Shown: positions 1-41,934 of the stretch, piece after piece
How the letters are laid out: each line of letters starts with the position of its first letter
Numbering within the stretch: the stretch's first letter is position 1
NCBI GenBank assembly: GCA_017652105.1
Contig: JAGCBP010000020.1
Location: forward strand, 1-41,934
Length of the DNA: 41,934 bases
Direction: 5' to 3'
Origin: Candidatus Saccharimonadota bacterium
Lineage (GTDB): Bacteria > Patescibacteriota > Saccharimonadia > Saccharimonadales > Saccharimonadaceae
Position numbers and translations under genes: made by a program
Notes under the pieces: generated by a model
What the model saw: the letters and a program-made list of their open reading frames with translations, nothing else
Told to the model about the DNA's origin: nothing
The model's database searches: none

Positions 1-1
1 A

Positions 2-904
2 AAAACTGGCGAATTCGTGGTGGCAGGCTCTACCTATGGCAAGGTCCGCACGATGTTGGATTGGAAAGGCAAACCAAAAGGCAAAGCCACCCCATCCACC
101 CCTGTTACGATCACCGGCTTCAAAGATTTGCCAAACTTTGGTGACAGATTTATGGAAGCCAAAGATGAAAAAACCGCCAGAAAAATGGCACTATTAAACG
201 CTCAAGCCGCCGCCAACGAGACCGCCAATGCCAATGTGACATCAACCGACCTCTTACGTATGATGAATGTCGCCGACAATTCCAAGGTTTTCAACGTGAT
301 AGTAAAAGGCGATGTTTTAGGCTCAGTCACATCGGTGGTGGACAACCTCAAACTCATTGATACTCACGGCGAAATCACCCTCAACATCGTGTCTAGCGGT
401 GTCGGCGATGTCAACGAAAACGATGTTTATATGGCCGCTGGCGATCGCACTGTTATTTATGGTTTTAATGTTAATGTCCCGATCAATATTTCCAAAATGG
501 CCGCGCGCGACAACGTGCCGATTAGAACTTACAAAGTGATTTATGAACTCCTGGACGATGCTAAAAAAGAAATGGAAAACCTCCTTGATGCTGAAATCAT
601 CGAGGAAGACAAAGGCGAAATGAAAGTCCTTGGAGTCTTCCGCACCGAAAAGACTAGTATTATTGCCGGCGGGGAAGTATTAAAAGGCGATGTTAAACCA
701 GGTTACCTTGCCCGCGTTGTTAGGGATAAGAAATTTATCGGTGAAGCCGAAGTTGCCAGTACTCAAAAAGAAAAAATGGATGTGCCGGAGCTAGTTGCTG
801 GCGAAACCGGTGGTCTCGCTCTCAAAACCACTCAAAGAATCGACCTTCAGATCAACGACAGACTCGTCTTCTTCACCCGCGAAACCAAGAAACGTACGTT
901 GTAA
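2..904 (+). CDS. infB: Translation initiation factor IF-2, C-terminal part (5' truncated by window)
   Basis: IF-2 is the GTPase that delivers initiator fMet-tRNA to the 30S subunit and promotes subunit joining. The frame is open from base 2, so the gene enters from the left; only about 300 C-terminal residues are present and the G domain lies outside. Visible landmarks are the TGEFVVAGSTYGKVR stretch of the beta-barrel domain after the G domain, a conserved-looking third domain (GDVLGSVTSVVDNL, SSGVGDVNENDV), and the fMet-tRNA-binding C-terminal barrel (LGVFRTEKTSIIAGGEVLKG). It ends in RETKKRTL. The last ~39 bases recur in degenerate form at 1349-1388, which suggests something was inserted at the 3' end. 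Family identity is certain; the N-terminal boundary is unknown. Confidence 0.97.
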   Translation, partial: KTGEFVVAGSTYGKVRTMLDWKGKPKGKATPSTPVTITGFKDLPNFGDRFMEAKDEKTARKMALLNAQAAANETANANVTSTDLLRMMNVADNSKVFNVIVKGDVLGSVTSVVDNLKLIDTHGEITLNIVSSGVGDVNENDVYMAAGDRTVIYGFNVNVPINISKMAARDNVPIRTYKVIYELLDDAKKEMENLLDAEIIEEDKGEMKVLGVFRTEKTSIIAGGEVLKGDVKPGYLARVVRDKKFIGEAEVASTQKEKMDVPELVAGETGGLALKTTQRIDLQINDRLVFFTRETKKRTL

Positions 905-950
905 AAATCTTGGAACCTACGCTTATCCGCGCAATCTGTTTCTCACGGTG

Positions 951-979
951 TTGACCATTTACGCATTCTGCGCTAAAAT
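951..979 (+). promoter_or_regulatory. Sigma-70-type promoter of predicted sRNA
   Basis: TTGACC at 951-956 and TAAAAT at 974-979 are separated by exactly 17 bases, a near-consensus housekeeping promoter. The predicted start is near 985, just before the first of two hairpins and far from any sizeable plus-strand gene, so the promoter most likely drives a short non-coding RNA. Confidence 0.6.
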
Positions 980-983
980 AAGC

Positions 984-1060
984 ATAGGTGGCAACCTTCT
1001 AGGAAGTTGCCTATGGTTGGTGAGCTATCGCTCTTCTTCTAGAATAACGATAGCTCTTTT
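984..1060 (+). ncRNA. Predicted small RNA with own promoter and terminator-like hairpin
   Basis: A transcript starting near 985 would fold into a first hairpin (984-1014; cataggtggcaac pairs with gttgcctatg around a cttctaggaa loop) and then a 9-bp perfect stem, gagctatcg at 1022-1030 with cgatagctc at 1048-1056, followed by TTTT, which resembles an intrinsic terminator. Length would be about 75 nt. The only reading frame in it is nine codons from 1013. It runs antisense to the 3' half of the 26-residue minus-strand micro-ORF at 1025-1105, so it may act on that mRNA. I match it to no known RNA family. Confidence 0.45.
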
Positions 1061-1105
1061 GTTCTTAGGTTTACGTTTGAATTTAAAGTAAAACTCTATT
1101 TCCAT
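1025..1105 (-). CDS. 26-residue micro-ORF antisense to predicted sRNA
   Basis: ATG at 1105-1103 (minus) is preceded at good spacing by a strong Shine-Dalgarno AAAGGAGA, unlike much of the surrounding intergenic sequence. The peptide begins MEIEFYFKFKRKPKNK and ends AIVILEEER: a charged, alternating beta-like N-terminus and an acidic C-terminus, with no membrane segment. Its last codons lie inside the terminator-like hairpin of the plus-strand sRNA. No family recognised. Without a known homologue the evidence is the ribosome-binding site and position only; the antisense arrangement recalls type I toxin-antitoxin loci, but this peptide is not hydrophobic as most of those toxins are. Confidence 0.4.
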   Translation of the reverse strand: MEIEFYFKFKRKPKNKRAIVILEEER

Positions 1106-1402
1106 ACGCAGTCTCCTTTCGCTTTTTGTTTTCACAAATTACTAACGGGAAAACGAGAACCAGAATATTTACCTAGAACATACCTAGGGTCGCAGATTCC
1201 CGTTGAGAGACTTAACTCCTTACGAGCCCTACCCAGAACCTACTACTCTTCAGACCAAAAGCTACGCCAACCACATCGCCAGAGTAGCATATCTGTAAAC
1301 AAACTTCAACCCCCTACCTTTAAAAATACAATCACAAGAAATTTATTAGTCTTCTCTGTCCGCGAAACCAAAGAAACGTACGTTATAGCTAAACTTTTAT
1401 GC
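1106..1402. other. Intergenic stretch, nothing coding recognised
   Basis: Between the micro-ORF and the promoter of the next gene I find only the second infB-end copy (1349-1388) and a weak complementarity between cgggaa near 1147 and ttcccg near 1198. No tRNA, riboswitch or gene of recognisable type is visible on either strand. Confidence 0.5.
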
Positions 1403-1418
1403 TATAATTAAAGCATAT

Positions 1419-1895
1419 ATGGATAACCAAAAAATAAAAATAATCTACGATATAAATCCAAAATATACCAACTCACAAATAAAAAATGTCTCTCTTTTAG
1501 GCCTTATTCCATTTGTAGGATTTTTCGGAATCCATGATAGTAAAGTTGGCAGAAGTAAGGCGTATAAATATCATATAATTACAGCTATTTTTACTATAAT
1601 ATCTATAGTTCTTGCTTGCTTTTTTTGTCGATTGTTATCAGGGCTTGACGATAGTGGCTCACTGGCAAAAATGGAGAACCAACTTCTTTTTAAAATATCG
1701 CATCCTTTGGTAGCTCCTTTTGTGGCCATCGCGCTGTTAGGACTCACATGGCATATACCAGAATGTATTAATTTGTTTAGGATTAGCAAAAATAAATACC
1801 CAATCAAGAATCTAGTTTTGATTTTTTGTCTAATGCTCCTCTTAGCGTATGCCATGATTGTATTTTTTGGTTCCATGCTAACTATAAAACCTTAA
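1419..1895 (+). CDS. Small TM2-like multi-pass membrane protein
   Basis: 158 residues with three to four hydrophobic segments: about residues 24-38, 52-72, 95-112 and 128-152. The stretch LLGLIPFVGFFGIHDSKVGRS resembles the TM2 domain pattern (a helix, then a G-x-H-x-x-x-G-R-type turn, then a second helix), so it may be a distant TM2 protein. The start is set by a TATAAT box at 1403-1408 only 10 bases before the ATG; there is no Shine-Dalgarno and a leaderless mRNA is likely. It lies just after the infB-end duplication and codes in more AT-rich DNA than infB. Function unknown; the family call is tentative. Confidence 0.7.
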   Translation: MDNQKIKIIYDINPKYTNSQIKNVSLLGLIPFVGFFGIHDSKVGRSKAYKYHIITAIFTIISIVLACFFCRLLSGLDDSGSLAKMENQLLFKISHPLVAPFVAIALLGLTWHIPECINLFRISKNKYPIKNLVLIFCLMLLLAYAMIVFFGSMLTIKP

Positions 1896-1921
1896 CCATT
1901 TTGTGTTATAATTAAACTATT

Positions 1922-2212
1922 ATGCAATTTGATGAAAACTTTTTACGAGAAATGGGTCTATCGGCTATGCCGGCAGACAAAAAACAAGATTTTCTAAACT
2001 ACATCCAAGAGGAGCTAGAAGTTCGCATTGGCGAACGTATCTCAAAAGGCCTCACCGAGGCGCAGCTTCAAGAGTTTGATAGTCTCCTTGGCACCGAAGA
2101 GGCCGCTAAATGGCTCGAAAAAAATCGCCCAGACTACCGCGAAATCGTCAATCAATGTGTTGAAGAAATGAAACAAGCCATCGAGAAAAACCGCGCCGAG
2201 CTAATTAAATAG
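1922..2212 (+). CDS. Small helical protein, DUF5663-like
   Basis: 96 residues, predicted all-helical and acidic, without signal peptide or membrane segment. It begins MQFDENFLREMGL and carries the spaced helices FLNYIQEELEVRIGERIS, GLTEAQLQEFDSLL and YREIVNQCVEEMKQAIEK. This layout matches small proteins annotated DUF5663 in CPR genomes; that assignment rests on pattern memory, not a search. TATAAT at 1907-1912 lies nine bases before the ATG with no Shine-Dalgarno, so it is probably leaderless. It ends one base before the convergent fmt gene, leaving no room for a terminator between them. Confidence 0.75.
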   Translation: MQFDENFLREMGLSAMPADKKQDFLNYIQEELEVRIGERISKGLTEAQLQEFDSLLGTEEAAKWLEKNRPDYREIVNQCVEEMKQAIEKNRAELIK

Positions 2213-2213
2213 G

Positions 2214-3026
2214 CTATTTCCCGTATCCATTGAGAAAACTTTTTGCATCCATCGGCTTACCGCCATCTGGTTGTAATCTATCAATGCTAAGAATTTGCCC
2301 ATCAGCGCAGGGAAGCGGAAGTAGCGCTGTCTCACCCGAGTCAATCATATGAGCCTCTAAAATAGCGCAATTTTTGCCGTAGAAAGCATATTTAGCTTTA
2401 GGAAAACCCTGAAAAGCGATGATTTTACGATAAACCTGCTCTGCCGTTTCGCTCGAAGGCTCTAATAAGCCATCTTTTTTTTCTAATTTACCACAATAAG
2501 TCGCTCTTGAGTCATCTTGGGCCATCGCCGTAGGCCATTTTTTAGATTTAAGAAGCGACAAAACCATCACCGCTCCCATTTCCGCCAGAGTTTTATAGAG
2601 ATAATCTTTCAAATTACTAGAAAGTGGTACATTTTCTATGGTGGCCTGCTTATATATCGGTCCGGCATCCATTGCTTTTGCGAGCTTCATCACCGAGACA
2701 CCGAAGGTAGCATCACCACCAAGAATTGCCGACTCAATCGGCGAAGCCCCCCGGTACAGAGGCAGTAGCGACGGGTGGATATTCAAAATTCCCTCTGGCT
2801 CAAATACCTCTAGCACCGATGAGGGAATTAAAACTCCAAATGAAGCCAACACCCCGATCAGGGAAGGATCGGCCTTTTTGAGTTGCACCGCCTCCTCAAG
2901 GTCGGCTTTATCGTGCGCATGAAAAACCACCTCTAATCCACTTTTTTTAAGAGCCGCCAGGGCGTATTCAGATAAAGGTCCGTTCCCAAAGAAGATGATT
3001 TTATTTTTTGCCCCAGAGTTTGACAT
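2214..3026 (-). CDS. fmt: Methionyl-tRNA formyltransferase
   Basis: Transfers a formyl group from 10-formyl-tetrahydrofolate to Met-tRNA(fMet), making the initiator tRNA used with IF-2. 270 residues, shorter than the usual ~310. The N-terminal Rossmann-like domain opens KIIFFGNGPLSEYAL; the catalytic core shows NIHPSLLPLYRGASPIESAI, with the conserved Asn, His and SLLPxYRG, then GVSVMKLAKAMDAGPI. The C-terminal OB-like tRNA-binding part (from ~200) looks shortened. It is the last gene of a minus-strand priA-def-fmt set; its start overlaps the end of def by 26 bases, which suggests translational coupling. Def removes the formyl group that Fmt adds, so their pairing is functionally coherent. 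Confidence 0.95.
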   Translation of the reverse strand: MSNSGAKNKIIFFGNGPLSEYALAALKKSGLEVVFHAHDKADLEEAVQLKKADPSLIGVLASFGVLIPSSVLEVFEPEGILNIHPSLLPLYRGASPIESAILGGDATFGVSVMKLAKAMDAGPIYKQATIENVPLSSNLKDYLYKTLAEMGAVMVLSLLKSKKWPTAMAQDDSRATYCGKLEKKDGLLEPSSETAEQVYRKIIAFQGFPKAKYAFYGKNCAILEAHMIDSGETALLPLPCADGQILSIDRLQPDGGKPMDAKSFLNGYGK

Positions 3027-3576
3027 TGTCCCGAATTTCCTTTTCGTAATTTTCTACCGGTATCAACTCACCCTTGTCATCCATATAATAAAACGCATCG
3101 GCCTTGTCTTTGATGTGATCAATAAACAAAATTCCGTTCAAATGATCAATCTCATGCAAAAGTGTCCGCGCCAGTTCGCCCGATGCTTTAATCCGCACCT
3201 CTTTGCCATCTTCGGTCTTAGCCTTCACCCGCACCTTCAGCGGCCGCGGCACCATCCCGTAAATTTTCGGCACCGACAGGCACCCCTCGTAATCTGTCAC
3301 GGTCTTGCCTTCGGTCTTGGTCACCTCTGGGTTAATCAACGCCGTAAAATGTGCATTTTTCTTGTCTTCCATGTCATCACGAATAATAATAATTCGCTTA
3401 TTCACCCCCATCTGAGGCGCCGCCATCGCCGCCGACAGCTCATAGGGGTGCTTAGATTCCCAATCCAAAGAAAGCTTACGCATATCAGCAATCGTGTCCA
3501 GAACCTCAAAATCAATTTGCCTCACTTTTTCAGAGGGCTCTCTTAACCTTCGATCCGGCACGGTGATAATTTTCAT
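3001..3576 (-). CDS. def: Peptide deformylase
   Basis: Metalloenzyme that removes the N-formyl group from new proteins. From the chosen ATG it has 191 residues (MKIITVPDRRLREP). All three family motifs are visible: AAMAAPQMGVNKR (motif 1), YEGCLSVP (motif 2, metal-binding Cys) and LLHEIDHLNG (motif 3, HExxH). A frame extending 15 codons upstream was rejected because TATAAT (3589-3584) lies seven bases before this ATG, in the leaderless spacing seen for many genes here, and the extension has no family similarity. It starts 13 bases after priA stops, and its promoter overlaps the priA stop region. Confidence 0.96.
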   Translation of the reverse strand: MKIITVPDRRLREPSEKVRQIDFEVLDTIADMRKLSLDWESKHPYELSAAMAAPQMGVNKRIIIIRDDMEDKKNAHFTALINPEVTKTEGKTVTDYEGCLSVPKIYGMVPRPLKVRVKAKTEDGKEVRIKASGELARTLLHEIDHLNGILFIDHIKDKADAFYYMDDKGELIPVENYEKEIRDNVKLWGKK

Positions 3577-3589
3577 AAAGACTATTATA

Positions 3590-5536
3590 TCATAAAAGGG
3601 ATGGTAAATCCAGAGACACATGAAAATTAGAACCTAAGGAATAAAATGCCTCCAGCAATGCTTTGCGAGAGCTAGATCTCACCACCACTTCCCAAGTAAA
3701 CCCGCGCGCTGTTCTCTCGTGAAAAGCCGGCATCGGCGGCGACACAATCAATCTCTTGTCAGCCGCAAATTTCCTCGCCGCCTCACGGATTTTCCTCAGT
3801 GCCGATACCTCTGTTTTCATGGTTACAGCCACCTTTGCCACAAATTTAAACGGCGGAAAACCACTCTTTTGCCGCTGTTTTAACAGATAATCAGCAAACC
3901 CCAAATAGTCTTCGCTAACCGCAAAGGTCAAAACCGGATGTTCTGGTCGAAAAGTCTGGATAAACACCTCAGCGGTATCCGAGTGGCCTCGCCCCACGCG
4001 CCCCATCACCTGAGTAATTAGCTGAAATACCCGCTCTTCCGCGCTAAAATCTGGCAAAGACAAGCCCGCATCAGCTTGCACCACCCCTACCGTGGCTAGT
4101 AGTGGCAGGTCTAAGCCCTTAGCAAGTACTTGTGTCCCCACCAAAATATCCACTTCGCCATCTCTGACCGAAGTGTACATTTCCTCTAGGCTCTCGCCCT
4201 TCTTACTATCCGCATCAAATCGCTTCACCCGCGCCTTAGGAAACAGCCTCACTAGTTCATTTTCTAGTAATTTTGTCCCAAACCCCTTATGAATCAGAGA
4301 GCCACCCCCGCATTTTGGACAAGCCGCCGGCACTCGGCACTTATATCCACAGGTGTGACACTGCATTTCGTAGCTATCCACATGCAAAGTCAAAGGCAAA
4401 AAACAGGTTGGGCACAAAAGTTCCTCACCGCAATCTTCGCAAATTGTCAGAGGTGATGACCCCCTTCTATTATGAAAAATCAAACTTTGCCGCCCATTTT
4501 CCAGATTATTAGCAATGGACTTCAAGAGAGAATTAGCAAAATACCGATTTTTTGAGAATTCATCTCGGTTCTTGAAGTCAATAATTTTACAATCTGGCCG
4601 CACCGCAGTTTTTTTGGCTTTTTCAGACAAAATCACCAGCGCATCACGCTTTTTTGCCAGATAAAAATCTTCAATCGAAGGTGTCGCCGAGCCAAGGATA
4701 CAAGGGCATTTACAGATTTCCGCTATCTTAGAAGCCACCCGAATCGCCGAATATTTTGGGGTGTTCTCTTGGTAATAGGTGGACTCGTGTTCCTCATCAA
4801 CAATAATCAACCCCAGATTAGACAACGGTGCAAACAACGCCGAGCGCGGCCCAATCACGATTCTTGGCTCCTCGCCCATCAGTAGGGAATCAAAAATCTT
4901 TTGCCTCTCTACCTCAGTTTGTTTAGAGTGAATCACCGTAACAATCTCTGGAAACACTTCCCGAAAAACTTTCACCAGCTGCCCAGTCAAGGCGATTTCT
5001 GGCACCAAAAGCACAACCGATTTTTGCTGTTGGAGGGCCCTAGAAGCCGCTGTAAGGTAGATATTGGTTTTACCACTACCGGTAACGCCAAACAGCAGTT
5101 TCGTGCCTTCTGAAGCCTCCTGGAGGGCAATAAGCGCACTTTTCTGAGCATGGTTAAGGGGGATGGAATGTCCTTTCCCATCAGTTTGTTCGGTCTGTTC
5201 GGTTTTTACCTTCACCCCTAAGCCACGCCGCTTCTTCAGCACCCCATTTGGCAAAATCATCCCCATCACCCCTGATAGCGGCGCCACATAATATTCCGAC
5301 ATCCACTTTGCCACCTCGATTAAATGCGCAGGCAGCGGCTTTGAATACAAAACTCGTGTGATTCCACGGCACTTAAAATCCGGTTGAGCAACTTTTTTAA
5401 GCACCACGCCCGGCGCCTTCCCACGCATCAACGGCACTTCCACAATAGAACCCGGCTCTACCGGCAGGGAAGTATTATAGGTCAAAATGCTTGCCCCCTT
5501 ACCCACCGCCTTACCGACGATTACCTCCACGTACAT
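3590..5536 (-). CDS. priA: Primosomal replication restart helicase PriA
   Basis: 3'-5' DNA helicase that reloads the replisome at stalled forks. 648 residues against ~730 in E. coli; the N-terminal fork-binding domain is short. Walker A is GVTGSGKT and the DEAH-type box is DEEH (IIVDEEHESTYY). Zinc-binding Cys pairs follow in CEDCGEELLCPTC and CHTCGYKC...CPKCGGG, inserted between helicase lobes as in the family. The linker before the helicase contains TEQTEQTDGKGH, encoded by a tandem GTTCGGT-type repeat (about 5188-5202) that recurs elsewhere in the window. TATAAT at 5548-5543 sits six bases before the ATG (leaderless). It heads the priA-def-fmt group. Confidence 0.96.
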   Translation of the reverse strand: MYVEVIVGKAVGKGASILTYNTSLPVEPGSIVEVPLMRGKAPGVVLKKVAQPDFKCRGITRVLYSKPLPAHLIEVAKWMSEYYVAPLSGVMGMILPNGVLKKRRGLGVKVKTEQTEQTDGKGHSIPLNHAQKSALIALQEASEGTKLLFGVTGSGKTNIYLTAASRALQQQKSVVLLVPEIALTGQLVKVFREVFPEIVTVIHSKQTEVERQKIFDSLLMGEEPRIVIGPRSALFAPLSNLGLIIVDEEHESTYYQENTPKYSAIRVASKIAEICKCPCILGSATPSIEDFYLAKKRDALVILSEKAKKTAVRPDCKIIDFKNRDEFSKNRYFANSLLKSIANNLENGRQSLIFHNRRGSSPLTICEDCGEELLCPTCFLPLTLHVDSYEMQCHTCGYKCRVPAACPKCGGGSLIHKGFGTKLLENELVRLFPKARVKRFDADSKKGESLEEMYTSVRDGEVDILVGTQVLAKGLDLPLLATVGVVQADAGLSLPDFSAEERVFQLITQVMGRVGRGHSDTAEVFIQTFRPEHPVLTFAVSEDYLGFADYLLKQRQKSGFPPFKFVAKVAVTMKTEVSALRKIREAARKFAADKRLIVSPPMPAFHERTARGFTWEVVVRSSSRKALLEAFYSLGSNFHVSLDLPSLL

Positions 5537-5542
5537 ATTTTA

Positions 5543-5584
5543 ATTATATCACTGTTGTAATTTTAACACCAAGTGTGCTATAAT
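5543..5584. promoter_or_regulatory. Divergent promoters priA / winged-helix gene
   Basis: On the minus strand TATAAT (5548-5543) serves priA. On the plus strand TTGTAA (5555-5560), an 18-base spacer and TATAAT (5579-5584), the latter preceded by TGTGC, serve the 5608 gene. The two promoters lie back to back within about 40 bases and could influence each other. Confidence 0.65.
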
Positions 5585-5607
5585 AAAGAAAGTTAAGGAG
5601 GTAGAGT

Positions 5608-5898
5608 ATGTTAGATCTGTTCATTTCATCCCGTGTCCGCCGCAAAATCGTGGTAGTTTTTGCTAAATATCCGGATTTCAAGATTCACGCTCGCGGTCTC
5701 GCCAAGCTTATCAAAGAGGATCCCGGCAATATCCAAAGAGAGCTCACCCGCCTCGTGGACGGTAATTTCCTCATTATGACCAAAAAAGGTGCCACCAGAA
5801 TCTATCAAACCAACAAAAAATATCCTATTTTGAAGGAACTTCAAAGTATCGTCATTAAAAGCCAGCGTGGTGGCAAACCATCAAAAACTATCAATTAA
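5608..5898 (+). CDS. Small winged-helix DNA-binding protein
   Basis: 96 residues fitting a winged helix-turn-helix: SSRVRRKIVVVFAKYPD as helix 1, HARGLAKLIKEDPGNIQRELTRL as the HTH, GNFLIMTKKGATRIYQTNK as the wing, and a final helix YPILKELQSIV. The pattern matches ArsR-like single-wHTH proteins often found beside nucleotidyltransferases in archaea and CPR. A strong AAGGAGG precedes the ATG by seven bases, and its promoter is at 5555-5584. It precedes recJ by 12 bases and is probably co-transcribed, so it could regulate this locus. Regulatory target unknown. Confidence 0.8.
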   Translation: MLDLFISSRVRRKIVVVFAKYPDFKIHARGLAKLIKEDPGNIQRELTRLVDGNFLIMTKKGATRIYQTNKKYPILKELQSIVIKSQRGGKPSKTIN

Positions 5899-5910
5899 CA
5901 GAGGTAGTAA

Positions 5911-7527
5911 ATGAACAAAATTTTTACTCAACTCGTTGAATCTCGCCATCTCACGCCAGATTTTTTGCATCCCAAATACGAAAATCTCGTAAGCCCTCTA
6001 GAGCTTCCCGACATGAAAAAAGCCCTAGACCGCCTCGAAAAAGCCGCAAAAACTGGGGAGAAAGTTTTAATTTACGGCGATTACGATGTGGATGGGGTTA
6101 CCGCTTCCACTCTGATGGAGCAAACTTTAAAACTAGCCGGCATCAAAAACCTAGAAATCATGCTACCAGACCGCTTTATCGATGGCTATGGCATGAGCGA
6201 GCGCCTGATTACCCGTGCTAAAAAAGCCAAAATTACCCTTGTTATTACGGTAGACTGCGGTTCCAGAAACCACGCCATTATCAAGGAACTAAACCAATCA
6301 AATATCGACACTATTGTTACCGATCACCACGAATGTGAAGCCACTCTTCCAGAGGCGGTGGCCGTTATTAACCCCCATCGCCACGATTACAAGGGCCCAG
6401 AGACCTTGAAAGATCTTGCCGGCGTAGGGGTGGCCTTCAAGCTCGCCCAGGGCCTAGTCCAGCAAAATCTCATCCCCGAGGGCCAAGAAAAATGGCTTCT
6501 CGACCTCGTTTTGCTTGGCACCATCTGCGACAGCATGCTAATCACCGGGGAAAACCGCATTCTTACCTATTATGGCAAAATCGTCCTCGAAAAAACCAAA
6601 AGAAAAGGCCTCTTAGAGCTCATGAAAAACGCTGGTGTCAAGAATATCACCTCCGAATCTATCGGCTTCCAGATTGGCCCACGCCTCAATGCCGCCGGTC
6701 GCCTCGATACCGCCGAAATTGCTCTAAATCTCCTTCGCACCACCTCTAGCACCGAGGCCGCTAAATTAGCTAGTACCCTAGAGGAACTCAACAAAACTCG
6801 GCGCACTAATCAACGCACCGCCACTCAAGAAATTGCCGAGCGAATGAAACATCAAACCACCACCCCTGTTATTATCGAAACTGGCAAGTGGCACGAGGGC
6901 ATTCTCGGCATTATCGCCGGCCGCCTTGTCGAGAAGTACCACCAGCCCGCCTTCGTTTTGTCAGAGGTAGAGGACGGTCTTTTCAAAGGTTCTGGCCGCA
7001 GTTTTGGCGAATTCAATCTCGCCGAGGCTCTAGAATACGCCAAAGACGCTATTGAGGGCGGTGGTGGTCACGCCGCCGCCGCTGGTGTGCAGGTAAAAAG
7101 AGCGAATCTCGACAAATTCAGGGAAAAAATCAATCAATATTACGAAAGCCTCCAATTAAAAGATCAAGATAGATTTTTAAAACATCATGCCGACATTGAT
7201 ATCGAAAACCTCGCAGATTTTAATCTCGATCTTTTAGAATCCCTCTATACTCTCGAGCCCTTCGGCCCAGGGAACGAAGAGCCGATTTTTTGCCTCAAAA
7301 ACGCTGAAATCTTAGATAGCAAGAGAATGGGCGAGGATGGCTCTCATCTTAGGCTAGATTTAAGGGGTAAGGACGGCAAAATTATCAAATCTATTGCTTT
7401 TTCCGCCCCTGATAACTGGTTTAATCTCTATGATGACGAAAAATATAGTTTTCTCATCCAGCCCACCGAGAACGAATGGAACGGTGTTAGATCAGTCGAA
7501 GCTCGGTTAATTGATATTTTGGACTAA
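5911..7527 (+). CDS. recJ: Single-stranded-DNA-specific exonuclease RecJ
   Basis: 5'-3' ssDNA exonuclease of recombination and mismatch/base-excision repair. 538 residues, near the usual ~570. DHH-family motifs: motif I YGDYDVDGVTAS (~54-65), motif II VDCGSRN, motif III TDHHE (~140), and the DHHA1 motif GGGGHAAAAGVQV (~375), where the GGGH-type loop binds DNA and metal. A C-terminal OB-like domain follows (FGPGNEEPIF). Start is ATG after GAGG at normal spacing. It forms an operon with the upstream winged-helix gene. Confidence 0.96.
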   Translation: MNKIFTQLVESRHLTPDFLHPKYENLVSPLELPDMKKALDRLEKAAKTGEKVLIYGDYDVDGVTASTLMEQTLKLAGIKNLEIMLPDRFIDGYGMSERLITRAKKAKITLVITVDCGSRNHAIIKELNQSNIDTIVTDHHECEATLPEAVAVINPHRHDYKGPETLKDLAGVGVAFKLAQGLVQQNLIPEGQEKWLLDLVLLGTICDSMLITGENRILTYYGKIVLEKTKRKGLLELMKNAGVKNITSESIGFQIGPRLNAAGRLDTAEIALNLLRTTSSTEAAKLASTLEELNKTRRTNQRTATQEIAERMKHQTTTPVIIETGKWHEGILGIIAGRLVEKYHQPAFVLSEVEDGLFKGSGRSFGEFNLAEALEYAKDAIEGGGGHAAAAGVQVKRANLDKFREKINQYYESLQLKDQDRFLKHHADIDIENLADFNLDLLESLYTLEPFGPGNEEPIFCLKNAEILDSKRMGEDGSHLRLDLRGKDGKIIKSIAFSAPDNWFNLYDDEKYSFLIQPTENEWNGVRSVEARLIDILD

Positions 7528-7544
7528 CCTCTTAAATTAAGCTA

Positions 7545-7573
7545 TTGCTTTTTTGAACAAAATGTGCTATAAT
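7545..7573 (+). promoter_or_regulatory. Promoter of the 7635 gene
   Basis: TTGCTT (7545-7550), 17-base spacer, TATAAT (7568-7573) preceded by TGTGC. The start would be near 7580, giving a ~55-base leader with a strong AAGGAGG before the ATG, so this gene, unlike many neighbours, is not leaderless. Confidence 0.7.
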
Positions 7574-7634
7574 ATAAAGACAAATTGATTTTTGCACTCA
7601 AAAATTGATTGTTCTTTAAGAAGGAGGATGAAAT

Positions 7635-8108
7635 ATGAATATGAACGATGAGATTAGTACGAAGTTAGTAAAAACAGATCATGGTTTTATTCGCAAAGCA
7701 AAGATAACTTTGCAATGCGAACTGAAACCAGGTTACTACACTTATAAATCGGATGGGGATTACCCCAACCTCAGCGCTATTGCCGAGGCTTTATATGACA
7801 TCGACTACGACTATCTCTCCCCCCATGGAGAGAGTATCACGACACTAGACACTACCACTCCGGTAGGATACCGTGGCTACAATCACAAGGTGCCCCATTG
7901 GCTAGTGATAAAAATCACGGCTCCAGAAGAGCTTTACAAGCTTTACAAGCATTGGGAAGACTTCTTAGCAGGGGCCACTGCCAAGATCATTAGGCAGTTG
8001 GCTATCACAGGCTCGGATTGCATTGCTACTATCGAGTATAACGGCAACGAAAAGTTTGTAGTCATGACCGACATTGGCGAACACGATGAAACAGACTACA
8101 TCGAGTGA
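7635..8108 (+). CDS. Hypothetical protein, 157 aa
   Basis: No family recognised. Soluble and mildly acidic, without signal peptide or membrane segments. It has a Tyr-rich central part (LKPGYYTYKSDGDYPNLSAIAEALYDIDYDYLSPHG, read in pieces) and an LYKLYKHWEDFL helix. The start is supported by AAGGAGG ten bases upstream; MNMNDE also permits a start two codons later. It has its own promoter and ends TGA, followed by an intrinsic-terminator-like hairpin at 8161-8185, so it is monocistronic. The mid-level expression signals suggest a real gene; role unknown. Confidence 0.7.
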   Translation: MNMNDEISTKLVKTDHGFIRKAKITLQCELKPGYYTYKSDGDYPNLSAIAEALYDIDYDYLSPHGESITTLDTTTPVGYRGYNHKVPHWLVIKITAPEELYKLYKHWEDFLAGATAKIIRQLAITGSDCIATIEYNGNEKFVVMTDIGEHDETDYIE

Positions 8109-8160
8109 CAAAAAATATTTCCCCATTTCACCTCCAGCTCCCTAGCGGAGCACATATATG

Positions 8161-8185
8161 GGGCCCGAGAGAAATTCTCGGGCCC
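8161..8185 (+). terminator. Terminator-like hairpin after the 7635 gene
   Basis: Ten-base perfect stem gggcccgaga / tctcgggccc with a five-base loop, lying 50 bases after the stop codon. The trailing T tract is weak (TTCTG), so termination may be incomplete. Confidence 0.6.
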
Positions 8186-8221
8186 TTCTGATTTGGGCAA
8201 AAATGTGCTATAATAAAATTA

Positions 8222-8752
8222 ATGAAGAAGGTGATTGTAAAGTGTAGAGTTCACGACCGCGATCGGTTCGAGAAAAAATTAGAGGGTGTAGACTTAGAAT
8301 TTTCGCCAGTCTATTGGCAGCATGACCGAGTTTTTGTCCCACGTGGCTACAAGGGTAGGCATAATTATCCGCGCCTCGTCATGCGTACCGAAATGCACGC
8401 CATCGATGAGCCGCCACTATATATTCTCAGCCTTCGCCGACACATTGAAGATTCTGGTATCGATATTATCGAGGATGCTCCTATCACCGACTACGAGGGA
8501 ATGGTCAATATTATTTTGCAGCTCGGCTTCAAGCAATTCGGTGAGGTCTCCCGCCGAAGGGAAGAAATCAAAATGAGCGATTCCACCATGCTTTACTTAG
8601 ATGTTCTAGATGAGGACAACTCTATTTATGCTAAACTAGAGACAGTTTTGAAAGAAAAAGACCCAGCCCTTCTTGTTAAACAAGAGCTTATCAGCACCCT
8701 CAGGTCCTTTGGCGAAACCGATGTGATCGAATCCACCTATTTTGAATTATAA
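8222..8752 (+). CDS. CYTH-domain-like protein (CyaB/ThTPase superfamily)
   Basis: 176 residues. CYTH proteins bind nucleoside or organic triphosphates in a beta tunnel lined by basic and acidic side chains; known members include class IV adenylate cyclase and thiamine triphosphatase. The resemblance is best in the second half: DYEGMVNIILQLGFKQFGEVSRRREEIKM and DSTMLYLDVLDEDNSIYAKLE correspond to the family's helix-GF-x-K-R-E and buried acidic strands. The N-terminus begins KKVIVKCRVHD rather than a clear ExExK motif, so activity cannot be assigned. TATAAT (8209-8214) is seven bases before the ATG: leaderless. It ends tail-to-tail with the KwaB-like gene, with no gap. Confidence 0.65.
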   Translation: MKKVIVKCRVHDRDRFEKKLEGVDLEFSPVYWQHDRVFVPRGYKGRHNYPRLVMRTEMHAIDEPPLYILSLRRHIEDSGIDIIEDAPITDYEGMVNIILQLGFKQFGEVSRRREEIKMSDSTMLYLDVLDEDNSIYAKLETVLKEKDPALLVKQELISTLRSFGETDVIESTYFEL

Positions 8753-9745
8753 TTAGCCTCTTGGCGGCTCGCCATCCGGCTCACCTAAAAGTTTCTTTGA
8801 CTTAATTTCGTATCTTTTCCCATTCACCGGCGACACATAGTAGTCCTCATTTAAGAGATTTACAAACATGGTGAGATCTTTGTCATCCATGATGATAATT
8901 GAACCATCATCATCGGTCATGAGATCTAGCTGCATTTCATCGGCGTAATCTAGCAACTTGTCCTGCGGCATTTCCGAAGCAATATCCATTGCCTGCACTT
9001 TTTTGAGTAGTGGCTTTTTGTCCGCTAGCAGCGAGTCTAGAGTCAAACCCTCAGAGAAGGAAAGTTTGTATTTCTCGGTCAACTCTTTTGCCTTGGCCTC
9101 GGCTAGCACCTGCGATTTAAAATCATACTGAAATAGATTCTCAAACTTAGCTTGGTTGAACACAATTATTGTACCATCCACAATCGCCACTTGATTGTCC
9201 TCTGGCATTTTGAGGGCAATTTCCGCCGAGAACGGCTCAAAGCTCTCACCGTTAATCTCCCACGAGGAGGCTCCTTTTAGCGCCGAAGAAGCCGGCAAAA
9301 TCTTAGCAATATAAAAAGTTTTCATCCCATTCTCACCTGGATAAGTAAACTTGGCGATAATCCCTTTGACCTTCTTAAAGTCGTACTCGTTTTCCGAAAA
9401 ATAATCAATGTCTTTATATTCATGCTCAATCAAATGAATCAAAGTATCCGCCCGGTCCACCTTGGAAAGGGAAGCCCGATAAACCACATTTTCCTCGCCA
9501 TCGGCTTTTTCGTAATCACGGCATTCCAAGCCTTTTTCCGCCTCATTAATAATATAAGACACTGCTTCTTGCATAAATACCGACTTTACCGCCCCAGTCA
9601 ACTTATCCGAATAGCGGATTTTGTATGGCGTGTAGTTTTTGTTAAAGAGAAACAGCTCTGCCGACACATTATTTTTGATTGCATCTACCTGATTTGCCCA
9701 CAAGAACACGTCAAACGGCTCACCGAAATCACTAGAATTTTCCAT
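8753..9745 (-). CDS. KwaB / DUF4868-like protein
   Basis: 330 residues, soluble. The match to the DUF4868 (Kiwa KwaB) family is by pattern: KTFYIAKILPASSALKG, then a strand pair VAIVDGTIIVFNQAKFENLFQYD (about 185-208), a central helical region, and the family-like end FVNLLNEDYYVSPVNGKRYE. In the Kiwa anti-phage system KwaB works with membrane protein KwaA; no KwaA is adjacent here, so this is a solitary homologue whose role is uncertain. The start is supported by GTGAGGT before the ATG and TATAAT at 9774-9769. A 19-base palindrome lies just upstream of that -10 box. Confidence 0.6.
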   Translation of the reverse strand: MENSSDFGEPFDVFLWANQVDAIKNNVSAELFLFNKNYTPYKIRYSDKLTGAVKSVFMQEAVSYIINEAEKGLECRDYEKADGEENVVYRASLSKVDRADTLIHLIEHEYKDIDYFSENEYDFKKVKGIIAKFTYPGENGMKTFYIAKILPASSALKGASSWEINGESFEPFSAEIALKMPEDNQVAIVDGTIIVFNQAKFENLFQYDFKSQVLAEAKAKELTEKYKLSFSEGLTLDSLLADKKPLLKKVQAMDIASEMPQDKLLDYADEMQLDLMTDDDGSIIIMDDKDLTMFVNLLNEDYYVSPVNGKRYEIKSKKLLGEPDGEPPRG

Positions 9746-9775
9746 AATTTACCTCACTTATTTCCTCTATTATAC

Positions 9776-9794
9776 CACAGATTTTAAATCTGTG
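9776..9794. promoter_or_regulatory. Perfect 9+1+9 palindrome, operator candidate
   Basis: cacagattt-t-aaatctgtg reads identically on both strands. It lies immediately upstream of the -10 box (9774-9769) of the KwaB-like gene, where a repressor would block RNA polymerase. No cognate regulator is identified; it could also be a short RNA hairpin. Confidence 0.45.
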
Positions 9795-9913
9795 TGTTCG
9801 GTAATTACAACACAAAAGGGAACAAAAGTAAACCCCACTTTGTTCGGTAAACTTTTCCCCAGTTGTGGAAAACTCCCAGGTTGCAAAAAACCCAAAAAAG
9901 TCCAAAAAAGCAC

Positions 9914-9942
9914 TTGCATTATTTGAAAAAACATAATATACT
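9914..9942 (+). promoter_or_regulatory. Promoter upstream of the rsmH structured element
   Basis: TTGCAT (9914-9919), 17-base spacer, TATACT (9937-9942). Predicted start near 9949, about 50 bases before the 240-nt folded element and 300 bases before rsmH, which has its own -10 box. Confidence 0.6.
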
Positions 9943-9997
9943 GAAGTTAGTGGCAACATCATACAAAAACCACAAATCAAAAAAGTACATTAAAAAG

Positions 9998-10237
9998 GTT
10001 TGAGAACGGCCAACTAGGAGTTTCAGCGCGCATCAAATCTCAAGCGAGATGCGAAACCAAAGTCGCGCGTACCTTCTTTAACACACCTCCCAATAAAAAC
10101 TCTATAGGTCGTTAAGACCAAAGCACAATAAGTCTCTCAACGGCTACAATTTTTATAATTGTGGTAGATAAATTGTGTTAAAACAAAAATCAAACAGAAA
10201 CAAACCCGCTGAAGTTTCTAGTTGAGCGTTCTCAAAC
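9998..10237 (+). ncRNA. Candidate structured RNA, 240 nt, upstream of rsmH
   Basis: The ends pair over ~31 positions: 9998-10028 (begins gtttgagaacg, ends tttcagcg) with 10207-10237 (begins cgctgaag, ends cgttctcaaac), with three small mismatch patches. Inside are three hairpins: cgcat..ctc-aagc-gag-atgcg (about 10027-10051), ggtc-gttaa-gacc (about 10108-10120), and ctacaatt..aattgtggtag (about 10144-10167). This gives a closed multi-branch fold. A 17-spaced promoter lies 50 bases upstream. I could not match it to tmRNA, RNase P, SRP or 6S RNA. It could be a cis-regulatory leader of the division operon, a free ncRNA, or a small transposon-like element with inverted ends. Strand is inferred from the promoter. 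Confidence 0.5.
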
Positions 10238-10253
10238 GTTGTATAATATAAAT

Positions 10254-11135
10254 ATGGAGAAATTACATATCCCTGTATTACTATCAGAAGTTTTGGCAGG
10301 TCTCCAGCCGCAGTTGAACGATAAATATTTGGATCTCACAGCTGGCTACGGAGGACACGCCGAAAAAATTTTGGATGTAACACAGAATTATAAAGATTCC
10401 GTATTGATAGATAGAGATGAGTACGCCTATGAGTATCTAAAAGAGAAGTTTAAGGGCAGAAGTATCACTATCCTTCACAGCGATTTTTATAGCTCTATGC
10501 TACAGCTTTTAGAGAGTGGAAAAACTTTTGATATAGTGCTAGCGGATTTTGGAGTTTCTTCACCGCAGCTAGACATGGGCGAAAGGGGTTTTTCGTTTAC
10601 CAAAGAAGCTCCCCTAGACATGCGCATGGATCAGCGGCAGAAGCTTACGGCGGATCAAATCGTCAACCGCTGGAGCGAACGAGATTTAGGCGATCTATTT
10701 ATTAAATACGGCGAAATCCCCAAAGGTTCCGCCAGAATGTACGCCAGAGTCATCGTTCATCACCGCCCGATTCATTCCACCATTGAGCTCGCGGAATTAA
10801 TCCGTACTAGAATTCACGGATATTCCAAAACTCACCCAGCTACGCGTGTCTTTCAAGCCATCAGAATCGCGGTTAATGACGAGCTAGGAGAAATTGAAAG
10901 ATCTCTCCCGCTTCTGCCAGATTTATTAAATCAAAACGGCAGGCTCGCAATTATCACTTTTCACAGTCTAGAAGATCGGTTGGTCAAAGAGTTTCTAAAA
11001 TCAGAAACTTCAAATGGCGAGGAATCGAGATTAGAAGTAGAGAACAAAAAACCAATCACTGCGGGAAATGAGGAGTTGTTTATCAACCCGCGCTCTCGCA
11101 GCGCCAAATTGCGCGTTGCCAGAAAACGGAATTGA
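10254..11135 (+). CDS. rsmH: 16S rRNA (cytosine-1402-N4)-methyltransferase
   Basis: SAM-dependent enzyme (formerly MraW) that modifies C1402 in the ribosomal P site; it usually opens the division/cell-wall cluster, as here. 293 residues, near the normal ~310. It starts MEKLHIPVLLSEVLAGL; the SAM site is DLTAGYGGHAEKIL; further family motifs are ADFGVSSPQLD, GFSF followed by LDMRMDQ, and ITFHSLEDRLVKEFL; the C-terminus is NPRSRSAKLRVARK. An ATG 15 bases upstream was rejected because TATAAT (10242-10247) lies six bases before this one, giving a leaderless mRNA. The preceding 240-nt element and distal promoter may provide a second, longer transcript. Confidence 0.97.
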   Translation: MEKLHIPVLLSEVLAGLQPQLNDKYLDLTAGYGGHAEKILDVTQNYKDSVLIDRDEYAYEYLKEKFKGRSITILHSDFYSSMLQLLESGKTFDIVLADFGVSSPQLDMGERGFSFTKEAPLDMRMDQRQKLTADQIVNRWSERDLGDLFIKYGEIPKGSARMYARVIVHHRPIHSTIELAELIRTRIHGYSKTHPATRVFQAIRIAVNDELGEIERSLPLLPDLLNQNGRLAIITFHSLEDRLVKEFLKSETSNGEESRLEVENKKPITAGNEELFINPRSRSAKLRVARKRN

Positions 11136-11171
11136 TAAAAATAAAAATAATAAAAACAAAAGGAGGCACAA

Positions 11172-11246
11172 ATGCCAAAGCAAATCGTAGTTGCGAGCCG
11201 GTCTCGCACCCAAACCATCAAAGTTAATTTCAAAAAATCTAACTAA
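11172..11246 (+). CDS. 24-residue basic microprotein (family member A)
   Basis: Starts with ATG five bases after a very strong AGGAGG, 36 bases after rsmH stops. The peptide begins MPKQIVVASRSRTQ and ends in basic KKSN; there is no hydrophobic segment. Ungapped comparison with the 21-residue micro-ORF after der (32591-32656) gives about nine identities in twenty positions plus four conservative matches, with the shared pattern VVAxxS(K/R)TxxI(K/R)V. The codons differ, so similarity is at protein level. A 9-bp hairpin follows at 11270-11294. No known ribosomal protein or leader peptide is recognised. Function unknown; expression is strongly suggested by the ribosome-binding site. Confidence 0.6.
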   Translation: MPKQIVVASRSRTQTIKVNFKKSN

Positions 11247-11269
11247 CTTTGACACGAAATTGTGACCTT

Positions 11270-11425
11270 GTGGGGTCGCATCAAACGACCCCACGCACCT
11301 TTAAATATACATGGACCCTTAGGGTCCGCCAAAAATAGAGTTCACACTGGGTATGAGTGTGGTGTATGACCTTCCAGTGGGCTCAAATAAGTCACTTATA
11401 GCTCTGCTTATTTGAGGCTCACTGG
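11270..11425 (+). other. Hairpin-rich intergenic region inside the division operon
   Basis: Four separate inverted repeats occur between microprotein A and the ftsL-like gene: gtggggtcg/cgaccccac (11270-11294, loop 7); ggacc/ggtcc (11313-11327); cacact/agtgtg (11343-11361); and a long stem 11374-11391 with 11407-11425 (ctcaaataag with cttatttgag, then cagtg with cactg). The first could terminate part of the rsmH transcript; the last could be a processing site or attenuator. None has a good T tract. Confidence 0.5.
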
Positions 11426-11486
11426 CCTATGAATACAGTCTATCGATATCAAAAAAATAAAAATAAAAAAGGAGTTAAAAAATCTA

Positions 11487-11837
11487 ATGAGTAGCGTTCA
11501 AACCTATGCGTCCCGTCGCGAAATTAATCCGATCGGCTTTGCCCGTGGTCGTAATACTGTCCGCGTAGAAAAAAGAAGTTTGGGCTCTATTTCTCAGATT
11601 GTGATTATTATTTTGCTCACTTTAATTTTTGGCTTAATTTATGCTGCTGAGGGAACTAAATCCACTAGTTTTGATTACCAAGTTTCTGCCGTTGAATCCG
11701 AAATTTCCGATTTGAACGCTCGTCGTGATGACCTTGCGGTCGAGAAGGCCCGTCTGACATCTGTAGCTACCGCCAAAACCAGCACTGTTGCAGCTAGCAT
11801 GCCTGACGCTAATGTCACCGGCTATGCTACTGAATAA
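11487..11837 (+). CDS. FtsL/DivIC-like division protein
   Basis: 116 residues with a polar basic N-terminus, one membrane helix (SQIVIIILLTLIFGLIYAA, ~36-54) and an extracytoplasmic coiled-coil-like segment (VSAVESEISDLNARRDDLAVEKARL, in pieces). This bitopic layout, between rsmH and the division transpeptidase, is that of FtsL. FtsL sequences diverge strongly, so the call rests on topology and position. GGAG lies about 12 bases before the ATG, slightly far. It is followed two bases later by ftsI. Confidence 0.75.
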   Translation: MSSVQTYASRREINPIGFARGRNTVRVEKRSLGSISQIVIIILLTLIFGLIYAAEGTKSTSFDYQVSAVESEISDLNARRDDLAVEKARLTSVATAKTSTVAASMPDANVTGYATE

Positions 11838-11839
11838 TT

Positions 11840-13585
11840 ATGAAACGAATTAGATTCTTAAAACGAGCCACCTTGGTGCTTTTTGCGATTATTGTGGTAC
11901 GATTATTTTTTATTCAGATTATCGAACACGATGTTTGGGTGGCCAAAGCTGACGAAGCTCATACTATGCTTCAAACTATCACAGCTAAGCGCGGTGAAAT
12001 TTATATGATGGATGGAGGCGACCCCTCCGCAGTGGTACTCAATCAAACGGTTTATCAAGTCATCATCGATCCAGCCGTTACGCCAAAAGAGGAAATCAAA
12101 AAAGCTCTCGAGGAATATGCCAAGCCTTATATTACAGCCGATCTTGATAAAGTTTATAACACTGAAGGCCTCCGGTATTATATCGTAGCCAAAAATGTCC
12201 CTTATTCTAATGTCAACCAAATCGCTGAAAAGGGAATTAAAAGTGTCTGGTTAAAAGAAGGGAACAAAAGAGTCTACCCTGAGGGCGAAGTTGGCTCTAC
12301 AGTACTTGGTTTTGTCAATTCCGATGGCCTTGGTCAATACGGTGTAGAAGGCTCATTAAACGAGCTTCTGTCCGGTAAAGACGGTATGCTAAAATCTATT
12401 TCCGATGTCAACAATGTGGCTCTTTCTATTGGTGACGACAATGTTAAAATCCCCGCCGAAGATGGCAAAAATGTCGTTTTGTCGATCGACCGTGGCTTAG
12501 AGCGGGGAGTAGAAGAAGTTTTGGCCGATGCCATTAACCGTACCGCCGCCACCAACGCTGCTGCTCTCGTCATGAAGCCAGGCACCGGCGAAGTCGTGGC
12601 AATGACCGCTCTTCCAGGCTATAACCCAGGCAATTATGGTGATGTCAAAGACGCCTCCGCATATATTAATCAAGTTACGGAAGTCCCGTACGAACCGGCC
12701 TCGATTTTTAAAAACTTTGCTTTTAGCGCCGCTATCAACGAAGGCAAAATGACACCAGACAGCACCTATCTCAATACTCCTTATACTGTTGTTGACGGCA
12801 ATCAAATTTGGAACGCGGAGCAGCGTGCGATTTTAAATAATCAAACCCTCACCATGAGGGAAGCCTTATATTGGTCCTTAAATGTGGGCTCTATTCAGGC
12901 CCTCAAATTTTTAGGTGACAATCCGGACGAAATTACTGCTGCCGGCAGGGAAAGACTATATCACTATTACAACGACAAATTCCGCTTTAGTCACGCCACG
13001 GGTATTGAATTAATTGAACAAGAAGGTTTTATTTGGGATCCTCATGCCGAAATTTATGGTCTAGATGCAGCTTATGCCAACATGACTTTTGGTCAAAATC
13101 TTTCCGCCACCATGATTCAGACCGCTACCGCTTTTTCATCAGTAGTTAACGGCGGAATTTGGCGCACTCCAAGTGTAGTTAAAGGTACTTTAGAATCTGA
13201 TGGCACCATTAAACCGTTAGAAAATCGGGAAAAAGTCGAAGACCAAATTCTGACTCCAGAAACTTCTGCTACTATGAGAAGTCTTTTAGTCAACAACCGT
13301 AGCTACAAAGCTCGTGCTGGCATCGACAAACCTGGCTACGATGTGGGTGGTAAGTCCGGTACGGCCCAGGTCATCGTCAATGGTGCCTACGATGATTCCA
13401 TGAGCAACCTGGTCGGCTCTTACATCGGCTTTATCGCACCTTCCGGTGGGATGCCAGAATATGTCGTAATGGTAAAAATGTGGGGGGAAGGACAAGCTCT
13501 TTCCGGCGGCGAAGCTCAAGATCTCTTTGATGTGATGTCGAATTATGTGATTAACTATTTAAAAATTAAACCGGGAGGGGTATAA
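11840..13585 (+). CDS. ftsI: Division transpeptidase FtsI (PBP2/PBP3 class)
   Basis: Cross-links septal peptidoglycan together with FtsW. 581 residues. Single N-terminal membrane anchor (LVLFAIIVVRLFFIQII), a PBP-dimer domain (~50-210), then the transpeptidase domain with SxxK as SIFK (~Ser288), SxN as SLN (~346) and KTG as KSGT (~504). No PASTA repeats follow. It sits between the ftsL-like gene and mraY. Spacing to neighbours is one or two bases, so translation is likely coupled. Confidence 0.95.
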   Translation: MKRIRFLKRATLVLFAIIVVRLFFIQIIEHDVWVAKADEAHTMLQTITAKRGEIYMMDGGDPSAVVLNQTVYQVIIDPAVTPKEEIKKALEEYAKPYITADLDKVYNTEGLRYYIVAKNVPYSNVNQIAEKGIKSVWLKEGNKRVYPEGEVGSTVLGFVNSDGLGQYGVEGSLNELLSGKDGMLKSISDVNNVALSIGDDNVKIPAEDGKNVVLSIDRGLERGVEEVLADAINRTAATNAAALVMKPGTGEVVAMTALPGYNPGNYGDVKDASAYINQVTEVPYEPASIFKNFAFSAAINEGKMTPDSTYLNTPYTVVDGNQIWNAEQRAILNNQTLTMREALYWSLNVGSIQALKFLGDNPDEITAAGRERLYHYYNDKFRFSHATGIELIEQEGFIWDPHAEIYGLDAAYANMTFGQNLSATMIQTATAFSSVVNGGIWRTPSVVKGTLESDGTIKPLENREKVEDQILTPETSATMRSLLVNNRSYKARAGIDKPGYDVGGKSGTAQVIVNGAYDDSMSNLVGSYIGFIAPSGGMPEYVVMVKMWGEGQALSGGEAQDLFDVMSNYVINYLKIKPGGV

Positions 13586-13586
13586 T

Positions 13587-14618
13587 ATGATTATGGGAAT
13601 TATTAACGAGGAGGTTTTTCACGGATTATTACTGGCTCTTGCTGGCTTCTTGCTTTCAATGTTTTTGACTCCTTTCTATACTCATTTTGCCTACAAATAT
13701 CACTTTTGGAAAAAACAAAAACAAAAAACCGTCGATGGCAAAGATTTGCCAATCATGAGCAAACTTCACGCCCATAAATTTAAACGCAGTTTTCCGACCA
13801 TGGCCGGTCTTATCGGCATCTTGTCAGTTACAATCGTTACATGGGCTTTTAATCTCGATCGTGGTCAGACTTGGCTTCCGCTCGTGGGCTTTCTTGGCGG
13901 CTCATTCGTCGGCGTGATCGACGATTCTATCAATATCTTTGGCTCTGGCCGAGGCGCGGCTGGGCTCCGTGGTCCAGTTAAATTTTTCCTTGTTACAGTT
14001 GTGGGTGTAGTGCTTGGTTGGTTTTTTGCCACCAAACTTGGTTGGACTACCATTCTCGTACCATTTATTGGTAATCTAGAAGTTGGCATAGTTGGTATGA
14101 TTATAATTTTCGCTTTCATCGTAGTGGCTACATCTAATGCGGTCAATATTACTGACGGTCTAGATGGTCTAGCTGGAGGCCTCGCTATATTAGCCTATGC
14201 AGCTTTTGGTGTGATTGCACTTTTCCAGGGCAATGTTGCACTTTTTGGCTTTTGCATGACCGTAGTTGGCTGGCTTCTATCGTATGTTTGGTTTAATGTA
14301 CCGCCAGCCCGTTTTATGATGGGCGATACGGGTTCATTTGCACTCGGTGCCGGTCTTGGTGTAGTTGCCATGATGACCAATTCTCTTTTGCTCCTTCCTA
14401 TCATTGGACTTCCGTTCGTTGTAGAAACTAGTTCGTCGCTCATTCAGTTAGCTTCCAAAAAATTCTTTAAAAGAAAAGTTTTTATTTCCGCACCGCTTCA
14501 CCATCACTTAGAGGCCAAAGGTTGGGGGGAAGCAAAGATTGTTATGCGTTTTTGGATTATTGCTGGTGTTTGTGCTATTCTCGGAATATTCCTAGCCGCA
14601 GTCGGGGGCGCGATTTAG
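13587..14618 (+). CDS. mraY: Phospho-MurNAc-pentapeptide transferase
   Basis: Integral membrane enzyme that joins UDP-MurNAc-pentapeptide to undecaprenyl phosphate, forming lipid I. 343 residues, about ten hydrophobic helices. Catalytic and family motifs: GVIDDSINI (Asp pair), NAVNITDGLDGLAGG, MGDTGSFALG and the His-rich loop PLHHHLEAKGWGE. Start ATG follows GAGGGG; a second ATG two codons on is possible. The next gene begins directly after the stop, so mraY, ftsW and murG are produced together: their products act consecutively or jointly on lipid I/II. Confidence 0.97.
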   Translation: MIMGIINEEVFHGLLLALAGFLLSMFLTPFYTHFAYKYHFWKKQKQKTVDGKDLPIMSKLHAHKFKRSFPTMAGLIGILSVTIVTWAFNLDRGQTWLPLVGFLGGSFVGVIDDSINIFGSGRGAAGLRGPVKFFLVTVVGVVLGWFFATKLGWTTILVPFIGNLEVGIVGMIIIFAFIVVATSNAVNITDGLDGLAGGLAILAYAAFGVIALFQGNVALFGFCMTVVGWLLSYVWFNVPPARFMMGDTGSFALGAGLGVVAMMTNSLLLLPIIGLPFVVETSSSLIQLASKKFFKRKVFISAPLHHHLEAKGWGEAKIVMRFWIIAGVCAILGIFLAAVGGAI

Positions 14619-15845
14619 ATGAATCGCAAACACAAGTCAGACATCGTTATCATCCTTACCACACTTGGCCTTATGGCCCTAGGTCTAATTGTTATTTATG
14701 CTATTGGTCCGATGCGTGCTAATGTGCTTAACACCACCTACGGTACCGATTACGATTCTAATTATTTTTTCCTAGGTCAACTCCGCTCAGTTGGCCTATC
14801 TATTTTGGCCTTTTTTCTAGCTTTCAAAGTTATTCCGTATAAATATATTAAAAGGTTTGCCAAGCCACTTTTAATTTTTGCCTTGTTTTTGTCCGCTCTG
14901 CTTTGGGTTTTGGCGATGGCGCACTCGTCGATGGTCAAATGCGAACTTGGTGAATGTCGTTGGTTTCAGTTTGGTTCGGTTAGTATTCAGCCAGCCGAAA
15001 TCCTAAAATTTGCTCTTGCAGTTTATCTAGCGGATTTTTTGGCAAGAAAAAAAGCGGAAGATAAGGTCGGCGACTTCAAAGAATTTTGGTTACCAATTAT
15101 CATTGTTTGCGGTCTTTCACTCGGTCTTGTGGTAGTGGCTCAAGGAGATCTCGGCACTGGCGTAGCTCTTATTGCAATTATTTTTGGCATGCTTTTTGTA
15201 TCGAATGTACCGGCTTGGCAATATTTAGTGATGGCTGCTATCGTCCTAACTGTAGCTGTAGGTTCTGTAGCCATGTCTAGTCACCGGATGGAACGCGTTG
15301 ACGCTTGGATTACCACACTCACAGGCGGGGAATCAAGCGATTCTACTTATCACATTGATAACGCTATGTTAGCTATTGGCACCGGTGGTTTTAGCGGCGT
15401 CGGCATTGGTAACTCCGTTCAAGCTACTGGCTACCTTCCAGAATCTATCAACGACTCAGTTTTTGCCATCATGGGTGAGACTTTTGGTTTCTTTGGCCTA
15501 TTTATTGTAATATCAATATTTTGTATTATGCTTCTTAGAATACTAAAAGTCGCCGGTCACACTCAAGACGATAGCAATCGTTTCTTTGTCATTGGGATAT
15601 TCTCTTGGACTCTCGCCCAAGTAGTAGTAAATATTATGGCTATGACTGCACTTATTCCGGTCACGGGCATTACTTTGCCTTTGCTTTCTTATGGTGGTAC
15701 CTCGATGATATTTATCGCCTTCGCAATTGGTGAAGTTTGTCAACTTTCGTGTTATACTAGTAGAGAGGGAATCAAACATGAAAATATTAGTAGTGGGGGG
15801 CGGCAGCGGGGGACATATCACTCCAGCCGTCGCCGTCATTCGTGA
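14619..15845 (+). CDS. ftsW: SEDS glycosyltransferase FtsW
   Basis: Polymerises lipid II at the septum with FtsI. 408 residues, about ten membrane segments. SEDS signatures include SSMVKCELGECRWFQFGSVSIQPAEILKFAL (in pieces), a conserved QGDLGTGVALI, and the late motif ALIPVTGITLPLLSYGGTSMI. The frame continues 68 bases into murG, giving a polar tail after about residue 375 (ending SSRRRHS) that is shaped by murG coding in another frame rather than by conservation. The position before murG supports FtsW rather than RodA. Confidence 0.93.
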   Translation: MNRKHKSDIVIILTTLGLMALGLIVIYAIGPMRANVLNTTYGTDYDSNYFFLGQLRSVGLSILAFFLAFKVIPYKYIKRFAKPLLIFALFLSALLWVLAMAHSSMVKCELGECRWFQFGSVSIQPAEILKFALAVYLADFLARKKAEDKVGDFKEFWLPIIIVCGLSLGLVVVAQGDLGTGVALIAIIFGMLFVSNVPAWQYLVMAAIVLTVAVGSVAMSSHRMERVDAWITTLTGGESSDSTYHIDNAMLAIGTGGFSGVGIGNSVQATGYLPESINDSVFAIMGETFGFFGLFIVISIFCIMLLRILKVAGHTQDDSNRFFVIGIFSWTLAQVVVNIMAMTALIPVTGITLPLLSYGGTSMIFIAFAIGEVCQLSCYTSREGIKHENISSGGRQRGTYHSSRRRHS

Positions 15846-17016
15846 AATCCTAGAGAAGCGTCCTCGCACCGAGGTAGAATTTTGGACTGATTTTAAATAT
15901 TTCAAAAATGTCACCAAGCTCTGCAGCGAGATTGGTGTATCTTGGGCCGAAGGTTATGAGTCCAAAAAAGGTCACCGTGGCCCATTTATTAGGGTTCGAC
16001 GCACACTTTCTGGCAAGTTTCACCGCTATGCCGGTTGGAAATTTTCCGACTATTTTGCTCACTTTGATATCACCTTAAAAGATTTAATTTTTGGCAATAT
16101 CTTTGGCTTTCTTGGGTTCCTCGGCGGGCTCTTGATGAGCTTTTTCCGCCTCATTATTCCGGGTAGCAGACCAAATGTGATTTTCTTGAAGGGCGGCTAC
16201 ACCTGCCTTCCGGTCGGGATGATTGCTCGGCTTTTCCGGATCCCTTATATCATTCACGAGTCGGATTCTGTGGCTGGTCTCGCTAACCGTTTGTTGATGA
16301 AAAAAGCGCGCAAAGTGGCATTTGGCATGCCACCATCCGAGGAAGTTATGGAAAAACACAAAAATTATGTCTACACTGGCATTCCTGTAGCGCCGGAGTT
16401 TAAGCCGGTTAGCATGGTTAAGACCGATCAACTCAAAAAAGCCTTTTCTTTTAATCCTGACCGACCTTTGGTAGTGATTACTGGCGGCTCTCAAGGTTCC
16501 GAAAATCTCAACGAAACTACGCGTTTAATTTTGCCAGAACTACTCGAGTTTACGTCCGTGGCTTTGGTTGCTGGTCGCAAACATTACGAGAATATGCTTG
16601 ATCTCAAAAAATACGAAAATTGGGACCACGCATCTTTAGAGTCTAATTTCCGAATGTGGGAGTTCAACACCACCATGGATGAGTTAATGGGCGCCGCCGA
16701 TGTCGTCGTTTCACGCGCTGGTGCCACTACTATCGCCGAGCTTGCCTCACTCGAAAAAGCCGTAATCCTTGTGCCATTTGAGCGTTTGCCGGGTGGCCAT
16801 CAAACCGCCAACGCCAAGCGCCTAGAAGGCTTGGAGGCCGCAGTGGTAGTTTCTGATGCCAAAATGATGAAAAACCCTACCGAGCTCCTAGAGGCTATTC
16901 GTCATCTTGTCAGAAGTCCGCGCCTCCGCGCCGATCTTGCTGAGCATCTCCATGCCGAAGCCCATTCGGATGCCGCCGCAAGATTAGCCGATTTGATCTT
17001 GGAGGAGACAAAATAG
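15778..17016 (+). CDS. murG: UDP-GlcNAc transferase MurG
   Basis: Adds GlcNAc to lipid I to give lipid II at the inner membrane face. 412 residues against the usual ~355-365. The chosen ATG begins MKILVVGGGSGGHITPA and follows GAGAGGG; it lies inside the end of ftsW. Family motifs: glycine loop GGGSGGH, ITGGSQGSENLNE, and the UDP-GlcNAc site SRAGATTIAELA...PGGHQTANAKRLE. Extra length lies at about residues 60-125, where a basic stretch and a hydrophobic segment (FGNIFGFLGFLGGLLMSFF) precede the conserved FLKGGYTCLPVG; this may strengthen membrane docking. Confidence 0.96.
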   Translation: MKILVVGGGSGGHITPAVAVIREILEKRPRTEVEFWTDFKYFKNVTKLCSEIGVSWAEGYESKKGHRGPFIRVRRTLSGKFHRYAGWKFSDYFAHFDITLKDLIFGNIFGFLGFLGGLLMSFFRLIIPGSRPNVIFLKGGYTCLPVGMIARLFRIPYIIHESDSVAGLANRLLMKKARKVAFGMPPSEEVMEKHKNYVYTGIPVAPEFKPVSMVKTDQLKKAFSFNPDRPLVVITGGSQGSENLNETTRLILPELLEFTSVALVAGRKHYENMLDLKKYENWDHASLESNFRMWEFNTTMDELMGAADVVVSRAGATTIAELASLEKAVILVPFERLPGGHQTANAKRLEGLEAAVVVSDAKMMKNPTELLEAIRHLVRSPRLRADLAEHLHAEAHSDAAARLADLILEETK

Positions 17017-17658
17017 GTGGGAAAAGCAGCAAAAACCGAGGCAAAACCTGAGGCAAAACCCGAGGAACCAAAACTCGCCAGAAGGCACCTCAATAAACAT
17101 TCTCATCTCAAGTCTGGGCGCACTATTGGTGAGCGCAGGGAACATTTAGAAACTGCTTCCGAGCGCCTTGAAGCCAAGAAAAAAACCAAAAAACGCCAGA
17201 CCATTCGGGTGGTAATCACGGTAATTATTTTTGTTATTGGCATTGGTGCCGGTTTGTATTTTTTGATTGATTTTTTGAAACAACAAGCGGTTAGCGAGGT
17301 TGAAATTATCAACAACACTCCCATCGTAAAAACTTACACTCCAACAATCGAGATTATAGACGAAAATGTTGGCGCCGGGCAAATCACTTCTAGGATGTCC
17401 GAATACATCGGCAAGCTAGAGTCAGACCTAAGAGATTTAGGTTTAGAGCCGATTAAGGCTGTCATCCCGTCTGGTTCCATCCGCGAAGTAGATATTTACT
17501 TTAACGGTCGCCCAGGCTATGTTAAGACTACAATTGATCGTGGTACCGGTGTTACCGCCGAGGACACTGAACGGATGTTCCGCTATCTGGCGGCCCAGGG
17601 GGTGAACGAATATACCTATATCGATGTTCGTATCGATGGTAAAGCCTACTGGAAATAG
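17017..17658 (+). CDS. FtsQ-like division protein
   Basis: 213 residues with a long Lys/Glu-rich cytoplasmic N-terminus, one membrane helix (VVITVIIFVIGIGAGLYFLI, ~67-86) and an extracytoplasmic domain ending in EYTYIDVRIDGKAYWK, the kind of C-terminal strand seen in FtsQ/DivIB. It starts with GTG directly after the murG stop; GGAGGAG lies upstream. FtsQ bridges early and late division proteins. The POTRA part is not obvious and the protein is short, so the call leans on topology, the C-terminal motif and the position after murG. It is the last gene of the cluster. Confidence 0.7.
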   Translation: MGKAAKTEAKPEAKPEEPKLARRHLNKHSHLKSGRTIGERREHLETASERLEAKKKTKKRQTIRVVITVIIFVIGIGAGLYFLIDFLKQQAVSEVEIINNTPIVKTYTPTIEIIDENVGAGQITSRMSEYIGKLESDLRDLGLEPIKAVIPSGSIREVDIYFNGRPGYVKTTIDRGTGVTAEDTERMFRYLAAQGVNEYTYIDVRIDGKAYWK

Positions 17659-17845
17659 GGAATTAAAGGCAAAAATAACAGGGGTGCAACAGGGGTGAAT
17701 ACCTGTTCTCTCTCCTCTTTTGTTCGGTTTTTGTTCGGTAAGATTTGGAGATTTCATGCAAAATAGGGAATAAAATATATTAAAATAACAGGGAAAAATA
17801 GCAAATAGGGAAATAAAAATAGGGAAAAGTCAAATGTGGAAAACT
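17659..17845. repeat. AT-rich intergenic tract of interspersed micro-repeats
   Basis: Contains repeated short words: aacaggggtg at 17677 and 17688 (and 17867 downstream), gttcggtttttgttcggt at 17722-17739, and several atagggaa units near 17763, 17804 and 17819. The same words recur inside the neighbouring ATPase gene (18-base identity at 18753-18770; 15-base inverted identity of 17671-17685 at 18522-18536). No gene is recognised in this tract. Confidence 0.6.
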
Positions 17846-17883
17846 CCAGCCGCCACCCGACAGCTAACAGGGGTGGCGGCTGG
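17846..17883 (+). terminator. GC-rich perfect hairpin after the division cluster
   Basis: Thirteen-base perfect stem, ccagccgccaccc with gggtggcggctgg, loop of 12. It lies about 190 bases after the ftsQ-like gene. There is no T tract on either side, so it is either a Rho-type/structural stop or part of the adjacent palindromic region. Confidence 0.45.
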
Positions 17884-17899
17884 ATGCGGGGGTTTAGGC

Positions 17900-18093
17900 G
17901 GTTGAAATTGGAATTTTACTAACCTTTTGGACAAGCCCGAGGCCTTAAAAATATTTTACAAGTCGAGCACGGAACTGTCCGAGTGGGTGTCCGGACCATT
18001 GGCGTTGTCCGATAATTCCGGCGCAGACTTGCCTAAAATATTTTTTAAGGTCCCGGCGCGAAGTCCAACGTTAGTAAAATTCCAATTTCAACC
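17900..18093. repeat. 194-bp self-complementary element with 24-bp perfect terminal inverted repeats
   Basis: Outer arms 17900-17923 (starts ggttgaaattgg) and 18070-18093 are perfect inverted copies. Further inward ggac/gtcc, ccttaaaaatatttta (17943-17958) with its near-complement at 18034-18050, caagtc (17959-17964) with gacttg (18026-18031), and cggaa/ttccg pairs continue to a tccgga apex. The whole element therefore folds into one long interrupted hairpin. It encodes no convincing protein. It could be a MITE, a structured RNA or a site acting as folded ssDNA. It lies between the ftsQ-like gene and the end of the ATPase gene. Confidence 0.75.
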
Positions 18094-18338
18094 AGCATTA
18101 ATTCCCGCCCCCTCGGTCAATATAAGCATAACCAGAATATTGCCCCTATTATAAAGGTATAGACAATCGTCTTTTTCCAAAAACCCTAATGTCTTAAAAT
18201 CTATATTGTGCGACATTAGAACTATATAAATCTGGACATATGTTTGTGGCTGGGTTTTGACCTGGTTTCGCGGCTCGAGCCAAAATTTTAGATTTTTTGC
18301 CAGTTCTATTCTGCCAGCTTAAGTTCTACTTTGCTAGC
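18094..18338. other. Intergenic remainder, no gene seen
   Basis: AT-rich. A TATAAT-like box exists on the minus strand (near 18145-18150), and gctcgagc at about 18272 is a small palindrome. I see no gene, tRNA or convincing terminator here. Confidence 0.4.
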
Positions 18339-21242
18339 CTATTTTTTCTTAGCTTTGAATCCATCTGCTGACACATCTTTGGAATCATAATTCCCCGGGT
18401 CGGTAACAGGGGTGGACAGGGAAACGGGGGAAGCATGCCTCTTAGAAGTAGGCACCTCAGCCGGTGATTTCTCTTGGAACTCTACCCGTACATGCGGATC
18501 CATCGCCCGCATAGCCTTTTTACCCCTGTTATTTTTCTTCTTTTTGTTCGGTTTTTTGTTCCCTGTGACCTCAGTAGTCCCCTCTTTTACCGGCTTGTTA
18601 TCTGGCTTATCTTTCCCTGCTTCGTTATTCCCTATTTCTGCATTCACTAATTTTGCCAAATCTTTTAGCCCTGGTCGATCTTTGCCCTCAGCTGTATTTG
18701 GACTAAGCTTAGCCTTCCTAAATTCAGCTTGCGGCGAAGGCACAAATTTAAAGTTCGGTTTTTGTTCGGTCTTATGCGGTACTTCCACCACCTCTTGTCT
18801 ACCAGAGTCGGAAAGATCCTTTTTGTACCTCTCAGCCTGCTCGATTGTTTCCCTGATTTCTTTCTCTACTTCCTCGCGTGGCCGACCGTAGCGTACTCTA
18901 GAATATTCCACGATAGAGGAGAAGTTGTCTTGCGGTGTAGCCGGGATAGACAGGGTAGTAGCAGAGAAAGCCGGCACCTTTTCGCCGTTAATAATCATCG
19001 AAATTACAAAGTGGCGATTGTTTAGTTGCAACAAATCCGATGAATCAAAAGTCGGCTCAAATTGTTTATCGAGAATCGGCGCATCCTCAGCGGATACCCG
19101 GAAGCAAATTGTCGTACCCACGTTGCCAAACACCGCATCGCGCACACTATCAGTCATCTGAGCCACATATTGGTTCGCCACAGTCAAATTTAGCCCGTAT
19201 TTGCGCGCCTCAGACAGAATCACTGCAAAAGAATCTGTAGCAAAGTTTTGGAACTCATCTACATAGAGATAAAACGGCCGCCTATCCTCTACGCGTGGAA
19301 TATCTGAACGGCTCATAGCGGCTAGTTGCACTTTGGTGACTAGGAAAGCACCCAGAATTGAAGCATTATCCTCGCCAATTAGGCCTTTGGATAGGTTTAC
19401 CACCAAGATTTTGCCCTCATCCATAATTTTACGAATATCAAAGGAGGACTTTGGTTGGCCAATAATATTTCTAATAATTGGATTGGCCGTAAAAGCACCT
19501 ACTTTGTTTAAAACCGGCGCGATCGATTCGTTTACCTGCTTTTCGTTCCACTGGCCAAACTCGTGTTTCCAGAACTGCAAAACCGTTACATCCTTACAAT
19601 ATTCCAAGGTTTCTTTTCTAAATTCTTTATCAGTCAGCATCCGAGAAATATCGAGTAGCGTAGTAGAAGGCCTATCAAGGAGAGCTAGCAAGGTATAGCG
19701 CAAAATATGCTCGAGCCTAGGCCCCCACGAATCACCAAACATTCGTTTGAGTACCCCGATTACTTCCGAGCAGATATTCGGCTTGCGGGAAGGATCAGAA
19801 TATTCCAGAGGGTTAAAAGCCACAGGGAAGGCAGTATCTGCCGGGTTGAAATAAACTACGTCTTGAACGCGAGATTCCGGGATAAATTTGAGATTGTCAA
19901 TTGCAAAATCTCCGTGCGGATCGATAATACAATAGCCTTGGTTATAAAACACATCCGAAAGCGCCAGAAGCTCTAGCATCCCACTCTTCCCCGCCCCGGT
20001 CTGCCCGATAATATAAACGTGCCGTGAGCGGTCTATTCGCTGCAAGCCAAACTGATGATTAATGCCGCGGAAATTCGTTAGCCCAAAGGCCGAAATATTC
20101 TCGTCGATAGCCTTTTCTCCGGTCAAAACTGGTAGTTGGGCTGGCGGTTCAGCAGTCTTGGCATTGGCCCACACGATATTTGGCGTTTCTACCGAAGTAT
20201 GTGGTAAATGATATACCGAAGCCAGCTCAGAAATATTCAAAATAAATCCGTGATCAGAAAATTGTCGAGTTTTGTAGGCATCCAAATCTTTGCGATTAAA
20301 ACTCCCGCCTTTTTGCTGGAACCCGTTGATCGAAGTAGAATTATATTGTTTAAACGTCCCAACTAGAGCTTGCATATTAAGCTTGGCATCGGTCTCGTTT
20401 TGACCAAGGTAAGCCAAACGAATTTTTACCTCGTAGCCTAGTTTGGTGGCTTTTTCCTCGGCTTTGGCGATTTGCGCCTTAGCGCGCTCAGACAATTCTA
20501 CCTTGACTTCGGAATTTGTGCCACCAGCCGGTGGTCTAAACAAAGCTCCAATCGCCTCTACAATCCAAGTCCAATCTGGCCCGTTAGTTAGCACTTTCTT
20601 CCCTGACTTTACACTAGAAACCCACTTGTCTGTAGTGTCTTTGTGCCAACTATCTGGAATTGGCCGTGCCAAAATTTGAATCCACATTTCTTCCGTTCTA
20701 TCTGGATCTAGTTTTGCCAAAGTGCCGGTGATACCCGCTAGCGGATCCACCTCAAAAGAATCAAAAGTCTTAATCGGCAAGGCATCATTATCCGTTAGGC
20801 TCAGCTCAGTCATGTAAGAAACTGGATATTTAGCCCGATCATCCACGTAGTCCTCATTCATTTTGTAAATCTGCACAGTCGGGTATTGTGCATAAATCTG
20901 CCCTTCCACAAAGCTTTGCAAGACCTTTGGTACCCACACATAAAACCGAATTTGCCCGGCCGTGGACACGATTTCAAAAGATAAATGCTCCTGTACACCA
21001 CCAGAATTCCTCAGCTCCTGCTTGTCACGTAAAATTCCGTGTAGAGATGCAAAAAGCTGTTCCGCAGCTAGTTCTTGCTTGTCGTTGGTGCGCGGAATTT
21101 CTAGCATCAAAAGCACCGAATCTACATTTAGAACTTTTAGTTTGTTGAGTTTTTTGTAATTTCTATAAGTCAAAAACGCGAGCAAACCCACCGCTGGTAT
21201 CCAGAAAATCGGCATTAGAATGAAATGTATGACATTCTCCAT
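18339..21242 (-). CDS. VirD4/TraG/HerA-type membrane P-loop ATPase
   Basis: 967 residues. One membrane helix near the N-terminus (FILMPIFWIPAVGLLAFLTY), an extended domain to ~400, then an ATPase: Walker A IIGQTGAGKSGM (~417), IIDPHGDFAIDN, and Walker B LYVDEFQNFA (~662), followed by SEARKYGLNLTVANQY and a TraM-recognition-like DAVFGNVGTTICFRVS. Such proteins pump DNA in conjugation or belong to type IV secretion; no relaxase or other T4SS gene is in the window, so substrate is unknown. The last ~170 residues are a disordered Lys/Asn/Pro-rich tail encoded largely by micro-repeats shared with the downstream intergenic DNA. TATAAT (21254-21249) is six bases before the ATG: leaderless. Confidence 0.85.
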   Translation of the reverse strand: MENVIHFILMPIFWIPAVGLLAFLTYRNYKKLNKLKVLNVDSVLLMLEIPRTNDKQELAAEQLFASLHGILRDKQELRNSGGVQEHLSFEIVSTAGQIRFYVWVPKVLQSFVEGQIYAQYPTVQIYKMNEDYVDDRAKYPVSYMTELSLTDNDALPIKTFDSFEVDPLAGITGTLAKLDPDRTEEMWIQILARPIPDSWHKDTTDKWVSSVKSGKKVLTNGPDWTWIVEAIGALFRPPAGGTNSEVKVELSERAKAQIAKAEEKATKLGYEVKIRLAYLGQNETDAKLNMQALVGTFKQYNSTSINGFQQKGGSFNRKDLDAYKTRQFSDHGFILNISELASVYHLPHTSVETPNIVWANAKTAEPPAQLPVLTGEKAIDENISAFGLTNFRGINHQFGLQRIDRSRHVYIIGQTGAGKSGMLELLALSDVFYNQGYCIIDPHGDFAIDNLKFIPESRVQDVVYFNPADTAFPVAFNPLEYSDPSRKPNICSEVIGVLKRMFGDSWGPRLEHILRYTLLALLDRPSTTLLDISRMLTDKEFRKETLEYCKDVTVLQFWKHEFGQWNEKQVNESIAPVLNKVGAFTANPIIRNIIGQPKSSFDIRKIMDEGKILVVNLSKGLIGEDNASILGAFLVTKVQLAAMSRSDIPRVEDRRPFYLYVDEFQNFATDSFAVILSEARKYGLNLTVANQYVAQMTDSVRDAVFGNVGTTICFRVSAEDAPILDKQFEPTFDSSDLLQLNNRHFVISMIINGEKVPAFSATTLSIPATPQDNFSSIVEYSRVRYGRPREEVEKEIRETIEQAERYKKDLSDSGRQEVVEVPHKTEQKPNFKFVPSPQAEFRKAKLSPNTAEGKDRPGLKDLAKLVNAEIGNNEAGKDKPDNKPVKEGTTEVTGNKKPNKKKKNNRGKKAMRAMDPHVRVEFQEKSPAEVPTSKRHASPVSLSTPVTDPGNYDSKDVSADGFKAKKK

Positions 21243-21261
21243 AGTCTAATTATATCATAGA

Positions 21262-22290
21262 CTAAGCCAAAGTGTAGGAATTCTTGTCAATTTTCTTAAA
21301 TAATTTCTTGTTTTGGAGATTCAAAAGAATCGTAGTCTCTTTGACCTTGCGAGTTTTTAATACTTGCTTCACGATTTCTTCCTTGGTCAGTGGCTTGTCA
21401 GACTTCTCTAATACAGAGGTGATGATATCCGAAATAGTTCCCTTCTTGTATCCCCAAGTGCTAAGTGCATAAATTCCCCGTCCAATCAGGATGAAGCGCG
21501 GATCTTTGATTAGTTCGTTATGAATCGCCTGCACAGTAACATTTTTGCGTTTAAAATTGGAATTTTTAATTTCATTAGCAATGTCCGAAAAGTGCATCGG
21601 TTCTTTCTTTGATTCTAAAATCACAAAAATTTTATCGCGAATATTTTTTGGATTAACTGACGGCCATTTAGCCAGCCCCCACACGCCGTTAAGAGTAGCG
21701 AGCAGCTTAGAAATTGACGCTACTGCTTTTATGTGGTCTGGGTGCTCATAATCAAGCACATTGTCAAGTTCATCCAAAGTCATCGGCTCTTTGTTTTTGG
21801 AAATTACCGAGACGATTTCGTCCACCTTCCCTCTAATTTCGGAGGTAGAACCGTATTCAGCGATCCCCACCGCAAAATAGTAGCGGTCGTTTTCCTCGAT
21901 TACGGTTAAATTTTTAGCAAAAGTAGCAATGAAATAAATCCCATTTTGCTCAGCAGGAGTGGCGATTTTTCCATAGATTTTGGCTGCCAAAGCATCTAAT
22001 CTGGCAACTCTGCCCATTTCAGTAAGATTACGGACCAAGATCTTTTCGGCTTGGGCAAGTTCTGGAATTTGATTGTCTTCTGCAGAAATTTGGAGTCTAA
22101 TCAAAATAGCTTTTTCTAGTTGTCTTACTCGTTCCCTCGTAATAGACAATGTTTCGCCGATTTGTTCAAGGGTTTCTTTGCGTCCTTTCAAACCAAATCG
22201 TCTGGAGATGATTTCTTTTTCACGGTCTTGCTCAACGATTTTGAGGCTGCCCGAGATTGCTTTTTTGAGGATTTCTGCATTTTGGTCCAT
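21262..22290 (-). CDS. Sigma-region-4 plus HARE/winged-helix DNA-binding protein
   Basis: 342 residues from the chosen ATG (MDQNAEILKK). Residues ~18-65 (DREKEIISRRFGLKG then LEQIGETLSITRERVRQLEKAIL) are a sigma-70 region 4 helix-turn-helix, the part that reads -35 elements. There is no region 2. The rest is a series of winged-helix-like units; one (MHFSDIANEIKN...NVTVQAIHNELIKDPRFILIGRGIYAL) matches the HARE-HTH/RpoE-delta pattern. It may tune RNA polymerase rather than act as a sigma factor. A start seven codons earlier is open, but AAAGGA is well placed for this ATG. It lies 20 bases upstream of the ATPase gene on the same strand. Confidence 0.75.
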   Translation of the reverse strand: MDQNAEILKKAISGSLKIVEQDREKEIISRRFGLKGRKETLEQIGETLSITRERVRQLEKAILIRLQISAEDNQIPELAQAEKILVRNLTEMGRVARLDALAAKIYGKIATPAEQNGIYFIATFAKNLTVIEENDRYYFAVGIAEYGSTSEIRGKVDEIVSVISKNKEPMTLDELDNVLDYEHPDHIKAVASISKLLATLNGVWGLAKWPSVNPKNIRDKIFVILESKKEPMHFSDIANEIKNSNFKRKNVTVQAIHNELIKDPRFILIGRGIYALSTWGYKKGTISDIITSVLEKSDKPLTKEEIVKQVLKTRKVKETTILLNLQNKKLFKKIDKNSYTLA

Positions 22291-22337
22291 AAATTTTTCC
22301 TTTACCCCCATCTCTGCTAAATAATATTACTTTACCT

Positions 22338-22366
22338 ATAATACCATAAGTTTTTGTATATGTCAA
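22338..22366 (-). promoter_or_regulatory. Consensus promoter of the sigma-4/HARE gene
   Basis: On the minus strand TTGACA (22366-22361), 17-base spacer, TATTAT (22343-22338). This is the best -35 box in the window and gives a ~45-base leader with a Shine-Dalgarno, unlike the leaderless neighbours. Confidence 0.75.
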
Positions 22367-22477
22367 CTATGAAATTTAGGATTTTCTAATACTATTGTAG
22401 CACATTTTTTACATTTGTGGAAAAAAATTGTAAAACGCTTGTGCCAGTTGTTAAATTTGTATGATATAATAATATAT

Positions 22478-23725
22478 ATGAATATTGCCACTATTGCTGT
22501 AAGTATCGCAATCGTCCTATTTGGTTTTGCTGGTGGCGGTGGCAGTAGCTCTGGTGGCGGAGGTGGTGGCGGCTCGTCTAGTTCTAGTCACAGCTCTAGC
22601 CATAGTTCCAGTCACAGCAGTTCCAGTTCGAGTGGCAGTAGTGAATTTACTCCCGTAGAGGCTTTGATGGCTACAGGTTTTGTTCTAATAGTTTTGGTAG
22701 TCATCTTTAGTTCCCTCAAGAAATCCCCAATGTTCAAAGATTATAATTCCACCGAAGCGGAGAAACGCATCCACGAAGCCGCCAAACATATCTTTGAATC
22801 TTATCAAGAGGATTGGAGTGAATTTAGGCTAGACGATATCAAGACTTTCACTACCGATCATTATTATGAGCACGCCAGTCTTATGCTAGAGCTTCTCAAA
22901 AATATGCACCGGGCCAACAAAGTCAGCAAACTCAAAGTCCGCAAGGTATGTCTATTAACCCCAGTCAAAAAAGACACTCCTCTCCCTATCAAAGTTCAGG
23001 TCAAATTCTACTTCTCCGGCCTAGACGAAGTAATTGATGATAACGGCAACAAACTTTACAGCCAATACGTTTCTGACGCCAATGAAACCTGGAATTTCAT
23101 CTACGATGGCGAGAGTTTGAAATTAGACGGCATTTCTCAGCCGACCGAATCCGCGCCGCATCTAGTCAAATCCTTAGCCAATTTCGCTAAAGACAATAAA
23201 TTGTTTTATAGTCCAGATTGGGGGCGCTATGCTTTGCCTTCTCGCGGGCTTATTTTCGGTGGTGCCAGCATGAAAATCGCTGATATCAACAACCACGTGA
23301 TTGGCAAATGGGGCGATCTCTTGATTCAGCTCTACACCTACGCCGAAACTCCAGGCCAATACACCTCTAGTTATTACATTGTCGGGCAAATCAACGTGCC
23401 AAAAGATTATCTTGGCGTGATCGTTAAATCCCGCAAATTTAAGACCTCCAAAAAGCCAGACAAATCTTACGAAAAGTTTGAAATGGAATGGAATGAATTT
23501 AATGACCGCTATGAGGTCTATGCCGCCTCTCGTGATGCTTTGCCGGCCTTCGAGCTTTTGAATCCTAAATTTATGGAATTCTTATATGCCAAAAATCCAA
23601 GCTATAATCTAGAGGTGGTAGACAACGTAATTTATATCTACGCCAAAATTACCCACATCACCGAGCAAGATTATGCCGACATGCTAGAAGTACTGCAAAA
23701 AGCCTACGACGAACTCAAAATGTAA
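22478..23725 (+). CDS. Tim44-like membrane protein with Gly/Ser/His-rich segment
   Basis: 415 residues. An N-terminal hydrophobic segment (IATIAVSIAIVLFGFAG) is followed by a Gly-run and a repetitive Ser/His stretch with SHSSSHSSSHSS (~25-60), a second membrane helix (ALMATGFVLIVLVVIFSSL) and a cytosolic-type domain. EAEKRIHEAAKHIFESYQEDWSEFRLDDIKTFTTDHYYEHA (in pieces) fits the Tim44-like/MBA1-type fold, known to bind lipids or translocon parts. Its function in CPR bacteria is unknown. The start is set by TATAAT (22465-22470) seven bases upstream; an ATG 21 codons earlier was rejected because it precedes the promoter. It ends one base from convergent topA. Confidence 0.75.
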   Translation: MNIATIAVSIAIVLFGFAGGGGSSSGGGGGGGSSSSSHSSSHSSSHSSSSSSGSSEFTPVEALMATGFVLIVLVVIFSSLKKSPMFKDYNSTEAEKRIHEAAKHIFESYQEDWSEFRLDDIKTFTTDHYYEHASLMLELLKNMHRANKVSKLKVRKVCLLTPVKKDTPLPIKVQVKFYFSGLDEVIDDNGNKLYSQYVSDANETWNFIYDGESLKLDGISQPTESAPHLVKSLANFAKDNKLFYSPDWGRYALPSRGLIFGGASMKIADINNHVIGKWGDLLIQLYTYAETPGQYTSSYYIVGQINVPKDYLGVIVKSRKFKTSKKPDKSYEKFEMEWNEFNDRYEVYAASRDALPAFELLNPKFMEFLYAKNPSYNLEVVDNVIYIYAKITHITEQDYADMLEVLQKAYDELKM

Positions 23726-26008
23726 TTATTTCTTTTTGGCAGATTTCTTTTTGCCTCTTGCACCTCTACGGGTTTTCTTGGCGGCAGTTTTCTTCGGCTT
23801 GTTTTTCAGCATTTCTTTGGCTTGCTCCAAAGTAATTTTCTTTGGATCTTGGTCTTTTGGAATTTTTACATTATTGCGACGGCCCGGCCCTTTGACATAC
23901 GGTCCATAGGCCCCGTTAATAATCATAATTTCGTCCCAATCGGCAATAATTGAATCAATTTTTTTCTGGTAAAGCGGCAAAGCTTCCTCAAAAGTCACCG
24001 TGTACGGATCAAAATCTTTCATCGGAATATTGTATTTGCCACCCTTGAGGTACGGCCCAAACGGACCACTCGCGGCAATTAGCTCTACCCCATCTTTAGT
24101 CTTGCCTAGCACCCGCGGCAGAGCCGGTAGTTCCAGTTGTAAGAGAGCCTGCTCGAGAGTCACTGTCTTGGTGGATTTTCTCTTAGGCAGTGGCGCAAAG
24201 CGTGGTTTTTCGCCCGCTTCTTTCTCGTTGTCACCGAGCTGGATAAACCCACCATTTTTGCCTACTTTAGCGTAAATTGGCTTGCCCGTTTTTGGATCAT
24301 GCCCAAGTAGTCTAGCATTATTATATCTTTCTACTCCAGATGCCACTAGTACAGTGTTGCGGAAAGGCCCATAAAAATCTTTTAACATCTTTACTCGTTC
24401 GAGTTTAGCGTCCGCCACCAAATCTAAATCCTTTTCAATATTGGCGGTAAATTTATAATCCACAATATTTTTGAAATTATCGGTGAGAAATCCCGCCACT
24501 AGTTCACCGATCGGCGTCGGCACTAGCTTACCCTTATTAGCGCCATATTTCTCGTTCACTACATTGCGCGCAATCTTACCTTTTTCGGCGGTCAGTTCCA
24601 CAATTTCCCGTTCCTCCCCTTCGGATTCACCTTTCACTACATACCCACGCGCTTGAATCGCGGTCATGATTGAAGCGTAAGTAGATGGCCGGCCAATCCC
24701 CAGCTCCTCCAGCTTCTTTACCAGAGAACCTTCAGTGTATCTTGCCGGCGGTTTGGCAAAATTTTGCCGCGCGGTAAGCGACAAACACTCAACCTTGTCC
24801 CCTTTAGAAACTTTTGGTAGCTCCAAATCTTTGCTTTTGCCATATACTTTGAGAAACCCATCAAATATCACTACTTCACCCTTCGCCACAAAATCGTGCG
24901 ATAGTTTAATCGTGGTTTTAGCCACCTTAGCATTGGCCATTTGAGTCGCCACTGTGCGCGCCCAGATTAGATTATACAAGCGTTTCTCGTAATCTGTCCT
25001 ACCAGCCGTAGTTCTCATTACGTCGGTCGGGCGAATCGCCTCGTGCGCCTCTTGGGCGCTAGCATCTTTGGTCTTAAAAACGCGCGTGTGCAAATAATTC
25101 TTGCCAAAAGTTCCCTCAATATATCCCGCAATTGTCGCCACGGCTTGCTTAGAAAGATTCAAAGAATCTGTACGGTGGTAAGTAATCAGACCAGCTTGGT
25201 AGAGTCCTTGCGCCGCACTCATCGTGGTGCGAGAGGAAAATCCTAGCTTGGCATTAGCCTCAATTTGGAGAGATGCCGTGGTGAATGGCACCGGATTTGC
25301 TTTCGTCCCCTCAGTCTCATCTACCGATTCCACCATAAAATCAGATTTTGTCAAGTCAGTAAGTAGCTTAGTAGCGGCCTTTTCATCTTTTGGCGCCTCA
25401 GCCTCGTAAGTCGCCTCAAAATCGGCATTTTTGTGGAATTTGCCGGTTACTTTAAAAGAGGATTTGCTCTCAAATTTCTCGATGTCTTTTTCTCTTTCCA
25501 CAATCAGTCTCAGCGCTGGCGACTGCACCCGCCCGGCCGAAATCGCACCCGGGACTTTTTTGCGCACCATATCGGAAAGGTCATAGCCCACCAGCATGTC
25601 TAGAGTCTGCCGCGCTTGCTGCGATGCCACCATATCCATATCCACCGTGCGCGGATTTTTGATTGCTTCCTCTAGAGCTGGCTTAGTAATCTCATGAAAA
25701 GTAATTCTCGCGGTATTTTTGGGCAACTTCAAAACTTCCAAAAGATGCCAAGAAATCGACTCTCCTTCTCGGTCCTCATCAGTCGCGAGCCAGATTTTGT
25801 CGGCCTTTTTGGCCTCTTTTTCGAGTTCATTAATGATAGATTTGTGCTCCGGATCAATTTCGTAAGTCACGTCAAAAGTATTTTTGTCCACCTTGGTGTC
25901 TTTGCGAATATGCCCCACCGAGGCTAGGACTTTAAAATCTTTACCGAGATATTTCTCAATCGTGTGTGCCTTCGCCGGGCTCTCTACTATCACTAAGTTT
26001 TTCGACAT
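23726..26008 (-). CDS. topA: DNA topoisomerase I
   Basis: Type IA topoisomerase that relaxes negative supercoils. 760 residues from MSKNLVIVESPAKAHTIEKYLG. The TOPRIM domain shows the Glu in VESPAKA and the Asp cluster DEDREGE. The active-site Tyr is in GLITYHRTDS, and SAGRVQSPALRLI is conserved. No zinc ribbons follow; instead there are three Toprim_C-type repeats (GGFIQLG, GPFGPYLKGGKYN, GAYGPYVKG) and a Lys/Arg-rich tail for DNA binding. The start was moved 11 codons inward because the upstream frame runs through the -10 region (TATAAT at 26018-26013, or TATTAT a few bases earlier). Confidence 0.96.
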   Translation of the reverse strand: MSKNLVIVESPAKAHTIEKYLGKDFKVLASVGHIRKDTKVDKNTFDVTYEIDPEHKSIINELEKEAKKADKIWLATDEDREGESISWHLLEVLKLPKNTARITFHEITKPALEEAIKNPRTVDMDMVASQQARQTLDMLVGYDLSDMVRKKVPGAISAGRVQSPALRLIVEREKDIEKFESKSSFKVTGKFHKNADFEATYEAEAPKDEKAATKLLTDLTKSDFMVESVDETEGTKANPVPFTTASLQIEANAKLGFSSRTTMSAAQGLYQAGLITYHRTDSLNLSKQAVATIAGYIEGTFGKNYLHTRVFKTKDASAQEAHEAIRPTDVMRTTAGRTDYEKRLYNLIWARTVATQMANAKVAKTTIKLSHDFVAKGEVVIFDGFLKVYGKSKDLELPKVSKGDKVECLSLTARQNFAKPPARYTEGSLVKKLEELGIGRPSTYASIMTAIQARGYVVKGESEGEEREIVELTAEKGKIARNVVNEKYGANKGKLVPTPIGELVAGFLTDNFKNIVDYKFTANIEKDLDLVADAKLERVKMLKDFYGPFRNTVLVASGVERYNNARLLGHDPKTGKPIYAKVGKNGGFIQLGDNEKEAGEKPRFAPLPKRKSTKTVTLEQALLQLELPALPRVLGKTKDGVELIAASGPFGPYLKGGKYNIPMKDFDPYTVTFEEALPLYQKKIDSIIADWDEIMIINGAYGPYVKGPGRRNNVKIPKDQDPKKITLEQAKEMLKNKPKKTAAKKTRRGARGKKKSAKKK

Positions 26009-26061
26009 ATATATTATAATAGCATACTTTTTGTTAAACACATAAATTTAGCAAAAACCTA

Positions 26062-26090
26062 TTTACATTTCAAAAATCTTATGCTAACAT
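26062..26090 (+). promoter_or_regulatory. Promoter of the 802-aa surface protein
   Basis: TTTACA (26062-26067), 17-base spacer, TAACAT (26085-26090) preceded by TGC. A ~38-base leader follows, with AAAGG about 14 bases before the ATG. Confidence 0.6.
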
Positions 26091-26134
26091 GAAGTAAATA
26101 AGTCATACATTTATAGAAAGGTCATATAGATAAT

Positions 26135-28543
26135 ATGAAAAATACAATCAATAACATCAAACAAAAATTAGCATCCTATATATATATATATAGGTCGCGC
26201 TTCAACTCTTTAAACTCTTACATCAAGAATTCTCGTAATCTCCGGGTGGTTGGTATTTCGGCTTCTGCGGCACTAGCTGCTTTTATGACCTTGGCAGCTT
26301 TTCCTATAACTCTGAAAGGAAATGTTGCAGAAGCATCTCCAGGCACAGCTAATCCTAGTGTTACTAATATCACTATGACTTCTACCACCAACACTGCTAG
26401 TGTAAATCTTTTACCTACAGACAGTAATGGTACCTTCGCCTATTCATCTGCCTTAGAACAAGCTGCCTTTAATGTAGCTACTAATAACGTATCCGGCTAT
26501 ACTTTAAACATCAATGGTTTAGATAGTACTGGACAATTAACTAACACTGCTACTGGTGCAGCCTTTAGTTCTATAGAATACCCTACTACTACGGATGCCT
26601 TCTCCTCAACTACTTCCTACAACGGCAAATGGGGGTATCTACCTTCTGTCTATAATTCAGAAACCAATACTGCCTTTAGACCAGCTCCTACTGAATCTGG
26701 CTCTACTTTGAATGTTACCCAGTGTGCTAATGGTGCTCCTACTACCCTTTGTCCAAATAACCAAATCGTAGATAACTATACCATTGGCCTAGGAGCTAGA
26801 GCAGATTACACTAAACCAGCTGGTACTTATACTAATACCTTTGTCCTGACTGCTGTAGGAAACCCAGTAGTCTATAGTGTAGCTTACTCAAAAGGAGATA
26901 TCACAGACACAGTAGCTAACCTCCCAGACAGACAATACAGTGATACTGGTATTACGGATACTAATATTACCCTAAGTTCGGTTGTCCCTACAAGAGTCAA
27001 CTATACCTTCCTCTATTGGTGTCTAGGAACATTAGGCAATAATGGTACTACTTGTGCTGGTACTACCTACAATCCTGGAGCTTCCTTTGGCATAGACCAA
27101 ACTACCACCAATGATTCTACACTCTATGCAGTCTGGTCTCCTAATATTACCATCAAGACTAATACTGGTATTGCTAGTGTCACTCTCAATGGTAGCAGTA
27201 CAACTTCTACTACTGGTACTACTATAACAGGCTTAGTCTATGGTCAGACTTACAATCTAGCAGCTACACTAAGCACTGGCTATTCCTTCACTTCCTGGAA
27301 TGCCGGAGACTATGGTACTATCGCAGATACTTCCTCTACTGGTGCTACTACTACCTATACTGTAGGAGCTGGACCTAGTACTATTACTCCTACTGCTACT
27401 ATAAATAAATATACTTGTACTAAACAATATAGACTCCAGAATGCTGATGGTACATGGGGAAGTTACACTACCGATACTACCGAACAAGTAAACTACGGTG
27501 CTACTTGTTCTTATTCTAAAACCGTCACTAACTATAAAGGCAGTGACTCTGGAGCAAATAACTCAGCTGCTAGTACTTCTGGTACTATGACAACTAGTGG
27601 ACTGACCCTTCAAGTTAGTATGTATAGAAATACCTATAGTGTATCCCTCACTGCTGGTACTGGTATTGCTAGTGTATCCATTACTGGTACTGGACTTAAG
27701 AGCGGTTCTGGTACGGCTAGTGCCGTAGCTCGCTATGGTGGAGCTATTACTATCGCTGCTACACTTACCAGTGGCTACGAATGGGTAAACTGGACTGGCA
27801 GTGCTACGTATACCAGCCAAAGCCAAAATATCTCCAGCGTGACCGGAAACCTATCCTTTACGGCGAATGGGAAAAGTAGCCTCGTAAACTATTGTACACA
27901 GGGTGGTGTATCTACTGCTAACTGTATGCAAACGATGACTTTATCTAACTGTTCTGGTACTAAGAGGGATGCAAGAGATAACATGAGTTACTCTGTAGCT
28001 AAGATTGGCCCATTTTGCTGGATGACCGAGAACCTAGACCTGGCTGGTGGCACAAAACTAGAAACTACCCTTTCTAATGTTACATCAGAATACACCCTCC
28101 CGGCCTCTTCTACTTCCGGTTTCTCAAACGATTCTACCGCCTACGTCTATAATAGCGGCAGAACGAACTGCTCGTCACCAGGCTGCTATTCCTACTATTC
28201 CTATGTAGCTGCTACTGCCGGTACTGGTGCATCCATATCAAGCGGCAATGCTCCTTCAGACATCTGTCCAAAAGGCTGGAGACTACCTACAGAGGCAGAA
28301 TTTAATACACTGGGATCTAGTTATTCCACTGGCTCTGTACTTACAGGTTCACCTTTCCTAGCTGTTTACGGCGGCCTCTACCTTAATTCCTCCTTCTCCA
28401 ATGGCGGCGCTCGCGGCAACTACTGGTCCTCTACAGCTGACGGTTCGTCGTACGCCTACTCCCTTTACTTCGATAGTAGCAAGGCCGATGTCAACAGCTA
28501 CAGTAAGAGGCGCGGGTTTAGCGTCCGTTGTGTTAAGTCCTAG
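26135..28543 (+). CDS. Large secreted surface protein with InlB-like repeat and Fib_succ-type C-terminus
   Basis: 802 residues. Signal sequence in the first ~70 (ASAALAAFMTLAAFPITL). An N-terminal domain (~70-250) contains NVATNNVSGYTLNI and KPAGTYTNTFVLTAVG and is shared with the 35582 protein. An InlB B-repeat-like unit follows (~250-335, ending STLYAVWSP), then further beta repeats rich in Thr/Ser/Gly. The C-terminus (~610-801) is a Fib_succ/C-type-lectin-like domain: ICPKGWRLPTEAEF, NYWSST, GFSVRCV. The last ~57 codons are mostly NNY-ended and shift composition, as in targets of diversity-generating retroelements. A (TA)8 tract lies at codons 15-19. No sortase signal. Likely adhesion or host contact. 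Confidence 0.85.
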   Translation: MKNTINNIKQKLASYIYIYRSRFNSLNSYIKNSRNLRVVGISASAALAAFMTLAAFPITLKGNVAEASPGTANPSVTNITMTSTTNTASVNLLPTDSNGTFAYSSALEQAAFNVATNNVSGYTLNINGLDSTGQLTNTATGAAFSSIEYPTTTDAFSSTTSYNGKWGYLPSVYNSETNTAFRPAPTESGSTLNVTQCANGAPTTLCPNNQIVDNYTIGLGARADYTKPAGTYTNTFVLTAVGNPVVYSVAYSKGDITDTVANLPDRQYSDTGITDTNITLSSVVPTRVNYTFLYWCLGTLGNNGTTCAGTTYNPGASFGIDQTTTNDSTLYAVWSPNITIKTNTGIASVTLNGSSTTSTTGTTITGLVYGQTYNLAATLSTGYSFTSWNAGDYGTIADTSSTGATTTYTVGAGPSTITPTATINKYTCTKQYRLQNADGTWGSYTTDTTEQVNYGATCSYSKTVTNYKGSDSGANNSAASTSGTMTTSGLTLQVSMYRNTYSVSLTAGTGIASVSITGTGLKSGSGTASAVARYGGAITIAATLTSGYEWVNWTGSATYTSQSQNISSVTGNLSFTANGKSSLVNYCTQGGVSTANCMQTMTLSNCSGTKRDARDNMSYSVAKIGPFCWMTENLDLAGGTKLETTLSNVTSEYTLPASSTSGFSNDSTAYVYNSGRTNCSSPGCYSYYSYVAATAGTGASISSGNAPSDICPKGWRLPTEAEFNTLGSSYSTGSVLTGSPFLAVYGGLYLNSSFSNGGARGNYWSSTADGSSYAYSLYFDSSKADVNSYSKRRGFSVRCVKS
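26177..26192 (+). repeat. (TA)8 dinucleotide tract inside the signal region
   Basis: Eight TA units centred in a 20-base perfect palindrome (cc-(TA)8-gg), coding YIYIY at residues 15-19. Gain or loss of one unit would shift the frame, so slipped-strand phase variation of this surface protein is possible. Confidence 0.65.
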
Positions 28544-28557
28544 GGGGCCTAAGTATT

Positions 28558-28583
28558 CGGTTCCCTCGCTCTCCGGGAATCCG
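28558..28583 (+). other. Hairpin downstream of the putative variable region
   Basis: cggttccc pairs with gggaatccg across a nine-base loop, with one bulge. It lies 15 bases after the stop codon in an unusually GC-rich patch. Diversity-generating retroelements often have a hairpin at this position; it could equally be a weak terminator. Confidence 0.4.
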
Positions 28584-28644
28584 CTGAGCCAAAAACCATT
28601 TGCCTAATTACACAAAAATCACAAAACATAGTATAATCTTTTAT

Positions 28645-29418
28645 ATGGAAAAAGTAATTGAAGCAAAAAACTTAAGAAAGGTTTACGGCAAAAAATCTGC
28701 CGAGTTTACTGCCCTTAGAGACATCAATCTCGATATTTACGAGGGCGAATCGGTCGCGATTGTCGGTAAATCTGGCTCGGGCAAATCTACCCTGATGCAC
28801 TTGCTCGCGCTACTCGACACCCCGACTTCCGGCACCATCAAAATCGATGGCGAGGAATCTACCAAGTTATCCAAAAAGCAGCTAAACAAGCTTCGCAATT
28901 CTCAGTTTGGCTTTGTTTTTCAGCAGTTTTTCATGAATCCCAAAGATACCGTGTTAAATAATGTTATGCTTCCCCTCAAAATTGCCGGGATTTCTCGGAG
29001 AAAGCGCAAACAAATTGCTCTGGATGCTCTCAAAATCGTTGACCTCGAGTCCAAGGCCAAGAATAAAGCCACCGACCTTTCTGGCGGGCAAAAACAGCGG
29101 GTTTGTATCGCCCGGGCTATTGTTAATAATCCCAAAATCATTTTCGCCGATGAGCCTACTGGCAACCTCGACTCCGCCACCGGCGACAAAATCACCGACC
29201 TACTCTTTGATTTAAACAAAAAGCAAGGCGTCACCCTGATTATTGTCACTCACGATGAGGATTTGGCCAAACTTTGCCAGCGAATTGTCCGGATTTCCGA
29301 TGGCAAAATCATCGCAGATGCTAGTGTTCGAAAAGATACCGCCAAAGAAGCGATGAAGCGCCTAGAAAAAGAGGCAGCCAGAGTCAAAAAAGCTAATGAA
29401 AAGGAGGCAAAATCATGA
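28645..29418 (+). CDS. MacB/LolD-type ABC transporter ATPase
   Basis: 257 residues from MEKVIEAKNLRKVYG. Walker A GKSGSGKST, Q-loop FVFQQFF, signature LSGGQKQR, Walker B IIFADEPTGNLDS, H-loop VTHDE. The class matches ATPases of FtsX-like exporters (MacB, LolD, bacitracin-type). The C-terminus has an extra charged helix rich in Lys/Glu. An upstream in-frame ATG was rejected because TATAAT (28632-28637) is seven bases before this one: leaderless. Its stop overlaps the permease start by four bases. It energises the next gene's product; substrate unknown, perhaps envelope or surface components. Confidence 0.93.
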   Translation: MEKVIEAKNLRKVYGKKSAEFTALRDINLDIYEGESVAIVGKSGSGKSTLMHLLALLDTPTSGTIKIDGEESTKLSKKQLNKLRNSQFGFVFQQFFMNPKDTVLNNVMLPLKIAGISRRKRKQIALDALKIVDLESKAKNKATDLSGGQKQRVCIARAIVNNPKIIFADEPTGNLDSATGDKITDLLFDLNKKQGVTLIIVTHDEDLAKLCQRIVRISDGKIIADASVRKDTAKEAMKRLEKEAARVKKANEKEAKS

Positions 29419-30728
29419 AAATTTCTGACATTATCGCTTCAGCAAATTCCAATCTTTTTAGAAACAAAACCAGGACTTTTCTGACTATTTTGGCGGTCTT
29501 TATCGGCTCGTTTACGATTATTTTGAATTCCGCCATCAACACCGGTGTCAATGATTATATCGACAAGCAACTTGAGGCGGCCGGCGGCGAAGGCTATCTA
29601 GAAATCATGACCAACGAAGCTGTTGATACTATTTCCTCAATGCTGCAATCTAGCTCTGAGGTCAGAGAATACCGCGAAGCTTCTGGTAGCGATCAAAAAT
29701 CTACCTACATCACCGATGAGCAGATTAAAAAGGCCCGCAAGGTTCCCGGTCTCGAGTCGATCGATTTGATTTATTCGGCCAATCCGGAATATATCAAGGC
29801 GGAAGGTTCCGACAAAAAGTTCGCCGTGACCAACCTTAATTTGATGCCAAGAGGCAATGTCAATCTCGATACCACCGCCGGTAGAAAACCCGATGCAAAC
29901 ACCGATAAGCTAGAGGTGGCCCTGACTCAAGCTTATGTCAAAGCCCTCGGCTTTGCTAGCGATGAGGATGCTATCGGAAAAACTGTCACTTTTGCCGTGC
30001 CAAACACCGTAGAATGCTACATGGTCTCTAGTCATGCAGACTGTCTCAAACTAGTTGATGCCAAAGTCGTCGGCGTTCAAGCCCCGAGCATCATGGCGGC
30101 GGGCGGCATGCGCGCTAATCTTGCTCTGAATCAAAAAATCTACGATCTTGCTACCGCAGGTATGCCAGATGAAGCCAAAAACCACGCTTACCAAGCTACC
30201 GCCCAGGTTGATCCAGCCAAAATCGATGATATCAAAAAAGAGCTCGAAAAAATCGGCCTTTCGGCCATGACTATCGATGACGAAGTCGGTATGATCAAAG
30301 TGTTCTTTGATGCTATTCTCGTGGTCTTTAATATCTTTGGCGGGATCGCCCTTTTGGCCGCTTCTATCGGTATTATCAACACTTTGTTTATGTCGGTCCA
30401 AGAGCGTACGCGTGAGATTGGTTTGATGAAAGCCATGGGTATGAGTAGTGGCAAAATTTTCTTTAGTTTCTCTTGCGAAGCGATTTTGCTTGGCTTTTGG
30501 GGTTCGGTAGTCGGGGTGATTTTCTCTGTCATCATCGGTAATATCGGCGACAAAATCGCCCACGAATCGTTTTTGAAAGATTTTCCTACCTTTGAGCTAG
30601 TCAAATTCGATCCTCTTAATATGCTGATTATCGTGCTGGTGATTATGTTTATCGCCTTTCTTGCTGGTACCTTGCCAGCTCACCGCGCCGCCAAAAAAGA
30701 TCCAATTGATGCTCTGAGATACGAATAA
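29415..30728 (+). CDS. MacB/FtsX-type ABC transporter permease
   Basis: 437 residues. First membrane helix near 20-40 after a cytoplasmic helix (NLFRNKTRTFLTILAVFIGSF), a large extracytoplasmic MacB-type domain (~45-290), then three membrane helices typical of FtsX: FNIFGGIALLAASIGIINTLF, IFFSFSCEAILLGFWGSVVGVIFSVI (read in pieces) and MLIIVLVIMFIAFLAGTLPA. MSVQERTREIGLMKAMGMSSGKI is the conserved coupling segment. Start overlaps the ATPase stop (ATGA). A strong hairpin follows at 30738-30784. Confidence 0.92.
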   Translation: MKISDIIASANSNLFRNKTRTFLTILAVFIGSFTIILNSAINTGVNDYIDKQLEAAGGEGYLEIMTNEAVDTISSMLQSSSEVREYREASGSDQKSTYITDEQIKKARKVPGLESIDLIYSANPEYIKAEGSDKKFAVTNLNLMPRGNVNLDTTAGRKPDANTDKLEVALTQAYVKALGFASDEDAIGKTVTFAVPNTVECYMVSSHADCLKLVDAKVVGVQAPSIMAAGGMRANLALNQKIYDLATAGMPDEAKNHAYQATAQVDPAKIDDIKKELEKIGLSAMTIDDEVGMIKVFFDAILVVFNIFGGIALLAASIGIINTLFMSVQERTREIGLMKAMGMSSGKIFFSFSCEAILLGFWGSVVGVIFSVIIGNIGDKIAHESFLKDFPTFELVKFDPLNMLIIVLVIMFIAFLAGTLPAHRAAKKDPIDALRYE

Positions 30729-30737
30729 ATCTAGAAA

Positions 30738-30784
30738 CCAAAATAGCCTCAGGTAAGGGTGGGCATCACCTGAGGCTATTTTGG
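30738..30784 (+). terminator. 17-bp perfect hairpin after the ABC permease
   Basis: 30738-30754 (ccaaaatagcctcaggt) pairs perfectly with 30768-30784 around a 13-base loop. No T tract follows, so it may instead protect the mRNA 3' end or belong to the next folded element. Confidence 0.65.
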
Positions 30785-30867
30785 CCCTCTAACGCTTCAC
30801 TTTCTATACCGGGTGAACCCCGGAAGCGTAACCCACCTCACACAATTGGGGCCCGCCGGTTAGAGGG
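30785..30867 (+). ncRNA. Candidate structured RNA between ABC permease and dprA
   Basis: ccctctaac (30785-30793) pairs with gttagaggg (30859-30867). Inside, cgcttc (30793-30798) pairs with gaagcg (30823-30828), enclosing ccggg-tgaa-cccgg, and ccc/ggg can pair in the remaining arm. This gives a branched fold. Another inverted pair, taaataagt/acttattta, lies at 30983-31015. No riboswitch or ribozyme class recognised. It could be a dprA leader or the tail of the ABC transcript. Confidence 0.35.
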
Positions 30868-31075
30868 ATTGCTATGCCTTCGAAATGGTCCCTTCAAAGT
30901 GGAGGTAATACTTATAACTTAAAACCTTTAAAGAAATTTTAAGCCCGAAGGGGTTTCAAAAGCACGCAATTTCTGGTATACTTAAATAAGTATAGTCGAA
31001 ATTATAACTTATTTAGGTGCGGTATAGGACTTTTTTCAGCCCTAACTGTATTCATTATATCACACAGGAGAAAAT
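30868..31075 (+). promoter_or_regulatory. dprA leader region
   Basis: Holds a TATACT-like box at 30977-30982 (tggtatactt), the inverted pair at 30983/31007, and a Shine-Dalgarno AGGAG just before the dprA ATG. No additional gene is seen on either strand. Confidence 0.4.
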
Positions 31076-31978
31076 ATGTCAACACTTTTTACAGATTTTT
31101 TTACAAAAATCAACCATTTTTCACCCCTAGAGCGCAATTTTACAGAGAAGTTAGCATCTATTGCGCTTACGCCTAAAACATTGTATTTTCGTGGTAAAAT
31201 ACCCGAAAATGTGTCAAAAACTGTGGCAATTGTCGGTTCTCGCCACAACACCAGATATGGCGAGGAGGTGGCCTATAAGCTCGCTCACGAGCTAGGCCGG
31301 CGTGGCGTGGTAGTGGTTTCGGGCCTAGCCTACGGGATAGATTCGATCGGCCACAGGGGTTGTCTTGACGCTGGCGGCGTCACCGTGGCGGTGCTCGGCA
31401 CCCCAATAGATGAAATCTACCCGAGAGAGCATAGCAGCTTAGCCAGAGAGATTGTTGAGAAAAACGGCGCTATCATCTCTGAATATGCCCCAGGGGCCAA
31501 AGTCTATCCTAAGGTAAGCTTTCTAGAGCGCAACCGTATTATCTCTGGCCTCTCTGATATCGTAGTGGTGGTAGAGGCCGCCGAGCGCTCTGGTTCCCTC
31601 AATACTGCCACTCATGCTCTAGAGCAAGGTAAAGAGGTTTTTGCCGTGCCCGGCAATATTACCAGCCCTTATTCTCAGGGGTGCAACAAATTAATCGCTC
31701 AGGGGGCTACCCCTTATACCGAGCCAGACGATATCCTTAGACTTCTCTTTCCTGAGGATTTTGCCAAAAAGCACCAAAACGCTAAGAAACAGGGCCTAAT
31801 TGGCGACAATGATGTCGAAACCGCCATTTTGACCGCCCTCTCTGAGGGTCTCAGAAGCGGCGAGGACATCATGAGGGCCAAAAAACTCCCACCAGAGGTA
31901 TTCAACCAGTCTATTACCCTTCTTGAAATCAAAGGCCGCATCGTTTCCCTCGGCCTCAACCACTGGGGTCTCTGCTAG
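31076..31978 (+). CDS. dprA: DNA processing protein DprA
   Basis: Loads RecA onto incoming single-stranded DNA during natural transformation. 300 residues. The Rossmann-like core shows VAIVGSRHNTRYGEE, VVVSGLAYGIDSIGHRGCL, VAVLGTPIDEIYP, FLERNRIISGLSDIVVVVEA and GSLNTATHALEQGKEVFAVPG, all typical. A C-terminal winged-helix remnant follows (~245-300). The N-terminal SAM-like domain is short. Shine-Dalgarno AGGAG. It overlaps the end of convergent pth by four bases. CPR cells depend on external nucleic acids, so uptake genes are expected. Confidence 0.95.
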   Translation: MSTLFTDFFTKINHFSPLERNFTEKLASIALTPKTLYFRGKIPENVSKTVAIVGSRHNTRYGEEVAYKLAHELGRRGVVVVSGLAYGIDSIGHRGCLDAGGVTVAVLGTPIDEIYPREHSSLAREIVEKNGAIISEYAPGAKVYPKVSFLERNRIISGLSDIVVVVEAAERSGSLNTATHALEQGKEVFAVPGNITSPYSQGCNKLIAQGATPYTEPDDILRLLFPEDFAKKHQNAKKQGLIGDNDVETAILTALSEGLRSGEDIMRAKKLPPEVFNQSITLLEIKGRIVSLGLNHWGLC

Positions 31979-32526
31979 GAAATAAATTCATCAATCTTAC
32001 CCGAAATTTCCCTCAAAATCTCTGGTAAACGCTCTTTTTCCTCTGGGGTGAAGCGGGACAGCACAAAATCCACCGCCCCCACTCTGTCAAACACCTCTTT
32101 GTTCCCCGTCCCCACGCGCAATCTCGCGTACTCTGTCGAGCCGAGCTCTTTATCAACGGATTTTAGCCCGTTGTTCCCCCCAGATGAGCCAAGCGAGCGA
32201 AATCTCAATTTGCCAAACTCTAGATCAAAATTATCACAAATCACCAAAATATCAGAGGGAGCAATCTTGTAATACCTAGCGTAATTGGCCACCGCCACCC
32301 CAGATAAGTTATAAAAATCTTGTGGCTTAATCAAAACCACCTTCTCAGATACACCAGATGCCCCGGATTTGCCTTCCATTTCGCAAAAAATCGCATTTAA
32401 CCGCGGTTTTTCGCTCCAAGAGCCACCACAACGCTTAAGGTAAAAATCTAGCGCCAAAAACCCCAAATTATGCCGTGTAAAGTTAAATCTATCCCCCGGA
32501 TTTCCTAGGCCTACTACCAATTTCAT
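31975..32526 (-). CDS. pth: Peptidyl-tRNA hydrolase
   Basis: Releases tRNA from prematurely dropped peptidyl-tRNA. 183 residues, usual length. Motifs: VVGLGNPGDRFNFTRHNLGF (catalytic His within TRHN), LIKPQDFYNLSG (family: KPxTfMNxSG, with Asn conserved), CDNFDLEFGKLRFR (catalytic Asp) and SSGGNNGLKS. The second motif has Asp-Phe-Tyr where Thr-(Y/F)-Met is usual, a mild deviation. TATAAT at 32540-32535 is eight bases before the ATG, without Shine-Dalgarno. It lies downstream of the der terminator. Confidence 0.95.
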   Translation of the reverse strand: MKLVVGLGNPGDRFNFTRHNLGFLALDFYLKRCGGSWSEKPRLNAIFCEMEGKSGASGVSEKVVLIKPQDFYNLSGVAVANYARYYKIAPSDILVICDNFDLEFGKLRFRSLGSSGGNNGLKSVDKELGSTEYARLRVGTGNKEVFDRVGAVDFVLSRFTPEEKERLPEILREISGKIDEFIS

Positions 32527-32550
32527 ACCCTATAATTATAGCATAAAATC

Positions 32551-32588
32551 CCCAAAAAAATAAAAGCCCCTCCACTGGCTTTTATTTT
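32551..32588 (-). terminator. Intrinsic terminator of the der - microprotein B unit
   Basis: Twelve-base perfect stem (32557-32568 with 32577-32588) with an eight-base loop; on the minus strand it runs into a long T tract. It begins three bases past the microprotein B stop codon. Confidence 0.8.
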
Positions 32589-32590
32589 GA

Positions 32591-32656
32591 CTATTTAATG
32601 CGGTGCACTCTGATGTCAGAAGTTTTGGACTTTTTGGCCACAACTGTGATTTTCAT
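32591..32656 (-). CDS. 21-residue basic microprotein coupled to der (family member B)
   Basis: The ATG overlaps the der stop (ATGA), and AAAGGCG lies in the last der codons, so ribosomes can restart. The peptide begins MKITVVAKKSKTSD and ends IRVHRIK; no membrane segment. It shares VVAxxS(K/R)TxxI(K/R)V and about nine of twenty residues with microprotein A (11172-11246), at different codons. An intrinsic terminator follows directly, so this is the last cistron of the unit. The basic charge suggests binding to RNA or the ribosome (inference). No known family recognised. Confidence 0.6.
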   Translation of the reverse strand: MKITVVAKKSKTSDIRVHRIK

Positions 32657-34074
32657 TTTTCGCCTTTCTGCCCACGCTTACTATTATCACTTCGGTATGA
32701 AAACATAATCGGTGTCCCAATCAACGGGTACTTTTCACGAATTTTCCGTTCCAAAAATCTCTTCCAGGACCAGTGTAAAAGCCCCAAATCGTGCCCATGT
32801 AACACAAACCAAGGTGGGCAAGTATCAGTCTGGACCAGATATTTTGGCTTCGGATGGGTGTTTTTGAGCCCAGCCGGCAAATGCTCCAAAACCGCCTCGC
32901 TTAAAATCTTATTCAGTTCAGAGGTCGGAATCTCGGTATGGCGTGCTGCATCTACCTCTAGGGCTAGCTCAAAAATCTGGGTGACATTTTTGCCGCTCTC
33001 AGATGAAGTCAAAATCACCGGTGCGTACGGCAAAAAGTCGTAATCTCGTTCTAAATCATCCAAAAGAAAATCTGCCGCAGTGCGATTTTTGATATTCTCC
33101 TCGCCAAAATAATTAGTCGGCTCGGCATTTTCCAAAAGATCAGACTTGGTCACCACCATAATAATTCCCTTACCGGCCTCTATAATCTGTCCGGCTAGAC
33201 TTTGGTCTAATTTGACATGCGGCTCAGTAGAATCAATGAGTAGGCAGCAAATATCCGCTTCCTCAATCGCGGCCAAGGTCCGAATCGCCGAGAATTTCTC
33301 AATTCCTACCTCTCTTTTCCCCGGGCGGCGCAACCCCGCCGTATCTAGAATTTCAATCTCTCGCCCCTTGTACTTAACAGAAACCCGATTAACATCTCTT
33401 GTCGTCCCCTGGCGAGATGAAACAATCGCTTGCTGTTTTTTGCCAAGAGTATTAAACAGAGAGGATTTCCCCACATTCGGCCGTCCGATGAGAGCGAGTT
33501 TCAAGGTATTAGAATCGCCGTTTTGGGGGATTCCGGAGGTTGCTACCGAGGATAAGCGCCCGAGCCCCGTGAAGACGGGTGCGAGGGACGCGGCCCCCAA
33601 AATGGCTGATTCTAATACCTTAACCCCCTCTCCCGTAGTGGCCGAAACATAAAAACTCTTCTCTGGTGCGATTCCGAGAGCCCTAAATTCAGCCAGCGGC
33701 AAAGACTCAGATAAATCGCACTTATTCAGAACCAAAAACACCGGTTTTTTGGACCTAAGCGCATCTTTAGCGATTTTAGCATCCTTTTGGTCAAAATACT
33801 TCGAGGAATCTAACACCACCAAAATCGCATCAGCTGATTCTATCGCATCGGTAATTTGGTCTTGTATAGAGGCTTCAAAGTCATCGGTAGGATCCTTCAA
33901 CCCTGCCGTATCAATCAAAACAAAAGCATCATCAATCGTCGCCACCACATTATCACGCGTAGTACCCTCCTCGCGCGCCACGATTGCGATATTTTTATGT
34001 GCCATCCGATTGAGAATGCTAGATTTTCCAGCATTTGTTTGACCAATCAAAGCTACAATCGGTAAGCGTTTCAT
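32653..34074 (-). CDS. der: Ribosome-associated GTPase Der (EngA)
   Basis: Double-Era GTPase needed for 50S assembly. 473 residues. First G domain: GQTNAGKSSILN (G1), DTAGL (G3), NKCD (G4). Second: GRPNVGKSSLFN, DTAGLRRPGK, TKSD. A KH-like C-terminal domain follows (LVQTDTCPPWFVLHG, then LIGTPIMFSYRSDN). G1 of the first domain reads GQTNAGKS rather than GRPNVGKS. The linker at ~150-190 is short. AAGGGG precedes the ATG by seven bases. It lies downstream of tRNA-Glu on the same strand, with a copy of the tRNA 3' end in between. Confidence 0.95.
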   Translation of the reverse strand: MKRLPIVALIGQTNAGKSSILNRMAHKNIAIVAREEGTTRDNVVATIDDAFVLIDTAGLKDPTDDFEASIQDQITDAIESADAILVVLDSSKYFDQKDAKIAKDALRSKKPVFLVLNKCDLSESLPLAEFRALGIAPEKSFYVSATTGEGVKVLESAILGAASLAPVFTGLGRLSSVATSGIPQNGDSNTLKLALIGRPNVGKSSLFNTLGKKQQAIVSSRQGTTRDVNRVSVKYKGREIEILDTAGLRRPGKREVGIEKFSAIRTLAAIEEADICCLLIDSTEPHVKLDQSLAGQIIEAGKGIIMVVTKSDLLENAEPTNYFGEENIKNRTAADFLLDDLERDYDFLPYAPVILTSSESGKNVTQIFELALEVDAARHTEIPTSELNKILSEAVLEHLPAGLKNTHPKPKYLVQTDTCPPWFVLHGHDLGLLHWSWKRFLERKIREKYPLIGTPIMFSYRSDNSKRGQKGEK

Positions 34075-34094
34075 AAAAAAATCCCCTTATGGTT

Positions 34095-34118
34095 ATCTGG
34101 TGATTCCGGCGGGAGTCG
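34095..34118 (-). repeat. 24-base copy of the tRNA-Glu 3' end
   Basis: Identical to 34170-34193, which spans the T-arm/acceptor 3' half and CCA end of tRNA-Glu plus three flanking bases. The copies are 75 bases apart. The fragment cannot form a tRNA. Direct repeats of a tRNA 3' end are the usual mark of site-specific integration, but only 51 bases lie between and no integrase is present. Confidence 0.75.
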
Positions 34119-34172
34119 CATCGAGCGAAGTGACATTCAACTCCGCTTTTTTGTGCGTTCTCGCAGAGAATC

Positions 34173-34249
34173 TGGTGATTCCGGCGGGAGTCGAACCCGC
34201 GATTTTCTGGATGAGAACCAGACGTCCTAGACCACTAGACGACGGAACC
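34173..34249 (-). tRNA. tRNA-Glu (anticodon UUC)
   Basis: Complete cloverleaf on the minus strand: acceptor ggttccg with cggaatc (one G-U pair), D-arm, anticodon stem tctgg/ccaga with loop TTCTCAT (anticodon TTC), T-arm cgggttcgactcccg, encoded CCA. It supplies the tRNA for GltX, encoded nearby. Confidence 0.95.
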
Positions 34250-34275
34250 ACACTTTTATTATAACACAAAAATAT

Positions 34276-35508
34276 CTAATATTCAACAGAGCCATATTGA
34301 GGCACTGCCTCTACAAAAGTTTGCCCAGGCGCCAGTGCAATCTTATTGCCACTTTCATCAAAGAACTCAATTTGCTCGGCCACCGAGGCTTTTTTCCAAG
34401 TACCAGGAATTACTATGCCATTCTGAAACACATAAGCCTTTCCAGTTCCCACCGTAGTAATATCCTCATGGTAATTGTCCGATGCACGCTTCTCAGGTAC
34501 AAACATCGCTATCACCACTGCCGGCTCAAGTTGCTTCAAAGTACAGTTGTCCTCGGGATTTTTTTCGCCTAAATCTCCAGCAGGGCAAGCGTAAATATCA
34601 TGAGAGTAGCCACTGGCGTAGCTCCTAGCGTAAGTATTATTATCGGCATTGTAATTATAGCGCACGTTAAAATTAGCTAGTCCGCCAAAATTCACACCAA
34701 AAGCTATAACTTTCCCTGCTAGGCTAGAGGTTTTACCGTTAGATTTTTCGTAAATCACTAATTTTTCCTCTACCAGAGAATCAATCCGAGATTTCAAAGA
34801 TTCCTCCGGTGTCATTCTGGCAAAACCTTTAATTTCCGAACCACTATAGCCCCTGTCGGCACTCATTTTGGCTAGTAGTGTAGAAGTAGTAAACAGATTA
34901 TTCCATCTCCTCGTACCGTAAGTGCCTCTATACATATAGGTGTAATTTTCGGTTAAATCCTTGTAGCTGCGCACAGCCTGAAGCGCATCTGGCGCACCAC
35001 CAGCATGGACAATCGTACAATCAAAAGGCGCATCCCATTGCAAATAATACAGGCGCAAAGATCGAATCGGCCCAATAATCGCAGAAGTAGGATTTTGGTA
35101 AATTGCCGCAAACCTCGTAATCCCAGATTCGGCAATCGCTTCAAACACCACTCCAGCTTCGTTAAGTCCCGCTTGCGGGCGGGCACCATCCGTGCCGTTA
35201 GGGGTCTGTATGCAGTATGCCGGCGCCGTTACCTGTGCCGCTTCAGCTAATGGCAAACCAGTTAAATTACTATATATATTATTTTCAGTCTTTTTAGACG
35301 GAATCTCTGGAAAAACAGCTCCAATTCCAGTTTTTTCTGCCGGCAAAAGGCCAAAAACCAAGGCAACAACCCCACCGATCAAACTCAAAGATCCTAAAAC
35401 ATAAAACAAAACCAAAGTTTTTTTGTTTGAGTTTTCCACAGGCTTTTTATGCAAATCGCCGGATTTTTTAAGGGGTGATTTGTCGTTTTTTGATTTTTTA
35501 GCCTTCAT
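34276..35508 (-). CDS. DUF3048 (YerB-like) membrane-anchored protein
   Basis: 410 residues. A basic Lys-rich N-terminus is followed by a membrane helix (VLFYVLGSLSLIGGVVALVFGLL, in pieces, ~31-53), then the DUF3048 pattern: NLTGLPL, ARPQAGLNEAGVVFEAIAESGITRFAAIYQ and IGPIRSLRLYYLQWD. A C-terminal domain ends with KIALAPGQTFVEAVP, the family's usual close. The exact role of YerB-like proteins is not established; it is extracytoplasmic by topology. GTGGAG lies before the ATG. It is transcribed away from the 35582 surface gene. Confidence 0.88.
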   Translation of the reverse strand: MKAKKSKNDKSPLKKSGDLHKKPVENSNKKTLVLFYVLGSLSLIGGVVALVFGLLPAEKTGIGAVFPEIPSKKTENNIYSNLTGLPLAEAAQVTAPAYCIQTPNGTDGARPQAGLNEAGVVFEAIAESGITRFAAIYQNPTSAIIGPIRSLRLYYLQWDAPFDCTIVHAGGAPDALQAVRSYKDLTENYTYMYRGTYGTRRWNNLFTTSTLLAKMSADRGYSGSEIKGFARMTPEESLKSRIDSLVEEKLVIYEKSNGKTSSLAGKVIAFGVNFGGLANFNVRYNYNADNNTYARSYASGYSHDIYACPAGDLGEKNPEDNCTLKQLEPAVVIAMFVPEKRASDNYHEDITTVGTGKAYVFQNGIVIPGTWKKASVAEQIEFFDESGNKIALAPGQTFVEAVPQYGSVEY

Positions 35509-35581
35509 TTTTTTGAATCTCCACGTTAAATTCTTATAATAATTTTATCACATTTTTAAAAGCTTGTGTTATAATTAGTTC

Positions 35582-36562
35582 ATGATCAGGTCAATACATA
35601 AAATAAAAATGGCTTCTGTTACCGCGTTAACAGCGTCCGCGCCGATCTTAGCTCTCGCAGCAATTTCGGTACCTGTTAAGGCCGACAATCCTCAGAATGT
35701 CGACTTCAATGTCAATGTTTCAGAAGTTCTCACCGTATCTATTACGGACCCAGCTTCGTGGGCAAGCGGAGATTTGACAAATGCGGGCGGAAACAACACT
35801 CTAGTGAGTGATCTATTGCGTAACAAGGTTACAGTTTCGGCTGTTACAAACAATGCAACCGGGGTAACCGTGTCTATGTACACAAATAATACTAACCTTA
35901 TTAATCAAGCGGTCAGTAGTCAAACAATCCCTACATTAGGAGAGACTTACACCGCCGGAAATTTCCCAATCAATGCTTGGGGATACTCTATCGATGATAC
36001 CGCAGCGGGGACTACAAGCGCTAATTATAATGCGCTCAGCACTACCGCGCAGCAAATTTTCACAACCGTAGGTACCGCCGATGTTACTACCGGCTCCCAA
36101 GACGTCTTCTTTGGCGCCAAAGCGGATAGTACTAAAAAATCTGGTACTTACGCTCAGACGGTTTACTTCTCAGCTGTAACTGGTACAATCGATACCGATC
36201 CAAATCCTGAGAACCCGCTTAACCCTACAAATCCGTCTACACCATCTCCAGTGGATAACACCCCAACTTACGCAAACAACACTGGCAATCCAGCCACCGG
36301 TCAAACCGTGTACACTAGACGCACTACTTCCGGTAGCGGTACAAGCCCAGTTTCGGGTGCTACCAAGACTACTACCTCCGAAGTCAGCAAAGGCGACACT
36401 AGAAATTCGTACTCGAACCCAGCTGGTGTGACGACCGCGTCTACTCCAGATTCTAGCTCATCGCTAGCTGTTGCTCTTGGTGTAGCCGCTGGTGTAGCTG
36501 CCGTGTCCGGTCTAGCCTTCTTTGTAGCCGCCAAACGTCGCAAAGACGATGACGAAGAATAA
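35582..36562 (+). CDS. Secreted surface protein with C-terminal membrane anchor
   Basis: 326 residues. Signal sequence (VTALTASAPILALAAISVPVKA). The main domain (~40-205) includes VTNNATGVTVSMYTNN, INAWGYSIDD and KKSGTYAQTVYFSAVTG and matches the N-terminal domain of the 802-residue protein. A Pro/Asn/Thr-rich linker follows (NPENPLNPTNPSTPSP), then a membrane helix and a charged tail (AVALGVAAGVAAVSGLAFF + AAKRRKDDDEE, in pieces). No LPXTG motif precedes the helix. TATAAT (35570-35575), preceded by TGTGT, is six bases before the ATG: leaderless. Ends at a bidirectional terminator. Confidence 0.8.
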   Translation: MIRSIHKIKMASVTALTASAPILALAAISVPVKADNPQNVDFNVNVSEVLTVSITDPASWASGDLTNAGGNNTLVSDLLRNKVTVSAVTNNATGVTVSMYTNNTNLINQAVSSQTIPTLGETYTAGNFPINAWGYSIDDTAAGTTSANYNALSTTAQQIFTTVGTADVTTGSQDVFFGAKADSTKKSGTYAQTVYFSAVTGTIDTDPNPENPLNPTNPSTPSPVDNTPTYANNTGNPATGQTVYTRRTTSGSGTSPVSGATKTTTSEVSKGDTRNSYSNPAGVTTASTPDSSSSLAVALGVAAGVAAVSGLAFFVAAKRRKDDDEE

Positions 36563-36595
36563 CAATAAACACTAGGTATTGACCGATATTCTTGT

Positions 36596-36624
36596 AAAAC
36601 TACCCCCCAAAAGGGGGTAGTTTT
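36596..36624. terminator. Bidirectional intrinsic terminator
   Basis: Twelve-base perfect stem aaaactaccccc/gggggtagtttt with a five-base loop, followed by T tracts in both directions. It separates the plus-strand surface gene from the minus-strand gltX, whose stop overlaps the stem's edge. Confidence 0.85.
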
Positions 36625-38068
36625 ATAGGCTTCTTGCGACCGCGTTTAAACGTGCCAAAGTTACACTCTTGCCCAGTACATCTAAGGTTAAATTCAAAGC
36701 TGGACTAAATGGCGCAAAACTCACCGCAATTCTGATTAGTGAGAAAAGTTCGGCTGGTTTTTTGTCGGTTTCAGTGAGAAGCCAGTTTAGAGCCTCTTGC
36801 AAACTATCTGGTTCCCAGTTCTCTACGCTAGACAGTGTAGAAATGGTTATTTTTAATAAGTCCTCTATTTCTGCTTCCGACATTTTCTTTAAGAATTTGT
36901 TAGATTTTAGCATATCAGTGTCTATCTCTGGATCCTTAAAGAAATAATCAGTCATACTTCCAAGATCAGATAGAGTTTTTAGTCTATCATAGATCACCGA
37001 AAGCACTCTCAAGCGGTATTCTTCACTATAATTGTCGGCAGATTCCGGCCAAAAGCCAGCAGTTCTATTGTACAGAGCCTCAGCTCCGTTATTATCAAAA
37101 ATCCGCCTAATCCACTGTCCGTTCATCCAGAGAAGTTTAGTTTCGTCGTAGCGTGCGCCAGATTTCTGGATCTTTTCGAGGGAAAACTTTTTAATTAATT
37201 CTTCCATCGTATAGATTTCTTGCTCTGTGCCGTCATTCCATCCCAGACAAGCGAGGTAATTCAACATTGCTTCATGGAGCACCCCGTCATTTCGATATTC
37301 GGTGACAGACTTAGCACCGTCGCGTTTTCCGAGCTTTTTGTTTCCCGTCGGCGCTAAAATATGCGGCAAAGATACCAAAACCGGCCGTTTTATCCCTAGC
37401 GCATCATAAAGCGCCAAATAATTCGGTGTAGAGGAAAGATATTCCACGCCTCTCATCACATGAGTTACACCCATTTCCGTATCATCTATAATATGGGCAA
37501 AATTGTAAGTTGGAAAACCATCTTTTTTGATCAAAATAATGTCATCTTGAGTTTCTGGACCCGCGTGCATCGGCCCCATTACCGCATCAACCCAATCGTA
37601 TTCCTTCGGCTCAGACAAAAACCGAACTGGCACACCTTCATGAAGCTCAAAATCTAGCTTCTCTGGGCGAAAATTTCTATACAAAAACGGAATTTTCTTT
37701 TCACTACATTCTTTGCGGTATTTTTCTATCACCTCTGGAGGCGTAGGATCAGAATACGCTCTGCCGGCAGCCAGTAGTTTCTTGATATACTCGTGGTAAT
37801 GCCCCAATCTTTCACTCTGAAAATATGGACCGTGGTCACCGCCAACTTCTGGGCCTTCATCCCATTCTAGCCCTAGCCATTGCAATGTATCCTCGATTAG
37901 CTCAGTGGCGCCATCCACATAGCGCTCTCTGTCGGTATCCTCAATCCTTAGAATAAAATCCCCATCGTTTTGCCTCGCCAAAAGATACGGATAAATTGCA
38001 CTCCGCACGTTTCCTATATGGATATATCCAGTTGGGCTCGGTGCAAATCTAGTTACAACTTTATTCAT
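36623..38068 (-). CDS. gltX: Glutamate-tRNA ligase
   Basis: Class I aminoacyl-tRNA synthetase charging tRNA-Glu. 481 residues. HIGH motif as PSPTGYIHIGNVRSA; KMSKS motif as KKLGKRDGAKS (Leu-Gly replaces Met-Ser, a tolerated GluRS variation). LRIEDTDRERY and ARYDETKLLWMNGQWIR are family landmarks. The C-terminal anticodon-binding domain is shorter than in E. coli type sequences only at its end. CPR often make Gln-tRNA through GatCAB, so this may be non-discriminating; not testable here. TATAAT (38081-38076) is seven bases before the ATG: leaderless. Confidence 0.96.
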   Translation of the reverse strand: MNKVVTRFAPSPTGYIHIGNVRSAIYPYLLARQNDGDFILRIEDTDRERYVDGATELIEDTLQWLGLEWDEGPEVGGDHGPYFQSERLGHYHEYIKKLLAAGRAYSDPTPPEVIEKYRKECSEKKIPFLYRNFRPEKLDFELHEGVPVRFLSEPKEYDWVDAVMGPMHAGPETQDDIILIKKDGFPTYNFAHIIDDTEMGVTHVMRGVEYLSSTPNYLALYDALGIKRPVLVSLPHILAPTGNKKLGKRDGAKSVTEYRNDGVLHEAMLNYLACLGWNDGTEQEIYTMEELIKKFSLEKIQKSGARYDETKLLWMNGQWIRRIFDNNGAEALYNRTAGFWPESADNYSEEYRLRVLSVIYDRLKTLSDLGSMTDYFFKDPEIDTDMLKSNKFLKKMSEAEIEDLLKITISTLSSVENWEPDSLQEALNWLLTETDKKPAELFSLIRIAVSFAPFSPALNLTLDVLGKSVTLARLNAVARSL

Positions 38069-38086
38069 CTCTATAATTATATCACA

Positions 38087-38956
38087 TTATAGTGATGTCG
38101 CGATAGTTTTCATCTGTTTCTTGGTGAGCTCGCCGCTATTCACTGTCAATTTGTATAGCATACCCCCATTTACCCAAGTTTCCCACCTATCTCCCATATA
38201 TAGAGTTAAGCCATTTTCTCTAATCACTGTGTATTCGTCGCCGTAATTCACCTTAACATAGTTATTAAGAAGTGCGTTAGAGTCCCAATTAGAATTTTCC
38301 TCGCTTATAGTATAAGAGCTATCACCATTTTTAAAAGTCATCGAGACTTTGCCGCTCATCGAACTTACATCGGATAGAGTAAACCCACGTGGTATATAAT
38401 CCGGATAAGATGCCTCAATTCCAGACTGCATAGCCGCTACTTTTAGTGACATATCTGTCGAAGTCAAATTGACAAAATAAACAATCGCAAAAACTATGAT
38501 AGTAGAACACACCGTCACTAGTGCAGCTCGAGCGAAACTAAAATTATAACGGAAGCGTTTTCGGCCGCGATGCGTCTCTGTCTCGTGTATTCTTTTGGCG
38601 CTATTTACAGCCTTTTTAATCTCATATTCCTTGATTTCTTTAGCTGTCGGTTTAGCGACGGGAGCAGGCGCCGATTTTTTAGTAGCAACCTTTTTTAGAG
38701 GTTTTTCTGGCTGTTTTGAGATTGTTTTCTTTGAAACAGGAGCTTCTTTGGCTACATCTCTAATAATGATCTTTGGTTCATGGGTTTTTTCTGCCCGAGT
38801 GATTTTTAGTGTTTCAAATTGCTCGGCCTCAGGCTTATTTGCAGCGTTTCTCGAAAAACTCGCCGGTCTTGCGGATGAGGAAGTCTTGGGTTTTTGCACT
38901 GTGCGGGCATTAACCCCACGCTTTTTGCTAGTCTGTTTTTTGCCTTTTTCGGCCAT
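38087..38956 (-). CDS. Membrane protein with DUF4367-like extracytoplasmic domain
   Basis: 289 residues from MAEKGKKQTSKKRG. A long Lys/Pro/Ala-rich cytoplasmic half (~1-150), one membrane helix (ALVTVCSTIIVFAIVYFV, ~155-172), then a compact domain: YPDYIPRGFTLSDVSSMSG, VSMTFKNGDSSYTISEE, WETWVNGGMLYKLTVNSGELTKKQMKTIA (in pieces). This order resembles DUF4367, found in anti-sigma-like and sporulation-like membrane proteins. An ATG ten codons earlier was rejected because GTGAGGT is correctly placed for this one. Role unknown. Confidence 0.7.
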   Translation of the reverse strand: MAEKGKKQTSKKRGVNARTVQKPKTSSSARPASFSRNAANKPEAEQFETLKITRAEKTHEPKIIIRDVAKEAPVSKKTISKQPEKPLKKVATKKSAPAPVAKPTAKEIKEYEIKKAVNSAKRIHETETHRGRKRFRYNFSFARAALVTVCSTIIVFAIVYFVNLTSTDMSLKVAAMQSGIEASYPDYIPRGFTLSDVSSMSGKVSMTFKNGDSSYTISEENSNWDSNALLNNYVKVNYGDEYTVIRENGLTLYMGDRWETWVNGGMLYKLTVNSGELTKKQMKTIATSL

Positions 38957-39035
38957 ATTTACCTCACTTGTTCTATATATAATCATACTAGATTTGCCTT
39001 AAAAAAACAATAGCAAAATGTGTTATAATTGCTTT

Positions 39036-40448
39036 ATGGATATAGAAAAACGCGCACGTCGCCAAAGCCGTCGCATTATCATATCTGAAGTTTTGATGGT
39101 CCTAACTGTAATCGCTACAGTTTCCATTTTGGCTTTTATTGTTTCTGGTTATTGGGTTAGTCCCGATTTTAAAATCGAACGTCAAGGGCTACTTCAGATT
39201 TATTCCACTCCTACCGGTGCTGATGTAGAAGTAGATGGCAATCCGTCTTCTTGGCTTCAACGTACTAACACCTCAAAAACTCTTACTGCTGGCGAGCACA
39301 CCATCAAGCTGACAAAAGAAGGCTACGATACTTGGTCGCGTACTATCAATATCACAGAAGGATTACTTTATCGGTTGCATTATCCGCGGCTATTTTTAAC
39401 TAATCGCACCGAAGAAACCATCGGCGAGTATTCTGCCAATTTTGCCACTGTCAGCCCAGATCGAAACACTTTGCTTCTGGGCAATAACACTACGAGTTGG
39501 CAGCTTATTAATCTCGATACCGAAAATATCAAACCTATAGATATAGATTTGTCCAAAATTCTACCATTCTCTAGTCTTGCCGAGGGTGCCTCTACTGGCC
39601 TTTTCTCCGGCGCAGTTGAATCTGCCGATTGGGCCGCCGACAATGAGCATTTACTTCTCAAAATAAAACAAGATACCACTGTTAACTGGTTGATTATTAA
39701 TGTCAAAAATCCAGGTAGTTCCGTCAATCTCACCAAAGAATTCAATGCCGATTTCCAAGAAATTAAAATTTTGAATCAGTCGGCTAGCGATCTTTTGGCT
39801 ACTACCAGTAATAATCTCCATCGCATCGATGCTTCTTCCAAACAGATCTCAGCTATTCTAGTGCCAGATGTGATTTATTTTGATTATTACGACCAAGACG
39901 TGGTTTTTTCTGCAAAAGATCAATCCGCTGAGGCTAGCACTCCGTATTATATTGGCTTGATGAGACTAGGTAGCGACGAAATCAAAACTTTGAAAACCAC
40001 TACCTCGATAGATCGCCCAGTTATCACCAAGTTTTATGAAGATGATTATATCGGCGTAGTGGATGATAATTCTATCAAATTATATACCAAAAATGATTTT
40101 ACCGAGAAAAACGCTTTTCCGCTCTCGTTTAAACCGGATTATATCAAAATTGGTATGGCCGGTGAAGCCATTATCATGTATAGCGGTGGACATATCATCA
40201 CTTTGGATATGGAAGCGATGGAGATATTCGACTGGAGTACCGGTACCGATAAGTTTGGCTGGCTTGATAGCAGCATGATTTACGCCGCTAAAGATGGTGC
40301 TCTCAATGTTTACGATTTTAATGGGCTCAATCACCGGATTTTATCCTCTAATGTGTCCTCTCACTTCCCTGTCACGATTACAGCAGATAAATATCTCTAC
40401 TATTTCCGCGATGGTTCGCTCATCCGTGAATATCTTTTTGAGCGTTAA
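39036..40448 (+). CDS. PEGA-domain membrane protein
   Basis: 470 residues from MDIEKRARRQSRR. One membrane helix (ISEVLMVLTVIATVSILAFIVSGYW, in pieces, ~16-40). The PEGA domain (~50-110) reads GLLQIYSTPTGADVEVDGNPS and LTAGEHTIKLTKEGYDTWSRTINI. The remainder looks like a beta-propeller of WD/NHL-like blades (SADWAADNEHLLLKI, LGWLD-type strands). PEGA domains occur on surface proteins, but no substrate can be inferred. An ATG six codons upstream lies inside the promoter; TATAAT (39024-39029) is six bases before this ATG: leaderless. Confidence 0.82.
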   Translation: MDIEKRARRQSRRIIISEVLMVLTVIATVSILAFIVSGYWVSPDFKIERQGLLQIYSTPTGADVEVDGNPSSWLQRTNTSKTLTAGEHTIKLTKEGYDTWSRTINITEGLLYRLHYPRLFLTNRTEETIGEYSANFATVSPDRNTLLLGNNTTSWQLINLDTENIKPIDIDLSKILPFSSLAEGASTGLFSGAVESADWAADNEHLLLKIKQDTTVNWLIINVKNPGSSVNLTKEFNADFQEIKILNQSASDLLATTSNNLHRIDASSKQISAILVPDVIYFDYYDQDVVFSAKDQSAEASTPYYIGLMRLGSDEIKTLKTTTSIDRPVITKFYEDDYIGVVDDNSIKLYTKNDFTEKNAFPLSFKPDYIKIGMAGEAIIMYSGGHIITLDMEAMEIFDWSTGTDKFGWLDSSMIYAAKDGALNVYDFNGLNHRILSSNVSSHFPVTITADKYLYYFRDGSLIREYLFER

Positions 40449-40458
40449 GCAACAAAAA

Positions 40459-40545
40459 TGGTGGGCGAAGTGGGAATCGAACCCACATGGTATTGCTACC
40501 ACCAGATTTTGAGTCTAGCGCGTCTACCAATTCCGCCATTCGCCC
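40459..40545 (-). tRNA. tRNA-Leu (anticodon CAA)
   Basis: Minus strand. Acceptor gggcgaa with ttcgccc, long variable arm (tggtggtagcaatacca region), anticodon loop CTCAAAA giving CAA, T-arm gtgggttcgattcccac, encoded CCA. 87 bases, as expected for a class II tRNA. Confidence 0.93.
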
Positions 40546-40601
40546 ACGAAAGGTGTATCTATATTTTAGCACATTTTATCAAAATATGCTATAATTAATC
40601 T

Positions 40602-41894
40602 ATGGATTCAGATACCGGTGGGCAGTTTTCTAATGGCTTCAACCGAAGCTCATCTAGTGATGCTCAAAGGCGAGCAGCTGTTGATATTGCAAGGAGAAAG
40701 GTTTTAGCGGCCTATGCTTCTAGTGCCGAAAAAGGCCCTCTAGGCCAAGGCAATTACACTGCGCCGCGGCAGGCGATTTACAGCAATTCCGAAAATCCTA
40801 AGGGTACTTACCCTATTTCTACCGTTACCACGCATTACAAAGACAATCCTGCTCCATCTCAAATCAGTTCCGAATCTTGGAAAACTTATCACTCGGCCTG
40901 GCAAGATTATTATCAAAAATATTACAGTGAATATTATTCCAACGCCGCCAGAAACTACATCGCAAGAGAGCGCCTCAAAGCCGAGCGTGAAAAGGCCGAA
41001 GATGATGAAATTACCTCAGTTTTAAGTAGCATTGGTGGCAAAAATGACCACAAATCCGGTCTCTCACTAGATAATATTAATACTAGTAATACTCCCGAAG
41101 ATACTACCGACATCAAAGAGCGCCTACGCCAAAAAATTCGCAAAAAAGCTACCGATAGTGCCAAAAAATCTCGCCGCCACCGCCGCTTTATTCCGATTAT
41201 TGCCGGTATTGCGGTAGTTCTTATCATCTTGTTTTTGCAATACAACCGGTTAATTTTTGCGCCAATTATGGCCTATGTTTCCCCGGGTAACGCCCCAGCT
41301 ACCGAAATTGAAGCTCTAGATCCTACCATCACTCAAACCGTTTCAGCCGATCCCCGCCTAATTATTCCAAAATTAAATATCGATGTGCCAATTAACTTTA
41401 ATGTGGCGCTTTCCGATGTAATGTCGGCTATGAATCACGGCGTGGCGCATTATCGCATCTCTGGTGCTAGCGCCTATCCGGGCGAGATTGGCAATTTTAT
41501 TATTACGGGCCATTCCGCCGGTGATGTTTACAGTTCCAACCCTTACAAGTACATTTTCTCTGGCCTCGAACGCCTAGAGGAAGGCGATTTGATTTATGTC
41601 AATTATAATTCCGTCCGCTACACCTACAAAGTCACCGGCAAACAAGTCATCGAGCCAACCAATGTGGGTGCGCTCGTTGTCCAGACCGACCGCCCGCTTA
41701 TCACTCTAGTCACCTGCACCCCGCTAGGTTCCTCTCGTTATCGCTTACTAGTCACTGGTGAGCAGATTTCTCCAAGCTACGAAGGCGCTTCTACCGGTTC
41801 TAGCGACACAGTCACTATCGATGAGCCAGAGGAGCTTCCATCAAACGAACCATCTTTCTTTGAGGGTATCTGGAATTGGCTTACCGGCCACTAA
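40602..41894 (+). CDS. Sortase family transpeptidase
   Basis: 430 residues. The first ~195 are polar, Tyr/Ser-rich and probably cytoplasmic; a membrane helix follows (FIPIIAGIAVVLIILFLQY, ~197-215), then the sortase barrel. Catalytic residues are visible: His in IITGHSAG (~304), Cys in TLVTCTPLG (~371) and Arg in SSRYRLLVTG (~379). An acidic/Pro tail ends in a hydrophobic FEGIWNWLTGH. Sortases attach proteins to the wall by an LPXTG-like signal, but neither surface protein in the window carries one, so its substrates are elsewhere. TATAAT (40590-40595) is six bases before the ATG: leaderless. Confidence 0.92.
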   Translation: MDSDTGGQFSNGFNRSSSSDAQRRAAVDIARRKVLAAYASSAEKGPLGQGNYTAPRQAIYSNSENPKGTYPISTVTTHYKDNPAPSQISSESWKTYHSAWQDYYQKYYSEYYSNAARNYIARERLKAEREKAEDDEITSVLSSIGGKNDHKSGLSLDNINTSNTPEDTTDIKERLRQKIRKKATDSAKKSRRHRRFIPIIAGIAVVLIILFLQYNRLIFAPIMAYVSPGNAPATEIEALDPTITQTVSADPRLIIPKLNIDVPINFNVALSDVMSAMNHGVAHYRISGASAYPGEIGNFIITGHSAGDVYSSNPYKYIFSGLERLEEGDLIYVNYNSVRYTYKVTGKQVIEPTNVGALVVQTDRPLITLVTCTPLGSSRYRLLVTGEQISPSYEGASTGSSDTVTIDEPEELPSNEPSFFEGIWNWLTGH

Positions 41895-41910
41895 GAGGTA
41901 TAATAAAACT

Positions 41911-41934
41911 ATGAAAGTCGCGTTTTTTTCGGAT
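41911..41934 (+). CDS. Start of a further gene (partial)
   Basis: ATG at 41911 lies six bases after TATAAT (41899-41904), in the same leaderless pattern as its neighbours. Only MKVAFFSD is in the window. Proteins beginning this way are often GT4-type glycosyltransferases, but eight residues cannot decide that. Confidence 0.5.

Follow-up and report, generated by a model that had tools for sequence, protein, structure and literature searches.

The window, by which we mean the whole stretch of 41,934 nucleotides analyzed here, belongs to contig JAGCBP010000020.1 of a Candidatus Saccharimonadota genome and carries, just past infB, a short islet with two overlapping genes on opposite strands. On the minus strand lies a micro-ORF with its own promoter, structured leader and Shine-Dalgarno sequence, and on the plus strand a predicted gene for a small RNA. 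A sequence-only reading had proposed a promoter-sRNA-terminator unit antisense to the micro-ORF, and all of these elements are present. The positions of promoter and terminator also agree with the plus-strand RNA of about 75 nt that it predicted. The unit is larger than the interval it gave, 984-1105: the antisense promoter lies before this interval, and the leader and promoter of the sense gene (to about 1309) lie beyond it. As it had stated, the RNA covers the 3' part of the micro-ORF: the predicted overlap comprises the last 11 to 12 codons or so and the stop, with full complementarity throughout. The antisense terminator sits in the 3' end of the micro-ORF and its stop codon, and its U tract is the complement of lysine codons.

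Table 1. Features of the islet and its borders (positions in the window)
Feature	Position	Strand	Remarks
infB 3' end	867-904	+	infB ends at 904
Whole dispersed repeat unit	~945-1320	both	
Antisense promoter, TTGACC (951-956)-N17-TAAAAT (974-979)	951-979	+	10 of 12 consensus matches
Hairpin 1, CTAG in loop (999-1002)	983-1015	+	Fold, covariation
Predicted antisense RNA, ~75 nt	~986-1060	+	5' hairpin, GGTTGG linker, terminator
Linker, GGTTGG (+)/CCAACC (-)	1015-1020		On the mRNA, 3' arm of the 5'-3' long-distance interaction
Intrinsic terminator, stem GAGCTATCG/CGATAGCTC (1022-1056), then TTTT (1057-1060)	1022-1060	+	
Micro-ORF, MEIEFYFKFKRKPKNKRAIVILEEER, 26 aa	1105-1025	-	Predicted toxin-like peptide
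Structured leader of the micro-ORF mRNA	1106-1274	-	CTAG at 1173-1176 and 1184-1187
Shine-Dalgarno sequence, AAAGGAG	1119-1113	-	
5' arm of the long-distance interaction, GTGGTTGGC	1266-1274	-	Predicted mRNA 5' end
Sense promoter, TTGAAG-N17-TACTCT, TG extension	1281-1309	-	Weak in the window; many copies have TATAAT
Degenerate copy of the infB 3' end	1350-1388	+	Borders the islet; 85% over 39 nt

The islet is one copy of a dispersed repeat. Positions 951-1320 are the stretch in common with G000:C6 (89% identity). They recur in the genome of the window, about 668 kb in size, at 89%, 82% and 70% identity, which makes four copies in all. By BLAST, this DNA recurred in 21 of 100 genomes of the genus. 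The earlier reading had recommended a wider search for the peptide and the hairpins. A covariance model trained on 21 copies of the unit (R1) found about 100 copies, spread over 57 of 174 genus genomes with one to six per genome. A model of the antisense half (R3) matched 70 of the 174 genomes at an E value of ≤0.01. The real copy numbers are probably higher, because several copies sit at contig ends. Carriers with names are Candidatus Saccharibacteria MAGs, mainly from sheep, goat and buffalo gut. At an E value of ≤0.001, no other genus was found in an order-level sample of 155 genera that included the genus itself; a family-level sample yielded one further genus with the unit (g8), and a scan of the phylum gave weak matches only elsewhere. 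Two pattern matches from outside the Saccharibacteria (L172 and L177) were rejected as chance (11.6 bits, no match).

Some loci had an unusual arrangement. One g8 locus (L269, G740:C1:129700-130800) seems to hold three or more units in tandem, which differ in their micro-ORFs (e.g., MSVRIIILGVSVEFGIRFPKFKKIRH) and share one anatomy, namely, a CTAG leader hairpin, Shine-Dalgarno sequence, micro-ORF, stop-overlapping stem, CTAG hairpin and TATTATA. At L014, L086 and L100, the unit is apparently repeated head to tail, with the common junction GCCTAGGCTTAAG..GTGAGGGGGG. A possible further relative, with the peptide MENFEVDYIIVKLKKKAPSNKEEDS, lies by tRNA-Leu at L022/L147 (G077:C7:43000-45800); there, GTGGGGGC on the 5' side matches GCCCCCAC on the 3' side, and the tRNA terminator hairpin is duplicated, one on each side.

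We then asked how far the antisense gene departs from a chance resemblance of unrelated motifs. A scan of the locus alone counted 11 promoter-like sites, near the chance expectation (6.8 ± 2.7 in shuffled sequences), and did not list the terminator, whose loop has 17 nt. The fold z-score was -2.5 for an 80-nt antisense RNA and -4.9 for the opposite strand. What carries the case beyond chance is conservation, in the form of an antisense promoter at a fixed distance and two covarying hairpins. Of 93 copies, 60% had a promoter with at least 10 of 12 consensus matches at this fixed place; in shuffled sequences, the share was 2%. Across copies, a TTGAC-N17/18-TATAAT promoter lies about 22 nt from the CTAG loop, with a poor -35 element in some of them. 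Covariation was seen in both the terminator stem and the CTAG hairpin, with double-sided changes in 11 of 12 pairs. Given this conservation and covariation and the selection on the peptide (see below) over about 100 copies, chance resemblance is refuted, and we give it practically no weight. These patterns mark the antisense gene as a genuine, conserved unit, with transcription predicted from its promoter and terminator. In an alignment of 39 intact copies, the CTAG motifs of the hairpin loop and the leader were invariant, and structure prediction left the hairpin CTAG mostly open; together, these features suggest a loop-loop contact.

The ORFs of the intact copies have 23 to 28 codons and follow one pattern of alternating residues, a turn and again alternating residues. 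Over 554 moderately diverged pairs, the overall pN/pS was 0.23; it was 0.14 for the codons ahead of the antisense overlap and 0.56 for the terminator stem, whose sequence is constrained on both strands. These values are guides rather than tests since pS is high and the pairs share ancestry. The earlier reading had made its case depend on conservation of the peptide, and the peptide is indeed conserved; the substitution pattern indicates that the micro-ORF is under purifying selection as a protein. Its account of an ORF of 26 residues behind a strong Shine-Dalgarno sequence held, as did its remark that the peptide is charged, not hydrophobic: 8 of the 26 residues are K or R and 5 are E, giving a cationic peptide. 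It is not a hydrophobic alpha-helical transmembrane peptide of less than 60 aa, and no transmembrane segment was seen by inspection. For a natural 34-aa sister, AlphaFold2 with a single sequence predicted a beta-hairpin with strands at residues 2 to 14 and 19 to 31, the best of five models having a pLDDT of 83 and the others 57 to 72. Divergent peptide classes (FNFVFRFGSKTKKITIRIEW; RLFTKKITILIEW; INLLCIIIPRRKS) occur with the anatomy kept. The peptides gave no match up to an E value of 1 in Pfam, NCBIfam and PHROGs, where queries this short have little power.

In the window and its relatives, the predicted mRNA opens with GGTTGG..., which can pair with CCAACC directly past the stop codon. The mean pairing energy was -13.5 kcal/mol for matched arms versus -10.6 kcal/mol for permuted ones, with 0 of 20,000 permutations reaching the matched value, a P value that is optimistic because the test ignores shared ancestry. 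By this test the two arms of the fold-back coevolve, and covarying arm pairs such as GGTTTGGGCGG/ACGCCCAAACA and GGTCTTGGGAGC/GCTACTCAAGATA occur. The fold-back was predicted in 51 of 59 free ensembles. RNAalifold gave little signal on the full-length alignment, probably because two leader subtypes were mixed. Freeing of the Shine-Dalgarno sequence by 3' trimming was considered and rejected: its predicted opening went from 0.52 to 0.53 on removal of the 3' end. Since truncation leaves the opening unchanged, control of translation by the fold-back is not supported by folding. The antisense linker has the same GGTTGG and overlaps the 3' arm, so the antisense RNA should be able to compete for that arm. 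Farther upstream, the motif GGTGAAAACRNTTATG was seen about 23 nt ahead of the sense -35 element in 5 of 59 copies (L021, L023, L024, L124 and L143). The motif considered upstream of the sense promoter, GGTGAAAAC..TTATG, was rejected, being present in just 5 of 59 copies.

The two halves of the unit do not decay alike. In 14 copies, the antisense half was kept and the Shine-Dalgarno sequence or the ORF start was lost, corresponding to about 10 independent events when shared junctions or flanks were counted once. Most ORF-less copies retain both the antisense promoter and the terminator. Several other copies have frameshifts in the lysine tract. A model of the sense half (R2) found no strong sense-only copy apart from a single one truncated where its contig ends. 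The one-sided loss of the ORF is indirect evidence, being the pattern expected if the peptide is costly and an antisense RNA keeps it in check; deletion-prone leaders could account for part of the orphan antisense pattern. It also bears on whether the peptide is instead a nontoxic small protein with a stress or regulatory role, e.g., binding to nucleic acids or ribosomes, and the antisense RNA adjusts its dose. A charged and conserved peptide with no apparent transmembrane segment, facing an antisense promoter that looks constitutive, would suit such a protein. However, the one-sided loss, the multicopy dispersal and the rapid diversification better suit a costly peptide, and we consider a nontoxic role unlikely.

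The genomic context was examined at infB and across copies. In 28 of 29 relatives at this locus, infB adjoins a DUF5663 gene, usually at a distance of 25 to 130 nt, and a few have other inserts; in the window the distance is 1,020 nt and holds the islet and a 158-aa ORF. The gap between infB and DUF5663 seems to be an insertion hotspot, with other inserts in L235, L237 and L240. The 158-aa predicted ORF (1419-1895) lies between the islet and the DUF5663 gene and looks membrane-like by eye; one other was found among 60 genus genomes, likewise beside DUF5663. The earlier reading had described a portable module inside an infB-flanked islet. Its portability is borne out, as about 90 copies occupy about 63 to 67 distinct flank contexts with no fixed neighbor, and almost all relatives lack the unit between infB and DUF5663. 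The infB flanks, however, are peculiar to the window copy, for which the infB relic suggests recombination at infB, and do not represent a general insertion signature. Site-specific insertion as the source of the infB repeat was rejected because direct repeats flank only a few copies (the window, L007 and L138); those in L086/L100 mark tandem arrays. A search for a general target site duplication at the unit ends found none, most copies having no flanking repeats. Two inverted matches in G077 were discarded as transposon ends, one of them being read as the sense promoter of a divergent relative. Phage or plasmid cargo was likewise rejected, with no DNA match in phages or plasmids and no pattern match in viral contigs.

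These data bear on two further explanations. Dispersal with several copies per genome, tandem arrays and copies at contig ends are what a nonautonomous mobile element (MITE- or repeat-like) might leave behind, its ORF and RNAs serving spread and not the cell. We hold this to be quite improbable in view of the lack of a general target site duplication and the strong selection on the peptide, and neither terminal inverted repeats (aligned copies, by eye) nor a transposase partner were noticed. The other is a leader-peptide attenuator or riboswitch acting on a neighbor gene, as a short ORF with a strong Shine-Dalgarno sequence within a structured RNA might suggest. It is largely refuted and very improbable: about 65 contexts have no downstream gene in common, the window copy is convergent with infB, and Rfam gave no match at the gathering threshold and at an E value of ≤5, including for 850-1450.

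We think it fairly probable that the unit is an antisense-controlled micropeptide module resembling type I toxin-antitoxin systems, with transcription, antisense repression, toxicity and trigger all inferred. The type I-like geometry pointed out earlier is supported: the gene for a small peptide, selected as a protein, has a promoter and translation signals of its own and is overlapped on its mRNA by an antisense gene recognizable from promoter to terminator by anatomy and conservation. The peptide differs from membrane-associated type I toxins in its charge and in the beta-hairpin predicted for its sister. In the mechanism that we propose, a minus-strand mRNA from about 1274 to about 980 would encode the 26-aa cationic peptide with its alternating strand-turn-strand pattern, and its 5' GGTTGG would fold onto the CCAACC past the stop, so that the full-length mRNA stays compact. 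A constitutive antisense RNA of about 75 nt would cover the stop, the last codons and the 3' arm; its GGTTGG linker would displace the fold-back and pair with the mRNA, a contact that might start between the CTAG loops of the two RNAs. This pairing would block translation, lead to mRNA decay, or both. The peptide would be made when the antisense supply drops or the mRNA 3' end is trimmed, and once made, it would harm the cell or a parasite living in it.

A wider proposal, which we advance tentatively and rate slightly short of probable, is that the units represent an undescribed superfamily of beta-hairpin toxins under RNA control, which diversifies fast in the Saccharibacteria (Patescibacteria). 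Several peptide classes (EIEFYFKF..RKPKTKK and the three divergent ones above) would share one RNA architecture, made up of hairpins with CTAG in the loop, a 5'-3' fold-back with coevolving arms and an antisense terminator inside the ORF. The superfamily would have converged on the control logic of AapA and hok and might act against phages or in host-epibiont conflict. According to a 2021 review, such toxins had been described only in Proteobacteria and Firmicutes (PMC8309996), and in the library searched, no paper linked Saccharibacteria with type I toxins or with antisense RNA and toxin-antitoxin. If the proposal is true, antisense-controlled peptide modules reach ultrasmall, gene-poor epibionts, with up to 6 copies per genome of about 0.7 Mb, and the peptide type is nonhelical. 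The roughly 100 copies, ORF-less remnants included, would be a natural series on the spread and decay of RNA-controlled toxins, and the covariance models can annotate noncoding RNAs and micro-ORFs at present missed in these genomes.

Among known systems, hok/Sok is similar in having an antisense RNA and an mRNA that, here by prediction, is folded back. Sok acts at the mok frame in the leader; Hok has about 50 aa and is a membrane protein. The hok mRNA is inert by folding and requires 3'-end processing, with an antisense RNA as the partner (PMC6733600). The usual type I toxin is a hydrophobic transmembrane helix (PMC8309996). In the Bacillus pairs txpA/RatA, bsrG/SR4 and yonT/SR6, the small toxin mRNA is overlapped at its 3' end by an antisense RNA about 100 nt long, as described in PMC5848175 and, for bsrG/SR4, also in PMC8309996. 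The unit is like these pairs in its antisense overlap at the 3' end of a small-peptide mRNA; the Bacillus toxins described there are mostly hydrophobic membrane peptides from prophage regions, whereas the peptide here is shorter and charged, and its gene is dispersed with no phage match. By analogy, the closest known mechanism would be that of AapA/IsoA, which is chromosomal and multicopy and combines a cis-overlapping antisense RNA of about 80 nt, a small peptide and a 5'-3' interaction in the mRNA (PMC6733600). AapA/IsoA belongs to another phylum and makes a membrane-type toxin, unlike the charged peptide here; moreover, our antisense RNA lies over the end of the ORF and the arm past the stop, and in predictions the Shine-Dalgarno sequence is not masked by the fold-back itself.

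What the first reader, a model, noticed from the sequence alone, without database searches (positions are those of the whole stretch)
9949..10237. 240-nt multi-branched element with its own promoter ahead of the division operon
A ~31-position terminal helix encloses three clear hairpins, and a 17-spaced promoter lies 50 bases upstream. rsmH has its own leaderless promoter right at the 3' edge, so the element may be a separate ncRNA, or a leader that switches the long operon transcript. I recognise no Rfam-type signature.
Basis: partly seen in the sequence, partly recalled or inferred. Interest (0 to 1): 0.75.

Follow-up and report, generated by a model that had tools for sequence, protein, structure and literature searches.

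The report
Saccharibacteria-wide structured RNA before rsmH
A roughly 240-base folded RNA sits directly in front of the ribosome-modifying gene rsmH and its cell-division operon in nearly all sampled Saccharibacteria genomes; it matches no catalogued RNA family, so it looks like a new RNA class whose job still has to be tested.

Summary
The 240-nt element (9998-10237) folds far better than shuffles (z -7.9), is single-copy, has no Rfam match, and recurs in 369 of 392 genomes of the order, covering 148 of 156 genera, and in 4 of 5 genomes of sister orders; outside the class 3 weak matches in 342 genomes, none near rsmH. Wherever the flank could be tested it lies immediately upstream of rsmH on the same strand: 49/49, 4/4, 74/74. 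In most of the order it lies between mraZ and rsmH (43/49), usually behind an rrn-type boxA (38/49 against 4/98 random windows). In the window's genus mraZ is gone (0/36), the RNA has its own promoter, and rsmH a leaderless one. Best reading: ancestrally a cis-acting leader of the rsmH/dcw transcript, built like a pre-rRNA processing domain, here uncoupled into a discrete ncRNA. Mechanism is inferred; no expression data were available.

The parts
9914..9942 (+). promoter P1 of the RNA (TTGCAT, 17 nt, TATACT)
   Evidence: sequence; TTGC...-10 pattern in 30/30 same-genus loci; not listed by the generic scan
9950..9973 (+). 5' hairpin GTGG...CCAC, alternates with AGCG...CGCT in relatives
   Evidence: alignment A1, (read by eye; not scored by RNAalifold)
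9985..9996 (+). boxA-like GTACATTAAAAA abutting the helix; degenerate here
   Evidence: core largely invariant in A1; rrn-boxA matrix significant in 38/49 distant loci but in only 1/30 loci of this genus
9998..10028 (+). closing helix, 5' strand
10029..10053 (+). hairpin CGCATC...GATGCG (GTGG...CCAC in most other lineages)
10044..10066 (+). pseudoknot: hairpin loop GCGA 10044-10047 with TCGC 10063-10066
   Evidence: 48 distant loci score 10.97, re-dealt partners 8.86 sd 0.30, 0 of 2000 as high
10081..10105 (+). unpaired core ACACACCTCCCAATAAAAACTCTAT (contains CACCTCC)
   Evidence: CACCTCCC in 30/30 same-genus and 44/49 distant loci, 0/4 in other orders
10107..10119 (+). small variable hairpin GGTC...GACC
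10124..10177 (+). stem P3: CACAAT/ATTGTG plus inner stem; invariant AAGTCTCTCAACGGC on its 5' side; apical hairpin shortened in this species
   Evidence: AAGTCTCT in 30/30 and 47/49
10180..10206 (+). A/C-rich, nearly G-free linker
10207..10237 (+). closing helix, 3' strand (carries AGGTGA or a close form in 47/54 loci of other genera and orders, lost here)
10242..10247 (+). -10 box of promoter P2 for leaderless rsmH
10254..11135 (+). rsmH (16S rRNA m4C1402 methyltransferase gene by family knowledge), first gene of the dcw-type operon
   Evidence: ORF; homologues downstream of the RNA in 49/49 loci

Best explanation
Shown: this is one copy of an undescribed structured RNA family of the class to which the window belongs (Saccharimonadia/Saccharibacteria by the titles of named records): a long helix joining both ends, an H-type pseudoknot, a near-invariant unpaired C-rich tract, a third stem and an A/C-rich linker, always directly upstream of rsmH. 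Inferred: ancestrally it is part of the mraZ-rsmH transcript. An rrn-type boxA in front of it would load NusB/S10 and associated factors on the polymerase; the two ends then zip into a leader-trailer-like helix as in pre-16S RNA, and the unpaired tract is read by a partner (protein or RNA) not yet known, so that elongation into, or translation of, rsmH and the dcw genes depends on the RNA's state. The helix is long enough to be cut by RNase III, releasing a ~240-nt RNA. In the window's genus mraZ was lost, the RNA acquired promoter P1 and rsmH is made from a leaderless promoter P2, so there the discrete RNA is probably the main product and any cis effect comes from P1 read-through. My estimates: a real conserved RNA family >0.95; cis effect on rsmH/dcw ~0.5; the boxA-Nus step ~0.4.
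For: Distribution 369/392 genomes, 148/156 genera, 4 of 5 genomes of other orders of the class. Synteny with rsmH 49/49, 4/4, 74/79 with the other 5 cut within 67 nt by the end of the stretch held. Covariation: 476 cells with changes on both sides against 139 +/- 12 in shuffles and 56-108 in slid versions. Pseudoknot covariation. mraZ directly upstream in 43/49 and 4/4. boxA matrix trained on seven rrn leaders of the same order: 38/49 at p<=0.05 and 32/49 at p<=0.01, against 0/49 just downstream and 4/98 random windows at p<=0.05. No good -10 between RNA and rsmH start in 23/31 loci outside the family, so co-transcription is likely needed there. In 4/4 other-order loci rsmH's ATG stands 7-8 nt behind AGGTGA/AGGTAA inside the closing helix; the 16S 3' end of seven genomes of the order is GGATTACCTCC. 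Precedent for boxA plus leader-trailer helix in pre-16S RNA: PMC10250234 (abstract and introduction read).
Against: In the window's genus the boxA match is not significant (1/30) and the rrn boxA of two genus members (AGTTTAACAATT) differs from the element's GTACATTAAAAA; boxA was significant in only 1 of 4 loci of other orders. A -10-like sequence lies between RNA and rsmH in 18/20 loci of the window's family, which would bypass cis control. No terminator or alternative fold was shown. No transcript or protein evidence at all. Synteny may partly reflect the general conservation of the dcw cluster.
Confidence: 0.42

Rival explanations
1. Independent trans-acting ncRNA embedded in the dcw locus: the pseudoknotted scaffold presents the C-rich tract to a protein or to mRNAs (the tract contains CACCTCC, complementary to Shine-Dalgarno sequences), and the place next to rsmH is incidental.
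For: RNA and its unpaired tract stay conserved after mraZ loss and after rsmH gained its own promoter; own promoter pattern in 30/30 loci of the genus.
Against: Never found away from rsmH in any testable locus; CACCTCC is absent from 4/4 loci of other orders, where only CTCCACCTCA is kept; no consistent complementarity to 16S or 23S rRNA.
Confidence: 0.3
2. Translational switch for rsmH: the closing helix sequesters the rsmH Shine-Dalgarno sequence AGGTGA until a ligand or ribosome-assembly state opens it.
For: AGGTGA-like motif in the 3' strand in 47/54 loci; ATG 7-8 nt behind it in 4/4 loci of other orders.
Against: In most of the order the start codon lies further downstream while AGGTGA is still kept (only 13/54 have any in-frame start within 16 nt); the motif is lost in the window's genus, where rsmH appears leaderless.
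Confidence: 0.12
3. Autoregulation by RsmH: the core imitates the 16S strand around C1402 (ACACACCGCCCG) and binds RsmH.
Against: Not significant for the order consensus (p 0.23 with both 16S segments) nor for two other-order cores (p 0.09-0.89); CACCTCCC is absent from the other orders.
Confidence: 0.05
4. A mobile inverted-repeat element (MITE-like) or a chance palindrome.
For: Long terminal inverted repeat.
Against: Single copy in the genome; fixed position across the class; compensatory evolution.
Confidence: 0.01

Closest known systems
UpsM, 5' leader sRNA of the dcw cluster, Rhodobacteraceae (PMC5089854; abstract and passages read)
   Same: Structured ~200-nt RNA at the head of the dcw cluster, from its own promoter, proposed both as leader and as trans-acting sRNA.
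   Different: UpsM lies upstream of mraZ, ends in a strong intrinsic terminator, and is reported only from Rhodobacteraceae; here the RNA lies between mraZ and rsmH, no terminator was found at its 3' end by the scan, and it has a pseudoknot and, in most lineages, a boxA.
mraW RNA motif, RF01746, Actinomycetales (one table row seen in PMC2864571)
   Same: Candidate cis-regulatory structure linked to the same gene (mraW = rsmH); the gene link beyond the name is recalled.
   Different: Different phylum; no cmscan match even at E<=10.
rrn leader: boxA plus leader-trailer helix of pre-16S RNA (PMC10250234; abstract and introduction read)
   Same: boxA in front of a long helix that joins both ends of the RNA.
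   Different: Here it encloses ~240 nt of non-ribosomal RNA upstream of a protein-coding operon.
boxA in the suhB leader, Enterobacteriaceae (PMC5725501; passages read)
   Same: An mRNA leader that uses boxA outside rRNA operons.
   Different: [quoted passage not shown] here boxA precedes a large structured RNA.

Membership tests
Rfam families (4227 models) | score at or above the gathering cut-off | tested here: not met
   window and 12 distant loci without a match at the element; best sub-threshold match 21.1 bits against 60 needed, a yeast snoRNA
mraW RNA motif RF01746 | match to its covariance model | tested here: not met
   not among matches with E<=10
UpsM | upstream of mraZ with an intrinsic terminator at its 3' end | tested here: not met
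   RNA is downstream of mraZ in 43/49; the only terminator-like site in 9600-10600 is at 9605
rrn-type boxA leader | boxA like that of the rrn leaders of the same order or genus | tested here: inconclusive
   met in 38/49 distant loci, not in the window's genus (1/30; rrn boxA of two genus members differs)
rrn-type boxA leader | NusB/S10 binding | not testable with these tools
   needs biochemistry
RNase P RNA | match to RF00010 | tested here: not met
   RNase P RNA is at another locus of the genome (G000:C16)
6S RNA | match to RF00013 | tested here: not met
   no match in the window's genome; 0/20 genomes over cut-off; that search rings in 8 of 14 control genomes, over cut-off in 4
tmRNA | ARAGORN call | tested here: not met
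   window has two tRNAs only
riboswitch | ligand-dependent change of fold | not testable with these tools
   no alternative structure identified
MITE / transposon | several genomic copies | tested here: not met
   one full copy, other matches are its own inverted arm or short weak matches

The most novel reading that the evidence does not exclude
A class-wide Saccharibacterial RNA made like a miniature pre-rRNA (boxA, leader-trailer helix, pseudoknotted core), excised from the mraZ-rsmH transcript and acting as a discrete, near-universal regulator that ties ribosome maturation (Nus factors, RsmH) to cell division and wall synthesis in these reduced episymbionts.
Probability: 0.2. Interest if true: 0.88.

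Novelty: new variant of a known kind. Interest (0 to 1): 0.74.

Why it matters
A structured RNA found in ~94% of sampled genomes of an order (148 of 156 genera) and absent from Rfam is rare. It sits at the head of the operon for division and cell-wall synthesis in reduced, host-dependent bacteria, and its pseudoknot and near-invariant tract give concrete targets for mutation. It also offers a natural experiment: lineages with co-transcription, with a leaderless rsmH promoter, and with mraZ lost.

Tried and rejected
Known RNAs: Rfam scans, RNase P, 6S, tmRNA by ARAGORN on the window only. 16S mimicry as RsmH autoregulation: suggestive for the window core, not significant for the order consensus or two other-order cores. 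Base-pairing of the core with 16S: no better than shuffled 16S. With 23S-side sequence: single 8-11-nt matches, not conserved between the four genomes looked at. MITE: rejected. Shine-Dalgarno sequestration as the general mechanism: AGGTGA is kept where the start is far away, so retained only as a rival. Three weak matches outside the class (L156-L158): no rsmH found beside them. One pattern match titled as an archaeon (L233) is not the RNA. Rows dropped before counts: two sub-threshold matches (one saved as L101); reverse-strand self-matches of the palindromic helix; L074 from the pseudoknot statistic because the parser failed (48 of 49); L117, L076 and L091 from the -10 count (51 of 54). The automated pseudoknot parser picked a wrong stem in some loci (for example L114, L103). 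The single-genus alignment alone gave only a modest covariation term; the distant alignments made the case.

Full report
What is there. The window holds, on the + strand, promoter TTGCAT-17-TATACT (9914-9942), a small hairpin (9950-9973), GTACATTAAAAA (9985-9996), and then a 240-nt element (9998-10237) closed by a ~31-position helix, followed within 5 nt by TATAAT and, six bases on, the ATG of rsmH. Its fold is 7.9 standard deviations better than shuffles. It is single-copy in the genome and matches no Rfam family.

It is conserved. blastn found it in 56 of 60 genomes of the same genus, the window's own included, at E<=2e-7, and in none of 39 genomes of other families better than 7.6e-4. A covariance model from 30 same-genus copies then found 287 of 392 genomes of the order. 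A second model from 32 distant members found 369 of 392, 148 of 156 genera, 303 of 316 good-quality genomes. In a phylum sample of 379 genomes it hit 31 of 32 of the order and 4 of 5 of other orders of the class, and gave three weak matches among the remaining 342; those three show no rsmH beside them.

It is always in front of rsmH. 49 of 49 diverse loci, 4 of 4 of other orders and 74 of 79 named loci have rsmH directly downstream on the same strand; in the other five the stretch held ends within 67 nt of the RNA. mraZ is directly upstream in 43 of 49 and 4 of 4. The window's genus lacks mraZ (0 of 36 genomes; 21 of 24 genomes of other families have it).

The structure is real. On 49 distant members, 56 of 59 pairs of the model structure show changes on both sides; 476 cells have double changes against 139 +/- 12 in shuffles and 56-108 in slid controls. 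That alignment was fitted to the model, which favours it. The hairpin near the 5' helix has a loop complementary to a strand just downstream (AGGG/CCCT, AAAGC/GCTTT, CCGAA/TTCGG, GACGA/TCGTC and so on): an H-type pseudoknot, with mean score 10.97 against 8.86 (sd 0.30) when partners are re-dealt between loci, 0 of 2000; re-dealing does not correct for relatedness. By eye the four loci of other orders keep it with yet other sequences.

The unpaired core. In most of the order it reads AACACCTCCCAAAACTCCACCTCACACATAAGTCTCTCAA. CACCTCCC occurs in 44 of 49 distant and 30 of 30 same-genus loci but in 0 of 4 of other orders; CTCCACCTCA occurs in 47 of 49 and 4 of 4, but in 0 of 30 of the window's genus. 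Different parts are therefore kept in different lineages. It contains an anti-Shine-Dalgarno-like CACCTCC; the 16S tail in seven genomes of the order is GGATTACCTCC.

boxA. A matrix from seven rrn leaders of the order detects a boxA in the 110 nt before the element in 38 of 49 distant loci (32 at p<=0.01), median 22 nt before the helix; controls 0 of 49 and 4 of 98. The rrn boxA instances were chosen as best matches to an E. coli-like string recalled from memory, and one of the seven is doubtful. In the window's genus the abutting GTACATTAAAAA is largely invariant but not significant (1 of 30), and two rrn leaders of the genus read AGTTTAACAATT.

Transcription. In 18 of 20 tested loci of the window's family a -10-like sequence lies between RNA and rsmH start; in other families and orders 8 of 31. 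In loci of other orders rsmH's ATG stands 7-8 nt behind AGGTGA/AGGTAA in the closing helix (4 of 4). I read this as an ancestral leader that was later bypassed by an internal promoter in the window's family, while the RNA itself stayed under selection.

Mechanism. The anatomy (boxA, then a helix that ties both ends, then an internal domain) copies that of pre-16S RNA, where boxA recruits NusB/S10 and RNase III cuts the leader-trailer helix (PMC10250234, introduction). boxA is also used in an mRNA leader, suhB (PMC5725501, passages). I therefore favour co-transcriptional control of rsmH/dcw with release of a discrete RNA; every step after the anatomy is inference.

Literature. Searches for the mraW motif, Saccharibacteria with RNA terms, mraZ/rsmH/boxA/dcw, UpsM and Saccharibacteria with mraZ/rsmH/mraW listed no description of this RNA; subscription papers are largely outside that library. 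A human-microbiome RNA survey (PMC8040213, searched by term) does not mention Saccharibacteria or TM7 in its main text; its supplements were not looked at.

Noticed in passing
whole genome G000 and 35 same-genus genomes: mraZ is absent from all 36 genomes searched of the window's genus although it heads the dcw cluster in most other Saccharibacteria.
   Followed up: partly
L072-L121 and L152-L155, 3' strand of the closing helix: AGGTGA or a close form is kept in 47 of 54 loci even where no start codon is near; it may form a conserved purine-purine mismatch in the helix rather than a ribosome site.
   Followed up: partly
L075, L078, L088, L089, L097, just before the element: An extra hairpin seems to lie between the boxA region and the closing helix (read by eye).
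   Followed up: no
L156, L157, L158: Weak matches outside the class are mainly an ACAAAAACAAAAA-type tract, in two of them close before an ATG; such tracts also flank rsmH starts and may be a general translation-start feature of these bacteria.
   Followed up: no
L122-L128, 16S 3' end: The 16S tail reads GGATTACCTCC instead of the usual GGATCACCTCC (recalled) in all seven genomes read.
   Followed up: no
window 8753-9745 (-): The divergent gene upstream of P1 is also found next to the RNA in two loci of other genera (L120, L121, 70-75% identity); function not examined.
   Followed up: no

What the first reader, a model, noticed from the sequence alone, without database searches (positions are those of the whole stretch)
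11172..11246. A two-member family of 21-24-residue basic microproteins
The micro-ORF after rsmH and the one after der (32591-32656) align without gaps: about nine of twenty residues identical and four conservative, pattern VVAxxS(K/R)TxxI(K/R)V. Codons differ throughout, so the conservation is in the protein, not the DNA. Both have a ribosome-binding site and follow ribosome-related genes (rRNA methyltransferase, ribosome-assembly GTPase). Standard gene callers would miss them. A ribosome- or RNA-binding role is inference.
Basis: partly seen in the sequence, partly recalled or inferred. Interest (0 to 1): 0.82.

Follow-up and report, generated by a model that had tools for sequence, protein, structure and literature searches.

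The report
Hidden tiny gene in all Saccharibacteria
Directly behind the rsmH gene lies an overlooked gene for a protein of only about 20 amino acids; it was found at the same spot in every Saccharibacteria genome that could be read here, is kept by selection on the protein, and belongs to no known family, while the supposed second copy behind der is not supported.

Summary
The rsmH half of the finding is real and larger than claimed; the "two-member family" is not supported. Window 11172-11246 encodes MPKQIVVASRSRTQTIKVNFKKSN behind a near-perfect Shine-Dalgarno. A homologous or positionally equivalent micro-ORF of 19-31 codons lies between rsmH and the ftsL-like gene in 35/35 same-genus genomes with a readable rsmH (genus of Candidatus Nanosyncoccus), 38/38 other loci of the order and 16/16 readable loci of a second order of the class. 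It was seen in none of 27 rsmH loci of other Patescibacteria. Amino acids are conserved while synonymous sites are near saturation (pN/pS 0.26-0.30), and rare codons are avoided. There is no Pfam, NCBIfam or PDB relative. The der micro-ORF (32591-32656) occurs in none of 60 relatives and is indistinguishable from background against the class-wide profile. In the first order a GC hairpin without a U-run usually follows the micro-ORF; in this genus a new structured RNA follows too. The second order has the micro-ORF but generally no hairpin, so the peptide, not the RNA, is the constant element. Best reading: a well-translated, stand-alone, basic, probably beta-hairpin microprotein, perhaps rRNA-binding (inferred). 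Main rival: a translated leader controlling ftsL.

The parts
10239..11135 (+). rsmH, 16S rRNA m4C1402 methyltransferase (upstream neighbour, complete)
   Evidence: TIGR00006 296 bits and PF01795 297 bits
11158..11166 (+). Shine-Dalgarno AAAAGGAGG, 5 nt before the micro-ORF start; a GGAG-type site is present in all 51 genus loci
   Evidence: read; genus table
11172..11246 (+). conserved micro-ORF MPKQIVVASRSRTQTIKVNFKKSN (24 aa, net charge +6)
   Evidence: 35/35 same-genus genomes with rsmH, 38/38 other loci of the order, 16/16 of a second order; pN/pS 0.26-0.30
11270..11294 (+). GC hairpin GTGGGGTCG-loop-CGACCCCAC after the micro-ORF stop, no U-run; counterpart of the hairpin found across the order
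   Evidence: folds; 34/38 order loci beat 15 shuffles, 0/38 followed by a U-run; only 2/15 in the second order
11291..11436 (+). genus-specific structured RNA between micro-ORF and ftsL; covarying long hairpin 11374-11425 with apical loop ACTTATAGCTCTG (11394-11406), conserved 5' flank TATGACCTTCC (11365-11375)
   Evidence: z = -5.0; 11 of 14 consensus pairs with two-sided changes; model R1 finds one copy per genome in 34 same-genus genomes and nowhere else; no Rfam match
11487..11837 (+). ftsL-like small protein (116 aa), named by position at the head of ftsI-mraY-ftsW-murG
   Evidence: no family match of its own; downstream genes PF00905/PF03717, PF00953, PF01098, PF04101
32591..32656 (-). 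micro-ORF behind der (MKITVVAKKSKTSDIRVHRIK); not supported as a family member
   Evidence: absent from 60 relatives; A5 profile 4.1 bits, E 2.2, rank 7 in window

Best explanation
Window 11172-11246 is one member of a family of 19-24-residue, strongly basic microproteins (one 31-residue outlier) that is probably universal in Saccharibacteria (class Saccharimonadia), encoded as a separate cistron between rsmH and ftsL. SHOWN by sequence: the position is fixed, the amino-acid sequence is under purifying selection, and the micro-ORF exists with or without structured RNA behind it. INFERRED: it is translated well (strong Shine-Dalgarno, few rare codons) and acts as a protein in trans. INFERRED: the pattern x-I-x-V-[K]-x-x-x-S-(P)-R-A-x-K-[VL]-K-V-R-V is two short alternating strands around a turn, a mini beta-hairpin with a basic face, which most likely binds RNA; given its partner rsmH, the 30S subunit or 16S rRNA is the first candidate. 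My split: trans-acting microprotein about 0.65; rRNA/30S as target about 0.35. The GC hairpin in one order then probably protects or insulates the rsmH-micro-ORF part of the dcw transcript.
For: Present in all 51 genus loci examined (35 same-genus genomes plus 16 named loci, some of the same genomes), 38 distinct peptides; 38/38 other loci of the order and 15/15 of a second order by script, a 16th read by eye. Profile searches find it at rsmH, as the only strong match in each genome. pN/pS 0.26 in the genus, 0.27 and 0.29-0.30 in the two orders with pS near 0.7; third codon positions vary most. Rare Arg and Ile codons nearly absent, as in rplB and unlike rsmH (AGA/AGG 4%, 12%, 38%; ATA 1%, 2%, 19%). 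Net charge +4.4 to +6.1 on average. The second order keeps the micro-ORF without a downstream hairpin, so the product does not depend on one. The last residue is variable while alternation and charge are kept even in the divergent Nanosynbacter-type forms (MPIHIKVQFQDADKAEQVLVRRG).
Against: No expression, mass-spectrometry or binding data; no solved or curated relative. No strong match was found away from the rsmH-ftsL junction, which a purely trans-acting gene need not respect. The ribosomal tunnel holds more than 24 residues, so a leader role is physically easy. The ribosome link rests on charge, neighbourhood and codon usage only. Codon statistics come from related sequences and are not independent; the window's own copy does not score as codon-optimised.
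Confidence: 0.45

Rival explanations
1. Translated leader: the micro-ORF acts in cis. Its translation, or a pause near its end, sets how much ftsL-ftsI-mraY-ftsW-murG is made, by coupling, ribosome occupancy or remodelling the RNA behind it; the peptide itself has no later role.
For: Fixed location between rsmH and ftsL in every readable genome; short enough to stay in the tunnel; a hairpin in most loci of one order and a covarying structured RNA in this genus lie just behind the stop; the C-terminal KVKVRV part is well conserved.
Against: The second order has the micro-ORF with no comparable hairpin in 13 of 15 loci. The hairpins have no U-run (0/38) and are not terminators; no + strand terminator-like site lies between rsmH and ftsI. 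The final residue is variable, whereas arrest peptides usually conserve residues near the peptidyl-transferase centre. Rare-codon avoidance is not needed for a leader.
Confidence: 0.3
2. Divisome accessory: a trans-acting microprotein that binds a product of the same cluster (FtsL-like protein, FtsI) rather than RNA.
For: Strict placement at the head of the ftsL-ftsI-mraY-ftsW-murG run.
Against: No membrane segment, strongly basic; no co-varying change in the ftsL-like protein was looked for.
Confidence: 0.12
3. Two-member paralogous family, one copy behind rsmH and one behind der.
For: Nine identities in an ungapped pairing; permutation p about 0.001 and best of 662 micro-ORFs in the window.
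Against: The der copy is absent from 60 relatives, der and pth overlap in the nearest relative, the class-wide profile gives 4.1 bits, E 2.2, and the ribosome site is weak.
Confidence: 0.05
4. The micro-ORF arose by partial duplication of the rsmH 3' end: NPRARSAKLRVVEK in RsmH resembles SPRARKLKVRVVK in the second order. This concerns origin, not function.
For: Smith-Waterman permutation p about 3e-4 (the smallest value the test could give) in four loci of the second order; the RsmH tail is the second-best hit of the class profile in the window (E 0.23).
Against: Not significant for the order-1 consensus and the Nanosynbacter-type forms (p 0.26-0.93); profile-profile P 0.022, probability 2%. 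The RsmH motif is universal and low in complexity.
Confidence: 0.2

Closest known systems
Ultra-small ribosomal proteins (bTHX, bL36, eL41)
   Same: Very short, strongly basic, conserved across a large clade, strong translation signals
   Different: No sequence relation found; shorter than these; presence in the ribosome untested. The comparison of sizes is from own knowledge.
Translated leader peptides / upstream ORFs that control a downstream gene (TnaC, MifM, ErmCL type)
   Same: Short ORF with strong ribosome site directly before a regulated-looking operon; structured RNA behind it in most of order 1
   Different: No terminator or U-run, no hairpin in most of the second order, variable last residue, low pN/pS along the peptide
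Unnamed small-protein clusters of metagenome catalogues (GMSC, PMC11364881; sORFdb, PMC11796252)
   Same: Such catalogues predict ORFs down to 30 nt (GMSC), so single copies may be listed there without a name
   Different: Neither catalogue could be searched here; the text searches made here found no report of this family
RsmH C-terminal motif NPRARSAKLR (PF01795)
   Same: Similar short basic stretch in the second order
   Different: RsmH is complete next door; similarity not significant class-wide

Membership tests
Ultra-small ribosomal protein | under about 40 aa and strongly basic | tested here: met
   19-24 aa in all but one locus (31 aa); mean net charge +5.7 genus, +4.4 order 1, +6.1 order 2; lowest +1
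Ultra-small ribosomal protein | homology to a known ribosomal protein | tested here: not met
   no Pfam, NCBIfam or significant PDB match
Ultra-small ribosomal protein | codon usage of highly expressed genes | tested here: inconclusive
   rare codons avoided as in rplB, pooled score between rsmH and rplB; related sequences, not independent
Ultra-small ribosomal protein | physically part of the ribosome | not testable with these tools
   needs ribosome mass spectrometry or cryo-EM
Regulatory leader peptide | short ORF with ribosome site directly before the regulated gene | tested here: met
   between rsmH and ftsL in all readable loci
Regulatory leader peptide | alternative structure or terminator behind the ORF wherever it occurs | tested here: not met
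   hairpin without U-run in order 1 (34/38 beat shuffles); only 2/15 in order 2
Regulatory leader peptide | conserved arrest residues at the C-terminus | tested here: inconclusive
   KVKVRV conserved, last residue variable
Regulatory leader peptide | ribosome stalling or response of the downstream gene | not testable with these tools
   needs toeprinting or reporters
Paralogous pair rsmH/der microproteins | both copies conserved in relatives | tested here: not met
   rsmH copy 35/35 in the genus, der copy 0/60
Paralogous pair rsmH/der microproteins | significant similarity | tested here: inconclusive
   pairwise permutation p 0.001; profile E 0.62 and 2.2
Known structured RNA (Rfam) for the element at 11291-11436 | match to a described family | tested here: not met
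   no match at E up to 1 in that region among 4227 families

The most novel reading that the evidence does not exclude
The microprotein is a previously unseen, Saccharibacteria-specific ribosome component or 30S assembly factor of about 20 residues, expressed with RsmH, which helps 30S maturation in a class reported to lack almost all era and rbfA genes (PMC12641178).
Probability: 0.15. Interest if true: 0.87.

Novelty: new variant of a known kind. Interest (0 to 1): 0.66.

Why it matters
A gene that appears to be universal in a whole bacterial class, inside the best-studied bacterial gene cluster (dcw), seems to have been missed because it has only about 20 codons. It is a compact target for learning what is special about translation or division in these tiny epibionts, and shows that synteny finds what gene callers and profile libraries miss. 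The genus-specific structured RNA next to it is a second new element.

Tried and rejected
Der copy as paralogue: tested by homologue search, der synteny, permutation and profiles, rejected. RsmH-tail duplication: suggestive only in the second order, not significant class-wide. Known RNA: no Rfam match at E up to 1 in the rsmH-ftsL gap. Known protein family or structure: none. Hairpin as intrinsic terminator: rejected, no U-run in 38 order loci, no + strand terminator-like site in 9700-12000. Micro-ORF in other Patescibacteria: not seen at 27 rsmH loci (a few with unclear rsmH ends) and no profile match outside the class in 240 genomes spread over the phylum (that profile is not fully sensitive, it missed G060 of the second order, whose micro-ORF reads MTLVIKNRTPHARKVKVRVK). 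A pseudoknot between the RNA's apical loop (AGCTCT) and the upstream AGAGTT was noticed but not tested. Structure prediction was not run: the single-protein limit is 30 residues.

Full report
WHERE IT IS. The window lies in a 668-kb Saccharibacteria genome. The region is a dcw cluster: rsmH (10239-11135), the micro-ORF (11172-11246), an ftsL-like gene named by position (11487-11837), then ftsI, mraY, ftsW and murG.

THE OBSERVATION. Both ORFs exist as described. The rsmH one has AAAAGGAGG five bases before its ATG. The der one has only AAAGGCG and overlaps the der stop. The pairwise similarity is the best among 662 micro-ORFs of the window (score 36, shuffled maxima 24-35), which is weak evidence because it was found by looking.

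CONSERVATION OF THE rsmH MICRO-ORF. Fetching rsmH from 60 relatives and reading behind it gave the micro-ORF in 30/30 loci and in the five further same-genus genomes with rsmH, so 35/35. Sixteen named public loci agree; some are the same genomes. The 51 loci hold 38 distinct peptides and 46 distinct DNA sequences, all with a GGAG-type ribosome site. A profile finds it in the same 35 genomes at rsmH, E 1e-10 to 1e-15; the few second matches are weak, E 0.008 or more. Other families of the order have a 19-residue version, MPIQVKNLSRAYKVKVRV-x. In a set of 195 genomes of the class this profile finds 53, mostly with E below 1e-7. Genomes missed by it can have divergent forms at the same place, for example MPIHIKVQFQDADKAEQVLVRRG in Nanosynbacter and MPIHITVQYSDQPQIVAVRVK in G063. 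Counting by position, 38/38 loci of the order carry it; the most divergent (L116, L156, L158) are assigned by position and pattern, not by profile.

A SECOND ORDER. In the order of G099, 15/15 loci by script and a 16th by eye carry MSIKVKDQSPRARKLKVRVVK-like micro-ORFs behind rsmH; one contig ends before the start codon. In 27 rsmH loci from other classes of the phylum nothing similar was seen; in many of them the ftsL-like gene follows directly. A class-wide profile (A5) matched no genome outside the class among 240 spread over the phylum, though it is not fully sensitive.

SELECTION AND EXPRESSION SIGNALS. pN/pS is 0.26 in the genus, 0.27 in order 1 and 0.29-0.30 in order 2, with pS about 0.64-0.70; codon position 3 is the most variable. 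Arg is coded by CGC/CGT in 93% of cases against 34% in rsmH and 81% in rplB; AGA/AGG make 4%, 38% and 12%, ATA 1%, 19% and 2%. This resembles well-expressed genes, but the sequences are related, other codons (Ala, Phe, Gln) do not follow rplB, and the window copy itself does not score as optimised.

RNA BEHIND THE MICRO-ORF. In order 1 a hairpin follows the stop codon: 34/38 loci beat 15 shuffles, mean 12.3 bp, sequence different in nearly every family, and none is followed by a U-run. It is therefore not an intrinsic terminator. In order 2 only 2/15 loci have a hairpin beyond shuffles. In the genus an extra element follows: window 11291-11436, z -5.0 for the region, a long hairpin whose pairs covary (11 of 14 consensus pairs with two-sided changes) around the apical loop ACTTATAGCTCTG, which most loci keep; a few have another loop. 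A covariance model finds one copy in 34 same-genus genomes, behind the micro-ORF, and none in other families. Rfam has no match there. The order of appearance is thus: micro-ORF class-wide, hairpin order-wide, structured RNA genus-wide.

THE der MICRO-ORF. It has no match in 60 relatives and no counterpart in the der loci that could be read. In the closest relative der overlaps pth, so the stretch between der and pth here, ending in a terminator-like hairpin, looks lineage-specific. The genus profile gives it 5.5 bits (E 0.62) and the class profile 4.1 bits (E 2.2, rank 7 among window micro-ORFs). I reject it as a family member.

WHAT IT MAY DO. Shown: a protein-coding, selected, positionally fixed micro-ORF. 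Inferred: a stand-alone product, because it persists without a downstream hairpin, is conserved along its length while its last residue is free, and avoids rare codons. Inferred: two alternating strands around an S-(P)-R-A turn, a mini beta-hairpin with a basic face, probably RNA-binding, with 30S/16S rRNA first because of rsmH. PMC12641178 reports that Saccharimonadia almost lack era and rbfA, which makes a class-specific 30S helper conceivable, no more. The rival is a leader acting on ftsL. Its best support is the unbroken location and, in one order and genus, the RNA structures.

RsmH TAIL. The second-order peptides resemble the RsmH tail NPRARSAKLRVVEK (permutation p about 3e-4 in four loci). 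The order-1 consensus and Nanosynbacter-type forms do not, and profile-profile comparison is weak (P 0.022). A partial duplication is a possible origin, not a result.

NOVELTY. No Pfam, NCBIfam or PDB relative and no report in the text searches made. Large small-protein catalogues may hold single copies without names; they could not be searched. Whether public annotations call this ORF was not tested.

Noticed in passing
window 11291-11436 (+): New genus-wide structured RNA between micro-ORF and ftsL with strong covariation and a mostly constant 13-nt apical loop; single copy, no Rfam match; a pseudoknot between the loop (AGCTCT) and upstream AGAGTT is possible but untested.
   Followed up: partly
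loci L095-L116, L139-L158, L162, L232 (order 1): A GC hairpin without U-run follows the micro-ORF stop in most families; stem sequence differs in nearly every family, position constant. Could be an intercistronic stabiliser.
   Followed up: partly
window 32530-32660 (-): Lineage-specific stretch between der and pth with a micro-ORF and a terminator-like hairpin; in the closest relative der overlaps pth.
   Followed up: partly
L034, L038, L039, L040, L048 downstream of der: In several relatives the gene behind der starts like a PIN/PhoH-type protein (VLDTNIIVDYVD) with a strong AAAAAGGAGG site instead of pth.
   Followed up: no
window 8753-9742 (-): Protein with a KwaB-like domain (PF16162, 33.7 bits, above cut-off) near the cluster; whether a partner KwaA is present was not checked.
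   Followed up: no
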